Shown here one piece after another: positions 1-48,063 of a DNA stretch of 48,063 nt. How positions within the stretch are numbered: the first letter of the stretch is position 1; each line of letters opens with the position of its first letter. The notes below the pieces were generated by a model that had not been told where the DNA came from, did no database searches, and saw only the letters and a program-made list of their open reading frames with translations. The DNA is taken from positions 6,125 to 54,187 of the forward strand of contig NZ_JAIEWN010000023.1 of NCBI RefSeq assembly GCF_019599295.1, written 5' to 3'. Source of the DNA: Oscillochloris sp. ZM17-4. Lineage in GTDB: Bacteria > Chloroflexota > Chloroflexia > Chloroflexales > Chloroflexaceae. A program made the position numbers and the translations under genes.

Positions 1-35
1 GCTTCAGCCGCCAGCCCGCATGCAAGACGTTCCGT
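1..35. repeat. Partial copy of a dispersed GC-rich element
   Basis: The first bases (GCTTCAGCCGCCAGCCCG, then TGCAAGACGTT) match the end of the element found complete near 20.05-20.24 kb and partially near 4.46-4.56 kb. The window edge cuts it off, so its other end is not visible. It lies just upstream of the clpS promoter. Confidence 0.5.
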
Positions 36-79
36 CACACCCCCCAATACACAGCCCCCCGCCCTGCGGGTCCGAGATA

Positions 80-88
80 TGCTATACT
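80..88 (+). promoter_or_regulatory. Extended -10 promoter of clpS
   Basis: TGCTATACT is a good extended -10 box (TGn plus TATACT). No convincing -35 is present, as is usual for extended -10 promoters. The predicted start point lies about 35 nt before the clpS ATG, a distance repeated at many other genes in the window. Confidence 0.6.
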
Positions 89-130
89 ACCTGTTGGCTC
101 CACATATGCAGCATCGTTGTAGGTGGTGAG

Positions 131-454
131 ATGACGACCCAGGATCCCGATACTCGCGTGATACCCGATGTGACCTTTATTGTCGCGAGCCGCGAGGATC
201 TTGAGAAGCTCTATCGGGTGATTATTGAGAATGACGATGTGACCCCGATGGACTTTGTGGTCATGGTGCTGCGCCTGTTCTTTGGCCTAAGCCTAGAGGA
301 CGCGATGCAGGTTATGATCACCGCCCATAATGAGGGCCGCGCCCTCGTCACAACGATGCCGTTTGAAGAGGCGCAGGAGCGAGTCTACAGCGCCCATACG
401 GTCGCCCGTGAGGAGGGCTACCCGCTCACGTTCTACCTTGAGCCCGATGAATAA
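131..454 (+). CDS. clpS: ATP-dependent Clp protease adaptor ClpS
   Basis: Small (107 residues) ClpS-family adaptor, which in known systems binds the N-domain of ClpA/ClpC and delivers N-degron substrates to ClpP in the cytoplasm. The recognisable core is the segment with DDVTPMDFVVMVLRLFFGLS near residues 37-56, followed by the helix with the AHNEGRALV region and the closing EEGYPLTFYLEPDE. The Asp-Asp-x-Thr-Pro-Met motif is the substrate-binding loop of the family. An upstream in-frame ATG exists at 20, but it adds a low-complexity Pro/Cys-rich segment and would start before the promoter box at 80-88; ATG 131, preceded by a GGTGG ribosome site, gives the family length. Its ClpA/ClpC partner is not in this window. 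ClpB lies 4 kb downstream. Confidence 0.9.
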   Translation: MTTQDPDTRVIPDVTFIVASREDLEKLYRVIIENDDVTPMDFVVMVLRLFFGLSLEDAMQVMITAHNEGRALVTTMPFEEAQERVYSAHTVAREEGYPLTFYLEPDE

Positions 455-462
455 TAGCGCGC

Positions 463-521
463 GACGAATGACCAGCGACCAATGACGGAGTGATGCCGTC
501 ACCCGTCGCTGGTCATTTGTC
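463..521. repeat. Inverted heptad-type repeat between clpS and the hydrolase gene
   Basis: Four successive 7-bp words beginning GAC (GACGAAT, GACCAGC, GACCAAT, GACGGAG) face their near reverse complement at 496-521, with 26-bp arms and a few mismatches. The structure begins 8 nt after the clpS stop codon and ends just before the next ribosome site. It is one of several 7-bp-period hairpins in this window. Confidence 0.75.
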
Positions 522-537
522 TTGTTACGGAGTAGAG

Positions 538-2952
538 ATGCACACCCGGCCCCGTATTGCCGTACTGCTGCTGTCTGCGCTGCTGATGCTGTCCGCCTGC
601 GGCCCAGCGGTGGCGGCTGTCCCCCACGCCACCGTCGCACCCACCCCAACCGCCGCACCAACAGCCGCCCCCACGGCGACGCCGCCGCCCAGCCCCACGC
701 CCATCCCCGTCTTCGCCGCCGGCTCGCAGGTGGCCGGGGTTGATGTCGGCGGCCTGAGCCTCGCCGACGCCCGCAGCCGCCTGGTCGCTGCGCTATCCGA
801 TCCGCCGCAGCCGGTTGAGCTGCGGGCCGGCGACGCATCCCTCTCACTAGACCCAGAGATGATCGGCATGGCCACGCCGGTGGATGCGCTGCTCGACACG
901 GCAGCGGCCGACCTGCGGGCCGGTCGCCCGGCCGATGTGCCGGCCGCCGGCGGCATCGACGAGCAGACTCTGCGCACGCAGATCGCCATCCTCGCCGAGC
1001 GCGCAGCCATCCCGCCCGAGATCAGCGTGATCAGCGACACCAAGACGATCTCGCGCAGCTTCGCCTACACGCCCGGCATGGTGCTCGATGTCGACGCCGC
1101 CCTCGCCCAGGTCCGCGCCGCGCTCGCTGCGCCGCGTCCCGCCGCCACCATCGCCCTGACCCTCACCGAGAACCCGACGGTGCCGAGGGTGGGCGAGGAT
1201 CGCCTGCTCGCCGAGGTCGAGTCGATGGCCGACGCGTGGGGCGGCGTGGTCGGCTTCCACCTGTACGACCTGGAGTCCGGCGATGTGGTGCGACTCAACG
1301 ACAAATCGGTCTTCGCGGGGGCCAGCACGATCAAGGTCGCGATCATGCTGAACGCCTATGTACACCTGCCGAAGTTCAGCGAGAAGCAGGAGTTCTGGCT
1401 CGGCGAGATGATCAAGTACAGCGATAATATCTCGGCCAACCACCTGATGGCCGCCGCCGCAGGCGGCACCGGCACCGAGCTGGCCTTCACCGGGGCCGAG
1501 CAGATGAGCGCCATGCTCGCCGACGACCTCGGCCTGGAGAACCTCTACCTCTATATCCCCTACGAGTCGGGCGACTTCATCAAGCAGAATAAGATCACGT
1601 ACAAGTGCGGCCCCAAGGACCCGGTCGGCCCGAAGCCCTACACCGAGACGGGCTGCGCCCTGCGGGCGACGCCCTACGCGATCGCCCAGGTCTATAAGGA
1701 GATCGACGCGTGCGCCAGCGGCGGGGGCGTGCTGCTGGAGAAGTTCGACCTGCTAAGCCCCAAGCGCTGCCAGGAGATGCTTGATCGCCTGGCCACCAAC
1801 GGCGATAAGACCCGCATGGTGGCCGGGCTGCCCAAGGGCACCCTGGCCCAGCATAAGAGCGGCTGGATCGAGGATATGCAGGCTGACGCCGGGATCGTCA
1901 GGTCGCCCGGCGGCGACTATGTGCTGGCCGTCTATGTCTATAAGAAGCTCGCCAACGGCGTGCTGATGTGGCCCGACGAGCTGATGGCACCGACGGTGGC
2001 GGCCTTCTCACGGATCGCCTACACAGCCTATAACCCGTCACACCCGCGCACCCGCTCGCCTGCTCGCTTGCTCGCGCCCTCCGCGATCCACACGCCCCTA
2101 CTCGATCTGTATCACCTTGAGGAAGTTCGTTGGCCCGTAGCGGTAGATCGGGTGGCCGCCGGTGAGCACCACCAGGTCTCCGCGCTGCACAAAGCCGCGC
2201 TCGCGCAGGGTGCGCTGGATGCGCTTCTCGATCTCGTCGAGCCGGTCGTGGGTCTCGATGTGCAGCGGCGTCACCCCCCAGTAGAGGCTGGTGCGCAGGC
2301 AGCTCTCGGCGGTGGGGCAGCAGGCGATGATCGGGATGCTCGGGCGGTAGTGCGAGACGAGGCGGGCGCTGGAGCCGCTCTGGGTGAGCACGGCGATCGC
2401 GCGCACCGGGAGCGTCGAGGCGATCGTGCAGGCGGCGGCGGCGATGGCGCGCGGGGTGCTCTGCACCTCGGGCAGCGCCCAGCGCGGCGCGGCGTTATGG
2501 TCGGAGTGGCGACCGCTCACCTCGATCGCGTCGGCGATCAGCGCCATCATCTCCACCGACTCGATCGGGTAGCTGCCGGCGGCCGTCTCGCCGCTGAGCA
2601 TCACTGCGTCGGTGCCGTCGATGATCGCGTTCGCCACGTCGCTGGCCTCGGCGCGGGTGGGCCGGGGGTTCTGGATCATCGACTCGAGCATCTGCGTGGC
2701 GGTGATCACTGGGATCAGCGCGCGGTTGGCCGCGTCAATGATCTGCTTCTGCACCAGCGGCACCCGCTCGGGCGGCATCTCGACGCCCAGGTCGCCGCGG
2801 GCCACCATGATCGCGTCGGTGACGGCCAGGATCTCCGGCAGCACATCCAGCGCCTCGGGCCGCTCGATCTTCGCCACCACCGGCGTGGTCTTTCCCGCCC
2901 GCTTGATGATCTCTTTGACCTGCACGATGTCGCTGGCATGGCGCACGAATGA
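538..2952 (+). CDS. Lipoprotein serine hydrolase (class A beta-lactamase fold) with abnormal C-terminal read-through
   Basis: Exported lipoprotein. A signal peptide ends in the lipobox LSAC (Cys21), then a Pro/Thr/Ala linker and a VanW-type peptidoglycan-binding segment (VAGVDVGGLSLADA). A class A beta-lactamase-like domain follows: STIK (S263, K266), SDN (295-297) and KSG (440-442), so the catalytic residues look intact. It may act on the cell wall or as a beta-lactamase-like enzyme; substrate unknown. The expected domain ends near residue 498 (about 2030). No stop follows in this frame: it stays open through 2952, running antisense across 855 nt of pyruvate kinase, so residues after about 500 are probably not a real domain. 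A TAA at 2031-2033 in another frame suggests a lost stop or a small indel. ATG 538 was chosen for the signal peptide and the GGAG ribosome site. Confidence 0.75.
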   Translation: MHTRPRIAVLLLSALLMLSACGPAVAAVPHATVAPTPTAAPTAAPTATPPPSPTPIPVFAAGSQVAGVDVGGLSLADARSRLVAALSDPPQPVELRAGDASLSLDPEMIGMATPVDALLDTAAADLRAGRPADVPAAGGIDEQTLRTQIAILAERAAIPPEISVISDTKTISRSFAYTPGMVLDVDAALAQVRAALAAPRPAATIALTLTENPTVPRVGEDRLLAEVESMADAWGGVVGFHLYDLESGDVVRLNDKSVFAGASTIKVAIMLNAYVHLPKFSEKQEFWLGEMIKYSDNISANHLMAAAAGGTGTELAFTGAEQMSAMLADDLGLENLYLYIPYESGDFIKQNKITYKCGPKDPVGPKPYTETGCALRATPYAIAQVYKEIDACASGGGVLLEKFDLLSPKRCQEMLDRLATNGDKTRMVAGLPKGTLAQHKSGWIEDMQADAGIVRSPGGDYVLAVYVYKKLANGVLMWPDELMAPTVAAFSRIAYTAYNPSHPRTRSPARLLAPSAIHTPLLDLYHLEEVRWPVAVDRVAAGEHHQVSALHKAALAQGALDALLDLVEPVVGLDVQRRHPPVEAGAQAALGGGAAGDDRDARAVVRDEAGAGAALGEHGDRAHRERRGDRAGGGGDGARGALHLGQRPARRGVMVGVATAHLDRVGDQRHHLHRLDRVAAGGRLAAEHHCVGAVDDRVRHVAGLGAGGPGVLDHRLEHLRGGDHWDQRAVGRVNDLLLHQRHPLGRHLDAQVAAGHHDRVGDGQDLRQHIQRLGPLDLRHHRRGLSRPLDDLFDLHDVAGMAHE

Positions 2953-3522
2953 CAGGGCTACGTAGTCCACATCCTGCTCCATGCCAAACTGGAGGTCGAT
3001 CAGGTCCTTCTCGGTGGCGGCCGGCGCGCTCACCCGCACGCCGGGCAGGTTGATCCCCTGGTGCTCTTTCAGCCGCCCGCCGTGTACCACCTCCGTCTCC
3101 ACCTCGCTGTCGCTGTGGCTGATCACGCTCAGCTCGATCAGCCCGTCCGAGAGCAGGATGCGGTCGCGCGGGCGCACGTCGCGTGGCAGCGACTGGTAGG
3201 TCGTCATCACCCGCTCGGCCGTGCCGATCACCGGCTCGGTTGTGATCACAAAGCGCGCGCCGGCCACCAGATCTACTGGCCGACCGCCCTCCAGCGAGCC
3301 AGTGCGGATCTTCGGCCCCTGGAGATCCTGCAGGATGGCGACGTGCCTGCCGCTCTCGGCCGCCGCCCGCCGCACCATCGCAATGCGGGCGGCGTGCTCG
3401 GCGTGCGTGCCGTGCGAGAAGTTCATGCGGGCGACGTTCATCCCGGCCTGGATCAGCCCGGCGATCCGCTCCGGTGTGTTGGTCGACGGCCCCAGCGTGG
3501 CGACGATCTTGGTCTGGCGCAT
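2098..3522 (-). CDS. pyk: Pyruvate kinase
   Basis: Last enzyme of glycolysis: phosphoenolpyruvate plus ADP to pyruvate plus ATP, cytoplasmic. The 474-residue protein has the full family layout: N-terminal MRQTKIVATLGPST, the ATP/Mg/K region with R32, N34, S36 and H37, DLQGPKIRTG (66-75), the signature VAKIERPEAL with the catalytic Lys near residue 215, ARGDLGVE, TATQMLESM, and DGTDAVMLSGETAAG, followed by the regulatory C-domain. ATG 3522 has a strong GGAGAG ribosome site; the frame is open further upstream only because it reads through the heptad repeat. Its 3' part is overlapped on the other strand by the open frame of the serine hydrolase. comEA lies upstream on the same strand. Confidence 0.97.
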   Translation of the reverse strand: MRQTKIVATLGPSTNTPERIAGLIQAGMNVARMNFSHGTHAEHAARIAMVRRAAAESGRHVAILQDLQGPKIRTGSLEGGRPVDLVAGARFVITTEPVIGTAERVMTTYQSLPRDVRPRDRILLSDGLIELSVISHSDSEVETEVVHGGRLKEHQGINLPGVRVSAPAATEKDLIDLQFGMEQDVDYVALSFVRHASDIVQVKEIIKRAGKTTPVVAKIERPEALDVLPEILAVTDAIMVARGDLGVEMPPERVPLVQKQIIDAANRALIPVITATQMLESMIQNPRPTRAEASDVANAIIDGTDAVMLSGETAAGSYPIESVEMMALIADAIEVSGRHSDHNAAPRWALPEVQSTPRAIAAAACTIASTLPVRAIAVLTQSGSSARLVSHYRPSIPIIACCPTAESCLRTSLYWGVTPLHIETHDRLDEIEKRIQRTLRERGFVQRGDLVVLTGGHPIYRYGPTNFLKVIQIE

Positions 3523-3533
3523 ACTCTCTCCTG

Positions 3534-3655
3534 GATTGCAGATTGCAGATTGCAGATTGCAGATTGCAGATTGCAGATTGTAGATTGTAGATTGTAGAGC
3601 GCAGCGCGCAGAGCGCAGATTACGTCCCAATCTACAATCTGCAATCTACAATCTG
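3534..3655. repeat. Inverted GATTGCA heptad arrays between comEA and pyk
   Basis: Nine tandem 7-bp units (six GATTGCA, three GATTGTA) at 3534-3596 face four units of the complement (CAATCTA/CAATCTG alternating) at 3628-3655. Read along the minus-strand genes, GATTGCA-type units follow the comEA stop and CAATCTG units precede the pyk ribosome site. The transcript could fold into a long hairpin around a 31-nt loop. Confidence 0.95.
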
Positions 3656-3661
3656 CAACTC

Positions 3662-4312
3662 CTACGGCCCCACCGTCACCAGCGGGCTGATCTTGCTAAA
3701 CAGCGCGTCGCCCACCCCGGTGACGTTCCTCAGGTCATCGACAGACGTAAATGGCCCCTGGGTCTCGCGGTAGGCGATGATCCGCCCGGCGATGGCCTGG
3801 CCGATCCCCGGCAGCTCCTCCAGGTCGACGGCGCTGGCTCGGTTCAGGTCGATCAGGCCGCCGGCTGAGGCTGGCGCGTCCGAGGCGGCCAGATCGGAGG
3901 CCGCCGGCGCGCCCTCGCCCAGGCGCGGGATGTGGATGTGCTGGGCGTCAGAGAGCGGCGCGGCCAGGTTCACCCCCTCGCCGGCCGCGTCGGCCAGCAG
4001 CCCCCCGGCGGCCAGCACTGCGTCGATCACCCGAGCCCCCTCCGGCAGCCGGTAGACGTCGGGCGCGTCCACGGCCCCGCTTACGTAGACGATCAGGTCG
4101 GCCGGCGCGGGGGAGGGCATCTCAGCAGCGAGATCGGGCGCGTCGAGCGGCTCGTCGAACAGCGACATGCCCAGGTCATCGGGCGGCGGCGCGGCCGGCG
4201 CCAGCGCCCCGCGCAGGGCCGGCCCGCCGATGATCACCGCCACCCCTAGCGCCACACAGGCCAGGGCCGCCAGCAGCCGCGGCCGCCGCCACCAGATCTC
4301 CGCATCGTGCAT
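3662..4312 (-). CDS. comEA: ComEA-like DNA-binding competence protein (SLBB plus helix-hairpin-helix)
   Basis: Membrane-anchored DNA receptor of the natural transformation machinery, by homology to ComEA. Order: a short cytoplasmic start, one transmembrane helix (about residues 13-32, LLAALACVALGVAVIIGGPA), a Pro/Asp-rich spacer, an SLBB domain (LIVYVSGAVDAPDVYRLPEG), an Ala-rich linker, and a C-terminal pair of helix-hairpin-helix motifs (IDLNRASAVDLEELPGIG and FTSVDDLRNVTGVGD) that bind DNA without sequence preference. Length 216 residues, normal for the family. ATG 4312 has an AAGGGGG ribosome site; a GTG three bases upstream is possible. No comEC or comF is in the window, so competence cannot be concluded from this gene alone. 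Confidence 0.9.
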   Translation of the reverse strand: MHDAEIWWRRPRLLAALACVALGVAVIIGGPALRGALAPAAPPPDDLGMSLFDEPLDAPDLAAEMPSPAPADLIVYVSGAVDAPDVYRLPEGARVIDAVLAAGGLLADAAGEGVNLAAPLSDAQHIHIPRLGEGAPAASDLAASDAPASAGGLIDLNRASAVDLEELPGIGQAIAGRIIAYRETQGPFTSVDDLRNVTGVGDALFSKISPLVTVGP

Positions 4313-4441
4313 CACGCGCCCCCTTTCGAGCGTCAGACGGCATACATCACTGCATGTACCGTCCGGGGGCGGCAAATGGTCTCACGCTCGGGCGGCGAGC
4401 GATGTTCTTTGTGTCAGAGGGCGCAGCATTGCGGCGTGTCG

Positions 4442-4450
4442 ATTATAGCA
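4442..4450 (-). promoter_or_regulatory. Extended -10 promoter of comEA (-pyk)
   Basis: On the minus strand the bases read TGCTATAAT, a perfect extended -10 box. It lies about 130 nt before the comEA start, leaving a long leader. No clear -35 is visible. Confidence 0.55.
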
Positions 4451-4454
4451 TCTC

Positions 4455-4560
4455 CGGGGCGGGCGGTTCCGGCGTCGGCGCAGGCCGACGCCCGGCGCGC
4501 AGCGCCTCTACGGCGCGGCTTCAGCCGCCCGCCCCGTGATACGCTGCAAGGACGTTACGC
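4455..4560. repeat. Dispersed palindromic GC-rich element (copy related to 20.05-20.24 kb)
   Basis: Contains a 22-bp palindrome at 4471-4492 (arms GGCGTCGGC, loop GCAG) that is the exact reverse complement of 20123-20144, and GCGGCTTCAGCCGCC at 4515-4529, also shared with the 20-kb element and with base 1 of the window. The rest of the 413-bp gap between comEA and clpB shows no gene. Confidence 0.7.
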
Positions 4561-4688
4561 CGCACCCGCACCTCATCATTACCACGAACCACCATCGCCC
4601 GCAACCTCGCCCGCGTTTGCGGCGTCCCAGCGGGGCGTAGATTCTATCACTACGCTAACGGGCAGCTAGCGCCGCGCAGATGTGCCTG

Positions 4689-4697
4689 TGCTACGAT
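4689..4697 (+). promoter_or_regulatory. Extended -10 promoter of clpB
   Basis: TGCTACGAT fits the extended -10 pattern. The start point would be about 22 nt before the clpB ATG. No CIRCE or HAIR heat-shock operator was recognised nearby, so heat control, if any, is not evident from the sequence. Confidence 0.45.
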
Positions 4698-4725
4698 GAG
4701 CCTAGCACATCACAAGGAGGCTCCT

Positions 4726-7311
<2,586 letters not shown>

Positions 7312-7337
7312 GGACGCCAGCGCGCTGCGTCTGCGTA

Positions 7338-7381
7338 GGGGCCGGGTAGGGACGCAGCGCGCTGCGTCCCTACCCGGCCCC
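7338..7381. terminator. 44-bp perfect palindrome after clpB
   Basis: Perfect self-complementary sequence (22-bp arms, no loop) starting GGGGCCGGGTAGGGACGCAG, centred at 7359/7360. Its GCAGCGCGCTGC core recurs in the hairpins at 11.08 and 12.69 kb. There is no T-run, so it is not a classical Rho-independent terminator, though it could stop or protect the clpB transcript. Confidence 0.8.
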
Positions 7382-7449
7382 CGTGCTGTCCTCGCTGGCA
7401 CGGATTGTGATATGCGGGTGATACGGATCCGTGATTGTGAAGGCGCATC

Positions 7450-7477
7450 TTGACATTGCGCATGAACCTTGTATAGT
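7450..7477 (+). promoter_or_regulatory. Sigma-70-type promoter (TTGACA-16-TATAGT)
   Basis: A perfect -35 TTGACA, a 16-bp spacer and TATAGT. The start point would lie about 31 nt before the ATG at 7515. This is one of few places in the window with a consensus -35. Confidence 0.7.
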
Positions 7478-7514
7478 GATGCGGCTATGTCATTATTGAG
7501 GGCGAAGTGACCAC

Positions 7515-7931
7515 ATGAGCGAGCCCACCCCAGCCTGGCAAACCGAGATCGTCGAGCTGCACGCCTTCTTCGTGGCCTGGCTCGGCGGCGCGCTGCCCGA
7601 CGACGACGCCACCTTCGCGCGCTGTGCTGGCACGATGGCCCCCGGCTTCGCGATCATCGGCCCGGACGGCCGGCTGATCGCGCGGGAGGAGCTGCTGGCG
7701 ACTCTGCGCGCCGCCCACGGCAGCCGGCCGGGCCTGACGATCTGGATCGAGCGGCCGGCCCTGCGCTACCGCGACGGAGCCCTGACTCTCGTCACCTACG
7801 AGGAGTGGCAGACGGAGGGCGGGCGCACCAGCGGCCGCGCCAGCACCGCCCTCTTCCGCGCCACCCCCGGCGCCCCCAACGGCATCTCCTGGGCGCACGT
7901 CCACGAGACCTGGCTCTCTGGCCAGCGCTAG
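7515..7931 (+). CDS. DUF4440/SnoaL-like (NTF2-fold) protein
   Basis: 138-residue soluble protein that looks like a DUF4440 member of the NTF2-like alpha+beta barrel superfamily. Supporting features: an N-terminal helix that packs on the barrel (WQTEIVELHAFFVAWLGG), a middle strand with PGFAIIGPDGRLIAREELLATL, and alternating strands with ALTLVTYEEWQTEGGRTSGRASTALFR ending in WAHVHETWL. Such proteins include small ligand-binding proteins and isomerases; no catalytic set can be named here. The strong promoter just upstream and the separate promoter context suggest a single-gene unit. The GH5-like gene follows after 43 bp and may be co-transcribed. Confidence 0.7.
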   Translation: MSEPTPAWQTEIVELHAFFVAWLGGALPDDDATFARCAGTMAPGFAIIGPDGRLIAREELLATLRAAHGSRPGLTIWIERPALRYRDGALTLVTYEEWQTEGGRTSGRASTALFRATPGAPNGISWAHVHETWLSGQR

Positions 7932-7974
7932 CCCACCTGCCACACCCACCCATAAGCAGAGAACATCACGCCAT

Positions 7975-9120
7975 ATGCCAACTACCCACCTCCGCGTATT
8001 CCGCGGCGCACGCCTCTATCTCGCGCTCGTGGCGCTGCTCTGCGCGATCAATGTGATCCCCGCCGCCGCCAAGGAGGTGATAACTGTCACCCCCGACGCG
8101 CCGCCCCTGCCCGCGATCACGATCGCCGATGGCCGGCTCGTGGCCGGCGATCAGCCCTTCGAGATCCGCGGCGCGAACTATGTCCGGCTCACGGGGAGCA
8201 GCGCGATCTGCTCGGACATCCACTTCGGCGCCGATGGGCGCTGCCCCTGGGATCAGGCGGCCATCGACGCCGATATGGATCGCATGCAGGCCCTCGGCGT
8301 CAACACCGTGCGGGTCTTCCTGAACTACTATGTCTTCGGCGGCGCGGGCGCAGCCGACCCGGCCTATAACATCAACACGCCCCTGGAGCACCTGGACAGG
8401 CTGATCGCCAGCGCGAACCGTCGGGGGATCTACGTGCTGCCGGTGCTGATGGCCAAGTACCCCCAAGACCGCTTCACCGAGGATGGCCTGAGCCAGGCGA
8501 TCCGCCTGCATATTACCCCGCTGGCCTGGCACCTGGCGAGCCGGACGGGGGTGCTCGCCTGGGATCTCTTCAACGAGCCGGATATCGGCAGCCCGGTGGA
8601 TGAGCGCTGCTGGGACTGGGACAACGGCGACTTCCCGCCCTGCAAGGAGCTGGCGATCCAGCGGGCCGACTTCCTGACCCGTATCCACTGGCACCTGCGG
8701 ACGATTGACCCGACCCACCTGACGACGATCGGCATGGGCTTCGCCAAGAGCTACTTCCGGCCCGCCGAGGCCGCCGAGCGCCTTGCCGGCATGGTAGACT
8801 TCTACTCGTTCCACTACTACGATAACGACCCCTATGACTCCGGGCGCTATGCCCAGCACTGGTACTATGGCCAGGGCTTCCCCGCCGACCTCCAGCGCGG
8901 GATCGATGAGCTGGCGACGATGGCGCAGGCGAAGCCCGTCCTGATCAGCGAGCTGGGGTTCCCCACGGGGCCGGGCGCCCTGCGCGACGAGGCCGCGCTG
9001 CGCCACGACCTCGCCCTGGGCCTGCGGACGTCCCGCGAGCGCGGGGCCGCCGGCGTGATCCTCTGGCCCTTCCAGCCCACTCCCGAGGAGCTGATCGGCG
9101 ACCTGTTCACCGCCCCGTAG
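7975..9120 (+). CDS. Secreted glycoside hydrolase, GH5-like (cellulase/mannanase clan)
   Basis: 381-residue exported TIM-barrel glycosidase of the GH5 / clan A type. An N-terminal hydrophobic signal (LYLALVALLCAINVIPAAA, about 13-31) is followed by the typical opening FEIRGANYVR. The acid/base lies in DLFNEPDI (E201, after the family Asn) and the nucleophile in LISELGFPT (E326), both in expected positions; HYYDNDPYD supplies aromatic subsite residues. The substrate (beta-mannan, cellulose or a host glycan) cannot be told from sequence. It ends in a 25-bp-arm hairpin. Confidence 0.82.
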   Translation: MPTTHLRVFRGARLYLALVALLCAINVIPAAAKEVITVTPDAPPLPAITIADGRLVAGDQPFEIRGANYVRLTGSSAICSDIHFGADGRCPWDQAAIDADMDRMQALGVNTVRVFLNYYVFGGAGAADPAYNINTPLEHLDRLIASANRRGIYVLPVLMAKYPQDRFTEDGLSQAIRLHITPLAWHLASRTGVLAWDLFNEPDIGSPVDERCWDWDNGDFPPCKELAIQRADFLTRIHWHLRTIDPTHLTTIGMGFAKSYFRPAEAAERLAGMVDFYSFHYYDNDPYDSGRYAQHWYYGQGFPADLQRGIDELATMAQAKPVLISELGFPTGPGALRDEAALRHDLALGLRTSRERGAAGVILWPFQPTPEELIGDLFTAP

Positions 9121-9140
9121 GTGCCGACCCGGATCGTGCC

Positions 9141-9193
9141 AGTATCTATGCATAAAATGGCCAGCACCGCTGGCCATTTTATGCATAGATACT
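9141..9193. terminator. Perfect hairpin (25-bp arms, 3-nt loop) after the GH5-like gene
   Basis: Arms 9141-9165 and 9169-9193 are exact complements around the loop ACC. The upper stem is GC-rich (GGCCAGC) and the outer stem is A/T-rich with TTTTAT on the 3' side, which suits a transcription terminator. Confidence 0.8.
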
Positions 9194-9261
9194 AGTTGAC
9201 TCGTCACCATGTTCGGCGTATGCTTATAGTCCGCTACCCGCCGATCTAGGGGACATAACCA

Positions 9262-9684
9262 ATGAGCGACGGCCAACAGTACCCGACCATCGTTCTCGCC
9301 GGGGCCGACCCGGCATGGATGTTTGATATGCAGGCGCGCATCCGCACGATCGTCGGCTGGGACTACGACCTGCTGCTGACCTTCTCGGCCAGCCAGGCCC
9401 TGCGCTATGTGACGGAGCGGCAGGTGTGCCTGCTGATCACCGAGGCGATGTTTATGCGCCACGCCGAGGGCAGCGGCGCGGATCTGGCGCGGCGCGCCCG
9501 TGAGCATGTCGCCGGCATCCAGGTGCTGCTCATCCACGATGGCAACGCCTCGGCGCCGGCCTCGCCCGATATCGCCCACGCCTTGGGGCGTAAGGCCTCC
9601 CCCGAGGAGATGCAGGCGGTGCTGAGCGCCATCCTCACCCCCGGCGCCCCGAGTCAGGCTGCGGCGCTCTCATCACAGCTTTAA
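9262..9684 (+). CDS. Receiver-like single-domain protein, probably not phosphorylatable
   Basis: 140-residue protein with a CheY-like fold and no output domain. Visible: a first strand TIVLAGADPAWMFDMQARIRTIV, an alpha-beta repeat ending in ASQALRYVTERQVCLLITEAMF, and a late GRKASPEEM carrying the conserved Lys. Where the phospho-acceptor Asp should stand (after the third strand) the sequence reads ITEAM, so the acceptor seems replaced by Glu, and the acidic pair near the N-terminus is reduced to one Asp. It may act as a constitutive or non-phosphorylated adaptor. A TATAGT box at 9225-9230 could be its -10. No histidine kinase is adjacent. Confidence 0.6.
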   Translation: MSDGQQYPTIVLAGADPAWMFDMQARIRTIVGWDYDLLLTFSASQALRYVTERQVCLLITEAMFMRHAEGSGADLARRAREHVAGIQVLLIHDGNASAPASPDIAHALGRKASPEEMQAVLSAILTPGAPSQAAALSSQL

Positions 9685-9791
9685 CTGACCCTCACAGCCC
9701 GTTTATCTAGCGAGGCTATCCTACAGATGTCATCGAAAGCCTGATGCGGGGAACATTTGGCGAGCGGTGGCGAGCATCTCCTCCCTCCTTA

Positions 9792-9831
9792 CCACTGGGG
9801 GCGCGCAGCAAAAGCTGCGCGCCCCCAGTGG
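9792..9831. terminator. Hairpin with AAAA loop and following T-run
   Basis: 18-bp perfect arms (CCACTGGGGGCGCGCAGC) around an AAAA loop, followed by GTTTTG. It probably terminates transcription coming from the receiver-like gene. It lies just before the promoter of the aminotransferase. The rest of the 205-bp gap shows no gene. Confidence 0.75.
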
Positions 9832-9846
9832 GTTTTGTGCGCCCCG

Positions 9847-9855
9847 TGGTATACT
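9847..9855 (+). promoter_or_regulatory. Extended -10 promoter of the aminotransferase gene
   Basis: TGGTATACT, a strong extended -10 box, about 28 nt from the predicted start point to the ATG at 9890. No matching -35. Confidence 0.65.
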
Positions 9856-9889
9856 TGGCGCATCCGCCATCGCACAAAGACACAGCCTT

Positions 9890-11062
9890 ATGAATGCAAA
9901 CGAGACAATCATCGCTGCGGAGCAGCAGTGTACCTCGGGGCTCTACCCGAAGCGCCAGGTCGCCATCGTGCGCGGCGAGGGCTCTCGGCTCTACGACGCC
10001 GAGGGGCGCATGTTTATCGACTGCGTGGGCGGCCAGGGCGCGGCGAACCTCGGCCACAGCCACCCGACGGTGGTGGCCGCCGTGCAGTCCCAGGCCGCCC
10101 GGCTGATGAGCTGCCCCGAGATCTTCCACAACGATGAGCGGGCCGCCTACCTCCAGGAGCTCGCCGCCGCGCTGCCCTTCCCGGCGCGGATCTTCCTCTG
10201 CAACAGCGGGGCCGAGGCGGTCGAGGCCGGCATCAAGTTCGCCCGCCTGCTCAGCGGCCGCCAGCAGATCATCGCCACCAAGCGCGGCTTCCACGGCCGC
10301 ACCATGGGCGCGCTCAGCGCCACCTGGGAGCCGAAGTACCGCGAGCCCTTCCTGCCCCTGGTGCCCGAGTTCGCCCACGTGCCCTACGGCGACGCGGAGG
10401 ATCTGGCCGAGGCGGTGGGCGCGGGCACGGCGGCGGTGCTGCTGGAGCCGGTGCAGGGCGAGGGCGGCGTGCGCCCGGCCCCGGTCGGCTACCTGGAGGC
10501 CGCCCGCCGGATCTGCGACGAGCGCGGCGCGCTGCTGCTGCTCGATGAGGTGCAGACGGGCTTCGGCCGCACCGGGAAGCTCTTCGGCTGCGAGCACAGC
10601 GGCGTCGCCCCCGACATCCTCATCCTCGCCAAGAGCATCGCCGCCGGCCTGCCCATGGGCGCGGTGGCCATCCACGCCCGCCACGGTGCCCTGCCCGGCG
10701 GCGCCCACGGCAGCACCTTCGGCGGCAACCCGCTGCTCTGCGCCGCCGCCCGCGCCGCGCTGAGGACCTACATCAAGGACGAGATCCCGCGCCAGGCCGC
10801 CGAGAAGGGCGCCTGGCTCGTCGAGCGCCTGCGCGCCCTCAACCTGCCCGCCGTGCGCGAGGTGCGCGGCCTCGGCCTGCTGGTCGGCCTGGAGCTGAAG
10901 ACCCGTGTCCAGCCCTACCTCGCCGCCCTCATGGAGCGCGGCGTGCTCGCCCTCCCCGCCGGGCCGACCGTCCTGCGCCTCCTGCCGCCCCTGGTGATCT
11001 CCTACGAGGACCTGGAGACGGTGGTCGCAACCATTCGCGACGTGTTGGGCCGCCCGGCGTAG
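9890..11062 (+). CDS. argD: Acetylornithine / [LysW]-aminoadipate semialdehyde aminotransferase type (class III)
   Basis: PLP-dependent class III aminotransferase of 390 residues; family members transfer the amino group from glutamate to N-acetylglutamate semialdehyde (arginine synthesis) or the LysW-bound lysine intermediate. Features: FIDCVGGQGAANLGHSHP near the start, NSGAEAVEAGIKFAR (PLP phosphate loop), KRGFHGRTMGALS, EPVQGEGGVRP, LLLDEVQTGFGRTG with the pyridine-binding Asp, and ILAKSIAAGLPMGA with the Schiff-base Lys at 248. Both argD and lysJ fit; no other arginine or lysine gene is in the window to decide. ATG 9890 was chosen over upstream in-frame starts because those precede the promoter and terminator. 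Confidence 0.88.
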   Translation: MNANETIIAAEQQCTSGLYPKRQVAIVRGEGSRLYDAEGRMFIDCVGGQGAANLGHSHPTVVAAVQSQAARLMSCPEIFHNDERAAYLQELAAALPFPARIFLCNSGAEAVEAGIKFARLLSGRQQIIATKRGFHGRTMGALSATWEPKYREPFLPLVPEFAHVPYGDAEDLAEAVGAGTAAVLLEPVQGEGGVRPAPVGYLEAARRICDERGALLLLDEVQTGFGRTGKLFGCEHSGVAPDILILAKSIAAGLPMGAVAIHARHGALPGGAHGSTFGGNPLLCAAARAALRTYIKDEIPRQAAEKGAWLVERLRALNLPAVREVRGLGLLVGLELKTRVQPYLAALMERGVLALPAGPTVLRLLPPLVISYEDLETVVATIRDVLGRPA

Positions 11063-11114
11063 GGGCGCCGCAGCGGATGCGCAGCGCGCTGCGCCTTCGC
11101 TGCGGCGCCCCTAC
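11059..11114. repeat. Nested palindrome carrying the argD stop codon
   Basis: 17-bp perfect arms (GTAGGGGCGCCGCAGCG and complement) enclose a second palindrome, GCGCAGCGCGCTGCGC, at about 11080-11095. The left arm's TAG is the aminotransferase stop codon. Confidence 0.85.
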
Positions 11115-11128
11115 ACGTACACATCACC

Positions 11129-12643
11129 ATGCAAAAGATCGGCATCATCGACCTCGGATCGAACACCACCCGTCTGATCGTGATGGCCTACGAGCCGGGC
11201 AGCTGCTTCCGCCTGACGGACGAGGTCAGCGAGACGGTGCGCCTGGCCGAGGGAGTCGGCGCCTCGCGCACCCTGCGGGCCGAGCCCATCCACCGCGCCG
11301 TCGAGGCGCTCTCGATGTTCGAGCGGTTCTGTAGGAACACCGGGGTTACGCAGATCATCGCCGTGGGCACGAGCGCCATCCGCGAGGCGCAGAACCAGGA
11401 TGTGTTCTGGCAGGCTCTGCAGCGACAGACCAGCCTGGACCTCCAGATCATCAGCGCCGAGGAAGAGGCCTACCTCGGCTACCTCGGCACGATCAATGCC
11501 CTGACGATCCGCGACGGGTTCGTCTTCGACACCGGCGGCGGGTCGACCCAGGTCTCCGCCGTGCGCGACCGCCGGCTGCTGCGCAGCTTCTCGGCCCAGG
11601 CCGGCGTGCTGCGCTTCACCGAGCGCTTCGTGAAGTCCGACCCGATCAGCAAGAGCGATATGCGCCGGCTGCGCGAGGGGGCGCAGCAGGCCTTCGCCGG
11701 CATCGACTGGGTGCGCGCCGGCGACGGTCTCCAGCTGGCCGGCATGGGCGGCACGGTGCGCACCCTGGCCCGCATGGACCAGAAGCAGCGCGGCTACTCG
11801 CTCGACCGCATCCACGGCTATGTGCTCTCGCGCGCGGCGCTGGCCGCGATGATCGAGCAGATGGCCGGGCGCACCCGCCGCGAGCGCGAGTCTATCCCTG
11901 GCCTCAAGTCCGACCGCGCCGATGTGACGCTGGCCGGGGCAGTGATCATCGACCAGCTGATGGAGCAGGGCGGCTTCAGCGAGCTGACCGTCAGCGGCCA
12001 GGGCGTCCGCGAGGGGCTCTTCTACCAGCACTTCCTCCAGCCCGCCGACCCGCCGATCATGGAGGACCAGCGCGCCTTCAGTATCCTGAACCTGGCCCGC
12101 CTGCACGGCTACGAGCCGGCCCACTGCGCCAAGGTCGCCGAGCTCAGCCTCTCGCTCTTCGACCAGCTCGCCCCCATCCACCTCTACGGCGCCTGGGAGC
12201 GCGAGCTGCTCGGCCACGCCGCGCTCATCCACGATATCGGCGTGCAGGTGGGCTACTACGATCACCACAAGCACTCGGCATACCTGGTGTTCAACGCCGC
12301 CCTGCTCGGCTTCACCCACCGCGAGATTGTCATCCTGGCCTGCCTGGCCCGCAACCACCGCAAGGGGATGGCTGATGTCTCGGAGCACGCGCTGATCCTC
12401 CAGCCCGACGACGAGCAGCGGATCGCACGCCTGAGCGCGCTGCTGCGCCTGGCCGAGTACCTGGAGCGCAGCAAGAGCCAGGTGGTGCGCGCCGTCGAGG
12501 TGCGCGCCGCCGAGACCTCCATCCAGATCGTCGTCCACGCCGATGGCGACCCGACCGTCGAGATCTGGGACGCCAACCGCCGCGCCGGCCTGATGAAGAA
12601 GGCCTTCGGCCGCCCCGTCGAGATCGTCGCCGCCCCATCATGA
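11129..12643 (+). CDS. ppx: Exopolyphosphatase / guanosine pentaphosphatase (Ppx/GppA) with HD domain
   Basis: 504-residue enzyme of the ASKHA superfamily that hydrolyses polyphosphate termini or pppGpp. The N-terminal Ppx-GppA domain shows IIDLGSNTTRLIV (phosphate 1 loop), AVGTSAIREAQNQ, EEEAYLGYLGT and FDTGGGSTQVS (phosphate 2 loop). The C-terminal half (about 310-500) is an HD-like helical domain with LGHAALIHDIGV and HHKHSAYLVFNA, as in E. coli-type long Ppx. It has no partner polyphosphate kinase here. ATG 11129 follows the nested palindrome with a weak ribosome site. Ppx and GppA activities cannot be separated from sequence. Confidence 0.92.
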   Translation: MQKIGIIDLGSNTTRLIVMAYEPGSCFRLTDEVSETVRLAEGVGASRTLRAEPIHRAVEALSMFERFCRNTGVTQIIAVGTSAIREAQNQDVFWQALQRQTSLDLQIISAEEEAYLGYLGTINALTIRDGFVFDTGGGSTQVSAVRDRRLLRSFSAQAGVLRFTERFVKSDPISKSDMRRLREGAQQAFAGIDWVRAGDGLQLAGMGGTVRTLARMDQKQRGYSLDRIHGYVLSRAALAAMIEQMAGRTRRERESIPGLKSDRADVTLAGAVIIDQLMEQGGFSELTVSGQGVREGLFYQHFLQPADPPIMEDQRAFSILNLARLHGYEPAHCAKVAELSLSLFDQLAPIHLYGAWERELLGHAALIHDIGVQVGYYDHHKHSAYLVFNAALLGFTHREIVILACLARNHRKGMADVSEHALILQPDDEQRIARLSALLRLAEYLERSKSQVVRAVEVRAAETSIQIVVHADGDPTVEIWDANRRAGLMKKAFGRPVEIVAAPS

Positions 12644-12674
12644 TGTAGGGCAGCATCACCAACGTAAGGGCGCA

Positions 12675-12722
12675 GCAGGGCGGCGGAGGGGCGCAGCGCG
12701 CTGTGCCCCTCCGCCGCCCTGC
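12675..12722. repeat. Hairpin between ppx and the acylase gene
   Basis: 18-bp perfect arms (GCAGGGCGGCGGAGGGGC) around a 12-nt loop whose own centre is the recurring CAGCG/CGCTG core. It fills most of the 102-bp gap and lies just upstream of the acylase start. Confidence 0.8.
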
Positions 12723-12745
12723 CGCGCCCCAACAGGATTACCGCA

Positions 12746-15169
12746 ATGAAGCTTTTCTCCATCGCCGGGAAGACTCTCGCCGTCGTCGCCATCCTCGCCC
12801 TCGCCCTCGCCGGCGGCGGCTACCTCTGGCTGCGCCGCAGCCTGCCCGTAACCAGCGGCACTGTCCAGGTCGCCGGCATCTCGGCCCCCGTGACGATCGC
12901 CCGCGATAGCGATGGCGTGCCCCACATCCGCGGCCAGAGCGAGGCCGATGCGCTCTTCGGGCTCGGCTACGCCCACGCCCAGGATCGGCTCTGGCAGATG
13001 GAGTTCCAGCGTCGGATCGGCGGCGGTAGGCTCTCCGAGGTCTTCGGCGAGTCCACCCTCGACACCGACAGGTTCCTGCGCACGCTCGGCGTGCGCCGCG
13101 CCGCCGCCAGCGCCGCCGCCGCCCTCAGCCCGGCCACCCGCGCATTGCTGGACGCCTATGTGGCCGGGGTCAATGCCTATGTCGATGGCCACCGCGACGC
13201 GCTGCCCGTCGAGTTTGCGATCCTCGGCGTCAGCCCCGAGCCATGGAGCGCCACCGACGTGATCGCCTGGCAGAAGATGATGGCATGGGATCTCGGCGGC
13301 AACTGGACCGACGAGCTGCTGCGCGCCCACCTGGAGGCCCAGCTCGGCCCCGAGGCCGCCGCCCAGCTCATGCCCGGCAGCGGCCCCAGCGACCCGATCA
13401 TCCTGCCGGATGGCGGAGACGCACGTAGAGACGCCCCGGTGGGGCGTCCAGACGCCCCACCGGGGCGTCTCTACGCGGGCACCAGCGGCCTTCTGGCCAT
13501 CGACCGCCAGATCCAGGAGTCGCTTGGCCTCGGCGGCGAGCTGATCGGCTCGAACAACTGGGTCATCGCCGGATCGCGCACCACCACCGGCATGCCGCTG
13601 CTGGCCAACGACCCACACCTGGGCGCGCAGATCCCCTCGATCTGGTACCTGGCCCAGATCACCGGCGGCGCGATCGATGCCATCGGCGCGACCCTGCCCG
13701 GCCTGCCTGGGATCGTGATCGGCCACAACGCCCGCATCGCCTGGGGCGTCACCAACACCGGCCCTGATGTCCAGGACCTCTACGCTGAGCATGTCAACGC
13801 CCGCAACGAGGTGGAGTACCAGGGACAGTGGGAGCCGCTGACGATCATCCCCGAGACGATCAAGGTGAAGGGCCAGGACGACCTGACGCTCTATGTGCGG
13901 GTCAGCCGCCACGGCCCGCTGATCTCCGATGTCACGGCGGGCACCGGCGACCCGCTGGCCTTCCGCTGGACGGCCCTCGACCCCGAGGACAACACCATGG
14001 AGGCCTTTCTCGGCATCGACCGCGCCGGCAGCTGGGATGAGTTCACCGCCGCTCTTACCCATTACCACGCGCCGATGCAGAACTTTGTCTTCGCCGATGT
14101 GGACGGCAACATCGGCTACTATGCCCCCGGCGCCCTGCCCGTGCGCGCCCAGGGCGATGGCAGCCGGATCGCCCCCGGCTGGGACGGCTCGCACGACTGG
14201 ACGGGCTACGCGCCCTTCGCCGGCCTGCCCCACAGCTACAACCCGCCCGCCGGGTTCATCGCCACCGCCAACAATAAGGTCGTGCCCGAGGGCTACCCCT
14301 ACCTGATCGGCACCGCCTTCGCCGCGCCCTACCGGGCCGCCCGCATCGTCGAGCTGATCCAGTCAAAGCCGAAGCTCTCGCCTGACGACATCGCCGCCAT
14401 GCAGGCCGACGTGGTCTCGCTCCAGGCCCGCGAGATCCTGCCCTATCTGCTGGAGGCCGTGCCGGCCGGCGCTCGCGAGCGGCAGGCCCTCGATATGCTG
14501 CGCGGCTGGGACGGCAGTATGGCCGGCGACAGCGCCGCCGCCGCCGTGTATAACGCCTACTACCAGGCCATCCCGCAGCAGCTCTTCGGCGACGAGCTGC
14601 GCGACCTGTTCGAGAGCGACTACACCGGCGAGACGGGGTACCATGCCATGGTCATCGCCCAGACCCTGGCCGACCAGGGCGCACCCTGGTGCGACGATGT
14701 GAACACGCCCGCCGCCGAGAGCTGCGCCGACACGCTGGGCCTGGCGCTCACCGCCGGGCTGGAGGATATGGCCACAGCCCAGGGCAGCGAGAATATCGCC
14801 ACCTGGCGCTGGGACAAGGTTCACCTGACGATGTTCCCGCACAACCCCTTCGACAAGGTCGGCGCGCTCAAGCCGATCTTCAGCCGTAGCGTGCCCAACG
14901 GCGGCGATGGCTTCACCGTCGACGTTGCCCCGGTGCGGCGCAGCGAGCTCTACAAGCAGTACCACGTGCCCTCCTACCGCGAGATCATCAACCTGGGCGA
15001 CCTGGACGCATCGCGGTTCATGCACACCACCGGCCAGTCGGGCCAGGCGCTGAGCAACAATTACAGCAACTTCATCACGCGCTGGCAGAAGGTCGAGTAC
15101 CTGCCCATGCGCTTCAGCCCGGCCGCCGTGGAGGCCGCCGGCGCGGGGATACTGACACTTGCTCCGTAG
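12746..15169 (+). CDS. Penicillin acylase family protein (peptidase S45, Ntn hydrolase)
   Basis: 807-residue Ntn hydrolase precursor. These enzymes are exported, cut autocatalytically into alpha and beta chains and cleave amides (penicillins, acyl-homoserine lactones or other N-acyl compounds). An N-terminal membrane or signal helix lies at about 7-27. The alpha region includes GVPHIRGQSEADALFGLGYAHAQDRLWQME. The beta chain would begin at S269 in the classic GSNNWVIAG motif; NDPHLG, GHNARIAWGVTNTG and later Asn/Arg segments complete the active site. Just before the cut, a 50-bp palindrome is translated in frame (DARRDAPVGRPDAPPGRLYAG, residues about 226-246), in the spacer that is normally discarded. 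Substrate unknown. Confidence 0.92.
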   Translation: MKLFSIAGKTLAVVAILALALAGGGYLWLRRSLPVTSGTVQVAGISAPVTIARDSDGVPHIRGQSEADALFGLGYAHAQDRLWQMEFQRRIGGGRLSEVFGESTLDTDRFLRTLGVRRAAASAAAALSPATRALLDAYVAGVNAYVDGHRDALPVEFAILGVSPEPWSATDVIAWQKMMAWDLGGNWTDELLRAHLEAQLGPEAAAQLMPGSGPSDPIILPDGGDARRDAPVGRPDAPPGRLYAGTSGLLAIDRQIQESLGLGGELIGSNNWVIAGSRTTTGMPLLANDPHLGAQIPSIWYLAQITGGAIDAIGATLPGLPGIVIGHNARIAWGVTNTGPDVQDLYAEHVNARNEVEYQGQWEPLTIIPETIKVKGQDDLTLYVRVSRHGPLISDVTAGTGDPLAFRWTALDPEDNTMEAFLGIDRAGSWDEFTAALTHYHAPMQNFVFADVDGNIGYYAPGALPVRAQGDGSRIAPGWDGSHDWTGYAPFAGLPHSYNPPAGFIATANNKVVPEGYPYLIGTAFAAPYRAARIVELIQSKPKLSPDDIAAMQADVVSLQAREILPYLLEAVPAGARERQALDMLRGWDGSMAGDSAAAAVYNAYYQAIPQQLFGDELRDLFESDYTGETGYHAMVIAQTLADQGAPWCDDVNTPAAESCADTLGLALTAGLEDMATAQGSENIATWRWDKVHLTMFPHNPFDKVGALKPIFSRSVPNGGDGFTVDVAPVRRSELYKQYHVPSYREIINLGDLDASRFMHTTGQSGQALSNNYSNFITRWQKVEYLPMRFSPAAVEAAGAGILTLAP
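13425..13474. repeat. In-frame palindromic element inside the acylase gene
   Basis: Perfect 24-bp arms around a CA dinucleotide, opening GTAGAGACGCCCCGGTGGGG. It belongs to the same style as the GTAGGG-ended intergenic palindromes but lies within a reading frame, in the region encoding the alpha/beta spacer. Confidence 0.9.
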
Positions 15170-15256
15170 GAGTTGGGGGTTGGAGGTTGGAGGTTGGCCT
15201 CAACTCCCAACCCCCCAACTCCCAACCCCCAACTCCCAACCCCCAGCCCCCAGCCC
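15170..15256. repeat. Inverted GGTTGGA / CAACTCCC heptad-type repeats
   Basis: After the acylase stop (TAG, then GAGTTGGGGGTTGGAGGTTGG) the sequence turns into its complement with CAACTCCCAACCCCC repeated several times up to the nrdR promoter. Units are 7 bp with some drift. The region is G-rich on one strand and could also form G-quadruplex-like structures, which is an inference. Confidence 0.8.
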
Positions 15257-15259
15257 CTA

Positions 15260-15268
15260 TGTTATAAT
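15260..15268 (+). promoter_or_regulatory. Extended -10 promoter of nrdR
   Basis: TGTTATAAT, a perfect extended -10, 31 nt from predicted start point to the nrdR ATG. It follows the heptad repeat directly. Confidence 0.7.
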
Positions 15269-15305
15269 GCCCCGAAGCACACCGCCGGCCGCTCGATAGG
15301 ACCCT

Positions 15306-15767
15306 ATGCGCTGCCCCTTCTGCCAGCATCAGGAAACCGATGTCTCCGACTCGCGCAAGATCAACGACGGCGAGCTGATCCGGCGGCGGCGCAAGTGCCG
15401 CAGCTGCGGGCGGCGGTTCACCACCTACGAGCGCGTCGAGTCCGTCAGCCTGACGGTGGTGAAGAAGGATGGCAAGCGCGAGCCGTACGACCGCGAGAAG
15501 GTCATGCGCGGCGTGCGCACGGCCTGCTACCGGCGGCCGATCTCGGTGCAGCAGATGGAGCAGTTGGTCAACGATGTCGAGGCGGCCATGATGGCCACCG
15601 ACGACCAGGAGATCAGCACGAACGCAATCGGCGACGAGGTGATGCGCCGCCTGCGTGAGCTCGACGAGGTCGCCTACATCCGCTTCGCCTCGGTCTACCG
15701 CTCCTTCGCCGATATCGGCAAGCTGCGCGAGGCCGTGGACGAGCTGCTCGATAGTACTGACGAGTAA
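15306..15767 (+). CDS. nrdR: Transcriptional repressor NrdR
   Basis: 153-residue zinc-ribbon plus ATP-cone repressor that senses ATP/dATP and controls ribonucleotide reductase genes. C3, C6, C31 and C34 form the zinc ribbon (MRCPFC and CRSC); the Arg-rich stretch IRRRRKC binds DNA. The ATP-cone follows from about residue 48 ([21 protein letters not shown]) to [14 protein letters not shown]. Length and every motif match the family. No nrd gene is in the window, so its targets lie elsewhere. The Mrr-like gene begins 62 bp downstream and may be co-transcribed. Confidence 0.97.
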
Positions 15768-15829
15768 CGCGGCGAGCTGCCTGGCGTCTCACGCCTGGCA
15801 CCTCACGCCCTTATGGAGCCTTTGTAGCA

Positions 15830-16744
15830 ATGAGTGTGGACACCACCCCCGAGCAGCGCGGAGATAAGGACACCAGCCCCGCCGATGCTCGCCCGTCGAT
15901 CGTCCAGCGCGCCGTCGCCGCGCTTCAGCAGGTGCAGTGGGGCGAGACCCTGCTGATCGCCCTGGTGATGTCTGTGGCATGGTGCGGGCTGTTCCTGGCC
16001 AACAACATCCTCCAGGTGCTCGCCGGGGTCGTCCCGGTGATGGCCGGGCTCTACCTGGGCCGGCGGGTCAAGGGCAACTACCTGGCCAACGGCATCGTCC
16101 TCGGCGTCGCCGGCTTCTTCTTCGGCCTGATCATCGTGTTTGCCTACGGGCTGCTCGGCAGCGCCGGCGTGCTGCCCATGCCCCAGCTCAGCCTCCAGGC
16201 CGGGCAGGACCCGCAGACGGCCAGCGCCGGCGACCTGCTCTTCGTCTACCTGACCTTCTCAGTCTTCGCGCTCATCCCCTTCCCGGCCTTCGGCACGGTG
16301 ATGGCCGGGCGCACCGAGCAGCGCAACCGTGAGCTGAAGCGAGAGGTTGATGATCGCGGCGGGAAGCTGGAGCGCCCCGGCGTCATCCGCACCCTGGAGG
16401 ATCTGCGCGGGCTCTCCCTGCCCCAGCTCGGCTCCTATATCTCGGCCCTCTACAAGAAGAAGGGCTTCGCGCTCAAGGACTACCGCTTCATCGATAAGGA
16501 CAAGCACCTCGACCTGGAGATGGAGTATGGCGGTGATCTGTACCTGATGCGGCTCTCGGTCGCCGACAAGGTGCGCGCCGGGACGGTCGAGAGCCTGCTC
16601 CAGGATATGCGCCGCCGTGAGATCCGCAAGGGCATCGTGATCACCTCGACGGAGTTCGCCCCCGAGGCCGCCAAGGCGGCCGCGAATAAGCGCAGCCTGG
16701 TCGCCATCGACGGCCAGACATTGTTTGATATCGCCGAGGCGTAG
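15830..16744 (+). CDS. Membrane-anchored protein with a degenerate Mrr-like (restriction endonuclease fold) domain
   Basis: 304 residues. The N-terminal half has about four hydrophobic segments (roughly 38-58, 60-75, 84-110, 135-157). The C-terminal part, from about 195, reads like a Mrr_cat domain: LPQLGSYISALYKKKGFALKDY, then LDLEMEYGGDLYLMRLSV, then IRKGIVITSTEFAPEAAKAA and SLVAIDGQTLFDI. In active Mrr enzymes the core is D-x(n)-(E/Q)xK; here the position of QAK or EAK is MRL, so the catalytic Lys appears missing and the domain may only bind nucleic acid or ligand. Function unknown. The TAG stop is part of the following palindrome. Confidence 0.75.
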   Translation: MSVDTTPEQRGDKDTSPADARPSIVQRAVAALQQVQWGETLLIALVMSVAWCGLFLANNILQVLAGVVPVMAGLYLGRRVKGNYLANGIVLGVAGFFFGLIIVFAYGLLGSAGVLPMPQLSLQAGQDPQTASAGDLLFVYLTFSVFALIPFPAFGTVMAGRTEQRNRELKREVDDRGGKLERPGVIRTLEDLRGLSLPQLGSYISALYKKKGFALKDYRFIDKDKHLDLEMEYGGDLYLMRLSVADKVRAGTVESLLQDMRRREIRKGIVITSTEFAPEAAKAAANKRSLVAIDGQTLFDIAEA

Positions 16745-16799
16745 GGCCGAAGCATGTGCTCCAGTCGCAAAGCGACTGGAGCACATGCTTCGGCCCTAC
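16741..16799. repeat. 28-bp-arm perfect palindrome carrying a stop codon
   Basis: Arms 16741-16768 and 16772-16799 are exact complements around AAA. The outer 15 bases GTAGGGCCGAAGCAT are shared with the palindrome at 17.61 kb, whereas the inner arm differs. Its TAG terminates the upstream gene. Confidence 0.95.
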
Positions 16800-16819
16800 G
16801 GTATGCACGTGGGTACTTT

Positions 16820-17572
16820 ATGAAGATTGACCTCACAGGCCGCGTCGCCCTCGTCACCGGCGGCGGGCGCGGGATCGGCCGGGCAATCGCGATGGCCCTG
16901 TCCGGCGCCGGCGCCGCCACGGTGATCAACTACCGCGGTAACAGCGCCGCCGCCGAGGAGACGGTGGCCGCGATCACGGCGGCCGGCGGGATCGCCCAGG
17001 CCATCCAGGCCGACGTGAGCCAGGCCGCCGATGTCGAGCGCCTCGTCAAGGCCACCCTCGACGCCCACGGCCGCGTCGATGTCCTGGTGAACAACGCCGG
17101 GATCACCCGCGACACCCTGCTGCTCCGCATGAAGGAGGACGACTTCGACCAGGTGATCAGCACCAACCTGCGCGGCGTCTTCCTCTGCACGAAGGCGGTC
17201 TTTCGGCCGATGAGCAAGCAGCGCGGCGGGCGGATCATCAACATCAGCTCGGTGATCGGCCTGATCGGCAACGCCGGCCAGGCCAACTACGCCGCCGCCA
17301 AGGCCGGCATCATCGGCTTCACCAAGTCCACCGCCCGCGAGATGGCCCCGCGCAGCATCACGGTCAACGCGATCGCGCCCGGCTTCATCGAGACCGAGAT
17401 GACCGACGTGCTCGGCGAGGAGACCCGCAAGGCGATCCTGGAGACCATCCCGCTCGGTCGGCTCGGCCGGCCCGATGAGGTCGCCGCGCTCGCCTGCTTC
17501 CTCGCCTCCGACGCCGCCGCCTATATCACCGGGCAGACCTTCACGATCGATGGCGGCATGGTGATGTCGTGA
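16820..17572 (+). CDS. fabG: 3-oxoacyl-[acyl-carrier-protein] reductase FabG
   Basis: NADPH-dependent short-chain dehydrogenase that reduces beta-ketoacyl-ACP in fatty-acid elongation. 250 residues. NADP-binding TGGGRGIG (14-21), NNAG (91-94), the catalytic triad S144, Y157, K161 in NISSVIGLIGNAGQANYAAAKAG spacing, and the tetramer-forming C-terminus ITGQTFTIDGGMVMS. The whole protein, including ITRDTLLLRMKEDDFD, is typical of FabG rather than a general SDR. ATG 16820 fits the family N-terminus; an in-frame upstream ATG lies inside the palindrome. Neighbours accC and acpP, although separated by a hairpin and by nusB, point to the same pathway. Confidence 0.93.
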   Translation: MKIDLTGRVALVTGGGRGIGRAIAMALSGAGAATVINYRGNSAAAEETVAAITAAGGIAQAIQADVSQAADVERLVKATLDAHGRVDVLVNNAGITRDTLLLRMKEDDFDQVISTNLRGVFLCTKAVFRPMSKQRGGRIINISSVIGLIGNAGQANYAAAKAGIIGFTKSTAREMAPRSITVNAIAPGFIETEMTDVLGEETRKAILETIPLGRLGRPDEVAALACFLASDAAAYITGQTFTIDGGMVMS

Positions 17573-17607
17573 TGACGCTGACGCCCACGCCGATGCCCAC
17601 GCCGATG

Positions 17608-17668
17608 TAGGGCCGAAGCATTTTCGGGATGGGCGCTTTGCGCCCATCCCGAAAATGCTTCGGCCCTA
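17608..17668. repeat. 29-bp-arm perfect palindrome between fabG and accC
   Basis: Perfect arms around TTT; the outer part TAGGGCCGAAGCAT equals that of the palindrome at 16741-16799, the inner part (TTTCGGGATGGGCGC) does not. It ends about 20 bp before the accC start. Confidence 0.95.
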
Positions 17669-17690
17669 TGGTGGCACCACGGAATATGTT

Positions 17691-19061
17691 ATGTTAAACA
17701 AAGTACTCATCGCAAACCGCGGCGAGATCGCCGTCCGCATCGTGCGGGCCTGCCAGGAGCTGGGGATCCGCACCGTCGCCGCGTTCAGCGAGGCCGACCG
17801 CGACTCGCTGGCGGTGCGGCTGGCCGACGAGGCCGTCTGCATCGGCCCGGCCGCGCCCGCCCGCTCCTACCTCAACCCGCCGGCCCTGATCAGCGCGGCC
17901 ATGATCACCGGCTGCGACGGCATCCACCCCGGCTACGGCTTTCTCTCGGAGAACCCCTACTTCGCCGAGATCTGCGCCGAGTGTAAGCTCATCTTCATTG
18001 GCCCCGGCGCCGAGACGATCCGCCTGATGGGCGATAAGTCGATCGGCCGGCAGACGATGCGCGCCGCCGGCGTGCCGATCATCCCCGGATCCGAGGGCGA
18101 GCTGCGCTCCGTCGAGGAGGCGATCGACCTGGCCCGCCAGATCGGCTACCCCGTCCTGCTCAAGCCCAGCGCCGGCGGCGGCGGCCGCGGCATGCGCGTC
18201 GCCCAGGATGAGAACGACCTGCTGCGGGCCTACCCCACCGCCCGCGCCGAGGCCGAGGCCGCCTTCGGCCGCGGCGACCTCATTCTGGAGAAGTACCTGC
18301 CGAAGGTGCGCCACATCGAGATCCAGGTGCTCGCCGACGCCTATGGCCACGCCATCCACCTCGGCGAGCGCGACTGCTCGGCCCAGCGCCGCCACCAGAA
18401 GATCCTTGAGGAGGCACCCTCGCCGGTGGTCGGCCCCGAGCTGCGCGCCCGCATGGGCGGCGATGCCCTGCGCGGCATCCAGTCGATCGGCTACCTCAAC
18501 GCCGGCACCCTTGAGTTTCTCATGGATCCCAACGGGAACTACTACTTCATCGAGATGAACACGCGCATCCAGGTCGAGCACCCGGTGACGGAGCTCGTCA
18601 CCAACACCGATCTGCTGCGCTGGCAGCTGCTGATCGCCTCGGGCGAACGCTTGACGCTCCAGCAGAATGATATTAGAATAGCCCGGCACGCCGTTGAGTG
18701 TCGTATTAATGCGGAAGATCCTGAGCGGGATTTTCTGCCGGCCGGTGGCGAGATTGAGTTCTTCCTGCCGCCCGGCGGGCCGGGGGTGCGGGTCGACTCA
18801 CACCTGTACGCCGGCTACACGCCGCCCCAGAACTACGACTCGCTGCTCGCGAAGATTATCACCTACGGCGACACGCGCGACGACGCCCTGAACCGGATGC
18901 GCCGCGCCCTGAATGAGTGCATTATCACCGGGGTCAAGACAACGATCCCGTTTCAGCTTCGCCTGATCGATGACCCGGCCTTCCGCGCCGGGAATATCTC
19001 GACAAGCTATGTCGCCGAGCTCGTGCAGCGCTGGAAAGAAGAGCGCGCTGCAACACGATAG
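17691..19061 (+). CDS. accC: Acetyl-CoA carboxylase, biotin carboxylase subunit
   Basis: ATP-grasp enzyme that carboxylates biotin on BCCP, the first step of fatty-acid synthesis. 456 residues, family-typical: N-terminal NKVLIANRGEIAVRI (biotin carboxylase N domain), GIHPGYGFLSENP, ATP-binding loop KPSAGGGGRGM, EKYLPKVRHIEIQVLAD, HLGERDCSAQRRHQKILEEAPSP, and the catalytic FIEMNTRIQVEHPVTE. The usual partner accB is not adjacent, and no carboxyltransferase gene is in the window. The stretch at 18660-18740 uses noticeably more A/T-ending codons than the rest of the gene. Related propionyl- or pyruvate carboxylase subunits are possible, but the length and the neighbours favour accC. Confidence 0.92.
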   Translation: MLNKVLIANRGEIAVRIVRACQELGIRTVAAFSEADRDSLAVRLADEAVCIGPAAPARSYLNPPALISAAMITGCDGIHPGYGFLSENPYFAEICAECKLIFIGPGAETIRLMGDKSIGRQTMRAAGVPIIPGSEGELRSVEEAIDLARQIGYPVLLKPSAGGGGRGMRVAQDENDLLRAYPTARAEAEAAFGRGDLILEKYLPKVRHIEIQVLADAYGHAIHLGERDCSAQRRHQKILEEAPSPVVGPELRARMGGDALRGIQSIGYLNAGTLEFLMDPNGNYYFIEMNTRIQVEHPVTELVTNTDLLRWQLLIASGERLTLQQNDIRIARHAVECRINAEDPERDFLPAGGEIEFFLPPGGPGVRVDSHLYAGYTPPQNYDSLLAKIITYGDTRDDALNRMRRALNECIITGVKTTIPFQLRLIDDPAFRAGNISTSYVAELVQRWKEERAATR

Positions 19062-19136
19062 CTTCCGGGAAGCTGTACCCAGGTAAGGCCTTGAATCGCT
19101 GCTTAACAAATCATACCGCAGCCCTGGAGGTTGGCC

Positions 19137-19589
19137 GTGGCTAGTCTCCGCCACCGGGTGCGCATCGCGGCGCTCCAGATTCTCTTTGAGATCGACGCCA
19201 CCGACCACCCGCTCGACGTGGTCTATGAGCGCAGCCTCGCCGATGAGGAGCTGCCGCCTGATGGCGAGCGATTCCTGAGCCGGATCGTCTTTGGCACATG
19301 GGAGCATCGCTCCTACATTGATCGTATTATCGAGGAGGCCGCGCCGAACTGGCCGGTCACCCAGATGCCCGGCATCGATAAGGCGATCCTGCGGATTGCC
19401 CTGTTTGAACTGCTGATCGATGAGGATGAGCAGACCCCGGTGAAGGCCGTGATCAACGAGGCGGTCGAGCTGGCCAAGCACTTCGGCAGCGATAACTCCA
19501 GCCGCTTTGTGAACGGTGTCCTCGGCACCGCCGTCAGCCGCTACCACCCGGGGAACGACGACCTGCTCGCCAGTGATGGCGATGCGTGA
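19137..19589 (+). CDS. nusB: Transcription antitermination factor NusB
   Basis: All-helical RNA-binding protein that, with S10 (NusE), binds boxA to prevent termination in rRNA operons. About 150 residues: [63 protein letters not shown], then [31 protein letters not shown], all signature stretches. A TTG at 19131 is also in frame, but the GGAGG at 19126-19130 fits GTG 19137 with 6-nt spacing. Gene lies between accC and acpP, a common bacterial neighbourhood. Confidence 0.93.
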
Positions 19590-19692
19590 GCGGGATCAAC
19601 CGCCCAATGCTTGGTTCCGCTCTGCCGCTCGAGGCGGCCCGCCCGCCGCGGCAGCGAACATAGAGACTCAGTACACGAAAGGTAGATAGTCC

Positions 19693-19944
19693 ATGGCTTC
19701 TCAGGAGATCCAAGATCGCCTGCGCAAGATCGTCGCCGAGCAGCTCGGCGCCGACGAGACGAAGGTCGTCCCCACCGCCCACTTCACCGACGACCTGAAC
19801 GCTGACTCGCTCGACCTCGTCGAGCTGATCATGGCCCTCGAGGAGGAGTTCGGCATCGAGATCCCCGATGACGACGCCGAGAAGATCGTCACGGTCGGCG
19901 ATGCCCTCAGCTACCTCGACGCCCACATGACCGAGGGCGAGTAG
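19693..19944 (+). CDS. acpP: Acyl carrier protein
   Basis: 83-residue acidic four-helix carrier of growing acyl chains. S39 in the DSLD motif ([30 protein letters not shown]) is the phosphopantetheine attachment site. ATG 19693 is preceded by a GAAAGGTAG ribosome region. Its own Rho-independent terminator follows directly. Confidence 0.97.
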
Positions 19945-19966
19945 CACCACCGTAGCGATCTATCAG

Positions 19967-20010
19967 GCCCCCCTCTCCCGCATACGGGAGCAGGGGGGCT
20001 CTCTATTTTT
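19967..20010 (+). terminator. Rho-independent terminator of acpP
   Basis: A GC-rich stem (GCCCCCCTCTCCCG with CGGGAG-C-AGGGGGGC) and a CATA loop, followed by TCTCTATTTTT. It is one of the few hairpins here with the classical 3' T-run. Confidence 0.88.
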
Positions 20011-20036
20011 GATTGCAGATTGCAGATTGCAGATTG
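20011..20036 (+). repeat. GATTGCA heptad array after the acpP terminator
   Basis: Three GATTGCA units and a fourth degenerate one begin in the last T of the terminator. They face the reverse-complement array at 20276-20317 across the MITE-like element. Confidence 0.95.
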
Positions 20037-20040
20037 GCTG

Positions 20041-20240
20041 ACTCTCATCAGGGGCTGTTGCAACGTCCTGCGCGCCCCCCTGGCTGGCGACTGACGTCGC
20101 GCCGGCAGGGCGCGCTGCGCCGGGCGTCGGCCTGCGCCGACGCCGGATCCGCCCACGAAGGTGGGCGGTTGGCCGCAGGCCCCCGCGACGCGGCTTCAGC
20201 TGCCAGCGACGTTGCAACAGCCCTGGACTCCCATCAGGGG
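20041..20240. mobile_element. MITE-like element with 16-bp inverted ends
   Basis: Perfect inverted ends GGGCTGTTGCAACGTC (20052-20067) and complement (20208-20223) enclose about 140 bp of nested palindromes, including a 22-bp one at 20123-20144 and CCGCCCAC/GTGGGCGG. Near-identical 14-bp direct repeats (ACTCTCATCAGGGG at 20041, ACTCCCATCAGGGG at 20227) overlap or flank the ends, resembling a target duplication. No transposase is encoded. Fragments recur at 1, 4.47 kb and 45.80 kb. Confidence 0.65.
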
Positions 20241-20264
20241 CCGGCACGTAACGTCGGCGGATCA

Positions 20265-20273
20265 TGGTAAGAT
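20265..20273 (+). promoter_or_regulatory. Extended -10 promoter of tatA-tatC
   Basis: TGGTAAGAT lies between the MITE-like element and the TGCAATC array, so the heptads would sit in the 5' leader of the tat transcript. Confidence 0.5.
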
Positions 20274-20275
20274 AC

Positions 20276-20317
20276 CTGCAATCTGCAATCTGCAATCTGC
20301 AATCTGCAATCTGCAAT
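20276..20317 (+). repeat. CTGCAAT heptad array in the tat leader
   Basis: Six tandem CTGCAAT units, the reverse complement of the array at 20011-20036, ending 22 bp before the tatA start codon. Confidence 0.95.
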
Positions 20318-20339
20318 GGCCCGCCGGGGCGAACACACT

Positions 20340-21077
20340 ATGGAGATTTTTAACGTCGGCATCCCTGAGCTTATGATGATCGCCGGGCTGGCCCTGGTGG
20401 TCTTCGGCCCTGAGCGGCTGCCTGAGGTCGGGCGCTTCCTCGGCAAGCAGGTCGCCAGAGTGCTCGCCTGGCAGCAGAACTCGCCCGAGCTCCAGATGCT
20501 CAACGAGGTGCGCGGCGAGTTCGAGGCCGAGATCGCTAGCCTGCGCGATGAGCTGGTGCGCACCCGCAAGCAGCTCGATGTCTCGAAGGATATCACGGCG
20601 ATCAAGGAGGAGCTCAGGCCGATGCTCGACCTGCGCGGCAGCGTCAACGGGCTCGCCCCGGCCGCCGCCGCAAACGGTGCCGAGCCGACGATCGCCCCGC
20701 CCCGCCCCGCCGACGCCCTGAGCCCGGTCGAGGTCGCGCCGGCGGAGACGGTCGCCGCCCCCGCCGCGACGCCGACGCTCAGCCCCACCCCCGCCAGCCA
20801 GACCGTCCCGGCCGCCGCGCGGCCCACCAAGCTCGTCGCCGCCGAGCCGACCGATGTGTTTGCGCCGCTCAGGCCGGCCGCCGAGCCCATCGTCGAGCCG
20901 GCCCCTGACCGCGCCGCAGAGGCGTCGCCGGGCGCAGACGAGCAGATCGCCCTGCGCATCCAGCAGATCGCCGCCGACCTTCAGGCCCTGATGGCGGAGC
21001 TCCAGGCCCGCGGGCAGCTTGGCCCCGACTGGCAGCCGCCCTCGCAGACGCACGAGCAGGAGGCCGTCTCATCGTGA
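20340..21077 (+). CDS. tatA: Twin-arginine translocase TatA/TatB family protein with long C-tail
   Basis: Single-pass component of the Tat exporter. N-terminal MEIFNVGIPELMMIAGLALVVFGPERLPEVGR gives the membrane helix, the FGPERLPE hinge and the start of the amphipathic helix. It is followed by a coiled-coil-like segment (about 45-95) and a long Ala/Pro-rich tail to residue 245, much longer than a minimal TatA and closer to TatB-type proteins; the GPERLP hinge also fits TatB. No second tatA-like gene is in the window. ATG 20340 begins the family sequence directly. It overlaps tatC by one base (TGATG), so the two are translationally coupled. Confidence 0.88.
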   Translation: MEIFNVGIPELMMIAGLALVVFGPERLPEVGRFLGKQVARVLAWQQNSPELQMLNEVRGEFEAEIASLRDELVRTRKQLDVSKDITAIKEELRPMLDLRGSVNGLAPAAAANGAEPTIAPPRPADALSPVEVAPAETVAAPAATPTLSPTPASQTVPAAARPTKLVAAEPTDVFAPLRPAAEPIVEPAPDRAAEASPGADEQIALRIQQIAADLQALMAELQARGQLGPDWQPPSQTHEQEAVSS

Positions 21078-21856
21078 TGACACAGCGGAGTACACCAGCG
21101 ATGCCCCAGGAGCAGAAGCCCGAAGAAGAAGTCGCGATGAGCCTGATCGAGCACCTGGTCGAGCTGCGCGGCCGGCTGATCAGAGCATCCATCGGCGTGC
21201 TGCTCGGGCTCGGGGTCGGCGTCTTCCTCGTCCTCGGGCCGCCGCACCTCGTCGATGTGATTATCGCCACCTTCGCCCCGGTCAACGAGAGCTACGCCCC
21301 CATCCAGTCGGTCGGCACCACCGAGTCGTTCACCAGCTACATGACGGTCTCGCTCACGGTGGGGCTCATCCTGGGCATGCCGGTGATCGTCTACCAGCTG
21401 CTTGCCTTCATCGTGCCTGGCCTCACCGACAAAGAGCGCCGACTGATCTATATCTCGCTGCCCTTCGTGACGCTGTTCTTCCTGGGCGGGGTGGCCTTCG
21501 GCTGGTTCATCACGGTGCCCACGGCCATCCGCTTCCTGATCGGGTTCTCCGACTCGGCGCTCATCCAGACCCAGCCATCGCTCGCCGACTTCCTCGGCAC
21601 GATCACGACCCTGCTGCTGATCAACGGGGTGGTCTTCGAGCTGCCGATCATCATCTATGTCCTCGCCTTCATCGGCGTGGTCACGGCGAAGCAGCTGAGC
21701 TCGTTTCGCCGCTTCGCGGTCGTGATCGTGGTGATCGTGGCTGCGGTCATCACCCCCACCGGGGACCCGATCAACCTGATGCTGCTCGCCATCCCGATGT
21801 ACCTGCTCTACGAGCTGGGTGTGATCCTGGCCCGCTTTGTCCCCAATCGGGCCTGA
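21077..21856 (+). CDS. tatC: Sec-independent protein translocase TatC
   Basis: Six-helix receptor of the Tat pathway that recognises twin-arginine signal peptides. 259 residues with the hallmark MSLIEHLVELRGRLIRA near the start, FIVPGLTDKERRLIYISLPFV with the conserved Pro/Glu/Arg, FGWFITVPTAIRFLI, and ELPIIIYVLAFIGVVTAKQL followed by AVITPTGDPINLMLLAIPMYLLYELGV. ATG 21077 overlaps the tatA stop; the in-frame GTG 21074 is an alternative. Confidence 0.95.
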   Translation: MTQRSTPAMPQEQKPEEEVAMSLIEHLVELRGRLIRASIGVLLGLGVGVFLVLGPPHLVDVIIATFAPVNESYAPIQSVGTTESFTSYMTVSLTVGLILGMPVIVYQLLAFIVPGLTDKERRLIYISLPFVTLFFLGGVAFGWFITVPTAIRFLIGFSDSALIQTQPSLADFLGTITTLLLINGVVFELPIIIYVLAFIGVVTAKQLSSFRRFAVVIVVIVAAVITPTGDPINLMLLAIPMYLLYELGVILARFVPNRA

Positions 21857-22229
21857 GCCCGCGCTGACGCAGGCTCACCCGCCCGCCATGGCTGCCTTGC
21901 AGGAAGATCTTGTCGCACGCATCGCGCTTCGGTACCTTGACACTGCACCCTCAGGATGCTACCCTGTACGCATTGTGATCAGCTGGCGCGGAGTCCCGCG
22001 ATGTGTGTCGTCTCGCTTCTGCCCTACACCATCAAGCTCGCCCATTACTTTGGCGATGGCCCATCTGCCCGATGTATCCTCGGCTGTAATCCCACCGGCG
22101 CGATCCATCTGCCCCTATCTCTATCCTTAGGTCTGTCTCTGCGCAGGCGGCCCAGAGGGCGTGTGTCCTGAGCGCCCAGTAGGATGTCGGCGCGCCGCAG
22201 GGCGCCCGGCACCGTATGGGAGTAGTGTC
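21857..22229. other. 373-bp gap between tatC and the uncharacterised gene
   Basis: Apart from the promoter at 21937-21965 no palindrome, heptad array or convincing gene is seen. Short open frames exist on both strands without a ribosome site or family resemblance. If the promoter drives the next gene, its leader is about 260 nt; a small untranslated RNA is also possible. Confidence 0.5.
21937..21965 (+). promoter_or_regulatory. Consensus promoter (TTGACA-17-TACCCT, extended -10)
   Basis: Perfect TTGACA, 17-bp spacer, and TGCTACCCT with the extended TG. It points toward the uncharacterised 610-residue gene but lies 264 bp before it. Confidence 0.6.
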
Positions 22230-24062
22230 ATGTCGAACCAAGAGCCGACGATCGCGAGTATTCTGCGCGTGCTCGCCCGTGAGTATGATGGGCCGGTTGA
22301 CGAGCGCCAGGTGCTCGACCAGGTGCTTGCGCGTCGCCCGAGCGCGGCGAAGAACCCCTACGCGACGATCCGCGAGCGGCTGCGCTGGGATGGGCTTGTC
22401 CTTGGCTGGCTGCGCCTGAGCCGTGGCACGCTGATGCCGCTGCACGTGGCCCTCCAGGGCCTTCGCTTCCGCTGCATCCCCCGCGCCCGCGATGTCGAGG
22501 CCGGGATGCTGCCGCTCGCCCACATCCAGCCCTTCGCCGGGCTGCGCAGCGCGGTCCTGCGTATGGCTGATGAGGCAGGCGCCCTGATGCCCTTTGTGGA
22601 TCTTGACCTGGACGATGTCGGCGGGCCATCCCTCGCCTCCCCCGGCTTTAACCTGAGCGCCTGGTATGATCGCGTCGGCTTTGTGGCCGGCGATAGCATT
22701 CTGGTGACGGTTGTTGAGACGGATGTGCCGACCCTGCGCATCATCCGCGAGCCCGCCGCCGACGTGCGGCGCGCGGCCATTGATGCCCAGGACGCCGAGC
22801 TGCTCGATGCGATTGTGTCTCGGGTGAGCCGCGCGCAGGTGGCCCTCATCCCCTGCGATGAGGTGGTCCTGCCGATCTTCGCCGCCGCCCCCTGGCGCGC
22901 CGGCTACCCCGGCAGCCCCTGGCAGCACCTCGTCACCCGCGATGGCCGGCTCCAGCTGGTGGACGATATCTTTCTCACGAGCCAGAATCTTCCCTCGCTG
23001 CGCCTCTTCGCCTCCGCCGAGGTCTTTGAGCCGATGCCTGTGCCCGAGGATGATCGGCTCGCCGCCGATACGGCCCTGCTCTCTGAGATCGATGCGCTCC
23101 AGCGCGACCTGCGCCGCTCGCGCGAGCAGGACGCCGACACCGGCCTGTGGAACGGCCAGATCCAGCGGGCATCGGCGGCCTACTCGACCTTTGATTACTA
23201 CGGCGATGAGGCGCACGCCCGCGGCGGCTCGATCAGCTCGGTGGATCGCTACGACGACCTTGATGGGGATGATGACCTTGGCCTCGGCGGCTTTGAGTCG
23301 GACGACCTCCTCCTGGAGGACGATGATTTTGTGCGGCTCCAGGCGGCCCACGATGAGCTGATGTCGGCCCTTCCCCCCGGCGTCGCCGACTCGATCGAGG
23401 CGGCTCGCCCCGAGGAGGCTGAGGTGATCATCGCTCAGCACCTTAACATGCTCCTTGTCAAAAAGCCGCACCTCTTCCCGATCCTCGACCTGAGCGCCGA
23501 CGCGGATGCGAGTGGCCTCGACCCGGTGTCCGAGAGCCTCTTTGACGCGTCAATCTGGCAGGAGGATGTCGATGATGATGAGTGGGGCGAGATCGACGAC
23601 GATCTGCTCGATGCCGACGATGAGTCGGCGAGCGTCTACGCTGAGAGCAGCGACCTGATCGGCCAGTTCCACGACTACCTGTCTGAGCTTGGGAAGAGCA
23701 GCTCCACGGCGCGCGCCCGCTCGCGGAATGTGCTGATCTACGCCGAGTTCCTGGCATCGTACTACAACCGCACCCTCGCCAGCGGAGACTACGCCACCCT
23801 CGACGAGTGCCTGTTCTACCACTACCCGCGCCGGGTGCTGAACACCTCGCCGCGCCAGGTGCGTGAGATCTGCACCTCGGTTAAGCAGTTCTACAGCTTC
23901 ATGAAGGAGCGCGGGGTCATCGCCGATGACCGCTTCGCCCACGCCCTCTGGCGTCGCCGCGACCAGGCCTCCCGCATTGTCCAGATCTATGACCGGATCA
24001 CGAGCGACTCGCCGAACTTTGAGGCGCTCTTCTCCCGGCTGTTCCACCCCTACACTGAGTAA
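22230..24062 (+). CDS. Uncharacterised protein: N-terminal winged-helix-like, acidic centre, recombinase-core-binding-like C-terminus
   Basis: 610 residues, not recognised as any named family. Residues 5-65 (ILRVLAREYDGPVDERQVLDQVLARRP... ERLRWDGLV) have the pattern of a winged-helix domain. A mixed alpha/beta part follows (about 70-290). From about 290 to 490 the chain is strongly acidic with many Asp runs (DDLDGDDDLGLGG, EDVDDDEWGEIDDDLLDADDE) and is probably partly disordered. The last 110 residues (IGQFHDYLSELGKSSSTARARSRNVLIYAEFLASYY... VREICTSVKQFYSFMKERGVI) resemble the helical core-binding (SAM-like) domain of tyrosine recombinases, but no catalytic domain follows. It may bind DNA without cutting it; that is inference. 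ATG 22230 lacks a strong ribosome site. Confidence 0.75.
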   Translation: MSNQEPTIASILRVLAREYDGPVDERQVLDQVLARRPSAAKNPYATIRERLRWDGLVLGWLRLSRGTLMPLHVALQGLRFRCIPRARDVEAGMLPLAHIQPFAGLRSAVLRMADEAGALMPFVDLDLDDVGGPSLASPGFNLSAWYDRVGFVAGDSILVTVVETDVPTLRIIREPAADVRRAAIDAQDAELLDAIVSRVSRAQVALIPCDEVVLPIFAAAPWRAGYPGSPWQHLVTRDGRLQLVDDIFLTSQNLPSLRLFASAEVFEPMPVPEDDRLAADTALLSEIDALQRDLRRSREQDADTGLWNGQIQRASAAYSTFDYYGDEAHARGGSISSVDRYDDLDGDDDLGLGGFESDDLLLEDDDFVRLQAAHDELMSALPPGVADSIEAARPEEAEVIIAQHLNMLLVKKPHLFPILDLSADADASGLDPVSESLFDASIWQEDVDDDEWGEIDDDLLDADDESASVYAESSDLIGQFHDYLSELGKSSSTARARSRNVLIYAEFLASYYNRTLASGDYATLDECLFYHYPRRVLNTSPRQVREICTSVKQFYSFMKERGVIADDRFAHALWRRRDQASRIVQIYDRITSDSPNFEALFSRLFHPYTE

Positions 24063-24063
24063 T

Positions 24064-24130
24064 GTTGAATGTTGAATGCTGAATGCTGAATTGAGCGGCA
24101 TTCAACATTCAACATTCAACATTCAACATT
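24064..24130. repeat. Inverted GTTGAAT / CATTCAA heptad arrays
   Basis: Four units (GTTGAAT, GTTGAAT, GCTGAAT, GCTGAAT) start right after the upstream stop codon; four CATTCAA units plus a partial one end 3 bp before the kinase ATG. The 71-bp gap consists almost only of this hairpin. Confidence 0.95.
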
Positions 24131-24133
24131 ACT

Positions 24134-26224
24134 ATGCACCTCGCCCCCAACGATCTCCTCCAGGGCCGCTACCGTGTGCAGTCGCTGATCGCCCAGGGCG
24201 GCATGGGCGCGGTCTACCGGGCGGTCGATGAGCGCCTGGGCAATACGGTCGCCCTCAAGCAGACCCTGATGAGCGACCCGCAGCTGCGCGCGGCATTTGA
24301 GCGCGAGGCGCGCCTGCTGGCCGGCCTGCACCACCCGGCGCTGCCGGTGGTGAGCGACCACTTCACCGAGGGCGAGGGCCAGTTTCTGGTGATGCAATAC
24401 ATCCCCGGCGACGACCTGGCCTCGATGCTGGCCAGCCGGGGCGGGCCGTTCCCCCTCGCCGAGGTGCTGCCCTGGGCCGACCGCCTGCTCGACGCCCTCG
24501 ACTTTCTGCACACCCAGCGCCCGCCGGTCATCCACCGCGACCTGAAGCCCCAGAACCTGAAGCTCACTCCGCGCGGCGAGATCGTCCTGCTCGACTTCGG
24601 CCTAGCCAAGGGCGAGCTGGGCAGCGGGGGGGCCACCGGCGGGCGCAGCCTCTTCGGCTACACCCCGCAGTACGCGCCGCTGGAGCAGATCCAGGGCACC
24701 GGCACCGACCCGCGCAGCGACCTCTACTCCTTCGGGGCGACGATCTATCAGCTGCTCACCGGCGAGACCCCGCCCGACGCGCTCACCCGCGCGTCGGCGC
24801 TGGTGGCCGGACAGCCAGACCCGCTGCGCCCGGCGCACCTGCTGCGCCCGCAGCTCCCCGCCGCCCTGGGCGATCTGCTCCAGCTGACGATGGCCCAGTC
24901 CGCCGCGCAGCGCCCCGCCTCGGCCGCCGATCTGCGCCGTGCGCTCCAGCATGCCGCTGCCGGGGCGTCGAGCTTCCCGCAGACGCTGATCGCCGCCGGC
25001 CAGGCCGGCAGCGCCGGCCAGCCGACGATCAATATGGCCCGGCCTGGCGCCGCGCCCACTGTCCAGTCCCATCCCGCCGCGCCCGCGGCGGCTGGCCCCA
25101 GCGCGGTAAAGTGGCGGCTGATCGGCGGGGCAGCCGCGCTCAGCGTGGGCGTCCTGGTGGCGGCGGTCTTCTTCCTGCTCCAGCTGTTTATGGGCGGCGC
25201 GGTCGGCGGGCAGGATACCTCGGCGACGGCCATGAGCGCGCTGAAGCCGACCCCCGTGATGATCTCGGCCACTGCGGGCGCTGCACCCGAGCTTGGGGCC
25301 GGGGTGAGCCGCGCAGACCCGCTGCCCGCCGGGGCGACCGCTCAGATCGCCAGCTGGGCGGTGCTTGTCACGGGCGTGACTCGCGGCGACGATGCCTGGA
25401 ACCTGCTCTATGAGACGAACAGCAACAATAAGCGGCCCCCAGAGGGCCAGGAGTATCTGGTCGTCCACGTGCGGGCGCGGGCGCTGGCGGGGAGCGAGGC
25501 GAACCGCGAGCTCTACCCCCGGCTCACCGGCGACAGGCTTATCCTTTACTCGCCGGTGGCCGCCGTGACGCCGAAGCAGCGCCCCGAGGAGTACGCCGCC
25601 GAGAGCGAGCACGACATCGACTTCCCGTATCTGGTGGCGCTCGGCGAGGGCGATCTGATCCTGAATGTCGATGACCTGGCGAGCTCGGACACGCAGCCGA
25701 TCTTCGTCGCGATCGATGAGGGCGCCGCGATCACGGTAGACCCCGCGCTGCGCTCGATCAAGCCCACGTCGCTGGGCGCAGACCCGCGCGAGCCGGCGGG
25801 CATCGGCGAGACGGTGACGACTGAGGACTATGAGGTGACGGTGCGCGAGGTGCTGCGCGGCGACGCGGCCTACCAGCGGCTGATTGAGGCGAATAGATAT
25901 AACGACCCGCCTAAGGATGGCACCGAGTATCTGCTGGCCCTCGTCGAGGTACGTTTCATCGGCGCGAAGGATGAGCTGGTGATGGTCTCTGACAGCAACT
26001 TCTACTCGGCGGTCGGCGACGCGCAGGATGTCGAGGCGACGGCCATCAAGTATACGTCGGTCGTCGAGCCCGAGCCGGACATGCCCTTCTATCTCTACCC
26101 CGGCGGGCAGAGCGCCGGCTGGGTGGCGGTCGCTATCCCCAAGGACACCCCGAGCGCGCTGCTGGTCTTCGGCCCGAGCTTCGGCAGCAGCGACCTGAAC
26201 ACGCGTTACTTCGCGATTGAGTGA
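24134..26224 (+). CDS. Membrane Ser/Thr protein kinase (PknB-like) with duplicated extracellular domain
   Basis: 696-residue receptor-type Hanks kinase. Catalytic domain about 10-270: GGMGAVYRAVDE glycine loop, ATP-binding K42, HRDLKPQN with D136, DFG at 154-156, and GTDPRSDLYSFGATIYQLLTG. An Ala/Pro linker leads to one membrane helix (about 329-350, IGGAAALSVGVLVAAVFFLLQLF). The outside part has two similar halves, each with an Ile/Val-rich strand set opened by an acidic-hydrophobic motif: ASWAVLVTGVTRGDDAWNLL...NNKRPPEGQEYLVV and DYEVTVREVLRGDAAYQRLI...YNDPPKDGTEYLLA. These look like DUF4352-type immunoglobulin-like repeats, not PASTA domains, so the signal sensed is probably different from PknB of Firmicutes. 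Confidence 0.92.
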   Translation: MHLAPNDLLQGRYRVQSLIAQGGMGAVYRAVDERLGNTVALKQTLMSDPQLRAAFEREARLLAGLHHPALPVVSDHFTEGEGQFLVMQYIPGDDLASMLASRGGPFPLAEVLPWADRLLDALDFLHTQRPPVIHRDLKPQNLKLTPRGEIVLLDFGLAKGELGSGGATGGRSLFGYTPQYAPLEQIQGTGTDPRSDLYSFGATIYQLLTGETPPDALTRASALVAGQPDPLRPAHLLRPQLPAALGDLLQLTMAQSAAQRPASAADLRRALQHAAAGASSFPQTLIAAGQAGSAGQPTINMARPGAAPTVQSHPAAPAAAGPSAVKWRLIGGAAALSVGVLVAAVFFLLQLFMGGAVGGQDTSATAMSALKPTPVMISATAGAAPELGAGVSRADPLPAGATAQIASWAVLVTGVTRGDDAWNLLYETNSNNKRPPEGQEYLVVHVRARALAGSEANRELYPRLTGDRLILYSPVAAVTPKQRPEEYAAESEHDIDFPYLVALGEGDLILNVDDLASSDTQPIFVAIDEGAAITVDPALRSIKPTSLGADPREPAGIGETVTTEDYEVTVREVLRGDAAYQRLIEANRYNDPPKDGTEYLLALVEVRFIGAKDELVMVSDSNFYSAVGDAQDVEATAIKYTSVVEPEPDMPFYLYPGGQSAGWVAVAIPKDTPSALLVFGPSFGSSDLNTRYFAIE

Positions 26225-26226
26225 GG

Positions 26227-26263
26227 GGAGGATTTGGGAGGGCGAAGCCCTCCCAAATCCTCC
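26227..26263. repeat. 17-bp-arm hairpin with GAA loop
   Basis: GGAGGATTTGGGAGGGC and its exact complement around GAA, in the 43-bp gap between kinase and peptidase. The right arm ends 4 bp before the peptidase start. Confidence 0.9.
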
Positions 26264-26267
26264 TGCT

Positions 26268-27797
26268 ATGACTCCTATGATCACCTACACGATCACTATG
26301 CCCGAGCCGCACACCCACCTCTTCCACGTTGAGGTGGTGATCGACGCCGTGACATCTTCTGTGCTGGATCTTGTGCTGCCGGGGTGGACGCCCGGCTCCT
26401 ACATGATCCGCGAGTACGCCCGCCACGTCCAGGAGTTTGCGGCCCTCGGCCCCGACGGCGCGGCGCTGCCCTGGCGCAAGACGGCCAAGGACACCTGGCG
26501 GGTCGAGGCCGGCGCCGCGGGCGCGGCGCTTGTGCGCTACAAGGTCTACGCCAACGAGCTGACGGTGCGCACCAGCCACCTCGACGCGAGCCACGGCTAC
26601 TTCAACCCCTCGACGCTCTGCATGTATGTGCCCGGCCGCACCGAGGAGCCGCTCGGGGTGCATGTGGATGCGCCCGAGGGCTGGCGGGTGAGCACGGCGC
26701 TGGAGCTAGGGGACAGGGGACAGGGGACAGGGGACAGGGGACGGGAGGTATTTGTCGCCCAGGACTACGACGAGCTGGTGGACAGCCCCTTCGAGTGTGG
26801 GACGCAGCGGGTGCTGCCCTTTACGGTGGACGAGGTGCCGCACGAGATCGTGATCTGGGGGCGCGGGAATGAGGACGAGGCCCGCCTGGTGGCCGACACC
26901 CGGCGGATCGTCGAGGTGCAGCGCGATATGTTCGACGGCCTGCCCTACCCGCACTATAGCTTCATCCTCCACCTGACCGACGGGCGCGGCGGCGGCCTGG
27001 AGCACCGCAACAGCGTGACGAACATGGTCGACCGCTGGACCTTCCGGCCCGAGCGGTCGTATGAGCGCTACCTGTCGCTGACCAGCCACGAGCTGTTCCA
27101 CGTCTGGAACGTGAAGCGGCTGCGCCCGGCGCCGCTCGGCCCCTTCGACTACCGCAGCGAGAACTACACGCGCCTGCTCTGGTTTGTGGAGGGGGTGACG
27201 AGCTACTACGACGAGCTGCTGCTGGTGCGGGCGGGCCTGATGCAGCCGGGGCGCTTCCTGGAGAAGCTGGCCGACGAGATCCTGGCGCTCCAGGGCCAGC
27301 CCGGCCGCCACGTGCAGAGCCTGGAGGAGAGCAGCTTCGACGCCTGGGTGAAGTTCTACCGGCCGGACGAGAACACGGCCAACAGCAGCATCTCCTACTA
27401 CCTGAAGGGCTCGCTAGTCTGCCTGCTGCTGGACATGGAGATCCGCCGGCGCACCGGGGGCGAGCGCAGCCTGGACGACGTGGTGCGCGAGCTGTATGGG
27501 CGCTACCCGATCAGCGGGCCGGGCATCCCCGAGGAGGGCGGCGTGATCGCCGCCGTGGAGGCGGTGGCCGGCGCGCACGACGGCGCGTTCCGCGACTTCT
27601 TCGCCCGCTACATCGCCGGCACGGACGAGCTGGACTACGCCGCCGCGCTGGCCGCCGCCGGGCTGGAGCTGCGCTGGGGCCATCGCCAGCCCCGGGCCGG
27701 CGGGGCCGCGCCGGCCTGGCTGGGCCTGAAGCTGAAGCGGCAGGGCCGCCCTCATCGACCAGCAGCTCCTGGACCCGCCCGGAGACCTCGCTGCTGA
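26268..27797 (+). CDS. M61 family peptidase, truncated within its C-terminal PDZ domain
   Basis: Metallopeptidase of the glycyl-aminopeptidase (M61) family. The N-domain (1-170) starts with ITYTITMPEPHTHLFHVEV; the catalytic part has HELFH at 274-278 followed by VWNVKRLRP, and the third ligand E308 in WFVEGVTSYYDE. Family members continue with a PDZ domain starting near GWLGL. Here AWLGLKLKRQG (about residues 483-493) is present, then the sequence turns into RPHRPAAPGPARRPRC, which is antisense reading of an HlyD gene fragment. The peptidase is therefore a 3'-truncated gene; catalytic residues remain, so it may still be active. A 7-bp repeat (AGGGGAC x5) is translated near residues 147-160. 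ATG 26268 is used; ATG 26277 is also possible. Confidence 0.85.
   Translation: MTPMITYTITMPEPHTHLFHVEVVIDAVTSSVLDLVLPGWTPGSYMIREYARHVQEFAALGPDGAALPWRKTAKDTWRVEAGAAGAALVRYKVYANELTVRTSHLDASHGYFNPSTLCMYVPGRTEEPLGVHVDAPEGWRVSTALELGDRGQGTGDRGREVFVAQDYDELVDSPFECGTQRVLPFTVDEVPHEIVIWGRGNEDEARLVADTRRIVEVQRDMFDGLPYPHYSFILHLTDGRGGGLEHRNSVTNMVDRWTFRPERSYERYLSLTSHELFHVWNVKRLRPAPLGPFDYRSENYTRLLWFVEGVTSYYDELLLVRAGLMQPGRFLEKLADEILALQGQPGRHVQSLEESSFDAWVKFYRPDENTANSSISYYLKGSLVCLLLDMEIRRRTGGERSLDDVVRELYGRYPISGPGIPEEGGVIAAVEAVAGAHDGAFRDFFARYIAGTDELDYAAALAAAGLELRWGHRQPRAGGAAPAWLGLKLKRQGRPHRPAAPGPARRPRC
26708..26742. repeat. In-frame AGGGGAC heptad array in the M61 gene
   Basis: Five exact 7-bp units, translated as GDRGQGTGDRGR. 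They fall in a surface-loop-like stretch between TALEL and EVFVAQDYDELV, so the array looks like an insertion tolerated by the protein. Confidence 0.92.
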
Positions 27798-27945
27798 TCA
27801 GCACATTCTCCGCCTCGATCGTGCCCGAGCCGGTGAGCGCCGCACCGCTGGCCGAGACGCTCCGCTGGCTCCACCACCAGGAGCCGCCGCCGATCAGCGC
27901 GGCCAGCAGCAGGACAGGGATGACGATACGTGCGCGATGTTCCAT
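27746..27945 (-). pseudogene. HlyD-type membrane fusion protein, only the N-terminal part left
   Basis: Starting at ATG 27945 (minus), MEHRARIVIPVLLLAALIGGGSWWW is a membrane anchor, followed by SGTIEAENVLISSEVSGRVQELLVDEGG, the typical first biotinyl-lipoyl half of an HlyD/periplasmic adaptor. About residue 68 the reading turns into antisense M61 sequence (open to 27511 by chance). The hairpin coiled coil and second lipoyl half are missing. With the truncated M61 gene it marks a junction between two convergent genes. It lies just downstream of an ABC-2 permease, its expected partner. Confidence 0.8.
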
Positions 27946-28008
27946 ATAGGTACTCTCTTCTCGTGGGAGGGACACCTCAGTGTGTCAGTGCCTCAGCGCA
28001 TCAGCGAT

Positions 28009-29139
28009 CTAGTCGAGCCGCTTGCGGAAGCGCGCCGACGCGAGCACGATCAGCACCGTGCCGAAGATCGTCAGCGCGAAGATCTGCGTGGTGAGCGAGG
28101 GGATGCCGATGCCCTTGACCACAATGCCGCGCACCACCACCAGGAAGTAGGTGAGCGGGATGAAGCCGCTGAAAAACTGCAGCACCGCCGGCATCGCGGC
28201 GATCGGGTAGATGAAGCCGGAGAGAAAGATCGACGGCAGCAGGGTCAGGAAGGTCAGCAGGAACGCCTCCTGCTGGGTCTGGGCGATCGTCGAGATCAGC
28301 AGCCCGATGCCCAGCGCGGAGACGAGGAACAGGCATGAGATGCCGAGCAGCAGCAGCACGCTGCCGCGGATCGGCACGCCGAACCAGAAGGTGCCGATCA
28401 GGAGCACCTCCCCGGTGATCAGCAGGGCCACCAGGGCGAAGGGCAGGATCTTGCCGACCATTAGCTCCCAGGGCCGGATCGGCGTGACGATCAGCTGCTC
28501 GATCGTACCGCGCTCGCGCTCGCGCACGATCGCCGAGGCCGTCAGCAGCGTGGCCTGAAACTGCATGATCAGGCCGATCAGCGCCGGCACCATAAAGTAG
28601 GCGCTGGCCATGTCCGGGTTGTACCAGACGCGGGTGCGCACCTCGACCGGGGCCACAAGCGTGAGGTTGCCGGCCCGTCGCGCCAGTTGCTGCTGCTGGA
28701 TCTGCGTGGCCTGGACCTGGCCGATCAGGCGGGCCGAGGAGAGCGAGGAGGCGGCGACCGTCGGGTCCGAGCCGTCGAGCACAAAGGCGGCCTGGGCGCT
28801 GCGCCCGCTGAGCACATCCGCCGCATACGAGGGCGGGATGATCAGGCCGGCCCGGACGAGGCCGGCGTCGACGAGCCGCGCCAGATCCTGCTCGCTCGTC
28901 GCGGCCTGGGTGACGGCGAACTGGCCTGAGGCCACAAAGGCCTCGACCAGCGCGCGGCTCTGCGGCGTGCGGCTCTGGTCGTAGACCGCCAGCGGCACGT
29001 TGCGCACGTCGGAGCTGGCCGCGTAGCCCAGCAGGATCAGCTGCATCAGCGGCATCACGAACATCACCGCTAGGGTGCGCGGGTCGCGGATAATGTGGAT
29101 GAACTCTTTGCGGATGATCGGTAGTAGATGCGATCCCAT
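28009..29139 (-). CDS. ABC-2 type efflux permease (YbhS/YhhJ-like)
   Basis: 376-residue membrane subunit of a drug-efflux ABC exporter. N-terminal IIRKEFIHIIRDPRTLAVMFVMPLMQLILLGYAA is the signature of this family; a long extracellular loop (about 38-185) follows, then five hydrophobic segments with IVRERERGTIEQLIVTPIRPWELMVGKILPF and LTFLTLLPSIFLSGFIYPI. Such permeases work with an HlyD partner and an ATPase; only the HlyD stub is adjacent and no ATPase remains on this strand, so the operon is probably broken. Its promoter is covered by a TetR-type palindrome. A 63-bp spacer with TCAG repeated every 8 bp separates it from the HlyD stub. Confidence 0.9.
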   Translation of the reverse strand: MGSHLLPIIRKEFIHIIRDPRTLAVMFVMPLMQLILLGYAASSDVRNVPLAVYDQSRTPQSRALVEAFVASGQFAVTQAATSEQDLARLVDAGLVRAGLIIPPSYAADVLSGRSAQAAFVLDGSDPTVAASSLSSARLIGQVQATQIQQQQLARRAGNLTLVAPVEVRTRVWYNPDMASAYFMVPALIGLIMQFQATLLTASAIVRERERGTIEQLIVTPIRPWELMVGKILPFALVALLITGEVLLIGTFWFGVPIRGSVLLLLGISCLFLVSALGIGLLISTIAQTQQEAFLLTFLTLLPSIFLSGFIYPIAAMPAVLQFFSGFIPLTYFLVVVRGIVVKGIGIPSLTTQIFALTIFGTVLIVLASARFRKRLD

Positions 29140-29171
29140 GCCGCCCTCGCTTCCCGAGCATGTGTGCGAAT

Positions 29172-29193
29172 ATTGATTGACCAGTCAATCAAT
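29172..29193. promoter_or_regulatory. TetR-family-type operator
   Basis: 22-bp palindrome ATTGATTGAC-CA-GTCAATCAAT with perfect 10-bp arms, placed at the predicted start point of the permease promoter. TetR regulators of HlyD/ABC-2 operons typically bind TGACnnGTCA-like palindromes. The regulator gene is not in the window. Confidence 0.72.
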
Positions 29194-29199
29194 GGAACT

Positions 29200-29208
29200 A
29201 TCATACCA
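29200..29208 (-). promoter_or_regulatory. Extended -10 promoter of the ABC-2 permease
   Basis: Minus strand TGGTATGAT, directly upstream of the palindromic operator, giving a leader of about 54 nt. The same box occurs before the dipeptidase gene at 47890-47898. Confidence 0.6.
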
Positions 29209-29226
29209 CGACCTGCGCCGCTGTCA

Positions 29227-29262
29227 AAGAGATTCTGGGGGCCTGCGGCCGCAGAATCTCTT
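29227..29262. repeat. Hairpin (11-bp arms AAGAGATTCTG)
   Basis: AAGAGATTCTG and CAGAATCTCTT around a GC-rich centre that itself contains CGGCCG. First of three different hairpins in the 313-bp gap between divergent genes. Confidence 0.75.
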
Positions 29263-29307
29263 GTTGTGTAGGTGCCACCATGGCCAGCTTCGCTGCACGG
29301 TGAGGGT

Positions 29308-29330
29308 GTGGGAGAGCTTCGCTCTCCCAC
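29308..29330. repeat. Hairpin (GTGGGAGAGC, TTC loop)
   Basis: 10-bp perfect arms around TTC, followed by AAAAAAA on the plus strand. The T-run has the wrong polarity for a terminator on either strand. Confidence 0.75.
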
Positions 29331-29337
29331 AAAAAAA

Positions 29338-29382
29338 CTGATGATGCTGCGGCGCGGCTACGCCGCGCCGCAGCATCATCAG
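29338..29382. repeat. 21-bp-arm perfect palindrome
   Basis: CTGATGATGCTGCGGCGCGGC and complement around TAC, upstream of the SMP-30-like gene. The rest of this gap shows no gene; TATCAT at 29408-29413 may be the -10 of the next gene. Confidence 0.9.
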
Positions 29383-29452
29383 TGCATCAGAAGCGCGCAT
29401 CTTCCTGTATCATGGGGGTAGCCCAACGCTGGGCGCCCGCAAGGAGGACGCG

Positions 29453-30376
29453 ATGGCTGCGCACGACGGCGAGCTCTTCACCGTGCTGGACGACCGCTTC
29501 AAGGCCTGCTTCAAGGGCAGCGCCCGGCTTGAGCAGCTCTACACCGGCTGCCGCTGGGCCGAGGGGCCGGCCTACTTCCCCGCCAGCCGCTCGCTGGTCT
29601 GGAGCGACATCCCCAACGACCGCATGCTGCGCTGGGACGAGGCCACCAGCGCCGTCGGCGTGTTCCGCCAGCCCGCCGGCTACAGCAACGGCAACACGGT
29701 GGATCGCCAGGGCCGCCTGGTCAGCTGCGAGCACGGCGGGCGCCGGGTCAGCCGCACCGAGCACAGCGGCGCGATCACCGTGATCGCCGACAGCTACCAG
29801 GGCCGCCGCCTGAACAGCCCCAACGATGTGGTCGTCGCGTCCGATGGCGCGGTCTGGTTCACCGACCCGACCTACGGCATCGACAGCGACTACGAGGGGC
29901 ACCGGGCCGAGAGCGAGATCGGCGCATGTTATGTCTACCGGGTGGACGTGCAGAGCGGCGTGATCGCGGTCGCCGCCGACGACTTCGTGCGGCCCAACGG
30001 GCTGGCCTTCTCGCCCGACGAGCGCCGGCTCTACGTGTCCGACACCGGGGCCAGCCACGTGGCCGACGGCCCGCGCCACATCCGCGTCTTCGACGTGGCC
30101 GAGGGCGGGAAGCTCTCGGGCGGCGATGTCTTCGCCACCTGCACCGTCGGCGCCTTCGACGGCTTCCGCCTCGACACCGCCGGCCGGATCTGGACCAGCG
30201 CGGGCGACGGGGTCCACTGCTACGACCCCGACGGCACCCTGATCGGCAAGGTGCGCGTCCCCGAGCCGGTGGCCAACGTGGTCTTCGGCGGGCCGAAGCG
30301 CAACCGGCTCTTCATCTGCGCCACCACCTCGATCTACGCGATCATGCTGCCGGTCAACGGGGTGGCCACGTTCTGA
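29453..30376 (+). CDS. SMP-30/gluconolactonase family protein
   Basis: 307-residue six-bladed beta-propeller, calcium-dependent lactonase type. Family marks: EGPAYFPASRSLVWSDIPNDRMLRWD (first metal ligand Glu), NGNTVDRQGRLVSCEH, LNSPNDVVVASDGAVWFTDPTYG, RPNGLAFSPDERRLYVSDTG and GFRLDTAGRIWTSAGDGVH. The substrate could be gluconolactone, another sugar lactone or an organophosphate-like ester. The strong AAGGAGG supports ATG 29453. The stop codon TGA overlaps the first GATTGTA unit of the following heptad array. Confidence 0.9.
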   Translation: MAAHDGELFTVLDDRFKACFKGSARLEQLYTGCRWAEGPAYFPASRSLVWSDIPNDRMLRWDEATSAVGVFRQPAGYSNGNTVDRQGRLVSCEHGGRRVSRTEHSGAITVIADSYQGRRLNSPNDVVVASDGAVWFTDPTYGIDSDYEGHRAESEIGACYVYRVDVQSGVIAVAADDFVRPNGLAFSPDERRLYVSDTGASHVADGPRHIRVFDVAEGGKLSGGDVFATCTVGAFDGFRLDTAGRIWTSAGDGVHCYDPDGTLIGKVRVPEPVANVVFGGPKRNRLFICATTSIYAIMLPVNGVATF

Positions 30377-30406
30377 TTGTAGATTGGGCGATTGCAGATT
30401 GCAGAT
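30375..30406 (+). repeat. GATTGCA heptad array overlapping a stop codon
   Basis: Four imperfect to perfect units (GATTGTA, GATTGGG, then GATTGCA twice after one extra base). The first G and A belong to the TGA stop. Its inverted partner is at 30482-30534. Confidence 0.9.
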
Positions 30407-30481
30407 TGCCACCCCATCGTCAGCTAATCCACCCTCAGCCCTATACCGGTGCCCAACCAGCTGCATACAATAGAAACAGCC

Positions 30482-30534
30482 CAATCTGCAATCTGCAATC
30501 TGCAATCTGCAATCTGCAATCTGCAATCTGCAAT
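30482..30534 (+). repeat. CAATCTG heptad array before the ABC ATPase
   Basis: Seven tandem units, reverse complement of the array at 30375. A TACAAT box at 30466-30471 just upstream could be a -10, which would place the array in the leader. Confidence 0.95.
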
Positions 30535-30543
30535 TCAAACACT

Positions 30544-31518
30544 ATGACCACAGAGCCCCCGTCGATCCGCGTGGCCGAGCTGCGCAAGTCCTTCCAGGTG
30601 CCCGTGCGCGAGGCCGGCCTGGGCGCGTCGATCCGCAGCCTGGTGCGCCGGCAGACCCGCGAGGTGCGCGCGGTGGACGGCGTGAGCTTCACGATCGCGC
30701 CCGGCGAGGTGGTCGGCTTCCTGGGGCCGAACGGCGCCGGGAAGACCACCACGCTGAAGATGCTCTCGGGCCTGCTCCACCCCGGCGGCGGCGAGCTGAG
30801 CGTGCTCGGCCACCTGCCGCAGCGCCGCGAGCGCGCCTTCCTGCGCCAGATCACCCTGGTGATGGGCAACCGCAACCAGCTCCAGTGGGATCTGCCGGCC
30901 CTGGACTCCTTCGAGCTCCAGCGGGCGATCTACCGGCTGCCCGCCGAGTCTTTCCGCCAGACCCGCGACACGTTCATCGAGCTGCTAGAGGTGGGCGATC
31001 TGGTGAGCAAGCCGGTGCGCAACCTCTCGCTGGGCGAGCGCATGAAGATGGAGCTGATCGGCGCGCTGCTGCACCTGCCGCAGGTGCTCTTCCTCGACGA
31101 GCCGACGATCGGGCTAGACGTGACGATGCAGCGGCGCATCCGCAGCTTCATCGCCGAGTACAACCGCCAGCACGGGGCCACGGTGATGCTCACCAGCCAC
31201 TACATGGCCGATGTGGAGGCCCTCTGCCGGCGGGTGATCGTCATCCACCACGGCCAGGTGCTCTACGACGGCGCGCTCACCGGGCTGGTCGACCGCTTCG
31301 CCGCCTACCGCCAGATCGGCGTGGCCATGGCTGAGCCGGCCGACCTGAGCGGCTACGGACAGGTGATCGCCGCCGAGGGCGGGCGCATCACCCTGCGCGT
31401 GCCCAGGGCCGAGGCCGCGCGGATCACGGCGCGCATCCTGGCCGATCTGCCGATCATCGACCTGACGATCGAGGAGCCGCCGATCGACGATGTGATCGAG
31501 CAGGTGTTCGCCGGGTAG
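30544..31518 (+). CDS. ABC exporter ATP-binding protein (ABC-2 / DUF990-permease type)
   Basis: 324-residue ATPase. Walker A GPNGAGKTT (61-69), signature region LSLGERMKMEL, Walker B VLFLDEPTIGLD and the switch His in LTSHYMADVEAL. The N-terminus has the extra segment (SIRSLVRRQTREVRAVDGVSF) typical of ATPases that pair with DUF990-type permeases, two of which lie just downstream. The C-terminal 90 residues are the regulatory extension. ATG 30544 follows the heptad array. Substrate unknown. Confidence 0.9.
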   Translation: MTTEPPSIRVAELRKSFQVPVREAGLGASIRSLVRRQTREVRAVDGVSFTIAPGEVVGFLGPNGAGKTTTLKMLSGLLHPGGGELSVLGHLPQRRERAFLRQITLVMGNRNQLQWDLPALDSFELQRAIYRLPAESFRQTRDTFIELLEVGDLVSKPVRNLSLGERMKMELIGALLHLPQVLFLDEPTIGLDVTMQRRIRSFIAEYNRQHGATVMLTSHYMADVEALCRRVIVIHHGQVLYDGALTGLVDRFAAYRQIGVAMAEPADLSGYGQVIAAEGGRITLRVPRAEAARITARILADLPIIDLTIEEPPIDDVIEQVFAG

Positions 31519-31526
31519 GGCCGGGT

Positions 31527-31558
31527 CTGATGCAAAGCCCTGGGGCTTCGCCCCAGAC
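31527..31558. repeat. Dispersed hairpin element (copy also at 45.77 kb)
   Basis: The minus strand reads GTCTGGGGC-GAA-GCCCCAG... and continues TTTGCATCAG; 30 of 32 bases match 45773-45804 in opposite orientation. Confidence 0.8.
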
Positions 31559-31608
31559 CCCCGCCGGGAGGGGTAGGGCCAGGGCGCTGCAGCGCCCGGC
31601 CCAAGCGG

Positions 31609-31617
31609 TGGTACAAT
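31609..31617 (+). promoter_or_regulatory. Extended -10 promoter inside the ABC cluster
   Basis: TGGTACAAT, 33 nt from predicted start point to the ATG at 31657. An ACATAC/GTATGT inverted pair (about 31618-31640) lies at the start point and could be an operator. Confidence 0.6.
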
Positions 31618-31656
31618 ACATACACATTCTATGTATGTTATGAAGGAGCTGCGACG

Positions 31657-32181
31657 ATGGCCGTGATCATGGCAACATTCACCGACTCGCGCGACGCCGA
31701 GCGCGCCGCAGCGGCCCTGCGCGAGAGCGGCTTCTCGGGCGCGACGGTCGGGACCTCGGCGGGCGATGTGGGCGACATCGTGGGCATGGGCGCCACCGAG
31801 TCGAGCTTCCGCAACCTGGTGGTGATCGGCTCGGCCCTGGCCGGGGCCGCCGCCCTGGGCGCGATCGGGTTTCTGCTCGGCATGTTCTCGATGGACACCC
31901 CGGACATCCGTGGACAGGGCACCATCGACAGCATCGGCCCGGCCCTCACCTCTCTGGTGATGTTCGCGGCTGGCCTGGCCGTCGTCGGCGGCATCGGCGG
32001 CCTGATCGGCGGGTTCCTCAGCGCCGGCATGGCCGGCGGCTTCGTGCGCAAGGCCGTGGCGAACGGTGAGGCTCCGCGCCGCCCGCTGATCACGGTGCCG
32101 GTGGGCAGCCGCCAGCAGGAGGATGTCGTCCACGAGGTGCTGCGCCAGGTCGGCCCGCCCTTTGAGGTGATCGTGCGCTGA
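31657..32181 (+). CDS. Small membrane protein with stress-protein-17M-like N-terminus and Gly zippers
   Basis: 174 residues. The first 40 (MAVIMATFTDSRDAERAAAALRESGFSGATV) resemble the ferredoxin-like start of general-stress-17M/YflT or DUF1269-type proteins. Two hydrophobic Gly/Ala-rich segments follow (about 53-77 LVVIGSALAGAAALGAIGFLLGM and 95-125 with GGIGGLIGGFLSAGMAGGF), able to pack as glycine zippers, and the end returns to a soluble strand-helix (LITVPVGSRQQEDVVHEVLRQVGPPFEVIV), a second half of the same fold. No function is assigned. It sits between the ATPase and the permeases of the ABC exporter but has its own promoter. Confidence 0.65.
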   Translation: MAVIMATFTDSRDAERAAAALRESGFSGATVGTSAGDVGDIVGMGATESSFRNLVVIGSALAGAAALGAIGFLLGMFSMDTPDIRGQGTIDSIGPALTSLVMFAAGLAVVGGIGGLIGGFLSAGMAGGFVRKAVANGEAPRRPLITVPVGSRQQEDVVHEVLRQVGPPFEVIVR

Positions 32182-32198
32182 CGCTGCGTGTCAGCACA

Positions 32199-32260
32199 AA
32201 AGGCAGAAGGTAAAAGGCAAAAGGTAACATGTTACCTTTTGCCTTTTACCTTTTGCCTTT
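32199..32260. repeat. Inverted AAAGGTA / TACCTTT heptad arrays
   Basis: Four units (AAAGGCA, GAAGGTA, AAAGGCA, AAAGGTA), the centre ACATGT, then four complementary units. Arms are nearly perfect. It ends 6 bp before the CCGGAGG ribosome site of the permease gene. Confidence 0.95.
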
Positions 32261-32274
32261 CATCCGGAGGATAT

Positions 32275-33069
32275 ATGCTCGACTACTACTGGACCGTGAT
32301 GAAGACGGCGGTGATGACCCAGTTTCAGTACCGCACGGCGAACTACTTCTACATGGTCGGCATGGTCGCCGAGCCGGTGATCTACCTGGTGGTCTGGAGC
32401 ATGATCGCCGCCGCCCAGGGCGGCAGCGTCGGCGGCTACACGCCCGGCGCCCTCGCCGCCTACTACATCGTCTGGACGCTGGTGCGCAACATGAACATTG
32501 TGTTCACGCCCTACGGCTGGGAGTGGCGCATCCAGCACGGCGAGCTCTCGGCGGCCCTGCTGCGGCCCGTCCACCCGCTGCACTTCGATATCGCCTACTT
32601 CGCCGGCTGGAAGCTGGTGGTGATCATCCTCTGGCTGCCGCTGGCCGCCGCGCTCTCCCTGATCTTCCGCCCCGAGCTGAGCCCGAGCTGGCAGGGCGCG
32701 ATCACCTTCGCCCTGGCGATCTGGGGGGCCTACCTCATCCGCACCATGCTCCTGTGGGCGCTGGGCATGATCACCTTCTGGACGACCAGGGTCAGCGCGC
32801 TCTACGAGCTGTTCTTCGCCGCCGAGCTGCTGCTCTCCGGGCGGCTCGTGCCCATGAGCCTGCTGCCCGACTGGGCGCAGCGCCTGTCCAGCTACCTGCC
32901 CTTTCAGTGGACCTTCGGCTTCCCGATCGAGGCCCTGGTCGGCCAGCTCTCGCCCGCGCAGCTGCTGGCCGGGCTGGGCATGCAGCTGCTCTGGATCGCC
33001 GTCGGCGGCGCCGCCGTGGCCCTGATCTGGCAGCGGGGCGTGCGCGCCTTCACCGCGGTCGGCAATTAG
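32275..33069 (+). CDS. ABC-2 family permease, DUF990 type, subunit 1
   Basis: 264-residue inner-membrane protein with six predicted helices. The start MLDYYWTVMKTAVMTQFQYRTANYFYMVGMVAEP is typical of the DUF990 / ABC2_membrane_6 family, which forms heterodimeric permeases with a cognate ATPase in daunorubicin- or viologen-exporter-like systems. GEWRIQHGELSAALLRPVHPLHF is the conserved coupling region. A CCGGAGG ribosome site precedes ATG 32275. Pairs with the next gene and the ATPase at 30544. Confidence 0.88.
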   Translation: MLDYYWTVMKTAVMTQFQYRTANYFYMVGMVAEPVIYLVVWSMIAAAQGGSVGGYTPGALAAYYIVWTLVRNMNIVFTPYGWEWRIQHGELSAALLRPVHPLHFDIAYFAGWKLVVIILWLPLAAALSLIFRPELSPSWQGAITFALAIWGAYLIRTMLLWALGMITFWTTRVSALYELFFAAELLLSGRLVPMSLLPDWAQRLSSYLPFQWTFGFPIEALVGQLSPAQLLAGLGMQLLWIAVGGAAVALIWQRGVRAFTAVGN

Positions 33070-33110
33070 GGAGGATTGGCAGGAGGGCATGGCCCTCCTG
33101 CCAATCCTCC
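33070..33110. repeat. 19-bp-arm hairpin between the permease genes
   Basis: GGAGGATTGGCAGGAGGGC and exact complement around ATG. It starts directly after the stop codon and leaves 10 bp before the next start codon. Confidence 0.92.
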
Positions 33111-33120
33111 AGGGGGTCGT

Positions 33121-33906
33121 ATGTCACTCCTCCGCCTGGCCTACCACTTCTTCCGCGTCGGCGCGATGAACGAGCTCCAGTACCGGGCGAACTTCTTCGT
33201 GCAGCTGCTCCAGTCGGCCGTGGCCCTGGCCGTGGGGCTGATCGGCCTGGGGCTGGTGTTTAGCCACACCAGCGCGCTGGCCGGCTGGTCGCAGCCGGAG
33301 CTGCTGGCCGTGATGGGCGTCCACATCCTGATGGGCGGGGTCATCCAGGCGATCATCCAGCCGAACATGATGCGGCTGATGCAGGATGTCCAGCAGGGCA
33401 CCCTCGACTTCGCCCTGACCAAGCCCGAGGACGCCCAGGTGCTGATCAGCGTGCGCGAGATCCGCATCTGGCAGCTGGTGAACGTGCTGATCGGCGCGGC
33501 GGTGCTGGGGGTGGCGATCGTCCAGATCGGCGACCGGGTCGGCCTCGGCGAGGGGCTGATCTTCGGCGTCGCCCTGCTGCTCGGCGGCCTGATGATCTAT
33601 AGCTTCTGGCTGATGCTCACCAGCGTCTCGTTCTGGGTGGTGCGGGTCAACGAGATGGTCAACCTGTTCGAGGGGGTCTACGCGGCCGGGCGCTGGCCGG
33701 TGGGGATCTACCCCGGCTGGCTCCAGGGCCTGCTGACCTTCATCGTGCCGGTGGCCTTCGCGATCACCGTGCCGGCTGAGGCGCTCACCGGCCGGCTGAG
33801 CGGGCTCACCCTGGGCCTGGCCGCCGCCGTGGCCCTCGGGCTGCTCCTGCTGGCCCGCCTGGTCTGGCAGGTCGGCCTGCGCCAGTACTCCGGGGCCTCA
33901 GCGTGA
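33121..33906 (+). CDS. ABC-2 family permease, DUF990 type, subunit 2
   Basis: 261-residue membrane protein, paralogous to the preceding one: LAYHFFRVGAMNELQYRANFFVQLLQSA matches its TQFQYRTANYF region, and MRLMQDVQQGTLDFALTKPEDAQVLIS is the counterpart of the coupling segment. Six hydrophobic stretches. Together the two form the expected heterodimer. The TGA stop overlaps the first GATTGCA unit downstream. Confidence 0.88.
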   Translation: MSLLRLAYHFFRVGAMNELQYRANFFVQLLQSAVALAVGLIGLGLVFSHTSALAGWSQPELLAVMGVHILMGGVIQAIIQPNMMRLMQDVQQGTLDFALTKPEDAQVLISVREIRIWQLVNVLIGAAVLGVAIVQIGDRVGLGEGLIFGVALLLGGLMIYSFWLMLTSVSFWVVRVNEMVNLFEGVYAAGRWPVGIYPGWLQGLLTFIVPVAFAITVPAEALTGRLSGLTLGLAAAVALGLLLLARLVWQVGLRQYSGASA

Positions 33907-33932
33907 TTGCAGATTGCAGATTGCTGATTGCT
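33905..33932 (+). repeat. GATTGCA heptad array overlapping a stop codon
   Basis: GATTGCA, GATTGCA, GATTGCT, GATTGCT; its first bases are part of the permease TGA stop. Here no inverted partner is visible before cydA. A TACAAT at 34004-34009 could be the cydA -10. Confidence 0.92.
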
Positions 33933-34058
33933 GATGATCGCCTGCCCCTGATTTTGACTGGGCTTGCGGATCTGGCCCGGCAGGTGTACATTGCGACCGC
34001 AAGTACAATCGCCCCCTGACACCTCACACCGACCGCCGGGGGATCTTGAGGAGACCAC

Positions 34059-35390
34059 ATGGACTCACTGATCGCCGCCCGCTCGCAGATGGAGGTCTCG
34101 CTGGCCTTCCATATGATCTTTGCCGCCATGGGCATCGGCATGCCCCTGCTGATGCTGATCGCCGAGGGGCTCTACCTGCGCAGCGGGCAGGAGCACTACC
34201 GCGACCTGGCGCACAAGTGGGGCAAGGCCACCGCGCTCACCTTCGCCGTCGGCGCCGTCTCGGGCACCGCGCTCTCCTTCGAGCTCGGGCTGCTCTGGCC
34301 GCGATTTATGGCCTTCGCCGGCGAGATCATCGGCCCGGCCTTCGCCCTTGAGGGCTACGCCTTCTTCATCGAGGCGATCTTCATCGGCCTCTACCTCTAC
34401 GGCTGGGAGAAGCTCTCGCCGCGCGCCCACTGGCTGGCCGGCGTCCCCGTCGCCCTCAGCGGGATGGTCTCGGGCGTGCTGGTGGTGGCCGCCAACGCCT
34501 GGATGCAGACGCCGACCGGATTCACGCTTGACGGAGCCAGGGCCGTCGACATCAACCCGCTCGCCACCTTCCTCAGCCCATCCTGGTTCCAGATGGCGCT
34601 GCACTCGACCCTCTCATGCTACATCTCGACCGGCTTCGCCGTGGCCGGGGTGTACGCGCTAGGCATGCTGCGCGGACGGCGCGACGCCTACCACCGCTCG
34701 GGGATCGCGATCAGCCTGGCCGTCGCCAGCATCGCGGCCATCCTCCAGCCGCTCAGCGGGCACATCAGCGCGCAGAACGTGGCCGCCTACCAGCCGGCCA
34801 AGCTCGCCGCGATGGAGTCGCACTTCAGGACCGAGGCCTGGGCGCCGATCATCATCGGCGGCATCCCCGACACCGCCAGCGGCACGGTGCGCGGGGCCAT
34901 CCAGATCCCCGGCCTGCTCAGCGTGCTGGTGGGTGAGAACCCGAACACTGTCGTGACCGGCCTCAACGACATCCCGCGCGACCAGTGGCCGAACGTGCTG
35001 ATCAGCCACATCGCCTTCCAGACGATGGTTGGCGCGGCCTTCGCCATGATCGGCCTGGGGCTCTGGTACTGGTGGGCGCGCCGCCGCCGCGCCGCCGAGG
35101 GGCGCTGGCTGCTGCGCGCCCTGCTGGCCGGCTCGCCGCTGGGCTTCATCGCCCTAGAGGCGGGCTGGCTGGTCAGCGAGGTCGGCCGGCAGCCCTGGGT
35201 GATCTACGGGGTGATGCGCACCTCCGCCGGGGTGACGCCAGTGGCGGAGGTGCCGATCACCTTCTTCGGCTTCAGCCTGCTCTATATGGGCCTGGGGGTG
35301 GCCCTCATCTTCCTCCTGCGCGGGCTCGCCACCGGCGCGCCGGAGCACTCGGGCCAGACACAGCCGCAGGAGGCCCCCAATGCCGCTTGA
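34059..35390 (+). CDS. cydA: Cytochrome bd-type quinol oxidase subunit I
   Basis: Nine-helix subunit of cytochrome bd, a high-affinity terminal oxidase that reduces O2 with quinol. 443 residues. H18 (axial ligand of the distal heme) in SLAFHMIFAAMGIGMP, H182 (heme b558) in WFQMALHSTLSC, and the GRQPW motif followed by VIYGVMRT (Met ligand region). The quinol loop between helices 6 and 7 is short, so this is the cyanide-insensitive oxidase (CIO) subclass. It overlaps cydB by 11 bases. No cydX or cydDC is present nearby. Confidence 0.95.
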   Translation: MDSLIAARSQMEVSLAFHMIFAAMGIGMPLLMLIAEGLYLRSGQEHYRDLAHKWGKATALTFAVGAVSGTALSFELGLLWPRFMAFAGEIIGPAFALEGYAFFIEAIFIGLYLYGWEKLSPRAHWLAGVPVALSGMVSGVLVVAANAWMQTPTGFTLDGARAVDINPLATFLSPSWFQMALHSTLSCYISTGFAVAGVYALGMLRGRRDAYHRSGIAISLAVASIAAILQPLSGHISAQNVAAYQPAKLAAMESHFRTEAWAPIIIGGIPDTASGTVRGAIQIPGLLSVLVGENPNTVVTGLNDIPRDQWPNVLISHIAFQTMVGAAFAMIGLGLWYWWARRRRAAEGRWLLRALLAGSPLGFIALEAGWLVSEVGRQPWVIYGVMRTSAGVTPVAEVPITFFGFSLLYMGLGVALIFLLRGLATGAPEHSGQTQPQEAPNAA

Positions 35391-36378
35391 GAACCTGGTC
35401 GCGGGCGTCGGCCTGCTGGCCGTGATCGCCTACGCCGTGCTGGGCGGGGCCGACTTCGGCGGCGGGATCTGGGACGTGTTCGCCAGCGGGCCGCGGCGCG
35501 AGGCCCAGCGCACGGCGATCGCCGGCGCGATGGGGCCGGTCTGGGAGGCCAACCACGTCTGGCTGATCTTCGTGATCGTCATCCTGTTCACGGCCTTTCC
35601 GACGGCCTTCGCCGCCCTGAGCGTGGCCCTGTTCATACCCTTCCACCTAGCGCTGCTGGGGATCATCCTGCGCGGCACGGCCTTTGTGTTCCGGGCCTAC
35701 AGCCCGGTACACGGCGGGGCCGGCGCGCGCGGCTGGGGCGTGATCTTCGGGGTGGCCAGCGTGATGACGCCGCTGGCGCTGGGCATGGCCCTCGGCGCGG
35801 TGTCGGCGGGGCAGCTGCGGGTGAGCGGCGGCGAGGTGCTGCCGGGCGGCGCCTCGTCCTGGCTGACGCCGCTCTCCCTGGCGATGGGCGCGCTGGCCCT
35901 GGCCCTCTGCGCCTACCTGGCGGCGGTCTTCCTGTCCAACGAGACGGCGGGCGCGCTGCGCGAGGACTTCCGCCGGCGGGCGCTGCTGGCGGGCACGGCG
36001 GTGGTGGGGCTCTCGGCGCTGGCCCTGCCCCTGCTGTACATCGCCGCGCCCCACCTCTGGGGGGGGCTGCTCAGCCTGCGGGCGGCGCCAGCGCTCGGGA
36101 TCGGCACCATCGCGGCCCTGCTCTCGGGCTGGGCGCTGGCCCGGCGGCGCTACCGGCTGGCCCGGATCAGCGCCGTGGCCCAGATCATCTGCCTGCTGGC
36201 CGGCTGGGGCCTGGCCCAGTACCCCTACCTGATCTTCCCCGACGTCACCCTGTCCGCCGCGGCCGCCGGGCCTGGCACGCTGGCCTTTGTGCTCTACTCG
36301 CTGCCCATCGGCATGGCCCTGCTGCTGCCCTCGCTCTGGCTGCTCTTCCGCGTGTTCAAGGGCGAATACATCCGCTGA
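35380..36378 (+). CDS. cydB: Cytochrome bd-type quinol oxidase subunit II
   Basis: 332-residue partner of CydA. MPLENLVAGVGLLAVIAYAVLGGADFGGGIWDVF is the classic start, followed by AGAMGPVWEANHVWLIFVIVILFTAFPTAF and LRGTAFVFRAY. Eight to nine hydrophobic segments. The start codon lies inside the end of cydA, showing translational coupling. A strong terminator-like palindrome follows. Confidence 0.95.
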   Translation: MPLENLVAGVGLLAVIAYAVLGGADFGGGIWDVFASGPRREAQRTAIAGAMGPVWEANHVWLIFVIVILFTAFPTAFAALSVALFIPFHLALLGIILRGTAFVFRAYSPVHGGAGARGWGVIFGVASVMTPLALGMALGAVSAGQLRVSGGEVLPGGASSWLTPLSLAMGALALALCAYLAAVFLSNETAGALREDFRRRALLAGTAVVGLSALALPLLYIAAPHLWGGLLSLRAAPALGIGTIAALLSGWALARRRYRLARISAVAQIICLLAGWGLAQYPYLIFPDVTLSAAAAGPGTLAFVLYSLPIGMALLLPSLWLLFRVFKGEYIR

Positions 36379-36392
36379 GTGCGCCACGCAAG

Positions 36393-36440
36393 AAGGGGAC
36401 AGGCGGCAGGCTCAGCTGAGCCTGCCGCCTGTCCCCTTTT
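36393..36440 (+). terminator. 46-bp perfect palindrome with T-run after cydAB
   Basis: 23-bp arms beginning AAGGGGACAGGCGGCAGG, centred at 36415/36416 with no loop, ending in TTTT. The A-rich 5' foot and T-rich 3' foot match a Rho-independent terminator for the plus strand. Confidence 0.85.
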
Positions 36441-36526
36441 GCCCCTCTGGGTCGGCCTCGGCCAGGTCGGCATCTACGCTCCCGGAACTCCCTACGGATT
36501 TTCGGAACCGTGTACTAGCATGATGC

Positions 36527-36567
36527 GTGGCAGTGGGCTGGCGGCGAATTCGCCAGCCCACTGCCAC
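36527..36567. repeat. 17-bp-arm hairpin
   Basis: GTGGCAGTGGGCTGGCG and its complement, with GCGAATT between; the centre can also pair as GGCGAATTCGCC. It lies in the 312-bp gap between convergent cydB and the MFS gene, which shows no further gene. Confidence 0.85.
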
Positions 36568-36654
36568 AGCCGGCCGAGCGCCAGGTCATACCAACTGGAA
36601 TTGAGCAAGCCGCATGCGCGCCGCCGCCAGAGCACGTTGGAACGCCATGCACGG

Positions 36655-36682
36655 CAATCTGCAATCCAAAATCTGCAATCTG
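36655..36682 (-). repeat. GATTGCA-type heptads after the MFS stop codon
   Basis: Four units (CAATCTG, CAATCCA, AAATCTG, CAATCTG on the plus strand). Read along the minus-strand MFS gene they are GATTG units following the stop, in keeping with the orientation rule. Confidence 0.85.
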
Positions 36683-36690
36683 AAATGGTA

Positions 36691-37920
36691 TCAGTCGGCC
36701 GGCGTGGGCAGACGCGACAGGGCGAGGAGGACGAGGGCGCCGCCGCAGACCAGAGCGCCGATCATGCTGAACACCGTTGGCAGCGGCACACTCGCCGCGA
36801 CCAGGCCGATCAGCAGGGGGCTGATCGTCGCGCTGAGCCCGCCGGCCGTGTTATAGGTGCCCAGGGCCGCGCCAAGCTGCGCCGGCGGGACGTGCTGGCT
36901 CACGAATGCCTGGCCGGCCGTCAGGAACATACCGAAGGAGATGCCCTCAGCCGCGAGCAGGATCATCATCGCCGGGTAGTCGGCGCGCAGGGCGAGGCCG
37001 AGCAGCGCCGCGCCGCTGAACGCCATCGCCGCGATCATCAGGCGCCGGCTGCCCGCCGGCGTGCAGAAAACCCCGATCGGCAGGCGGGTGGCAGTCGAGG
37101 CAAGGGCGCGCACGGTGTAGAGGCTGCCGATGGCGACGGCGTCCATGCCCAGCGACGCGGCGCGCAGCGGCAGCACCATCACGACCACGGCGCTGAAGAC
37201 CGGGCTGAACAGGAAGTTCGCGAGGCAGGCCAGCAGCAGGGCCCGGTTCTGGAGCAGCAGCCCCATACGCGGCCCGCGCGACCGGGCGATGCGGACCATC
37301 GGCGCGCGACGCGGCAGCAGCAGCCAGGCCAGCGCCGCGGCGCCGGCGGACAGCATGGCGGCGATCTGTAGGCCCGTCCGCACGCCGCCGGCGCGGTGGA
37401 CCAGCCCGCCGAGCAGCGGGCCGATCGCAAAGCCGAGGCCCATGGCGGTGGTGAGCAGGCCCATGGCGACGCCTCGGTCGGCGGGCGCGCTGGCGTCGCC
37501 GACCAGGGCCGCGGCGATGAAGAAGGTGGCCACGGTGGCCACGCCGGTGAGCGCCTGGGCGGGCAGCAGCCAGGCCGGCGATGGCGCGGCCGCCAGCAGC
37601 GCCGCGACGAGGGCGAACAGCATCAGGCCGGCGGCGATCACCGGCACGCGCCCCCGACGGTCGGACAGAGCGCCGATCGGCACGGCGCTCAACACCTGGG
37701 CCGCGCCGTTGAGCGACGTCAGCACGCCGATCAGGCCGAGCGAGGCGCCCAGCTCACGGGCCAGCAGCGGGAACACCGGCAGGATCATGCCGACGACGAC
37801 ATCGGCGCAGCAGATCACCAGGTACAGCACCAGCAGCTCACGGCTCAGCACCCGCCGCGCGCGCCCCATCCACACGTGTGCCGGGCGCTGCCCGGTGAGG
37901 CCCAGGATCGGATCAGCCAT
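36691..37920 (-). CDS. MFS transporter, drug-efflux-like
   Basis: 409-residue major facilitator with 12 hydrophobic segments. The loop 2-3 motif GALSDRRGRVPVI is the MFS signature (G-x-L-x-D-R-x-G-R), and helix 5 shows GLGFAIGPLLGG, the antiporter motif C. This motif favours an exporter. The pairing of GVLTSLNGAAQVLSAVP in helix 2 also fits DHA1-type. ATG 37920 has a GAGAGGA ribosome site. Convergent with cydB; divergent from the radical SAM gene. Substrate unknown. Confidence 0.9.
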   Translation of the reverse strand: MADPILGLTGQRPAHVWMGRARRVLSRELLVLYLVICCADVVVGMILPVFPLLARELGASLGLIGVLTSLNGAAQVLSAVPIGALSDRRGRVPVIAAGLMLFALVAALLAAAPSPAWLLPAQALTGVATVATFFIAAALVGDASAPADRGVAMGLLTTAMGLGFAIGPLLGGLVHRAGGVRTGLQIAAMLSAGAAALAWLLLPRRAPMVRIARSRGPRMGLLLQNRALLLACLANFLFSPVFSAVVVMVLPLRAASLGMDAVAIGSLYTVRALASTATRLPIGVFCTPAGSRRLMIAAMAFSGAALLGLALRADYPAMMILLAAEGISFGMFLTAGQAFVSQHVPPAQLGAALGTYNTAGGLSATISPLLIGLVAASVPLPTVFSMIGALVCGGALVLLALSRLPTPAD

Positions 37921-38028
37921 ATATCCTCTCAGTACTCACGCGCGTCGCAACCCTCAGCGGGCGACAGCTGTCGGCTGCGGCCTATGATACTCGAAGGATG
38001 CTGGCCGCGCAGCGTGTGACTCTTGGCC

Positions 38029-38057
38029 TGGACAGACGCCGCCGCCGGTGCTACCAT
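38029..38057 (+). promoter_or_regulatory. Promoter of the radical SAM gene (TGGACA-17-TACCAT, extended -10)
   Basis: -35 TGGACA (one mismatch), a 17-bp spacer, and TGCTACCAT with the extended TG. Predicted start point 34 nt before the ATG. Confidence 0.7.
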
Positions 38058-38097
38058 CCTGGCATGCCACCCTTTCTCTATACACCGAGCCACAGCA

Positions 38098-38889
38098 ATG
38101 AGCGATAACGCCATCCCCACAGAGCTCCCCTGGAAGCTCTGGATCTACACCAACTACGACTGCAACCTGCGCTGCTCCTACTGCGTGGCCGAGTCGAGCC
38201 CGCGCGCGCCGCGCCGGGCGATCGGCCTCGACAACGTGCGCCGGCTGGTCGATGAGGCAGTTACTCTCGGCTTCAGCGATGTCCTCTTTACCGGGGGCGA
38301 GCCATTCATCCTGGGCGAGATCTATGAGATGCTGGACTACGCCTCGGCGCGGCTGCACACGACGGTGCTGACCAACGCGATGCTGCTGCGCGGATCGCGC
38401 CTGGATCGCCTGGCCGCCGTCGCCAGCGACAGGCTGACCGTGCAGGTCAGCCTGGATGGCGGGCGGGCCGAGGACCACGACGCCTACCGGGGGGCCGGCA
38501 GCTGGGCGAAGACGCTGGAGGGCATCCGGGCGATCCAGGGGCGCGGCATGCGGGTGCGGCTCTCGACGACGGAGACGCCGGCCAACAGCGCGCGCCTCGC
38601 CGAGATCTGCGCGCTCCACCACAGCCTGGGCATCCCCGAGGAGGATCACTTCATCAGGCCGATGGCCCGGCGCGGCTTCGCCAGCGAGGGCGTGGAGGTG
38701 GGCATGGCGAGCCTGTCCCCCGAGCTGACGGTGAACGTCGACGGGGTGTTCTGGCACCCGCTCTCCACCGACGCCGACATGCAGGTGAGCAAGGCGATCT
38801 TCCCGCTGGCGGCGGCCTGCGAGCGGGTGCGGGCGCAGATGGAGGTGATCGCGCGCACGGGCGCCGCGCCGCCGATGACCTTCACCTGA
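38098..38889 (+). CDS. Radical SAM protein without C-terminal iron-sulfur domain
   Basis: 263-residue radical SAM enzyme. C22, C26 and C29 (CNLRCSYC) bind the [4Fe-4S] cluster, GGEP at 66-69 binds SAM methionine, and LTVQVSLDGG follows the canonical barrel pattern. The C-terminal third carries only a lone Cys, so no SPASM or twitch cluster is present, unlike peptide-modifying maturases. The N-terminal PWKLWIYTNYDCNLRC resembles PqqE/MoaA-like starts. No precursor peptide or substrate enzyme gene is adjacent, and the reaction cannot be named. Confidence 0.88.
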   Translation: MSDNAIPTELPWKLWIYTNYDCNLRCSYCVAESSPRAPRRAIGLDNVRRLVDEAVTLGFSDVLFTGGEPFILGEIYEMLDYASARLHTTVLTNAMLLRGSRLDRLAAVASDRLTVQVSLDGGRAEDHDAYRGAGSWAKTLEGIRAIQGRGMRVRLSTTETPANSARLAEICALHHSLGIPEEDHFIRPMARRGFASEGVEVGMASLSPELTVNVDGVFWHPLSTDADMQVSKAIFPLAAACERVRAQMEVIARTGAAPPMTFT

Positions 38890-38929
38890 GGCTAGCCCCT
38901 GCGGCCCCCGTGCGGGGCCAACACACCGT

Positions 38930-38962
38930 AAGGGCGCAGCAGCGTCGCGCTGCTGCGCCCTT
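38930..38962. terminator. 15-bp-arm hairpin between convergent genes
   Basis: AAGGGCGCAGCAGCG and complement around TCG; A-foot and T-foot suit a terminator. It serves the convergent radical SAM and aldo/keto reductase genes. Confidence 0.78.
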
Positions 38963-38966
38963 GCCG

Positions 38967-39914
38967 CTATACGCTCAGCGCTGCGAGATCCTCCGGCGTC
39001 AGCCGCAGACCCACGGCGCCGATCAGCTCGGTCGTCTGCTGGGGGCTGGTGGCGCTGGCGATCGGCGAGGTGACGGCGGGCTGGGCCAGCAGCCAGGCCA
39101 GGGCGACCTGGGTGGGCGTGGCGTCGTGGGCCTCGGCGACCTTGAGCACCGCGTCGAGCACGGCGAAGCCGCGGTCGTTCATGTAGCGCTGCTGGACGCC
39201 GCCGGCGCGGGCGCTCGTCGGCATGGGGCCGCCCCGCCGGTACTTGCCGGAGAGGAAGCCGCTGGCCACCGACGAGTAGCCGATCACGCCGACGCCGAGC
39301 TCCTGGCACATCGGGCCAAGCTCGCGCTCGAAGTCGGCGCGGTCGATCAGGTTGTAGCGCGGCTGGACGCAGATGTAGGGCGCGTAGCCGCGGCGGTCGC
39401 TCTCCCAGAGCGCGCGGGTGAGCCGCCAGGCGCTGTAGTTCGATGCGCCGAGGTAGCGCACCTTGCCGGCGCGCACCAGGTCGTCGAAGGCGCGCAGGGT
39501 CTCATCGAGCGGGGTCTCGTCGTCGTCGATATGGGCCTGGTAGAGGTCGATGTAGTCCGTCTGCAGGCGGCGCAGCGAGTCCTCGACGCCGGCGATGATA
39601 TGGCGGCGCGAGAGGCCGCGCTGGTGGGGCGCGTCGCCCATGGCCGAGCCGACCTTGGTGGCCAGCACGATCTCGGCGCGGTTGCGGCGCTCCCGCATCC
39701 AGCGGCCGATGATCAGCTCGGAGTCGCCGCCGCTGTTTCCGGGCGCCCAGCGCGAGTAGACATCGGCGCTGTCGATGAAGTTGCCGCCGCCGGCCACGTA
39801 GGCGTCCAGCACGGCGTACGAGGCCGGCTCGTCGCATGTCCAGCCGAACACATTGCCGCCGAGGCAGATCGGCGCCACCTTCAGGCCGCTGCGGCCGAGC
39901 GTTCGCATCTCCAT
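38967..39914 (-). CDS. Aldo/keto reductase
   Basis: 315-residue NADPH-dependent TIM-barrel reductase. D48 and Y53 (FIDSADVYSRW), the Lys in LATKVG and the His in YIDLYQAHI form the AKR catalytic tetrad; GAVGLRLTPEDLAALS is the usual C-terminus. LGRSGLKVAPICLGGNVFGW and QRGLSRRHIIAGVEDSLRRLQTDYIDL place it near the YajO/AKR11-12 style. ATG 39923 is in frame but directly abuts the AAGGA ribosome site; ATG 39914, nine bases beyond it, is preferred. A TATACT on the minus strand at 39975-39980 could be its -10. Substrate unknown. Confidence 0.9.
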   Translation of the reverse strand: MEMRTLGRSGLKVAPICLGGNVFGWTCDEPASYAVLDAYVAGGGNFIDSADVYSRWAPGNSGGDSELIIGRWMRERRNRAEIVLATKVGSAMGDAPHQRGLSRRHIIAGVEDSLRRLQTDYIDLYQAHIDDDETPLDETLRAFDDLVRAGKVRYLGASNYSAWRLTRALWESDRRGYAPYICVQPRYNLIDRADFERELGPMCQELGVGVIGYSSVASGFLSGKYRRGGPMPTSARAGGVQQRYMNDRGFAVLDAVLKVAEAHDATPTQVALAWLLAQPAVTSPIASATSPQQTTELIGAVGLRLTPEDLAALSV

Positions 39915-39931
39915 GTGTGTCATTCCTTTGT

Positions 39932-39970
39932 GCGCTCACATTGGCGGGAGGAGCTCTCCCGCGCTCACAT
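39932..39970. promoter_or_regulatory. Paired direct repeats flanking a hairpin upstream of the aldo/keto reductase
   Basis: GCGCTCACAT occurs twice, at 39932-39941 and 39961-39970 (29 bp apart), with GCGGGAGGAGCTCTCCCGC palindrome in between. It lies in the leader of the minus-strand gene and may be a regulator-binding site. Confidence 0.5.
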
Positions 39971-40105
39971 ATGCAGTATACGTCAGGTTCGTTGGCTTCA
40001 GCTTAATGGCCAGGATGGCCAGCCTGACGACGAGGGCGCCCTCTCGATCATCCTCATAGTTAGCGCACTATCTCTATTCAGCAGCGAAAGGGCTACTATA
40101 TCCGG

Positions 40106-40133
40106 TAGACATGAGCATATCTCTGTGTATAAT
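40106..40133 (+). promoter_or_regulatory. Promoter of the SPFH gene (TAGACA-16-TATAAT)
   Basis: TAGACA (one mismatch to consensus), a 16-bp spacer and a perfect TATAAT; start point about 37 nt before the ATG. The upstream part of this gap is less GC-rich than its surroundings. Confidence 0.68.
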
Positions 40134-40176
40134 ATGATGACCATTTCCTGCCCCCACTAGCCCAGGAAGGTCATGT

Positions 40177-41265
40177 ATGAGTAACACGAAACACGTGTTT
40201 ACCCCGGTCGTCACACTGGTCGGACTTGTCCTCATCTCCGGAGCGCTCGCCGCCGCCTTTACGGAGGAGAACCGGCTCCTGCTCTCCATCGTGATCTTTC
40301 TGTCCGCGACCCTGCTGCTCCTGCTCGTTTCCATCCGCCCCCAACGCGTCGAGCAAGGCACATTTGTGGTGCGAAAGGATATATTCGGCAACATCGAAAC
40401 CTTCGATGATGGCGTCTTCTTCTACACACCCTACATCCACACCATCGAAGCGATGATGCCAAACTACCCGCTGCGCTATGAGTTCTCTGTCGGTGAGATC
40501 GACACCAACACGCCGGGGCTCAAGCGGATCCAAAGCATCAAGGTGCGAGTCATCTACCGGCTCGTAGCCCGCAACTTCTGCAACTGGATCTATCCCTCGC
40601 TCTTCCACATTGACCAGCAAGCGCGGAGAAAAAATGCGTCGCCCCATGGTGAGAGCGATCAGAAGCAGGTTGGCCCCTACGCCTTTATCAGGCGTCGGAT
40701 CAAGGATCTCCACACGTCGGAAGAGTTGAATCCTGACAACCCGGAGCTATGGGCGCGGGTTACCGCCGAGGCCCTGGAGCATATCCTCGACGATATGATC
40801 CGCGACTGGATCTGGGACTGGAAGCAGCGAATGGGTGACACGCCCGAAACCCCGGTTGAAAACGACCCCTACGCGCTGAACCTCAATCGTAAAGAGATAG
40901 CCGGGCAAGTACGGGCCGACCTGGACAGCCGCACCCAGTTCTGGGGGCTGCGGGTAGATGACATCGTATTTGAGAATGTGGTGATCGACGAGGAGATCAT
41001 CAAGGGGAAGACGCGCAACAAGCAGCGCGAGATAGAGAACGCCGAGCACGATGCGAAGAAGGAAGCAATCGCTATCAGCACAAAGGGCATAGCCGAGGCC
41101 GAGGTGCGCGCCGAGGCGGTGGCCCAAATCATCGCGAGGCTTGTGGGAGAGAAGAAGATCGAGATCAGCGACGAGATGATCTACAACATCGTGCGCGCCG
41201 CCATGTACAGCGACGGGAAGATGATCTGGAATGCGACGATGGAGAAGGGGCCGGAGAGCCGCTGA
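40177..41265 (+). CDS. SPFH/Band-7 domain membrane protein
   Basis: 362 residues. Two hydrophobic segments at the N-terminus (about 10-30 and 36-52) anchor it; the Band-7/PHB region follows (SIRPQRVEQGTFVVRKDIFGNIETFDDGVFF) and ends in a Glu/Lys/Ala-rich coiled coil (GKTRNKQREIENAEHDAKKEAIAISTKG). Such proteins form ring-like membrane microdomain scaffolds. An insertion with charged residues (IDQQARRKNASPHGESDQKQ) within the Band-7 domain is unusual. Codon use is more relaxed (more A/T ends) than in neighbours. An NfeD-type partner, which often accompanies SPFH genes, is absent. Confidence 0.82.
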   Translation: MSNTKHVFTPVVTLVGLVLISGALAAAFTEENRLLLSIVIFLSATLLLLLVSIRPQRVEQGTFVVRKDIFGNIETFDDGVFFYTPYIHTIEAMMPNYPLRYEFSVGEIDTNTPGLKRIQSIKVRVIYRLVARNFCNWIYPSLFHIDQQARRKNASPHGESDQKQVGPYAFIRRRIKDLHTSEELNPDNPELWARVTAEALEHILDDMIRDWIWDWKQRMGDTPETPVENDPYALNLNRKEIAGQVRADLDSRTQFWGLRVDDIVFENVVIDEEIIKGKTRNKQREIENAEHDAKKEAIAISTKGIAEAEVRAEAVAQIIARLVGEKKIEISDEMIYNIVRAAMYSDGKMIWNATMEKGPESR

Positions 41266-41280
41266 GCTGCTGGCAAACCT

Positions 41281-41309
41281 GGGAGCGCGGGCGGGACACC
41301 CGCGCTCCC
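41281..41309. terminator. Hairpin after the SPFH gene
   Basis: GGGAGCGCGGG and complement around CGGGACA; no T-run. Lies between convergent genes. Confidence 0.7.
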
Positions 41310-41379
41310 GGCATGCGGCAAAAGGTGATTGCCAGCAGTATCGGTGCATCACCCCTGACGCACCTGCCCCTTACGCGCC

Positions 41380-41419
41380 CCAACCCCAACCCCCAACCCC
41401 TAACCCCCAACCCCCAGCT
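41380..41419 (-). repeat. CAACCCC heptad array carrying the stop codon of the MTHFR-like gene
   Basis: Units CAACCCC/CAACCCCC/TAACCCCC on the plus strand. On the minus strand these are GTTGGGG units that encode the last residues of the gene (GVGG) and include its TAG stop (GGTTAGGGG). The period is 7 with minor drift. Confidence 0.78.
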
Positions 41420-42338
41420 CCTCATACAGTGCCTGCACCAGATCGGCTGAGGCCGCCAGCTCGTCGCGGTGGGTGGAGACGCTCTCGATGTTGACCCCCA
41501 GCGGGATGGACTGGGCCGCCGCGCGCTCGCGGATGGCCCGCAGGTTGGCCCGGCAGATCTGGATGGAGGTGGCGAAGGGCGTCGCCGAGCCCATGATCGC
41601 CTGCTCGACCCCTGGGGCGATGGCGACGCCGAGCCACTTGAGGAAGGTCATTGTCCCCGGCCGGCCGCAGGGCGAGAAGGTCAGGATCACCCGCTGCGGG
41701 GCGACGCCCTCGCGCCGGCACGCCTCGGCGTAGTCGGCGAGCAGCCGCAGGGTCGGCGCGGGGTCGTAGACCACCTGCGAGATGAAGAAGCGGCTGCCCT
41801 GGGCGGCCTTGAGCAGCAGCCGCCGGCTCTCGTCGTACGCGGGCGAGTGGCGCTCGGCGATCGCCACGCCGCCCAGCATCGCCGTGGGCATCTGCTCGCG
41901 GGCCAGCTGCATGGCCCGGTCGACGAACAGCGTGCCCGGCGGCGGAACCGGCACCGACGAGCCGACCAGGATGAGCTGGCCGATGCCGTAGTCCTGGTGG
42001 GCCTCGCGCAGCCAGACGAGCCAGCCGGCCTCGCCGAGCTCGCCGACGCTCTTGTAGGTGATGGCCTGGGCGCCGGTGCGCTCCTGGATCTGGCGGGCGT
42101 AGATGCGCGGGTCGATCGTCGGCTGGTAGGGGAAGGGCCGTGTCTCCTCGGTGCGCCCGCTCTCGTCCTGCACATCGTAGACGACCAGGCCGTCGAGGGG
42201 CAGTCCGCGCACCCGCTCGGCCAGCCGCTCGGCGGCGAGGGCGATCTGCTCGTCCGAGGATCCGGCGCGCGGCGGGGTCGATCCGTAGAGGGTGACAAAC
42301 TGCTGCGGGTCGGTCAGCTTTGCCTGGAGGTTGATCAT
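41400..42338 (-). CDS. Methylenetetrahydrofolate reductase-like TIM-barrel protein
   Basis: 312-residue TIM-barrel protein similar to MTHFR (MetF) family flavoproteins. LVVYDVQDESGRTEETRPFPYQPTIDPRIYA fits the early barrel, followed by LILVGSSVPVPPPGTLFVDRAMQLA and RFFISQVVYDPAPTLRLLADYAEACR, which in MetF is the FAD/folate part with a conserved Gln (FFITQ). LTFSPCGRPGTMTFLKWLGV and GVNIESVSTHRDELAAS close the domain. The opening LYGSTPPRAGSSDEQIA lacks the exact EFFPPK motif of classic MetF. It could be a true reductase or a non-canonical homologue. ATG 42338 has an AGGATA ribosome region. No methionine genes adjacent. Confidence 0.68.
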   Translation of the reverse strand: MINLQAKLTDPQQFVTLYGSTPPRAGSSDEQIALAAERLAERVRGLPLDGLVVYDVQDESGRTEETRPFPYQPTIDPRIYARQIQERTGAQAITYKSVGELGEAGWLVWLREAHQDYGIGQLILVGSSVPVPPPGTLFVDRAMQLAREQMPTAMLGGVAIAERHSPAYDESRRLLLKAAQGSRFFISQVVYDPAPTLRLLADYAEACRREGVAPQRVILTFSPCGRPGTMTFLKWLGVAIAPGVEQAIMGSATPFATSIQICRANLRAIRERAAAQSIPLGVNIESVSTHRDELAASADLVQALYEELGVGG

Positions 42339-42427
42339 GGCGGTATCCTGTTGGGGCGCAGCGCGCTACGCCCTGACGATGAGTGTTCGCACGATGATAG
42401 CCGATCTTTGGTCAGGCGCATGCAGCC

Positions 42428-43921
42428 CTAGCCGTTCAGGTATCCCCGCCGGCGCAGCTCCTCGACGAAGCGGGCGTAGGGCGCGTCGTAGCGGCTGGCG
42501 TCGGGGCGGGGGTGAACCTCGGCGCGGGCGTGGCTCATGGCGCGGGTGGCCGCGCCCAGCCCGGGGTGCGCCCCGGCGGCAGCGGCGATCACCGCCGCGC
42601 CGAAGGCCGCCTCGACCTCGCGGGGGACGAGCAGCGGCCGGCCCAGCACGTCGGCGCGGATCTGGAGCCAGATGGGGCTGCGCGCGCCGCCGCCGGCCGC
42701 GTGGACCGGCCCGTCAACCGCGTAGCCGAGCGCCTCTAGCTCGGCGAAGGCCAGCCGCTCCAGGTAGGCCACGCCCTCTAGAACTGCCGTGTACGCGGCC
42801 TCGCGGCCCGCGCCCGCGCCCAGCATGAAGCCCTCGGCCTGGGGGGCCACAAAGGGGAATCGCTCGCCCCGTCCCTCCAGCGGGTAGCAGATCGCGCCGG
42901 ACGGCGTCAGCGCGGCGGCCCGCGCGTCGAGGGCGGCCAGATCCTCGCCGGGGAAGCGGGCGGCCAGGGCGGCCCCGCCGGTGCTGCTGGCGGCCCCCGG
43001 CAGCCAGTGGCCGTCCGGGTGGCGGTGGGCGTACACCCGGCCCTGCGGGTCGCGCGGGAGCTGGGCGCTGACGCCCTTGAGCACCAGGGTGGTGCCGAGC
43101 ACGCTGAGCCACTGGCCGGGCGCGGCGGCCCCGCCGGCGATCTGGGCGGCGCAGCCGTCGCTCATGCCGGCCACGACGGTGGCCCCGGCAGGCAGCCCGG
43201 TCGCCTCGGCGGCGGCGCGCGAGACCTGGGCGATCGGGCTGGCCGGGGCCACGACGCGCGGCAGCTTCGCCAGGGGCAGGCCGAGCGTCTCTAGCAGCTC
43301 CTCCGGCCAGCGCAGCGCGATCAGGTCGTAGCCGCTCTTCAGGGCGTGGCTCCAGTCGGACGTGGCGTAGTCGCCGGTCAGCCGGCCGACGACAAGGTCG
43401 GCGGCGTGGCAGATCTGGGCGGCGGAGGCCAGCTGCTCTGGCATATGCCGGCGCAGCCAGAGCAGCTTGGGCAGGCCGAAGGAGGCGTCGAAGCGGTAGC
43501 CGAGCCGCTCGCAGAGCCCGGCGGCGGCCAGGTTCAGGTCGGCGGCCTCCTGGGCGGCCCGGCGGTCGCGGTACATGATCGCCGGGGCGACGGGGCGGCC
43601 CCGCGCATCCAGCAGGCAGATCGTGCCCGAGGTGGCGGTGACGGCCAGGGCGGCGATGCGCTGGGCCTCGGCGCCGAGGCTGGCCGTGGCCGCGCGCAGG
43701 CAGGCGACGGCGGCCAGCCACCAGTCGTCGGGGCGCTGCTCGGCGCGCCCGCCGGGGCCGTCGGCGGTCTCCAGCGGCGCCGAGGATCGGGCGCGCACCT
43801 CGCCCCCCGCGTCGGCGACGACCACGCGCACGCCCTGGGTGCCCACATCTATGCCGGCGAAGAGCGATCCGCTGAGGGCTGAGGGCTGAGGGCTGAGGGC
43901 TGAGGGCTGCGTGTTGAGCAT
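42428..43921 (-). CDS. FGGY-family carbohydrate kinase (xylulokinase-like)
   Basis: 497-residue two-domain sugar kinase of the ASKHA fold. FAGIDVGTQGVRVVV holds the phosphate loop with D25; D255 in VAGMSDGCAAQIAGG is the catalytic base position; LSVLGTTLVLKGVS and HAAGGGARSPIWLQIRADVLGRPL (adenosine motif) follow. The latter is characteristic of XylB-like members. Substrate may be xylulose or another ketose. The N-terminus is odd: residues 5-17 (QPSALSPQPSALS) are encoded by a 7-bp repeat, translated as a 7-residue repeat. No later start codon precedes the phosphate loop, and AAGGGA lies 9 bases before ATG 43921, so the repeat does seem to be translated. Confidence 0.88.
   Translation of the reverse strand: MLNTQPSALSPQPSALSGSLFAGIDVGTQGVRVVVADAGGEVRARSSAPLETADGPGGRAEQRPDDWWLAAVACLRAATASLGAEAQRIAALAVTATSGTICLLDARGRPVAPAIMYRDRRAAQEAADLNLAAAGLCERLGYRFDASFGLPKLLWLRRHMPEQLASAAQICHAADLVVGRLTGDYATSDWSHALKSGYDLIALRWPEELLETLGLPLAKLPRVVAPASPIAQVSRAAAEATGLPAGATVVAGMSDGCAAQIAGGAAAPGQWLSVLGTTLVLKGVSAQLPRDPQGRVYAHRHPDGHWLPGAASSTGGAALAARFPGEDLAALDARAAALTPSGAICYPLEGRGERFPFVAPQAEGFMLGAGAGREAAYTAVLEGVAYLERLAFAELEALGYAVDGPVHAAGGGARSPIWLQIRADVLGRPLLVPREVEAAFGAAVIAAAAGAHPGLGAATRAMSHARAEVHPRPDASRYDAPYARFVEELRRRGYLNG
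43871..43908. repeat. GCTGAGG heptad array inside the FGGY kinase start
   Basis: Five exact units plus a partial one. On the coding strand they read CCTCAGC, giving the QPSALSP peptide repeat at the N-terminus. Confidence 0.95.
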
Positions 43922-43949
43922 GAGATGATCCCTTGCGACTCGGGAAGGC

Positions 43950-43958
43950 TGCTACAAT
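43950..43958 (+). promoter_or_regulatory. Extended -10 promoter of the NUDIX operon
   Basis: TGCTACAAT; its last bases AAT flow straight into the CAATCTG repeat array. The predicted start point is about 32 nt before the GTG start. Confidence 0.6.
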
Positions 43959-43980
43959 CTGCAATCTGCAATCTGCAATC
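43955..43980 (+). repeat. CAATCTG heptad array before the NUDIX gene
   Basis: Three units and a partial one in the leader, same orientation relative to the gene as at pyk, tatA and the ABC ATPase. Confidence 0.9.
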
Positions 43981-43996
43981 GAGAAGGGAGACAGCG

Positions 43997-44461
43997 GTGA
44001 CCGCACTCAGGGCCGGGCACGACTATGTCGGGGTGGGGGGGGGGGCGATGGTGTTCGACGACGCGGGCCGGGTCTTCCTGGCGCAGCGCGGGCCGCTGGC
44101 CAAGAACGAGCGCGGCTGCTGGGAGTTCCCCGGCGGCTCCCTCGACTATGGCGAGCGCCTTGAGGATGCGATTATACGCGAGTTCGAGGAGGAGTACGGC
44201 ATGCGGATCGGCGAGCTGCGCCTGCTCGGTGTGGTGAACCACATCCTGCCCGACGAGGGCCAGCACTGGGTCTCGCCGACCTACCTGGCCCGCCACATGG
44301 GCGGCGAGCCGCACATCCGCGAGCCGGGCAAGTGCAGCGCGATCGGCTGGTACTCGATGGGCGATCTGCCCGCGCCGCTGTCGCTGGTGAGCGTGGAGGA
44401 TGTGCGCCAGGCAGAAGCCCTGGGAGACGGCGCGCTGCGCCCCTACACGACCCCGAAATAG
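43997..44461 (+). CDS. NUDIX hydrolase
   Basis: 154-residue pyrophosphohydrolase. The Nudix box spans G47 to M69 (G-x5-E-x7-REF-x-EE-x-G-M: E53, R61, E62, E65, E66, G68). Flanking FLAQRGPLAKNERGCWEFPGGSLDYGE matches MutT/ADP-ribose-type members that clean up nucleotides. GTG 43997 was chosen because AAGGGAG sits 6 bases upstream. A run of 11 G at 44035-44045 encodes the GGG part of VGVGGGAM, a slippage-prone tract. It begins a likely operon with the DUF420-like gene and pyrF. Confidence 0.9.
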   Translation: MTALRAGHDYVGVGGGAMVFDDAGRVFLAQRGPLAKNERGCWEFPGGSLDYGERLEDAIIREFEEEYGMRIGELRLLGVVNHILPDEGQHWVSPTYLARHMGGEPHIREPGKCSAIGWYSMGDLPAPLSLVSVEDVRQAEALGDGALRPYTTPK

Positions 44462-44465
44462 GGTA

Positions 44466-44510
44466 TGATAGTCAGGGTGTGCTGGCATTGCTGGCACACC
44501 CTGACTATCA
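44466..44510. repeat. 17-bp-arm hairpin after the NUDIX gene
   Basis: TGATAGTCAGGGTGTGC and complement around an 11-nt centre. It starts just after the stop codon and ends 11 bp before the next start codon. Confidence 0.9.
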
Positions 44511-44521
44511 GAGGGGGGCGT

Positions 44522-44965
44522 ATGAGGCAGCCGGGCTTTCTGGGCACCGAGGCGTCGCTGGGGGCGGACATCGCCCTGGTCGGCAGCGTCCTGGTGATGA
44601 TCGCCTTCACCGTCGGGGCCTACCTCGCCCTGCGCGGGCGCTACGAGGCCCACCGCTGGGTGCAGACGGGGGCGGCCGTCGCGAACGTCCTGCTCGTGCT
44701 CGGGGTCATGATCCCCTCGCTGCTGGCGGTCGCCCCGTCGGACAACGTGGAGCTGCCGGCGGCGGCCTTCGTGGCCATGCCCGCCCACGAGCTGCTCGGG
44801 CTGTCCGGGCTGCTCTTCGGCCTGTTCGTGGTGCTGCGCGGCAACGGACTGGTGCCGGCCCGGCTCAAGTTTACGCGCTACAAGCTGTTTATGCGCGCGG
44901 CCTACGGGCTCTATCTGGCCGCCACCCTGGTCGGCGTGGCGGTCTACATGGTGCTGTACACATGA
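44522..44965 (+). CDS. DUF420-like four-helix membrane protein
   Basis: 147-residue membrane protein resembling DUF420. Four hydrophobic segments: about 14-37, 47-70, 81-101 and 121-146. A conserved-looking His in RYEAHRWVQTGA, another in MPAHELLGLSG, and FTRYKLFMRAAYGLYLAATLVGVAVYM near the end match the family layout with potential heme- or metal-binding His. Function is not established. The last four bases overlap pyrF (ATGA), so translation is coupled. Confidence 0.7.
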   Translation: MRQPGFLGTEASLGADIALVGSVLVMIAFTVGAYLALRGRYEAHRWVQTGAAVANVLLVLGVMIPSLLAVAPSDNVELPAAAFVAMPAHELLGLSGLLFGLFVVLRGNGLVPARLKFTRYKLFMRAAYGLYLAATLVGVAVYMVLYT

Positions 44966-45714
44966 ACATGATTGAGACACCCACGATCGCCGCCCACGAG
45001 CGCATCCTGGCCGCCCTCGACGTGCCCGACCTGCCGAGCGCCCTCAGCCTCGTGGAGCAGCTGCGCGGCCGCGTCGGCGGCTTCAAGGTCGGCCTGGAGC
45101 TCTGCACGGCCGCCGGGGCGCCCCAGGTGGTGCGGGCGGTGGCCGAGGCCGGCGGCAGCGTCTTCCTCGACCTGAAGCTGTCGGACATCCCGAACACGGT
45201 GGCCGGCGCGGTGCGCTCGGTCTGCGCCCTCGGCCCGGCGGTGCGCATGCTCACCCTGCACTGCCACGGCGGCGCGGCCATGCTGCGGGCCGCCGTCGCG
45301 GCCGCCCGCGAGGCCGGCCCCGCCCGCCCGCTGCTGCTCGGCGTCACCGTGCTGACCAGCATCGACCAGAACGCCCTGCGCGACGATCTGGAGATCGCCG
45401 CCGGCCTACAGGATCACGTCGTCCACCTGGCCCGCATGGCCCAGGAGTGCGGCCTGGACGCGGTGGTCGCCTCGCCCCACGAGATCGCGGCCATCCGCGC
45501 GGCCTGCGGGCCGGACCTGCGGATCGTCACGCCGGGGGTGCGCCCGGCCTGGGCGGACAGCGGCGACCAGCGCCGGGTGATGACGCCGGCCGAGGCCCTG
45601 CGCGCCGGCTGCGACTATATGGTCGTCGGCCGGCCGATCACCGCCGCCCCCGCCGAGGTCGGCGGGCCGGCCGAGGCCGCCGCGCGGATCGCCGAGGAGC
45701 TCAGCGCGGGCTGA
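44962..45714 (+). CDS. pyrF: Orotidine 5'-phosphate decarboxylase
   Basis: Final enzyme of UMP synthesis, TIM barrel. 250 residues. RILAALDVPDLPSAL opens the barrel; the catalytic D70-x-K72-x-x-D75 lies in FLDLKLSDIPNTV; TPGVRPAWADSGDQRRVMTPAEAL and the phosphate-binding MVVGRPIT complete it. This is the class I (PyrF, short) type. No other pyr gene is nearby. A 4-base overlap with the DUF420-like gene. Confidence 0.96.
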   Translation: MNMIETPTIAAHERILAALDVPDLPSALSLVEQLRGRVGGFKVGLELCTAAGAPQVVRAVAEAGGSVFLDLKLSDIPNTVAGAVRSVCALGPAVRMLTLHCHGGAAMLRAAVAAAREAGPARPLLLGVTVLTSIDQNALRDDLEIAAGLQDHVVHLARMAQECGLDAVVASPHEIAAIRAACGPDLRIVTPGVRPAWADSGDQRRVMTPAEALRAGCDYMVVGRPITAAPAEVGGPAEAAARIAEELSAG

Positions 45715-45721
45715 GCAGTAT

Positions 45722-45768
45722 TTTTTTGTTGGGTGAGGGCGGCTTCGCCGCCCTCACCCAACAAAAAA
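45722..45768. terminator. 22-bp-arm hairpin between convergent pyrF and the LLM gene
   Basis: TTTTTTGTTGGGTGAGGGCGGC with exact complement around TTC. T's stand on the 5' side and A's on the 3' side on both strands, opposite to a normal Rho-independent terminator. It may still separate the converging transcripts. Confidence 0.75.
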
Positions 45769-45772
45769 CCGG

Positions 45773-45810
45773 GTCTGGGGCGAAGCCCCAGGGCGTTGCA
45801 ACAGCCCTGG
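45773..45810. repeat. Dispersed hairpin element plus MITE-end fragment
   Basis: CTGGGGC-GAA-GCCCCAG lies within a 32-bp stretch shared (30/32, opposite orientation) with 31527-31558. It runs into GTTGCAACAGCCCTGG (45795-45810), identical to the right end of the MITE-like element at 20 kb. Confidence 0.75.
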
Positions 45811-45814
45811 CTGA

Positions 45815-46693
45815 TTAGAGCTCGGCCACGGCCGGGATGATCTCTTTGCCGAAGAGCTCAAGCGGCGTCAGTGAAGAGACATTGGGCATGTTGAAGATCG
45901 CGTGCTGGACGCCGAGGGCGGCCAGGCCCGTGCAGTGGGCGATGATCTCGGCGGGCGTCTGGGTGCCGGGGATGAAGGCCGTGCCAAGGGTGGTGACCTC
46001 GATCTCCTCGAAGGGCCGGCCGAGCCGCTCGCAGTGGCCCTTGAGCACATCGAGCTTGTGGGTCAGCGCCTCGGGGCCGAGCCGGTCGAAGAGGTTGCAG
46101 GCGTCGGCGTACTGAGCGACCATGCGCAGGGTCTTCTGCTCGCCGGTGCCGCCGATCATGATCGGCGGGTGGGGCTTGCGGATGGCCTGCGGGCTGTTGA
46201 GCGGGCGCTCAAGCTGGTAGTGCTTGCCGGCGTAGGGGCTCTCATCGCCGCGCCACATCTGGTGGACGATCTGGAGGGCCTCCTCCAGCTGCTCGAAGCG
46301 GTCCTTCAGCGGCGGGAAGGGCACGCCGAGCCCCCGGGACTCCTGCTCGTTCCAGGCCGCGCCAATGCCCAGCCAGGCCCGCCCGCCCGACAGCACATCC
46401 AGGGTCGTCACCGTCTTGGCGAGGATGCCGGGGTTGCGGTAGATCACGCCGCTGACGAGGGTGCCCAGGGTAGCCCGCTTCGTCACGGCGGCGAGGTAGC
46501 TGAGCGCGCTGTAGCCCTCCAGCATCGGCTCCTCGGGCTTGCCGACGAAGCCGATCTGGAAGAAGTGGTCCATCACCCAGATGCTGTCAAAGCCGGCCTC
46601 ATCGGCGGTGTGGCCGATCTCGCCCAGCCGCGGGCCGATCTCCGCGTCGCCGCCGGGCCAGGTGAAGCTCGGGATCTGTAGTCCGATCTTCAT
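45815..46693 (-). CDS. LLM-class flavin/F420-dependent oxidoreductase
   Basis: 292-residue luciferase-like monooxygenase-family TIM barrel. MKIGLQIPSFTWPGG starts the barrel; DSIWVMDHFFQ, ATLGTLVSGVIYRNPGILAKTVTTLDVLSGGRAWLGIGAAWNEQE and RKPHPPIMIGGTGEQKTLRMVAQYADACN are standard for F420-dependent LLM enzymes. The cofactor is FMN or F420; Chloroflexota often carry F420, but no F420 genes are here. AAAGGAG eight bases before ATG 46693 decides the start. Substrate unknown. Confidence 0.9.
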   Translation of the reverse strand: MKIGLQIPSFTWPGGDAEIGPRLGEIGHTADEAGFDSIWVMDHFFQIGFVGKPEEPMLEGYSALSYLAAVTKRATLGTLVSGVIYRNPGILAKTVTTLDVLSGGRAWLGIGAAWNEQESRGLGVPFPPLKDRFEQLEEALQIVHQMWRGDESPYAGKHYQLERPLNSPQAIRKPHPPIMIGGTGEQKTLRMVAQYADACNLFDRLGPEALTHKLDVLKGHCERLGRPFEEIEVTTLGTAFIPGTQTPAEIIAHCTGLAALGVQHAIFNMPNVSSLTPLELFGKEIIPAVAEL

Positions 46694-46742
46694 GGTATCT
46701 CCTTTGTGTTGATAATCCGTTATGTAACGTAAACCATATATA

Positions 46743-46777
46743 AGTGGGTGTGGGCGGCGAATCCGCCCACACCCACT
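46743..46777. repeat. 15-bp-arm hairpin between the LLM and dipeptidase genes
   Basis: AGTGGGTGTGGGCGG and complement around CGAAT; A/T-rich flanks (ATATATAAG on one side) may include a -10 for the LLM gene (TATATG on the minus strand). Confidence 0.85.
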
Positions 46778-46788
46778 CATATCTCCCC

Positions 46789-47853
46789 CTACGCCCCCCA
46801 GGTCTTGCGCAGCACCCTGACCCAGTTCTCGTGGGCGATCTTGCGCAGGTCGGCCTCGGAGAAGTGCGCGGACAGGGCGTCCACGAGCTTCGGCAGGCCG
46901 GAGACATCGCCGATCGCCTGCGGGATCGTGGCCCCGTCGAAGTCGGACCCGAGGCCGACCCGGTCGATGCCGAGGCGATCCACCAGGTAGCGCACGTGGG
47001 AGACCATCGTCTCCAGAGGCACATCGGCGGCGTTGCGGCCGTCCTCGCGCAGGAAGCTGACCGCGAAGTTCAGACCGACCATGCCGTCGGACTCCTTGAT
47101 CGCGTCGAGCTGCCTGTCGGTCAGGTTACGCGTGCTCTGGCAGAGGGCGTGGACGTTGGAGTGGGTGGCGACAAGGGGCGCGTCGGAGAGCCGGGCCACG
47201 TCCCAGAAGCCGGCCTCGTTCATGTGCGAGAGGTCGAGCATGATCCGCATGCGGTTGCAGGCCTTGACCAGCTCCTTGCCGGCGTCGGTCAGGCCGGGGC
47301 CGGTGTCGCCGGTGCGCGGGAAGGCGAAGGGCACCCCGTGGCCGAAGGCGGTCGGCCGGCTCCAGACCGGGCCGAGCGAGCGCAGGCCGGCCGCATAGAA
47401 GACCTCCAGCGCCTCCAGGCCGGGGTCGATCGCCTCGGCGCCCTCGAAGTGCAGGATGGCCGCGATCGTGCCAGACTCCAGGCAGGACTCGATCTCGGCG
47501 GCGCTGCGCACCACCTTCAGCCCGCCCTGCGACTCGGCCTCCAGCTTGAAGAGCAGCCCAGCCATGCCCAGGGCGATGCGCTGCGCGTAGCCGAGCTCCA
47601 GCGGGTCGGGCAGCGGCGCCTCGTACGACCCGCCGTCGGGCAGGCGGTCGGTGGGCGACGCGCCGCGCTCGCCGGGGATGAAGACGGCGAAGAACCCGCC
47701 GCCGAAGCCGCCGGCCCTGGCCCGGGGCAGGTCGATGTGGCCGTGCTCGCTCTGGCTGAAGAAGCTGCGCTCCTTGCCCGGCTGCGGCCTATACAGGTCG
47801 AGCAGGGTGTCGTTATGTCCGTCGAAGATCGGGATGCGCGGGGTGGATGGCAT
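46789..47853 (-). CDS. Membrane dipeptidase (M19 renal dipeptidase family)
   Basis: 354-residue zinc dipeptidase of the amidohydrolase fold; family members cleave dipeptides including D-residues. IFDGHNDTLLDL holds H13 and D15; the bridging Glu lies in AAILHFEGAEAI; His ligands in LVATHSNVHAL; the final Asp in GLGSDFDGA. ATG 47853 has AAGGAG eight bases upstream. A longer open frame upstream reads through the repeats and is rejected. Preceded by a clear extended -10. Confidence 0.93.
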   Translation of the reverse strand: MPSTPRIPIFDGHNDTLLDLYRPQPGKERSFFSQSEHGHIDLPRARAGGFGGGFFAVFIPGERGASPTDRLPDGGSYEAPLPDPLELGYAQRIALGMAGLLFKLEAESQGGLKVVRSAAEIESCLESGTIAAILHFEGAEAIDPGLEALEVFYAAGLRSLGPVWSRPTAFGHGVPFAFPRTGDTGPGLTDAGKELVKACNRMRIMLDLSHMNEAGFWDVARLSDAPLVATHSNVHALCQSTRNLTDRQLDAIKESDGMVGLNFAVSFLREDGRNAADVPLETMVSHVRYLVDRLGIDRVGLGSDFDGATIPQAIGDVSGLPKLVDALSAHFSEADLRKIAHENWVRVLRKTWGA

Positions 47854-47889
47854 CGGTTGGCTCCTTGCATTGGTGGGAGGGCTCGCTCT

Positions 47890-47898
47890 ATCATACCA
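47890..47898 (-). promoter_or_regulatory. Extended -10 promoter of the dipeptidase gene
   Basis: Minus strand TGGTATGAT, identical to the box of the ABC-2 permease. Start point about 30 nt before the ATG. Confidence 0.65.
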
Positions 47899-47911
47899 TC
47901 CCGGTAGGAGT

Positions 47912-47934
47912 GTGGGGGCGGCTGCGCCGCCCAC
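47912..47934. repeat. Short hairpin (GCGGC-TGC-GCCGC)
   Basis: GTGGGGGCGGC and GCCGCCCAC around TGC, with one extra G in the left arm. Confidence 0.7.
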
Positions 47935-47952
47935 GATATATTTGTTAGACAA

Positions 47953-47984
47953 GATTGCAGATTGCAGATTGCAGATTGCAGATT
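47953..47984 (-). repeat. GATTGCA heptad array upstream of the dipeptidase
   Basis: Four exact GATTGCA units on the plus strand; read along the dipeptidase gene they are TGCAATC, the orientation seen before start codons. Here the promoter lies downstream of the array, so it is not in the leader. The last 80 bases of the window show no gene. Confidence 0.93.
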
Positions 47985-48063
47985 TGGTGCAATAGAATGC
48001 CATTCACGGCATCAAACTGTAAAGCAACCTGAAACCTTGGCTTAGCGCGAATAAGCGCTGGGT

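Follow-up and report, generated by a model that had tools for sequence, protein, structure and literature searches.

Cyanobacterial STRR sequences are short heptad tandems dispersed through intergenic regions. They come from another phylum than the DNA described here, whose pyruvate kinase finds its best match (93%) in Chloroflexales bacterium ZM16-3, and they differ from the repeats of our source genome in that paired, polarised arms are common in the latter. The analogy with STRR, drawn in the first-pass annotation of this DNA, is fair, and the nearest published match that we found is the work of Rehm et al. (2015; PMC4692102). In its passages on repeat content, this work describes G-rich heptads, GGGAATC in Xanthomonas and GGGGAYT in Nostoc, which are mostly intergenic with a preference for four units, and places the G-strand within 50 bp after stop codons or, in antisense, before start codons. 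In the same passages, two Xanthomonas genomes have 70 and 75 convergent inverted pairs and Nostoc few, length and sequence vary between close species, quadruplexes are discussed, and one heptad type is given per genome. In Beggiatoaceae, TAACTGA is described as an abundant intergenic heptad that favours one orientation and mostly lies immediately upstream of starts (MacGregor, 2015; PMC4679880); judging from the passages that describe it, this is one start-bound heptad whose repeats are direct, one inverted case apart, unlike the arrays here. Heptads were said to be the commonest long simple sequence repeats in scattered genomes, and slippage was proposed as their source (Mrazek, 2007, as cited in PMC4679880); the passages of published work that deal with the heptad excess of scattered bacterial genomes ascribe it to slippage or quadruplexes (PMC4679880; PMC4692102). 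Among the open-access papers listed, none dealt with heptad hairpins in Chloroflexales.

The arrays described here share with the repeats in those passages of Rehm et al. (PMC4692102) the period of seven, the intergenic excess, the polarity (154/194) and the convergent inverted pairs (71 vs. 5 of 84). They differ from them in that 39 families share the rule, the largest of which has no G-run, in that unrelated heptads occupy one site in sister species, and in that copies lie in frame within genes. The known rule is extended here to many heptads, including G-run-free ones, and new evidence is given on the origin of the tracts. What we add consists of heptad differences at one site in sister species, in-frame tracts inside genes, a preferred starting phase, a preferred length of 31-34 nt, and array-free samples from some close relatives.

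The window, i.e., the whole stretch of DNA that was analysed (48,063 nucleotides from Oscillochloris sp. ZM17-4; Table 1), belongs to a draft genome of 6.69 Mb in 182 contigs (G000), of which 1.24 Mb was examined on contigs picked as carriers of listed matches. Genes were called in G000 with our own simple codon model and no standard annotation; as a check on these calls, Pfam matches were obtained for 18 of the 20 window genes tested. The names of three genes with internal tracts (a histidine kinase, a cyclase, and an isopropylmalate-type dehydrogenase) were read from the sequence with no family search. The array scan on other genomes gave 101 arrays in the sister genome G005, 31 in G007 and 29 in G016. 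P-values are descriptive, many tests having been picked after inspection of the data.

Table 1. Heptad tracts of the window (positions counted from its first nucleotide).
Feature	Position	Strand	Remark
GATTGCA/GATTGTA tract, left G-rich arm, pyk-comEA spacer	3534..3598	+	
CAATCTR tract, right arm	3628..3658	-	minus-strand RNA fold 3528-3660, -65.3 kcal/mol, z -9.2
GTTGGRG tract, left arm	15172..15197	+	GTCGGRG there in the sister genome G005
CAACYCC tract, right arm	15201..15257	-	left gene edge is nearest; against the nearest-edge test
GATTGCA tract 3' of ACP gene	20011..20036	+	
TGCAATC tract 5' of TatA-like gene	20276..20317	-	
AATGYTG tract, left arm	24061..24091	+	absent from G005
CATTCAA tract, right arm	24099..24130	-	RNA fold 24055-24135, -41 kcal/mol, z -10.8
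AGGGGAC tract, in frame within M61 peptidase gene	26708..26742	+	GGGGGCT tract in the same interval in G005
Interrupted GATTGCA tract 3' of SMP-30 gene	30375..30409	+	
CAATCTG tract 5' of ABC ATPase gene	30482..30534	-	
CAAAAGG tract, left arm, near-perfect palindrome	32197..32227	+	scan read 32200-32260 as a single array
CCTTTTG tract, right arm	32232..32260	-	RNA fold 32190-32265, -45.2 kcal/mol, z -11.3
GATTGCW tract over stop of ABC permease gene	33905..33935	+	
Degenerate CAATC tract adjoining MFS gene stop	36654..36686	-	
CCCCAAC tract over 3' end of gene 41400-42338 (minus)	41378..41416	-	
GCTGAGG tract close to called start of FGGY kinase gene	43871..43909	+	
CAATCTG tract 5' of NUDIX gene	43955..43980	-	
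GATTGCA tract, start side of M19 dipeptidase gene, then repeated tail	47952..47984	+	

All ten GATTGCA arrays of the first-pass annotation are present at the positions given for them or within a few bases; the one at 30375 consists of two short runs with an interruption between them, and that at 36655 is degenerate (below the scan cut-off and judged by hand). A two-unit GATTGCA pattern allowing at most two mismatches matched the window 38 times, against a mean of 0.25 and a maximum of 2 after shuffling. The names given to the neighbouring genes hold (pyruvate kinase, ComEA-like HHH/SLBB protein, ACP-like and TatA-like proteins, SMP-30, ABC ATPase, ABC permease, MFS, NUDIX, and M19 dipeptidase). 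The arrays had been said to read GATTGCA after stops and TGCAATC before starts, and this orientation was found in ten of ten cases with the genes assigned as they had been then, and in eight of nine by a stricter test based on the nearest gene edge, in which the G-richer strand is the reference and the 5' edge of the tract must face the nearer gene edge. The tract at 43955 fails this test, since the start of the left gene is 33 nt away and NUDIX 67 nt; the array at 47953 has no right neighbour gene in the window. Arrays of other heptads, absent from the earlier list, make the same figure in the window at 15172/15201, 24061/24099, and 32197/32235, and further single tracts lie at 26708 (inside a gene), 41378, and 43871.

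In the 1.24 Mb of G000, the scan found 252 arrays of period seven, while periods 4-6 and 8-12 gave 0-29. They fall into 39 heptad families, led by GATTGCA (76), ACAGGGG (36), AATGTTG (35), and GGGGGTT (20). The arrays are not equally common inside and outside genes: 199 of them are mostly noncoding, and their density is about 15 times higher outside genes than inside; the other 53 are at least half within called genes, some merely at gene ends, though 80% of the sample is coding.

Orientation was scored over the same sample with all families taken together. Of the 194 skewed intergenic arrays, 154 turn the 5' edge of their G-richer strand toward the nearer gene edge and 40 do not (binomial P 6e-17); two more arrays are unskewed. 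The counts by spacer type (obeying:against) are 60:14 for ++, 47:9 for --, 17:3 for +- and, the least, 30:14 for -+, and the rule weakens to 51 vs. 27 in spacers of at least 200 nt. Tracts facing a stop lie at a median distance of 1.5 nt from it (69/84 within 15 nt), and those facing a start at one of 27 nt; the 3' tract edge lies 15 nt or less from a gene in 6/194. Neighbouring arrays less than 400 nt apart (n = 84) are arranged G then C in 71 cases, C then G in 5, and otherwise in 8, and in 66 of the 71 G-then-C pairs the two arms have the same heptad or heptads one base apart. Arrays without an opposite one within 400 nt (n = 100) have a weak partner on their 3' side in 34 cases and on their 5' side in 2. 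Hairpins with a gap of at most 60 nt number 61 and come from 13 families, and heptad palindromes of the G000 sample are G-arm-first by 69 to 1 (convergent spacers 7:0, divergent 10:0, tandem 41:0, inside genes 11:1). Because the rule holds in all spacer types and the heptad palindromes inside genes are G-arm-first too, it is blind to gene direction: it follows strand polarity, and there is no stop/start rule as such. The polarity described in the first pass is thus real, while its form, after stops and before starts, is a by-product.

A G-arm-first hairpin reads alike on both strands, so that this symmetry alone leaves a role in RNA possible. Selection might keep hairpins before starts or at the ends of transcripts because they protect or tune mRNA, only the G-arm-first arrangement being tolerated or useful. 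This is consistent with 5' edges that adjoin stops, with the intergenic excess, and with the folding of five window segments, where strong folds (z -5.8 to -11.3) were predicted for all but one, a single arm with z 0.2. We nevertheless judge it improbable, because tracts lie in frame within genes, divergent spacers also carry G-first hairpins (10 to 0), heptad sequence and presence vary between sister species, some relatives' samples are array-free, and most arrays of G007 obey the rule without any partner. The window gave no Rfam match at the gathering score. Among the functions proposed earlier, directional insertion is favoured by heptad turnover and by the in-frame tracts in genes, and transcript termination or stability less so.

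The tracts are also regular in length and in phase. Arrays of 31-34 nt make up 108 of the 252 and those of 23-26 nt, a smaller peak, another 46; about four to five units per tract are preferred. The typical form is (A-B)nA with a fixed start, a majority tendency in four families. With each array counted once, GATTGCA tracts start at the G or A of GATTG in 67/80 (17/19 of those in genes), and the preferred start is taken in 24/37 AGGGGAC tracts (4/4 in genes), 27/42 AATGTTG tracts (3/6 in genes), and 8/11 AGGGTAC tracts; the phase lock is weak in the GGGGGTT family. In 25 of 64 stop-facing tracts, the first two tract bases complete a stop codon begun by the base just before them, so that selection may account for some of the phase lock there. 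Mere overlap with the stop codon was rejected as the explanation of the fixed start, since the same start is found in start-facing and in-gene tracts. The 3' ends are phased too, and the outer edge is clearly tighter in just 2/8 families of G000 and 1/4 of G005, where the inner edge of GATTGCA tracts is tighter than the outer.

G-quadruplex formation, as suggested for GGGAATC repeats, could in principle drive abundance, unit number, and orientation, and the G-runs of AGGGGAC, GGGGGTT, and AGTCGGG would suit it, as would the preference for about four to five units. However, GATTGCA, the largest family, and AATGTTG have no run of three G and yet show similar length, phase, and polarity. Quadruplexes are thus not needed, and we consider it very unlikely indeed that they are the driving force.

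The rule is seen in relatives as well. It holds by 63 vs. 19 in G005 (17 of its 101 arrays in genes), where neighbours less than 120 nt apart are G then C in 18 cases, C then G in 3, and otherwise in 6. In G007 it holds by 23 vs. 2 (4 of 31 arrays in genes), mostly for partnerless arrays; the count in G016, 8 vs. 5 (13 of 29 in genes), does not decide. Hairpin partners are few in both of these, which belong to other genera (3/29 in G007, 1/27 in G016). No array was found in samples of 100 kb of G002, 80 kb of G008, and 20 kb of G006, and three-unit GATTGCA was matched in 17 of 99 relatives. G101 gave 2 arrays in 158 kb and G100 gave 7 in 40 kb, too few to judge cyanobacteria.

Among 175 listed spacers orthologous between G000 and G005, at a lower score cut-off, 24 carry arrays in both genomes, 14 in G000 only, 27 in G005 only, and 110 in neither. 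Different heptads occupy one site between conserved flanks at C1:31743, C1:296914, and window 15170 among the spacers listed, and the heptad also differs inside genes at window 26708 (the M61 peptidase), C1:378493, and C1:54992. At C1:327498, the gene of G005 has a non-heptad palindrome in place of the heptad tract of G000, and at C1:56850 the identical heptad is kept in both. Whole families change as well: AGTCGGG heads 25/101 arrays in G005 and forms no family in the G000 sample, and ACAGGGG accounts for 36/252 arrays in G000 vs. 1/101 in G005. ZM16-3 has the comEA-pyk hairpin, an Oscillochloris MAG has a degenerate form of it, and in Ca. O. fontis it was not seen. In a comparison of the dehydrogenase loop that leaves out G002 and G009, G000 and G005 carry a GATTGCA hairpin, G001 has it in short form and G004 in decayed form, an arm of AATGTTG type stands in G003, and G006, G008, and G016 have no hairpin there.

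Polarity may not be specific to heptads, since palindromes of other sequence lean the same way. Outside genes in G000, non-heptad palindromes are G-first by 234 vs. 36 (11:14 inside genes), and in a non-redundant set with genes included by 97 vs. 34. Ordinary palindromes elsewhere are G-first by 57:27 in G101, 16:9 in 73 mixed loci (some from Chloroflexota), and 4:2 in 50 kb of E. coli, and may thus reflect a mild bias that is general. Part of the polarity may thus come from a general process, such as RNA selection or the template switching of Monttinen and Loytynoja (2022; PMC8794818), whose passages on hairpin origin have perfect stems made and repaired at the DNA level, with loop inversion and a G-first asymmetry. 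Perfect palindromes at 27 places in the G000 sample share the centre AGC-gaa-GCT or AGC-ttc-GCT, the arms of some being near-copies of one another and those of others unlike.

A process of this kind might be joined to slippage at seven-base spacing, which would make the tracts, while template switching between inverted copies would make and repair the arms; intrastrand switching that corrects toward the 5' base would favour G (and T) in the 5' arm. Copy number does vary at orthologous tracts, the form at the dehydrogenase site is short in G001 and long in G000, and variants are mirrored between arms 24 times vs. 12.7 expected, with the register chosen to fit. The G-first lean of non-heptad palindromes points the same way, as do the excess of T over A in heptad arms (50 to 14) and the argument, in those passages of PMC8794818, that template switching makes hairpins and the G-C/U-A asymmetry of stems. 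So does the loop of the hairpin at C1:453866-453965, which appears inverted relative to its orthologue in G005, an outcome that recombination between the arms, or template switching, would produce. On the other side, three-unit GATTGCA has 976 placements in G000 (with up to one mismatch and overlaps included), against none for the reversed control, and the same heptad at so many unrelated sites would not arise from local seeds. The starting phase is preferred across unrelated flanks, unrelated heptads occupy both arms at one site, and the excess of T over A vanishes for all palindromes together (177 to 177). Hairpins made by template switching, as those passages describe them, do not supply heptads common to many loci (PMC8794818). 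Slippage alone is not expected to yield a preferred phase, inverted pairs, and replacement at the same site, and local slippage seeds alone were set aside because they leave the common heptads and the phase unexplained. Slippage combined with template switching is in our judgement a rather unlikely source of these tracts, though one that carries real weight.

The tracts could instead be mobile palindromic elements, of the Rickettsia palindromic element or REP kind, that move as finished hairpins. In-frame copies within genes, which the Rickettsia elements also have, and presence or absence between species are in keeping with this. So are the ATGCGTG hairpins at C1:314120 and C2:80989 of G000, which have a common loop and both flanks in common, and four GATTGCA tracts with a common tail; a common loop and flanks, which one shared element sequence of the Rickettsia kind would have, were seen just in this pair and this tailed subfamily. 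The two ATGCGTG hairpins are thus copies of one longer element that was moved whole. As a general case, a whole transposing hairpin was rejected on the ground that most loops and flanks are unlike: any given 12-base word within 150 nt recurs beside 4 of the 252 arrays at most (the 8 bases next to each array being masked, and loops shorter than 28 nt judged by eye). Six-base loop words and nine-base flank words are common to 40/43 loops and 19/61 hairpins, mostly as single short matches in a test that is too loose. Arrays are often solo in other genomes, and the Y1 transposase (PF01797), which REP sequences have as TnpA-REP, has no match in G000, a genome 98.6% complete. Movement as a finished hairpin is therefore quite improbable as the general origin.

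We prefer, tentatively, to regard the tracts as footprints of directional, template-dependent writing of heptads at the DNA level by a putative enzyme. Differing loops, a common arm heptad, and a mostly fixed phase together point to directional synthesis on a short template, a combination that neither copying of finished hairpins nor growth from local seeds would give, and writing in place explains the differing loops and the same-site replacement better than does the movement of a finished hairpin. In such a process, a chromosomal 3' end would be extended by copying a short internal A-B-A' template into (A-B)nA, for which telomerase and DRT10 are models. Extension of both 3' ends of a lesion would give a G-arm-first inverted pair, and selection would then clear most copies in genes. 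A fuller version, in which an active writing system with an exchangeable heptad template extends chromosomal 3' ends, leaves fixed-phase (A-B)nA tracts, G-arm-first hairpins, and interstitial telomere-like scars, and changes its template between species, is a doubtful proposition. The preferred phase, the unrelated heptads at one site, and the array-free samples of close relatives suggest that something writes the tracts; the writer, if real, would amount to a bacterial activity that adds repeats to the chromosome, and array-rich vs. array-poor members of one genus offer a route to the responsible gene.

No writer gene was identified, and we take such missing pieces as serious points against writing. 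The tandem-repeat products that DRT10 makes from A-B-A' resemble the tracts here, although this is protein-primed cDNA that the passages describing it do not place in the chromosome (PMC12632851). No DRT10-like gene was identified in G000, where RVT_1 (PF00078) gave two genes with three matches, just a DGR-like reverse transcriptase and one neighbouring Cas1. In the first (L195, contig C111), as read from sequence, the reverse transcriptase gene stands beside an FGE-sulfatase-like gene and resembles a diversity-generating retroelement; in the second (L206, contig C26), a reverse transcriptase-like gene is directly followed by a Cas1-like gene. RVT_1 has no match in array-rich G007 or in G001 and three matches in array-free G002, so that the presence of a reverse transcriptase does not track the arrays. 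Ku was found in none of 12 genomes; classical joining of two extended ends would thus be unavailable, and Ku-dependent joining was ruled out. A scan of viral contigs gave no relative, and its query frame was unsupported by later gene calls. Also counted against writing are the few partners in G016 and G007, the fact that 3' ends are phased as well, the weak phase lock of GGGGGTT, the stop codons formed at tract starts, the G-first lean of non-heptad palindromes, the 40 rule-breakers among 194 arrays and the weaker rule in long spacers, the tail common to four GATTGCA tracts, and the moved ATGCGTG element.

Other short elements lie among the tracts. The tail that follows four GATTGCA tracts (window 47952-48040, C1 and C13 of G000, and C1 of G005) contains AAGCAACCTGAAAC and, from its sequence, looks like a separate short element; relative to the tailed copy of G005, C1:355950 of G000 looks like an empty site beside CTTA. 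Between the GATTGCA arms at window 20037-20275 there is a segment of about 240 bp with inverted ends of its own (around CTGTTGCAACGTC), perhaps a nested MITE. Directly before the tract at 20011, a GC hairpin with a T-run, seen by eye at window 19971-20010, appears to be the true ACP terminator. Further short interspersed repeats, at L042 (3465-3554 and 11422-11537) and L036 (7492-7561), have many copies in G002, G003, or G005.
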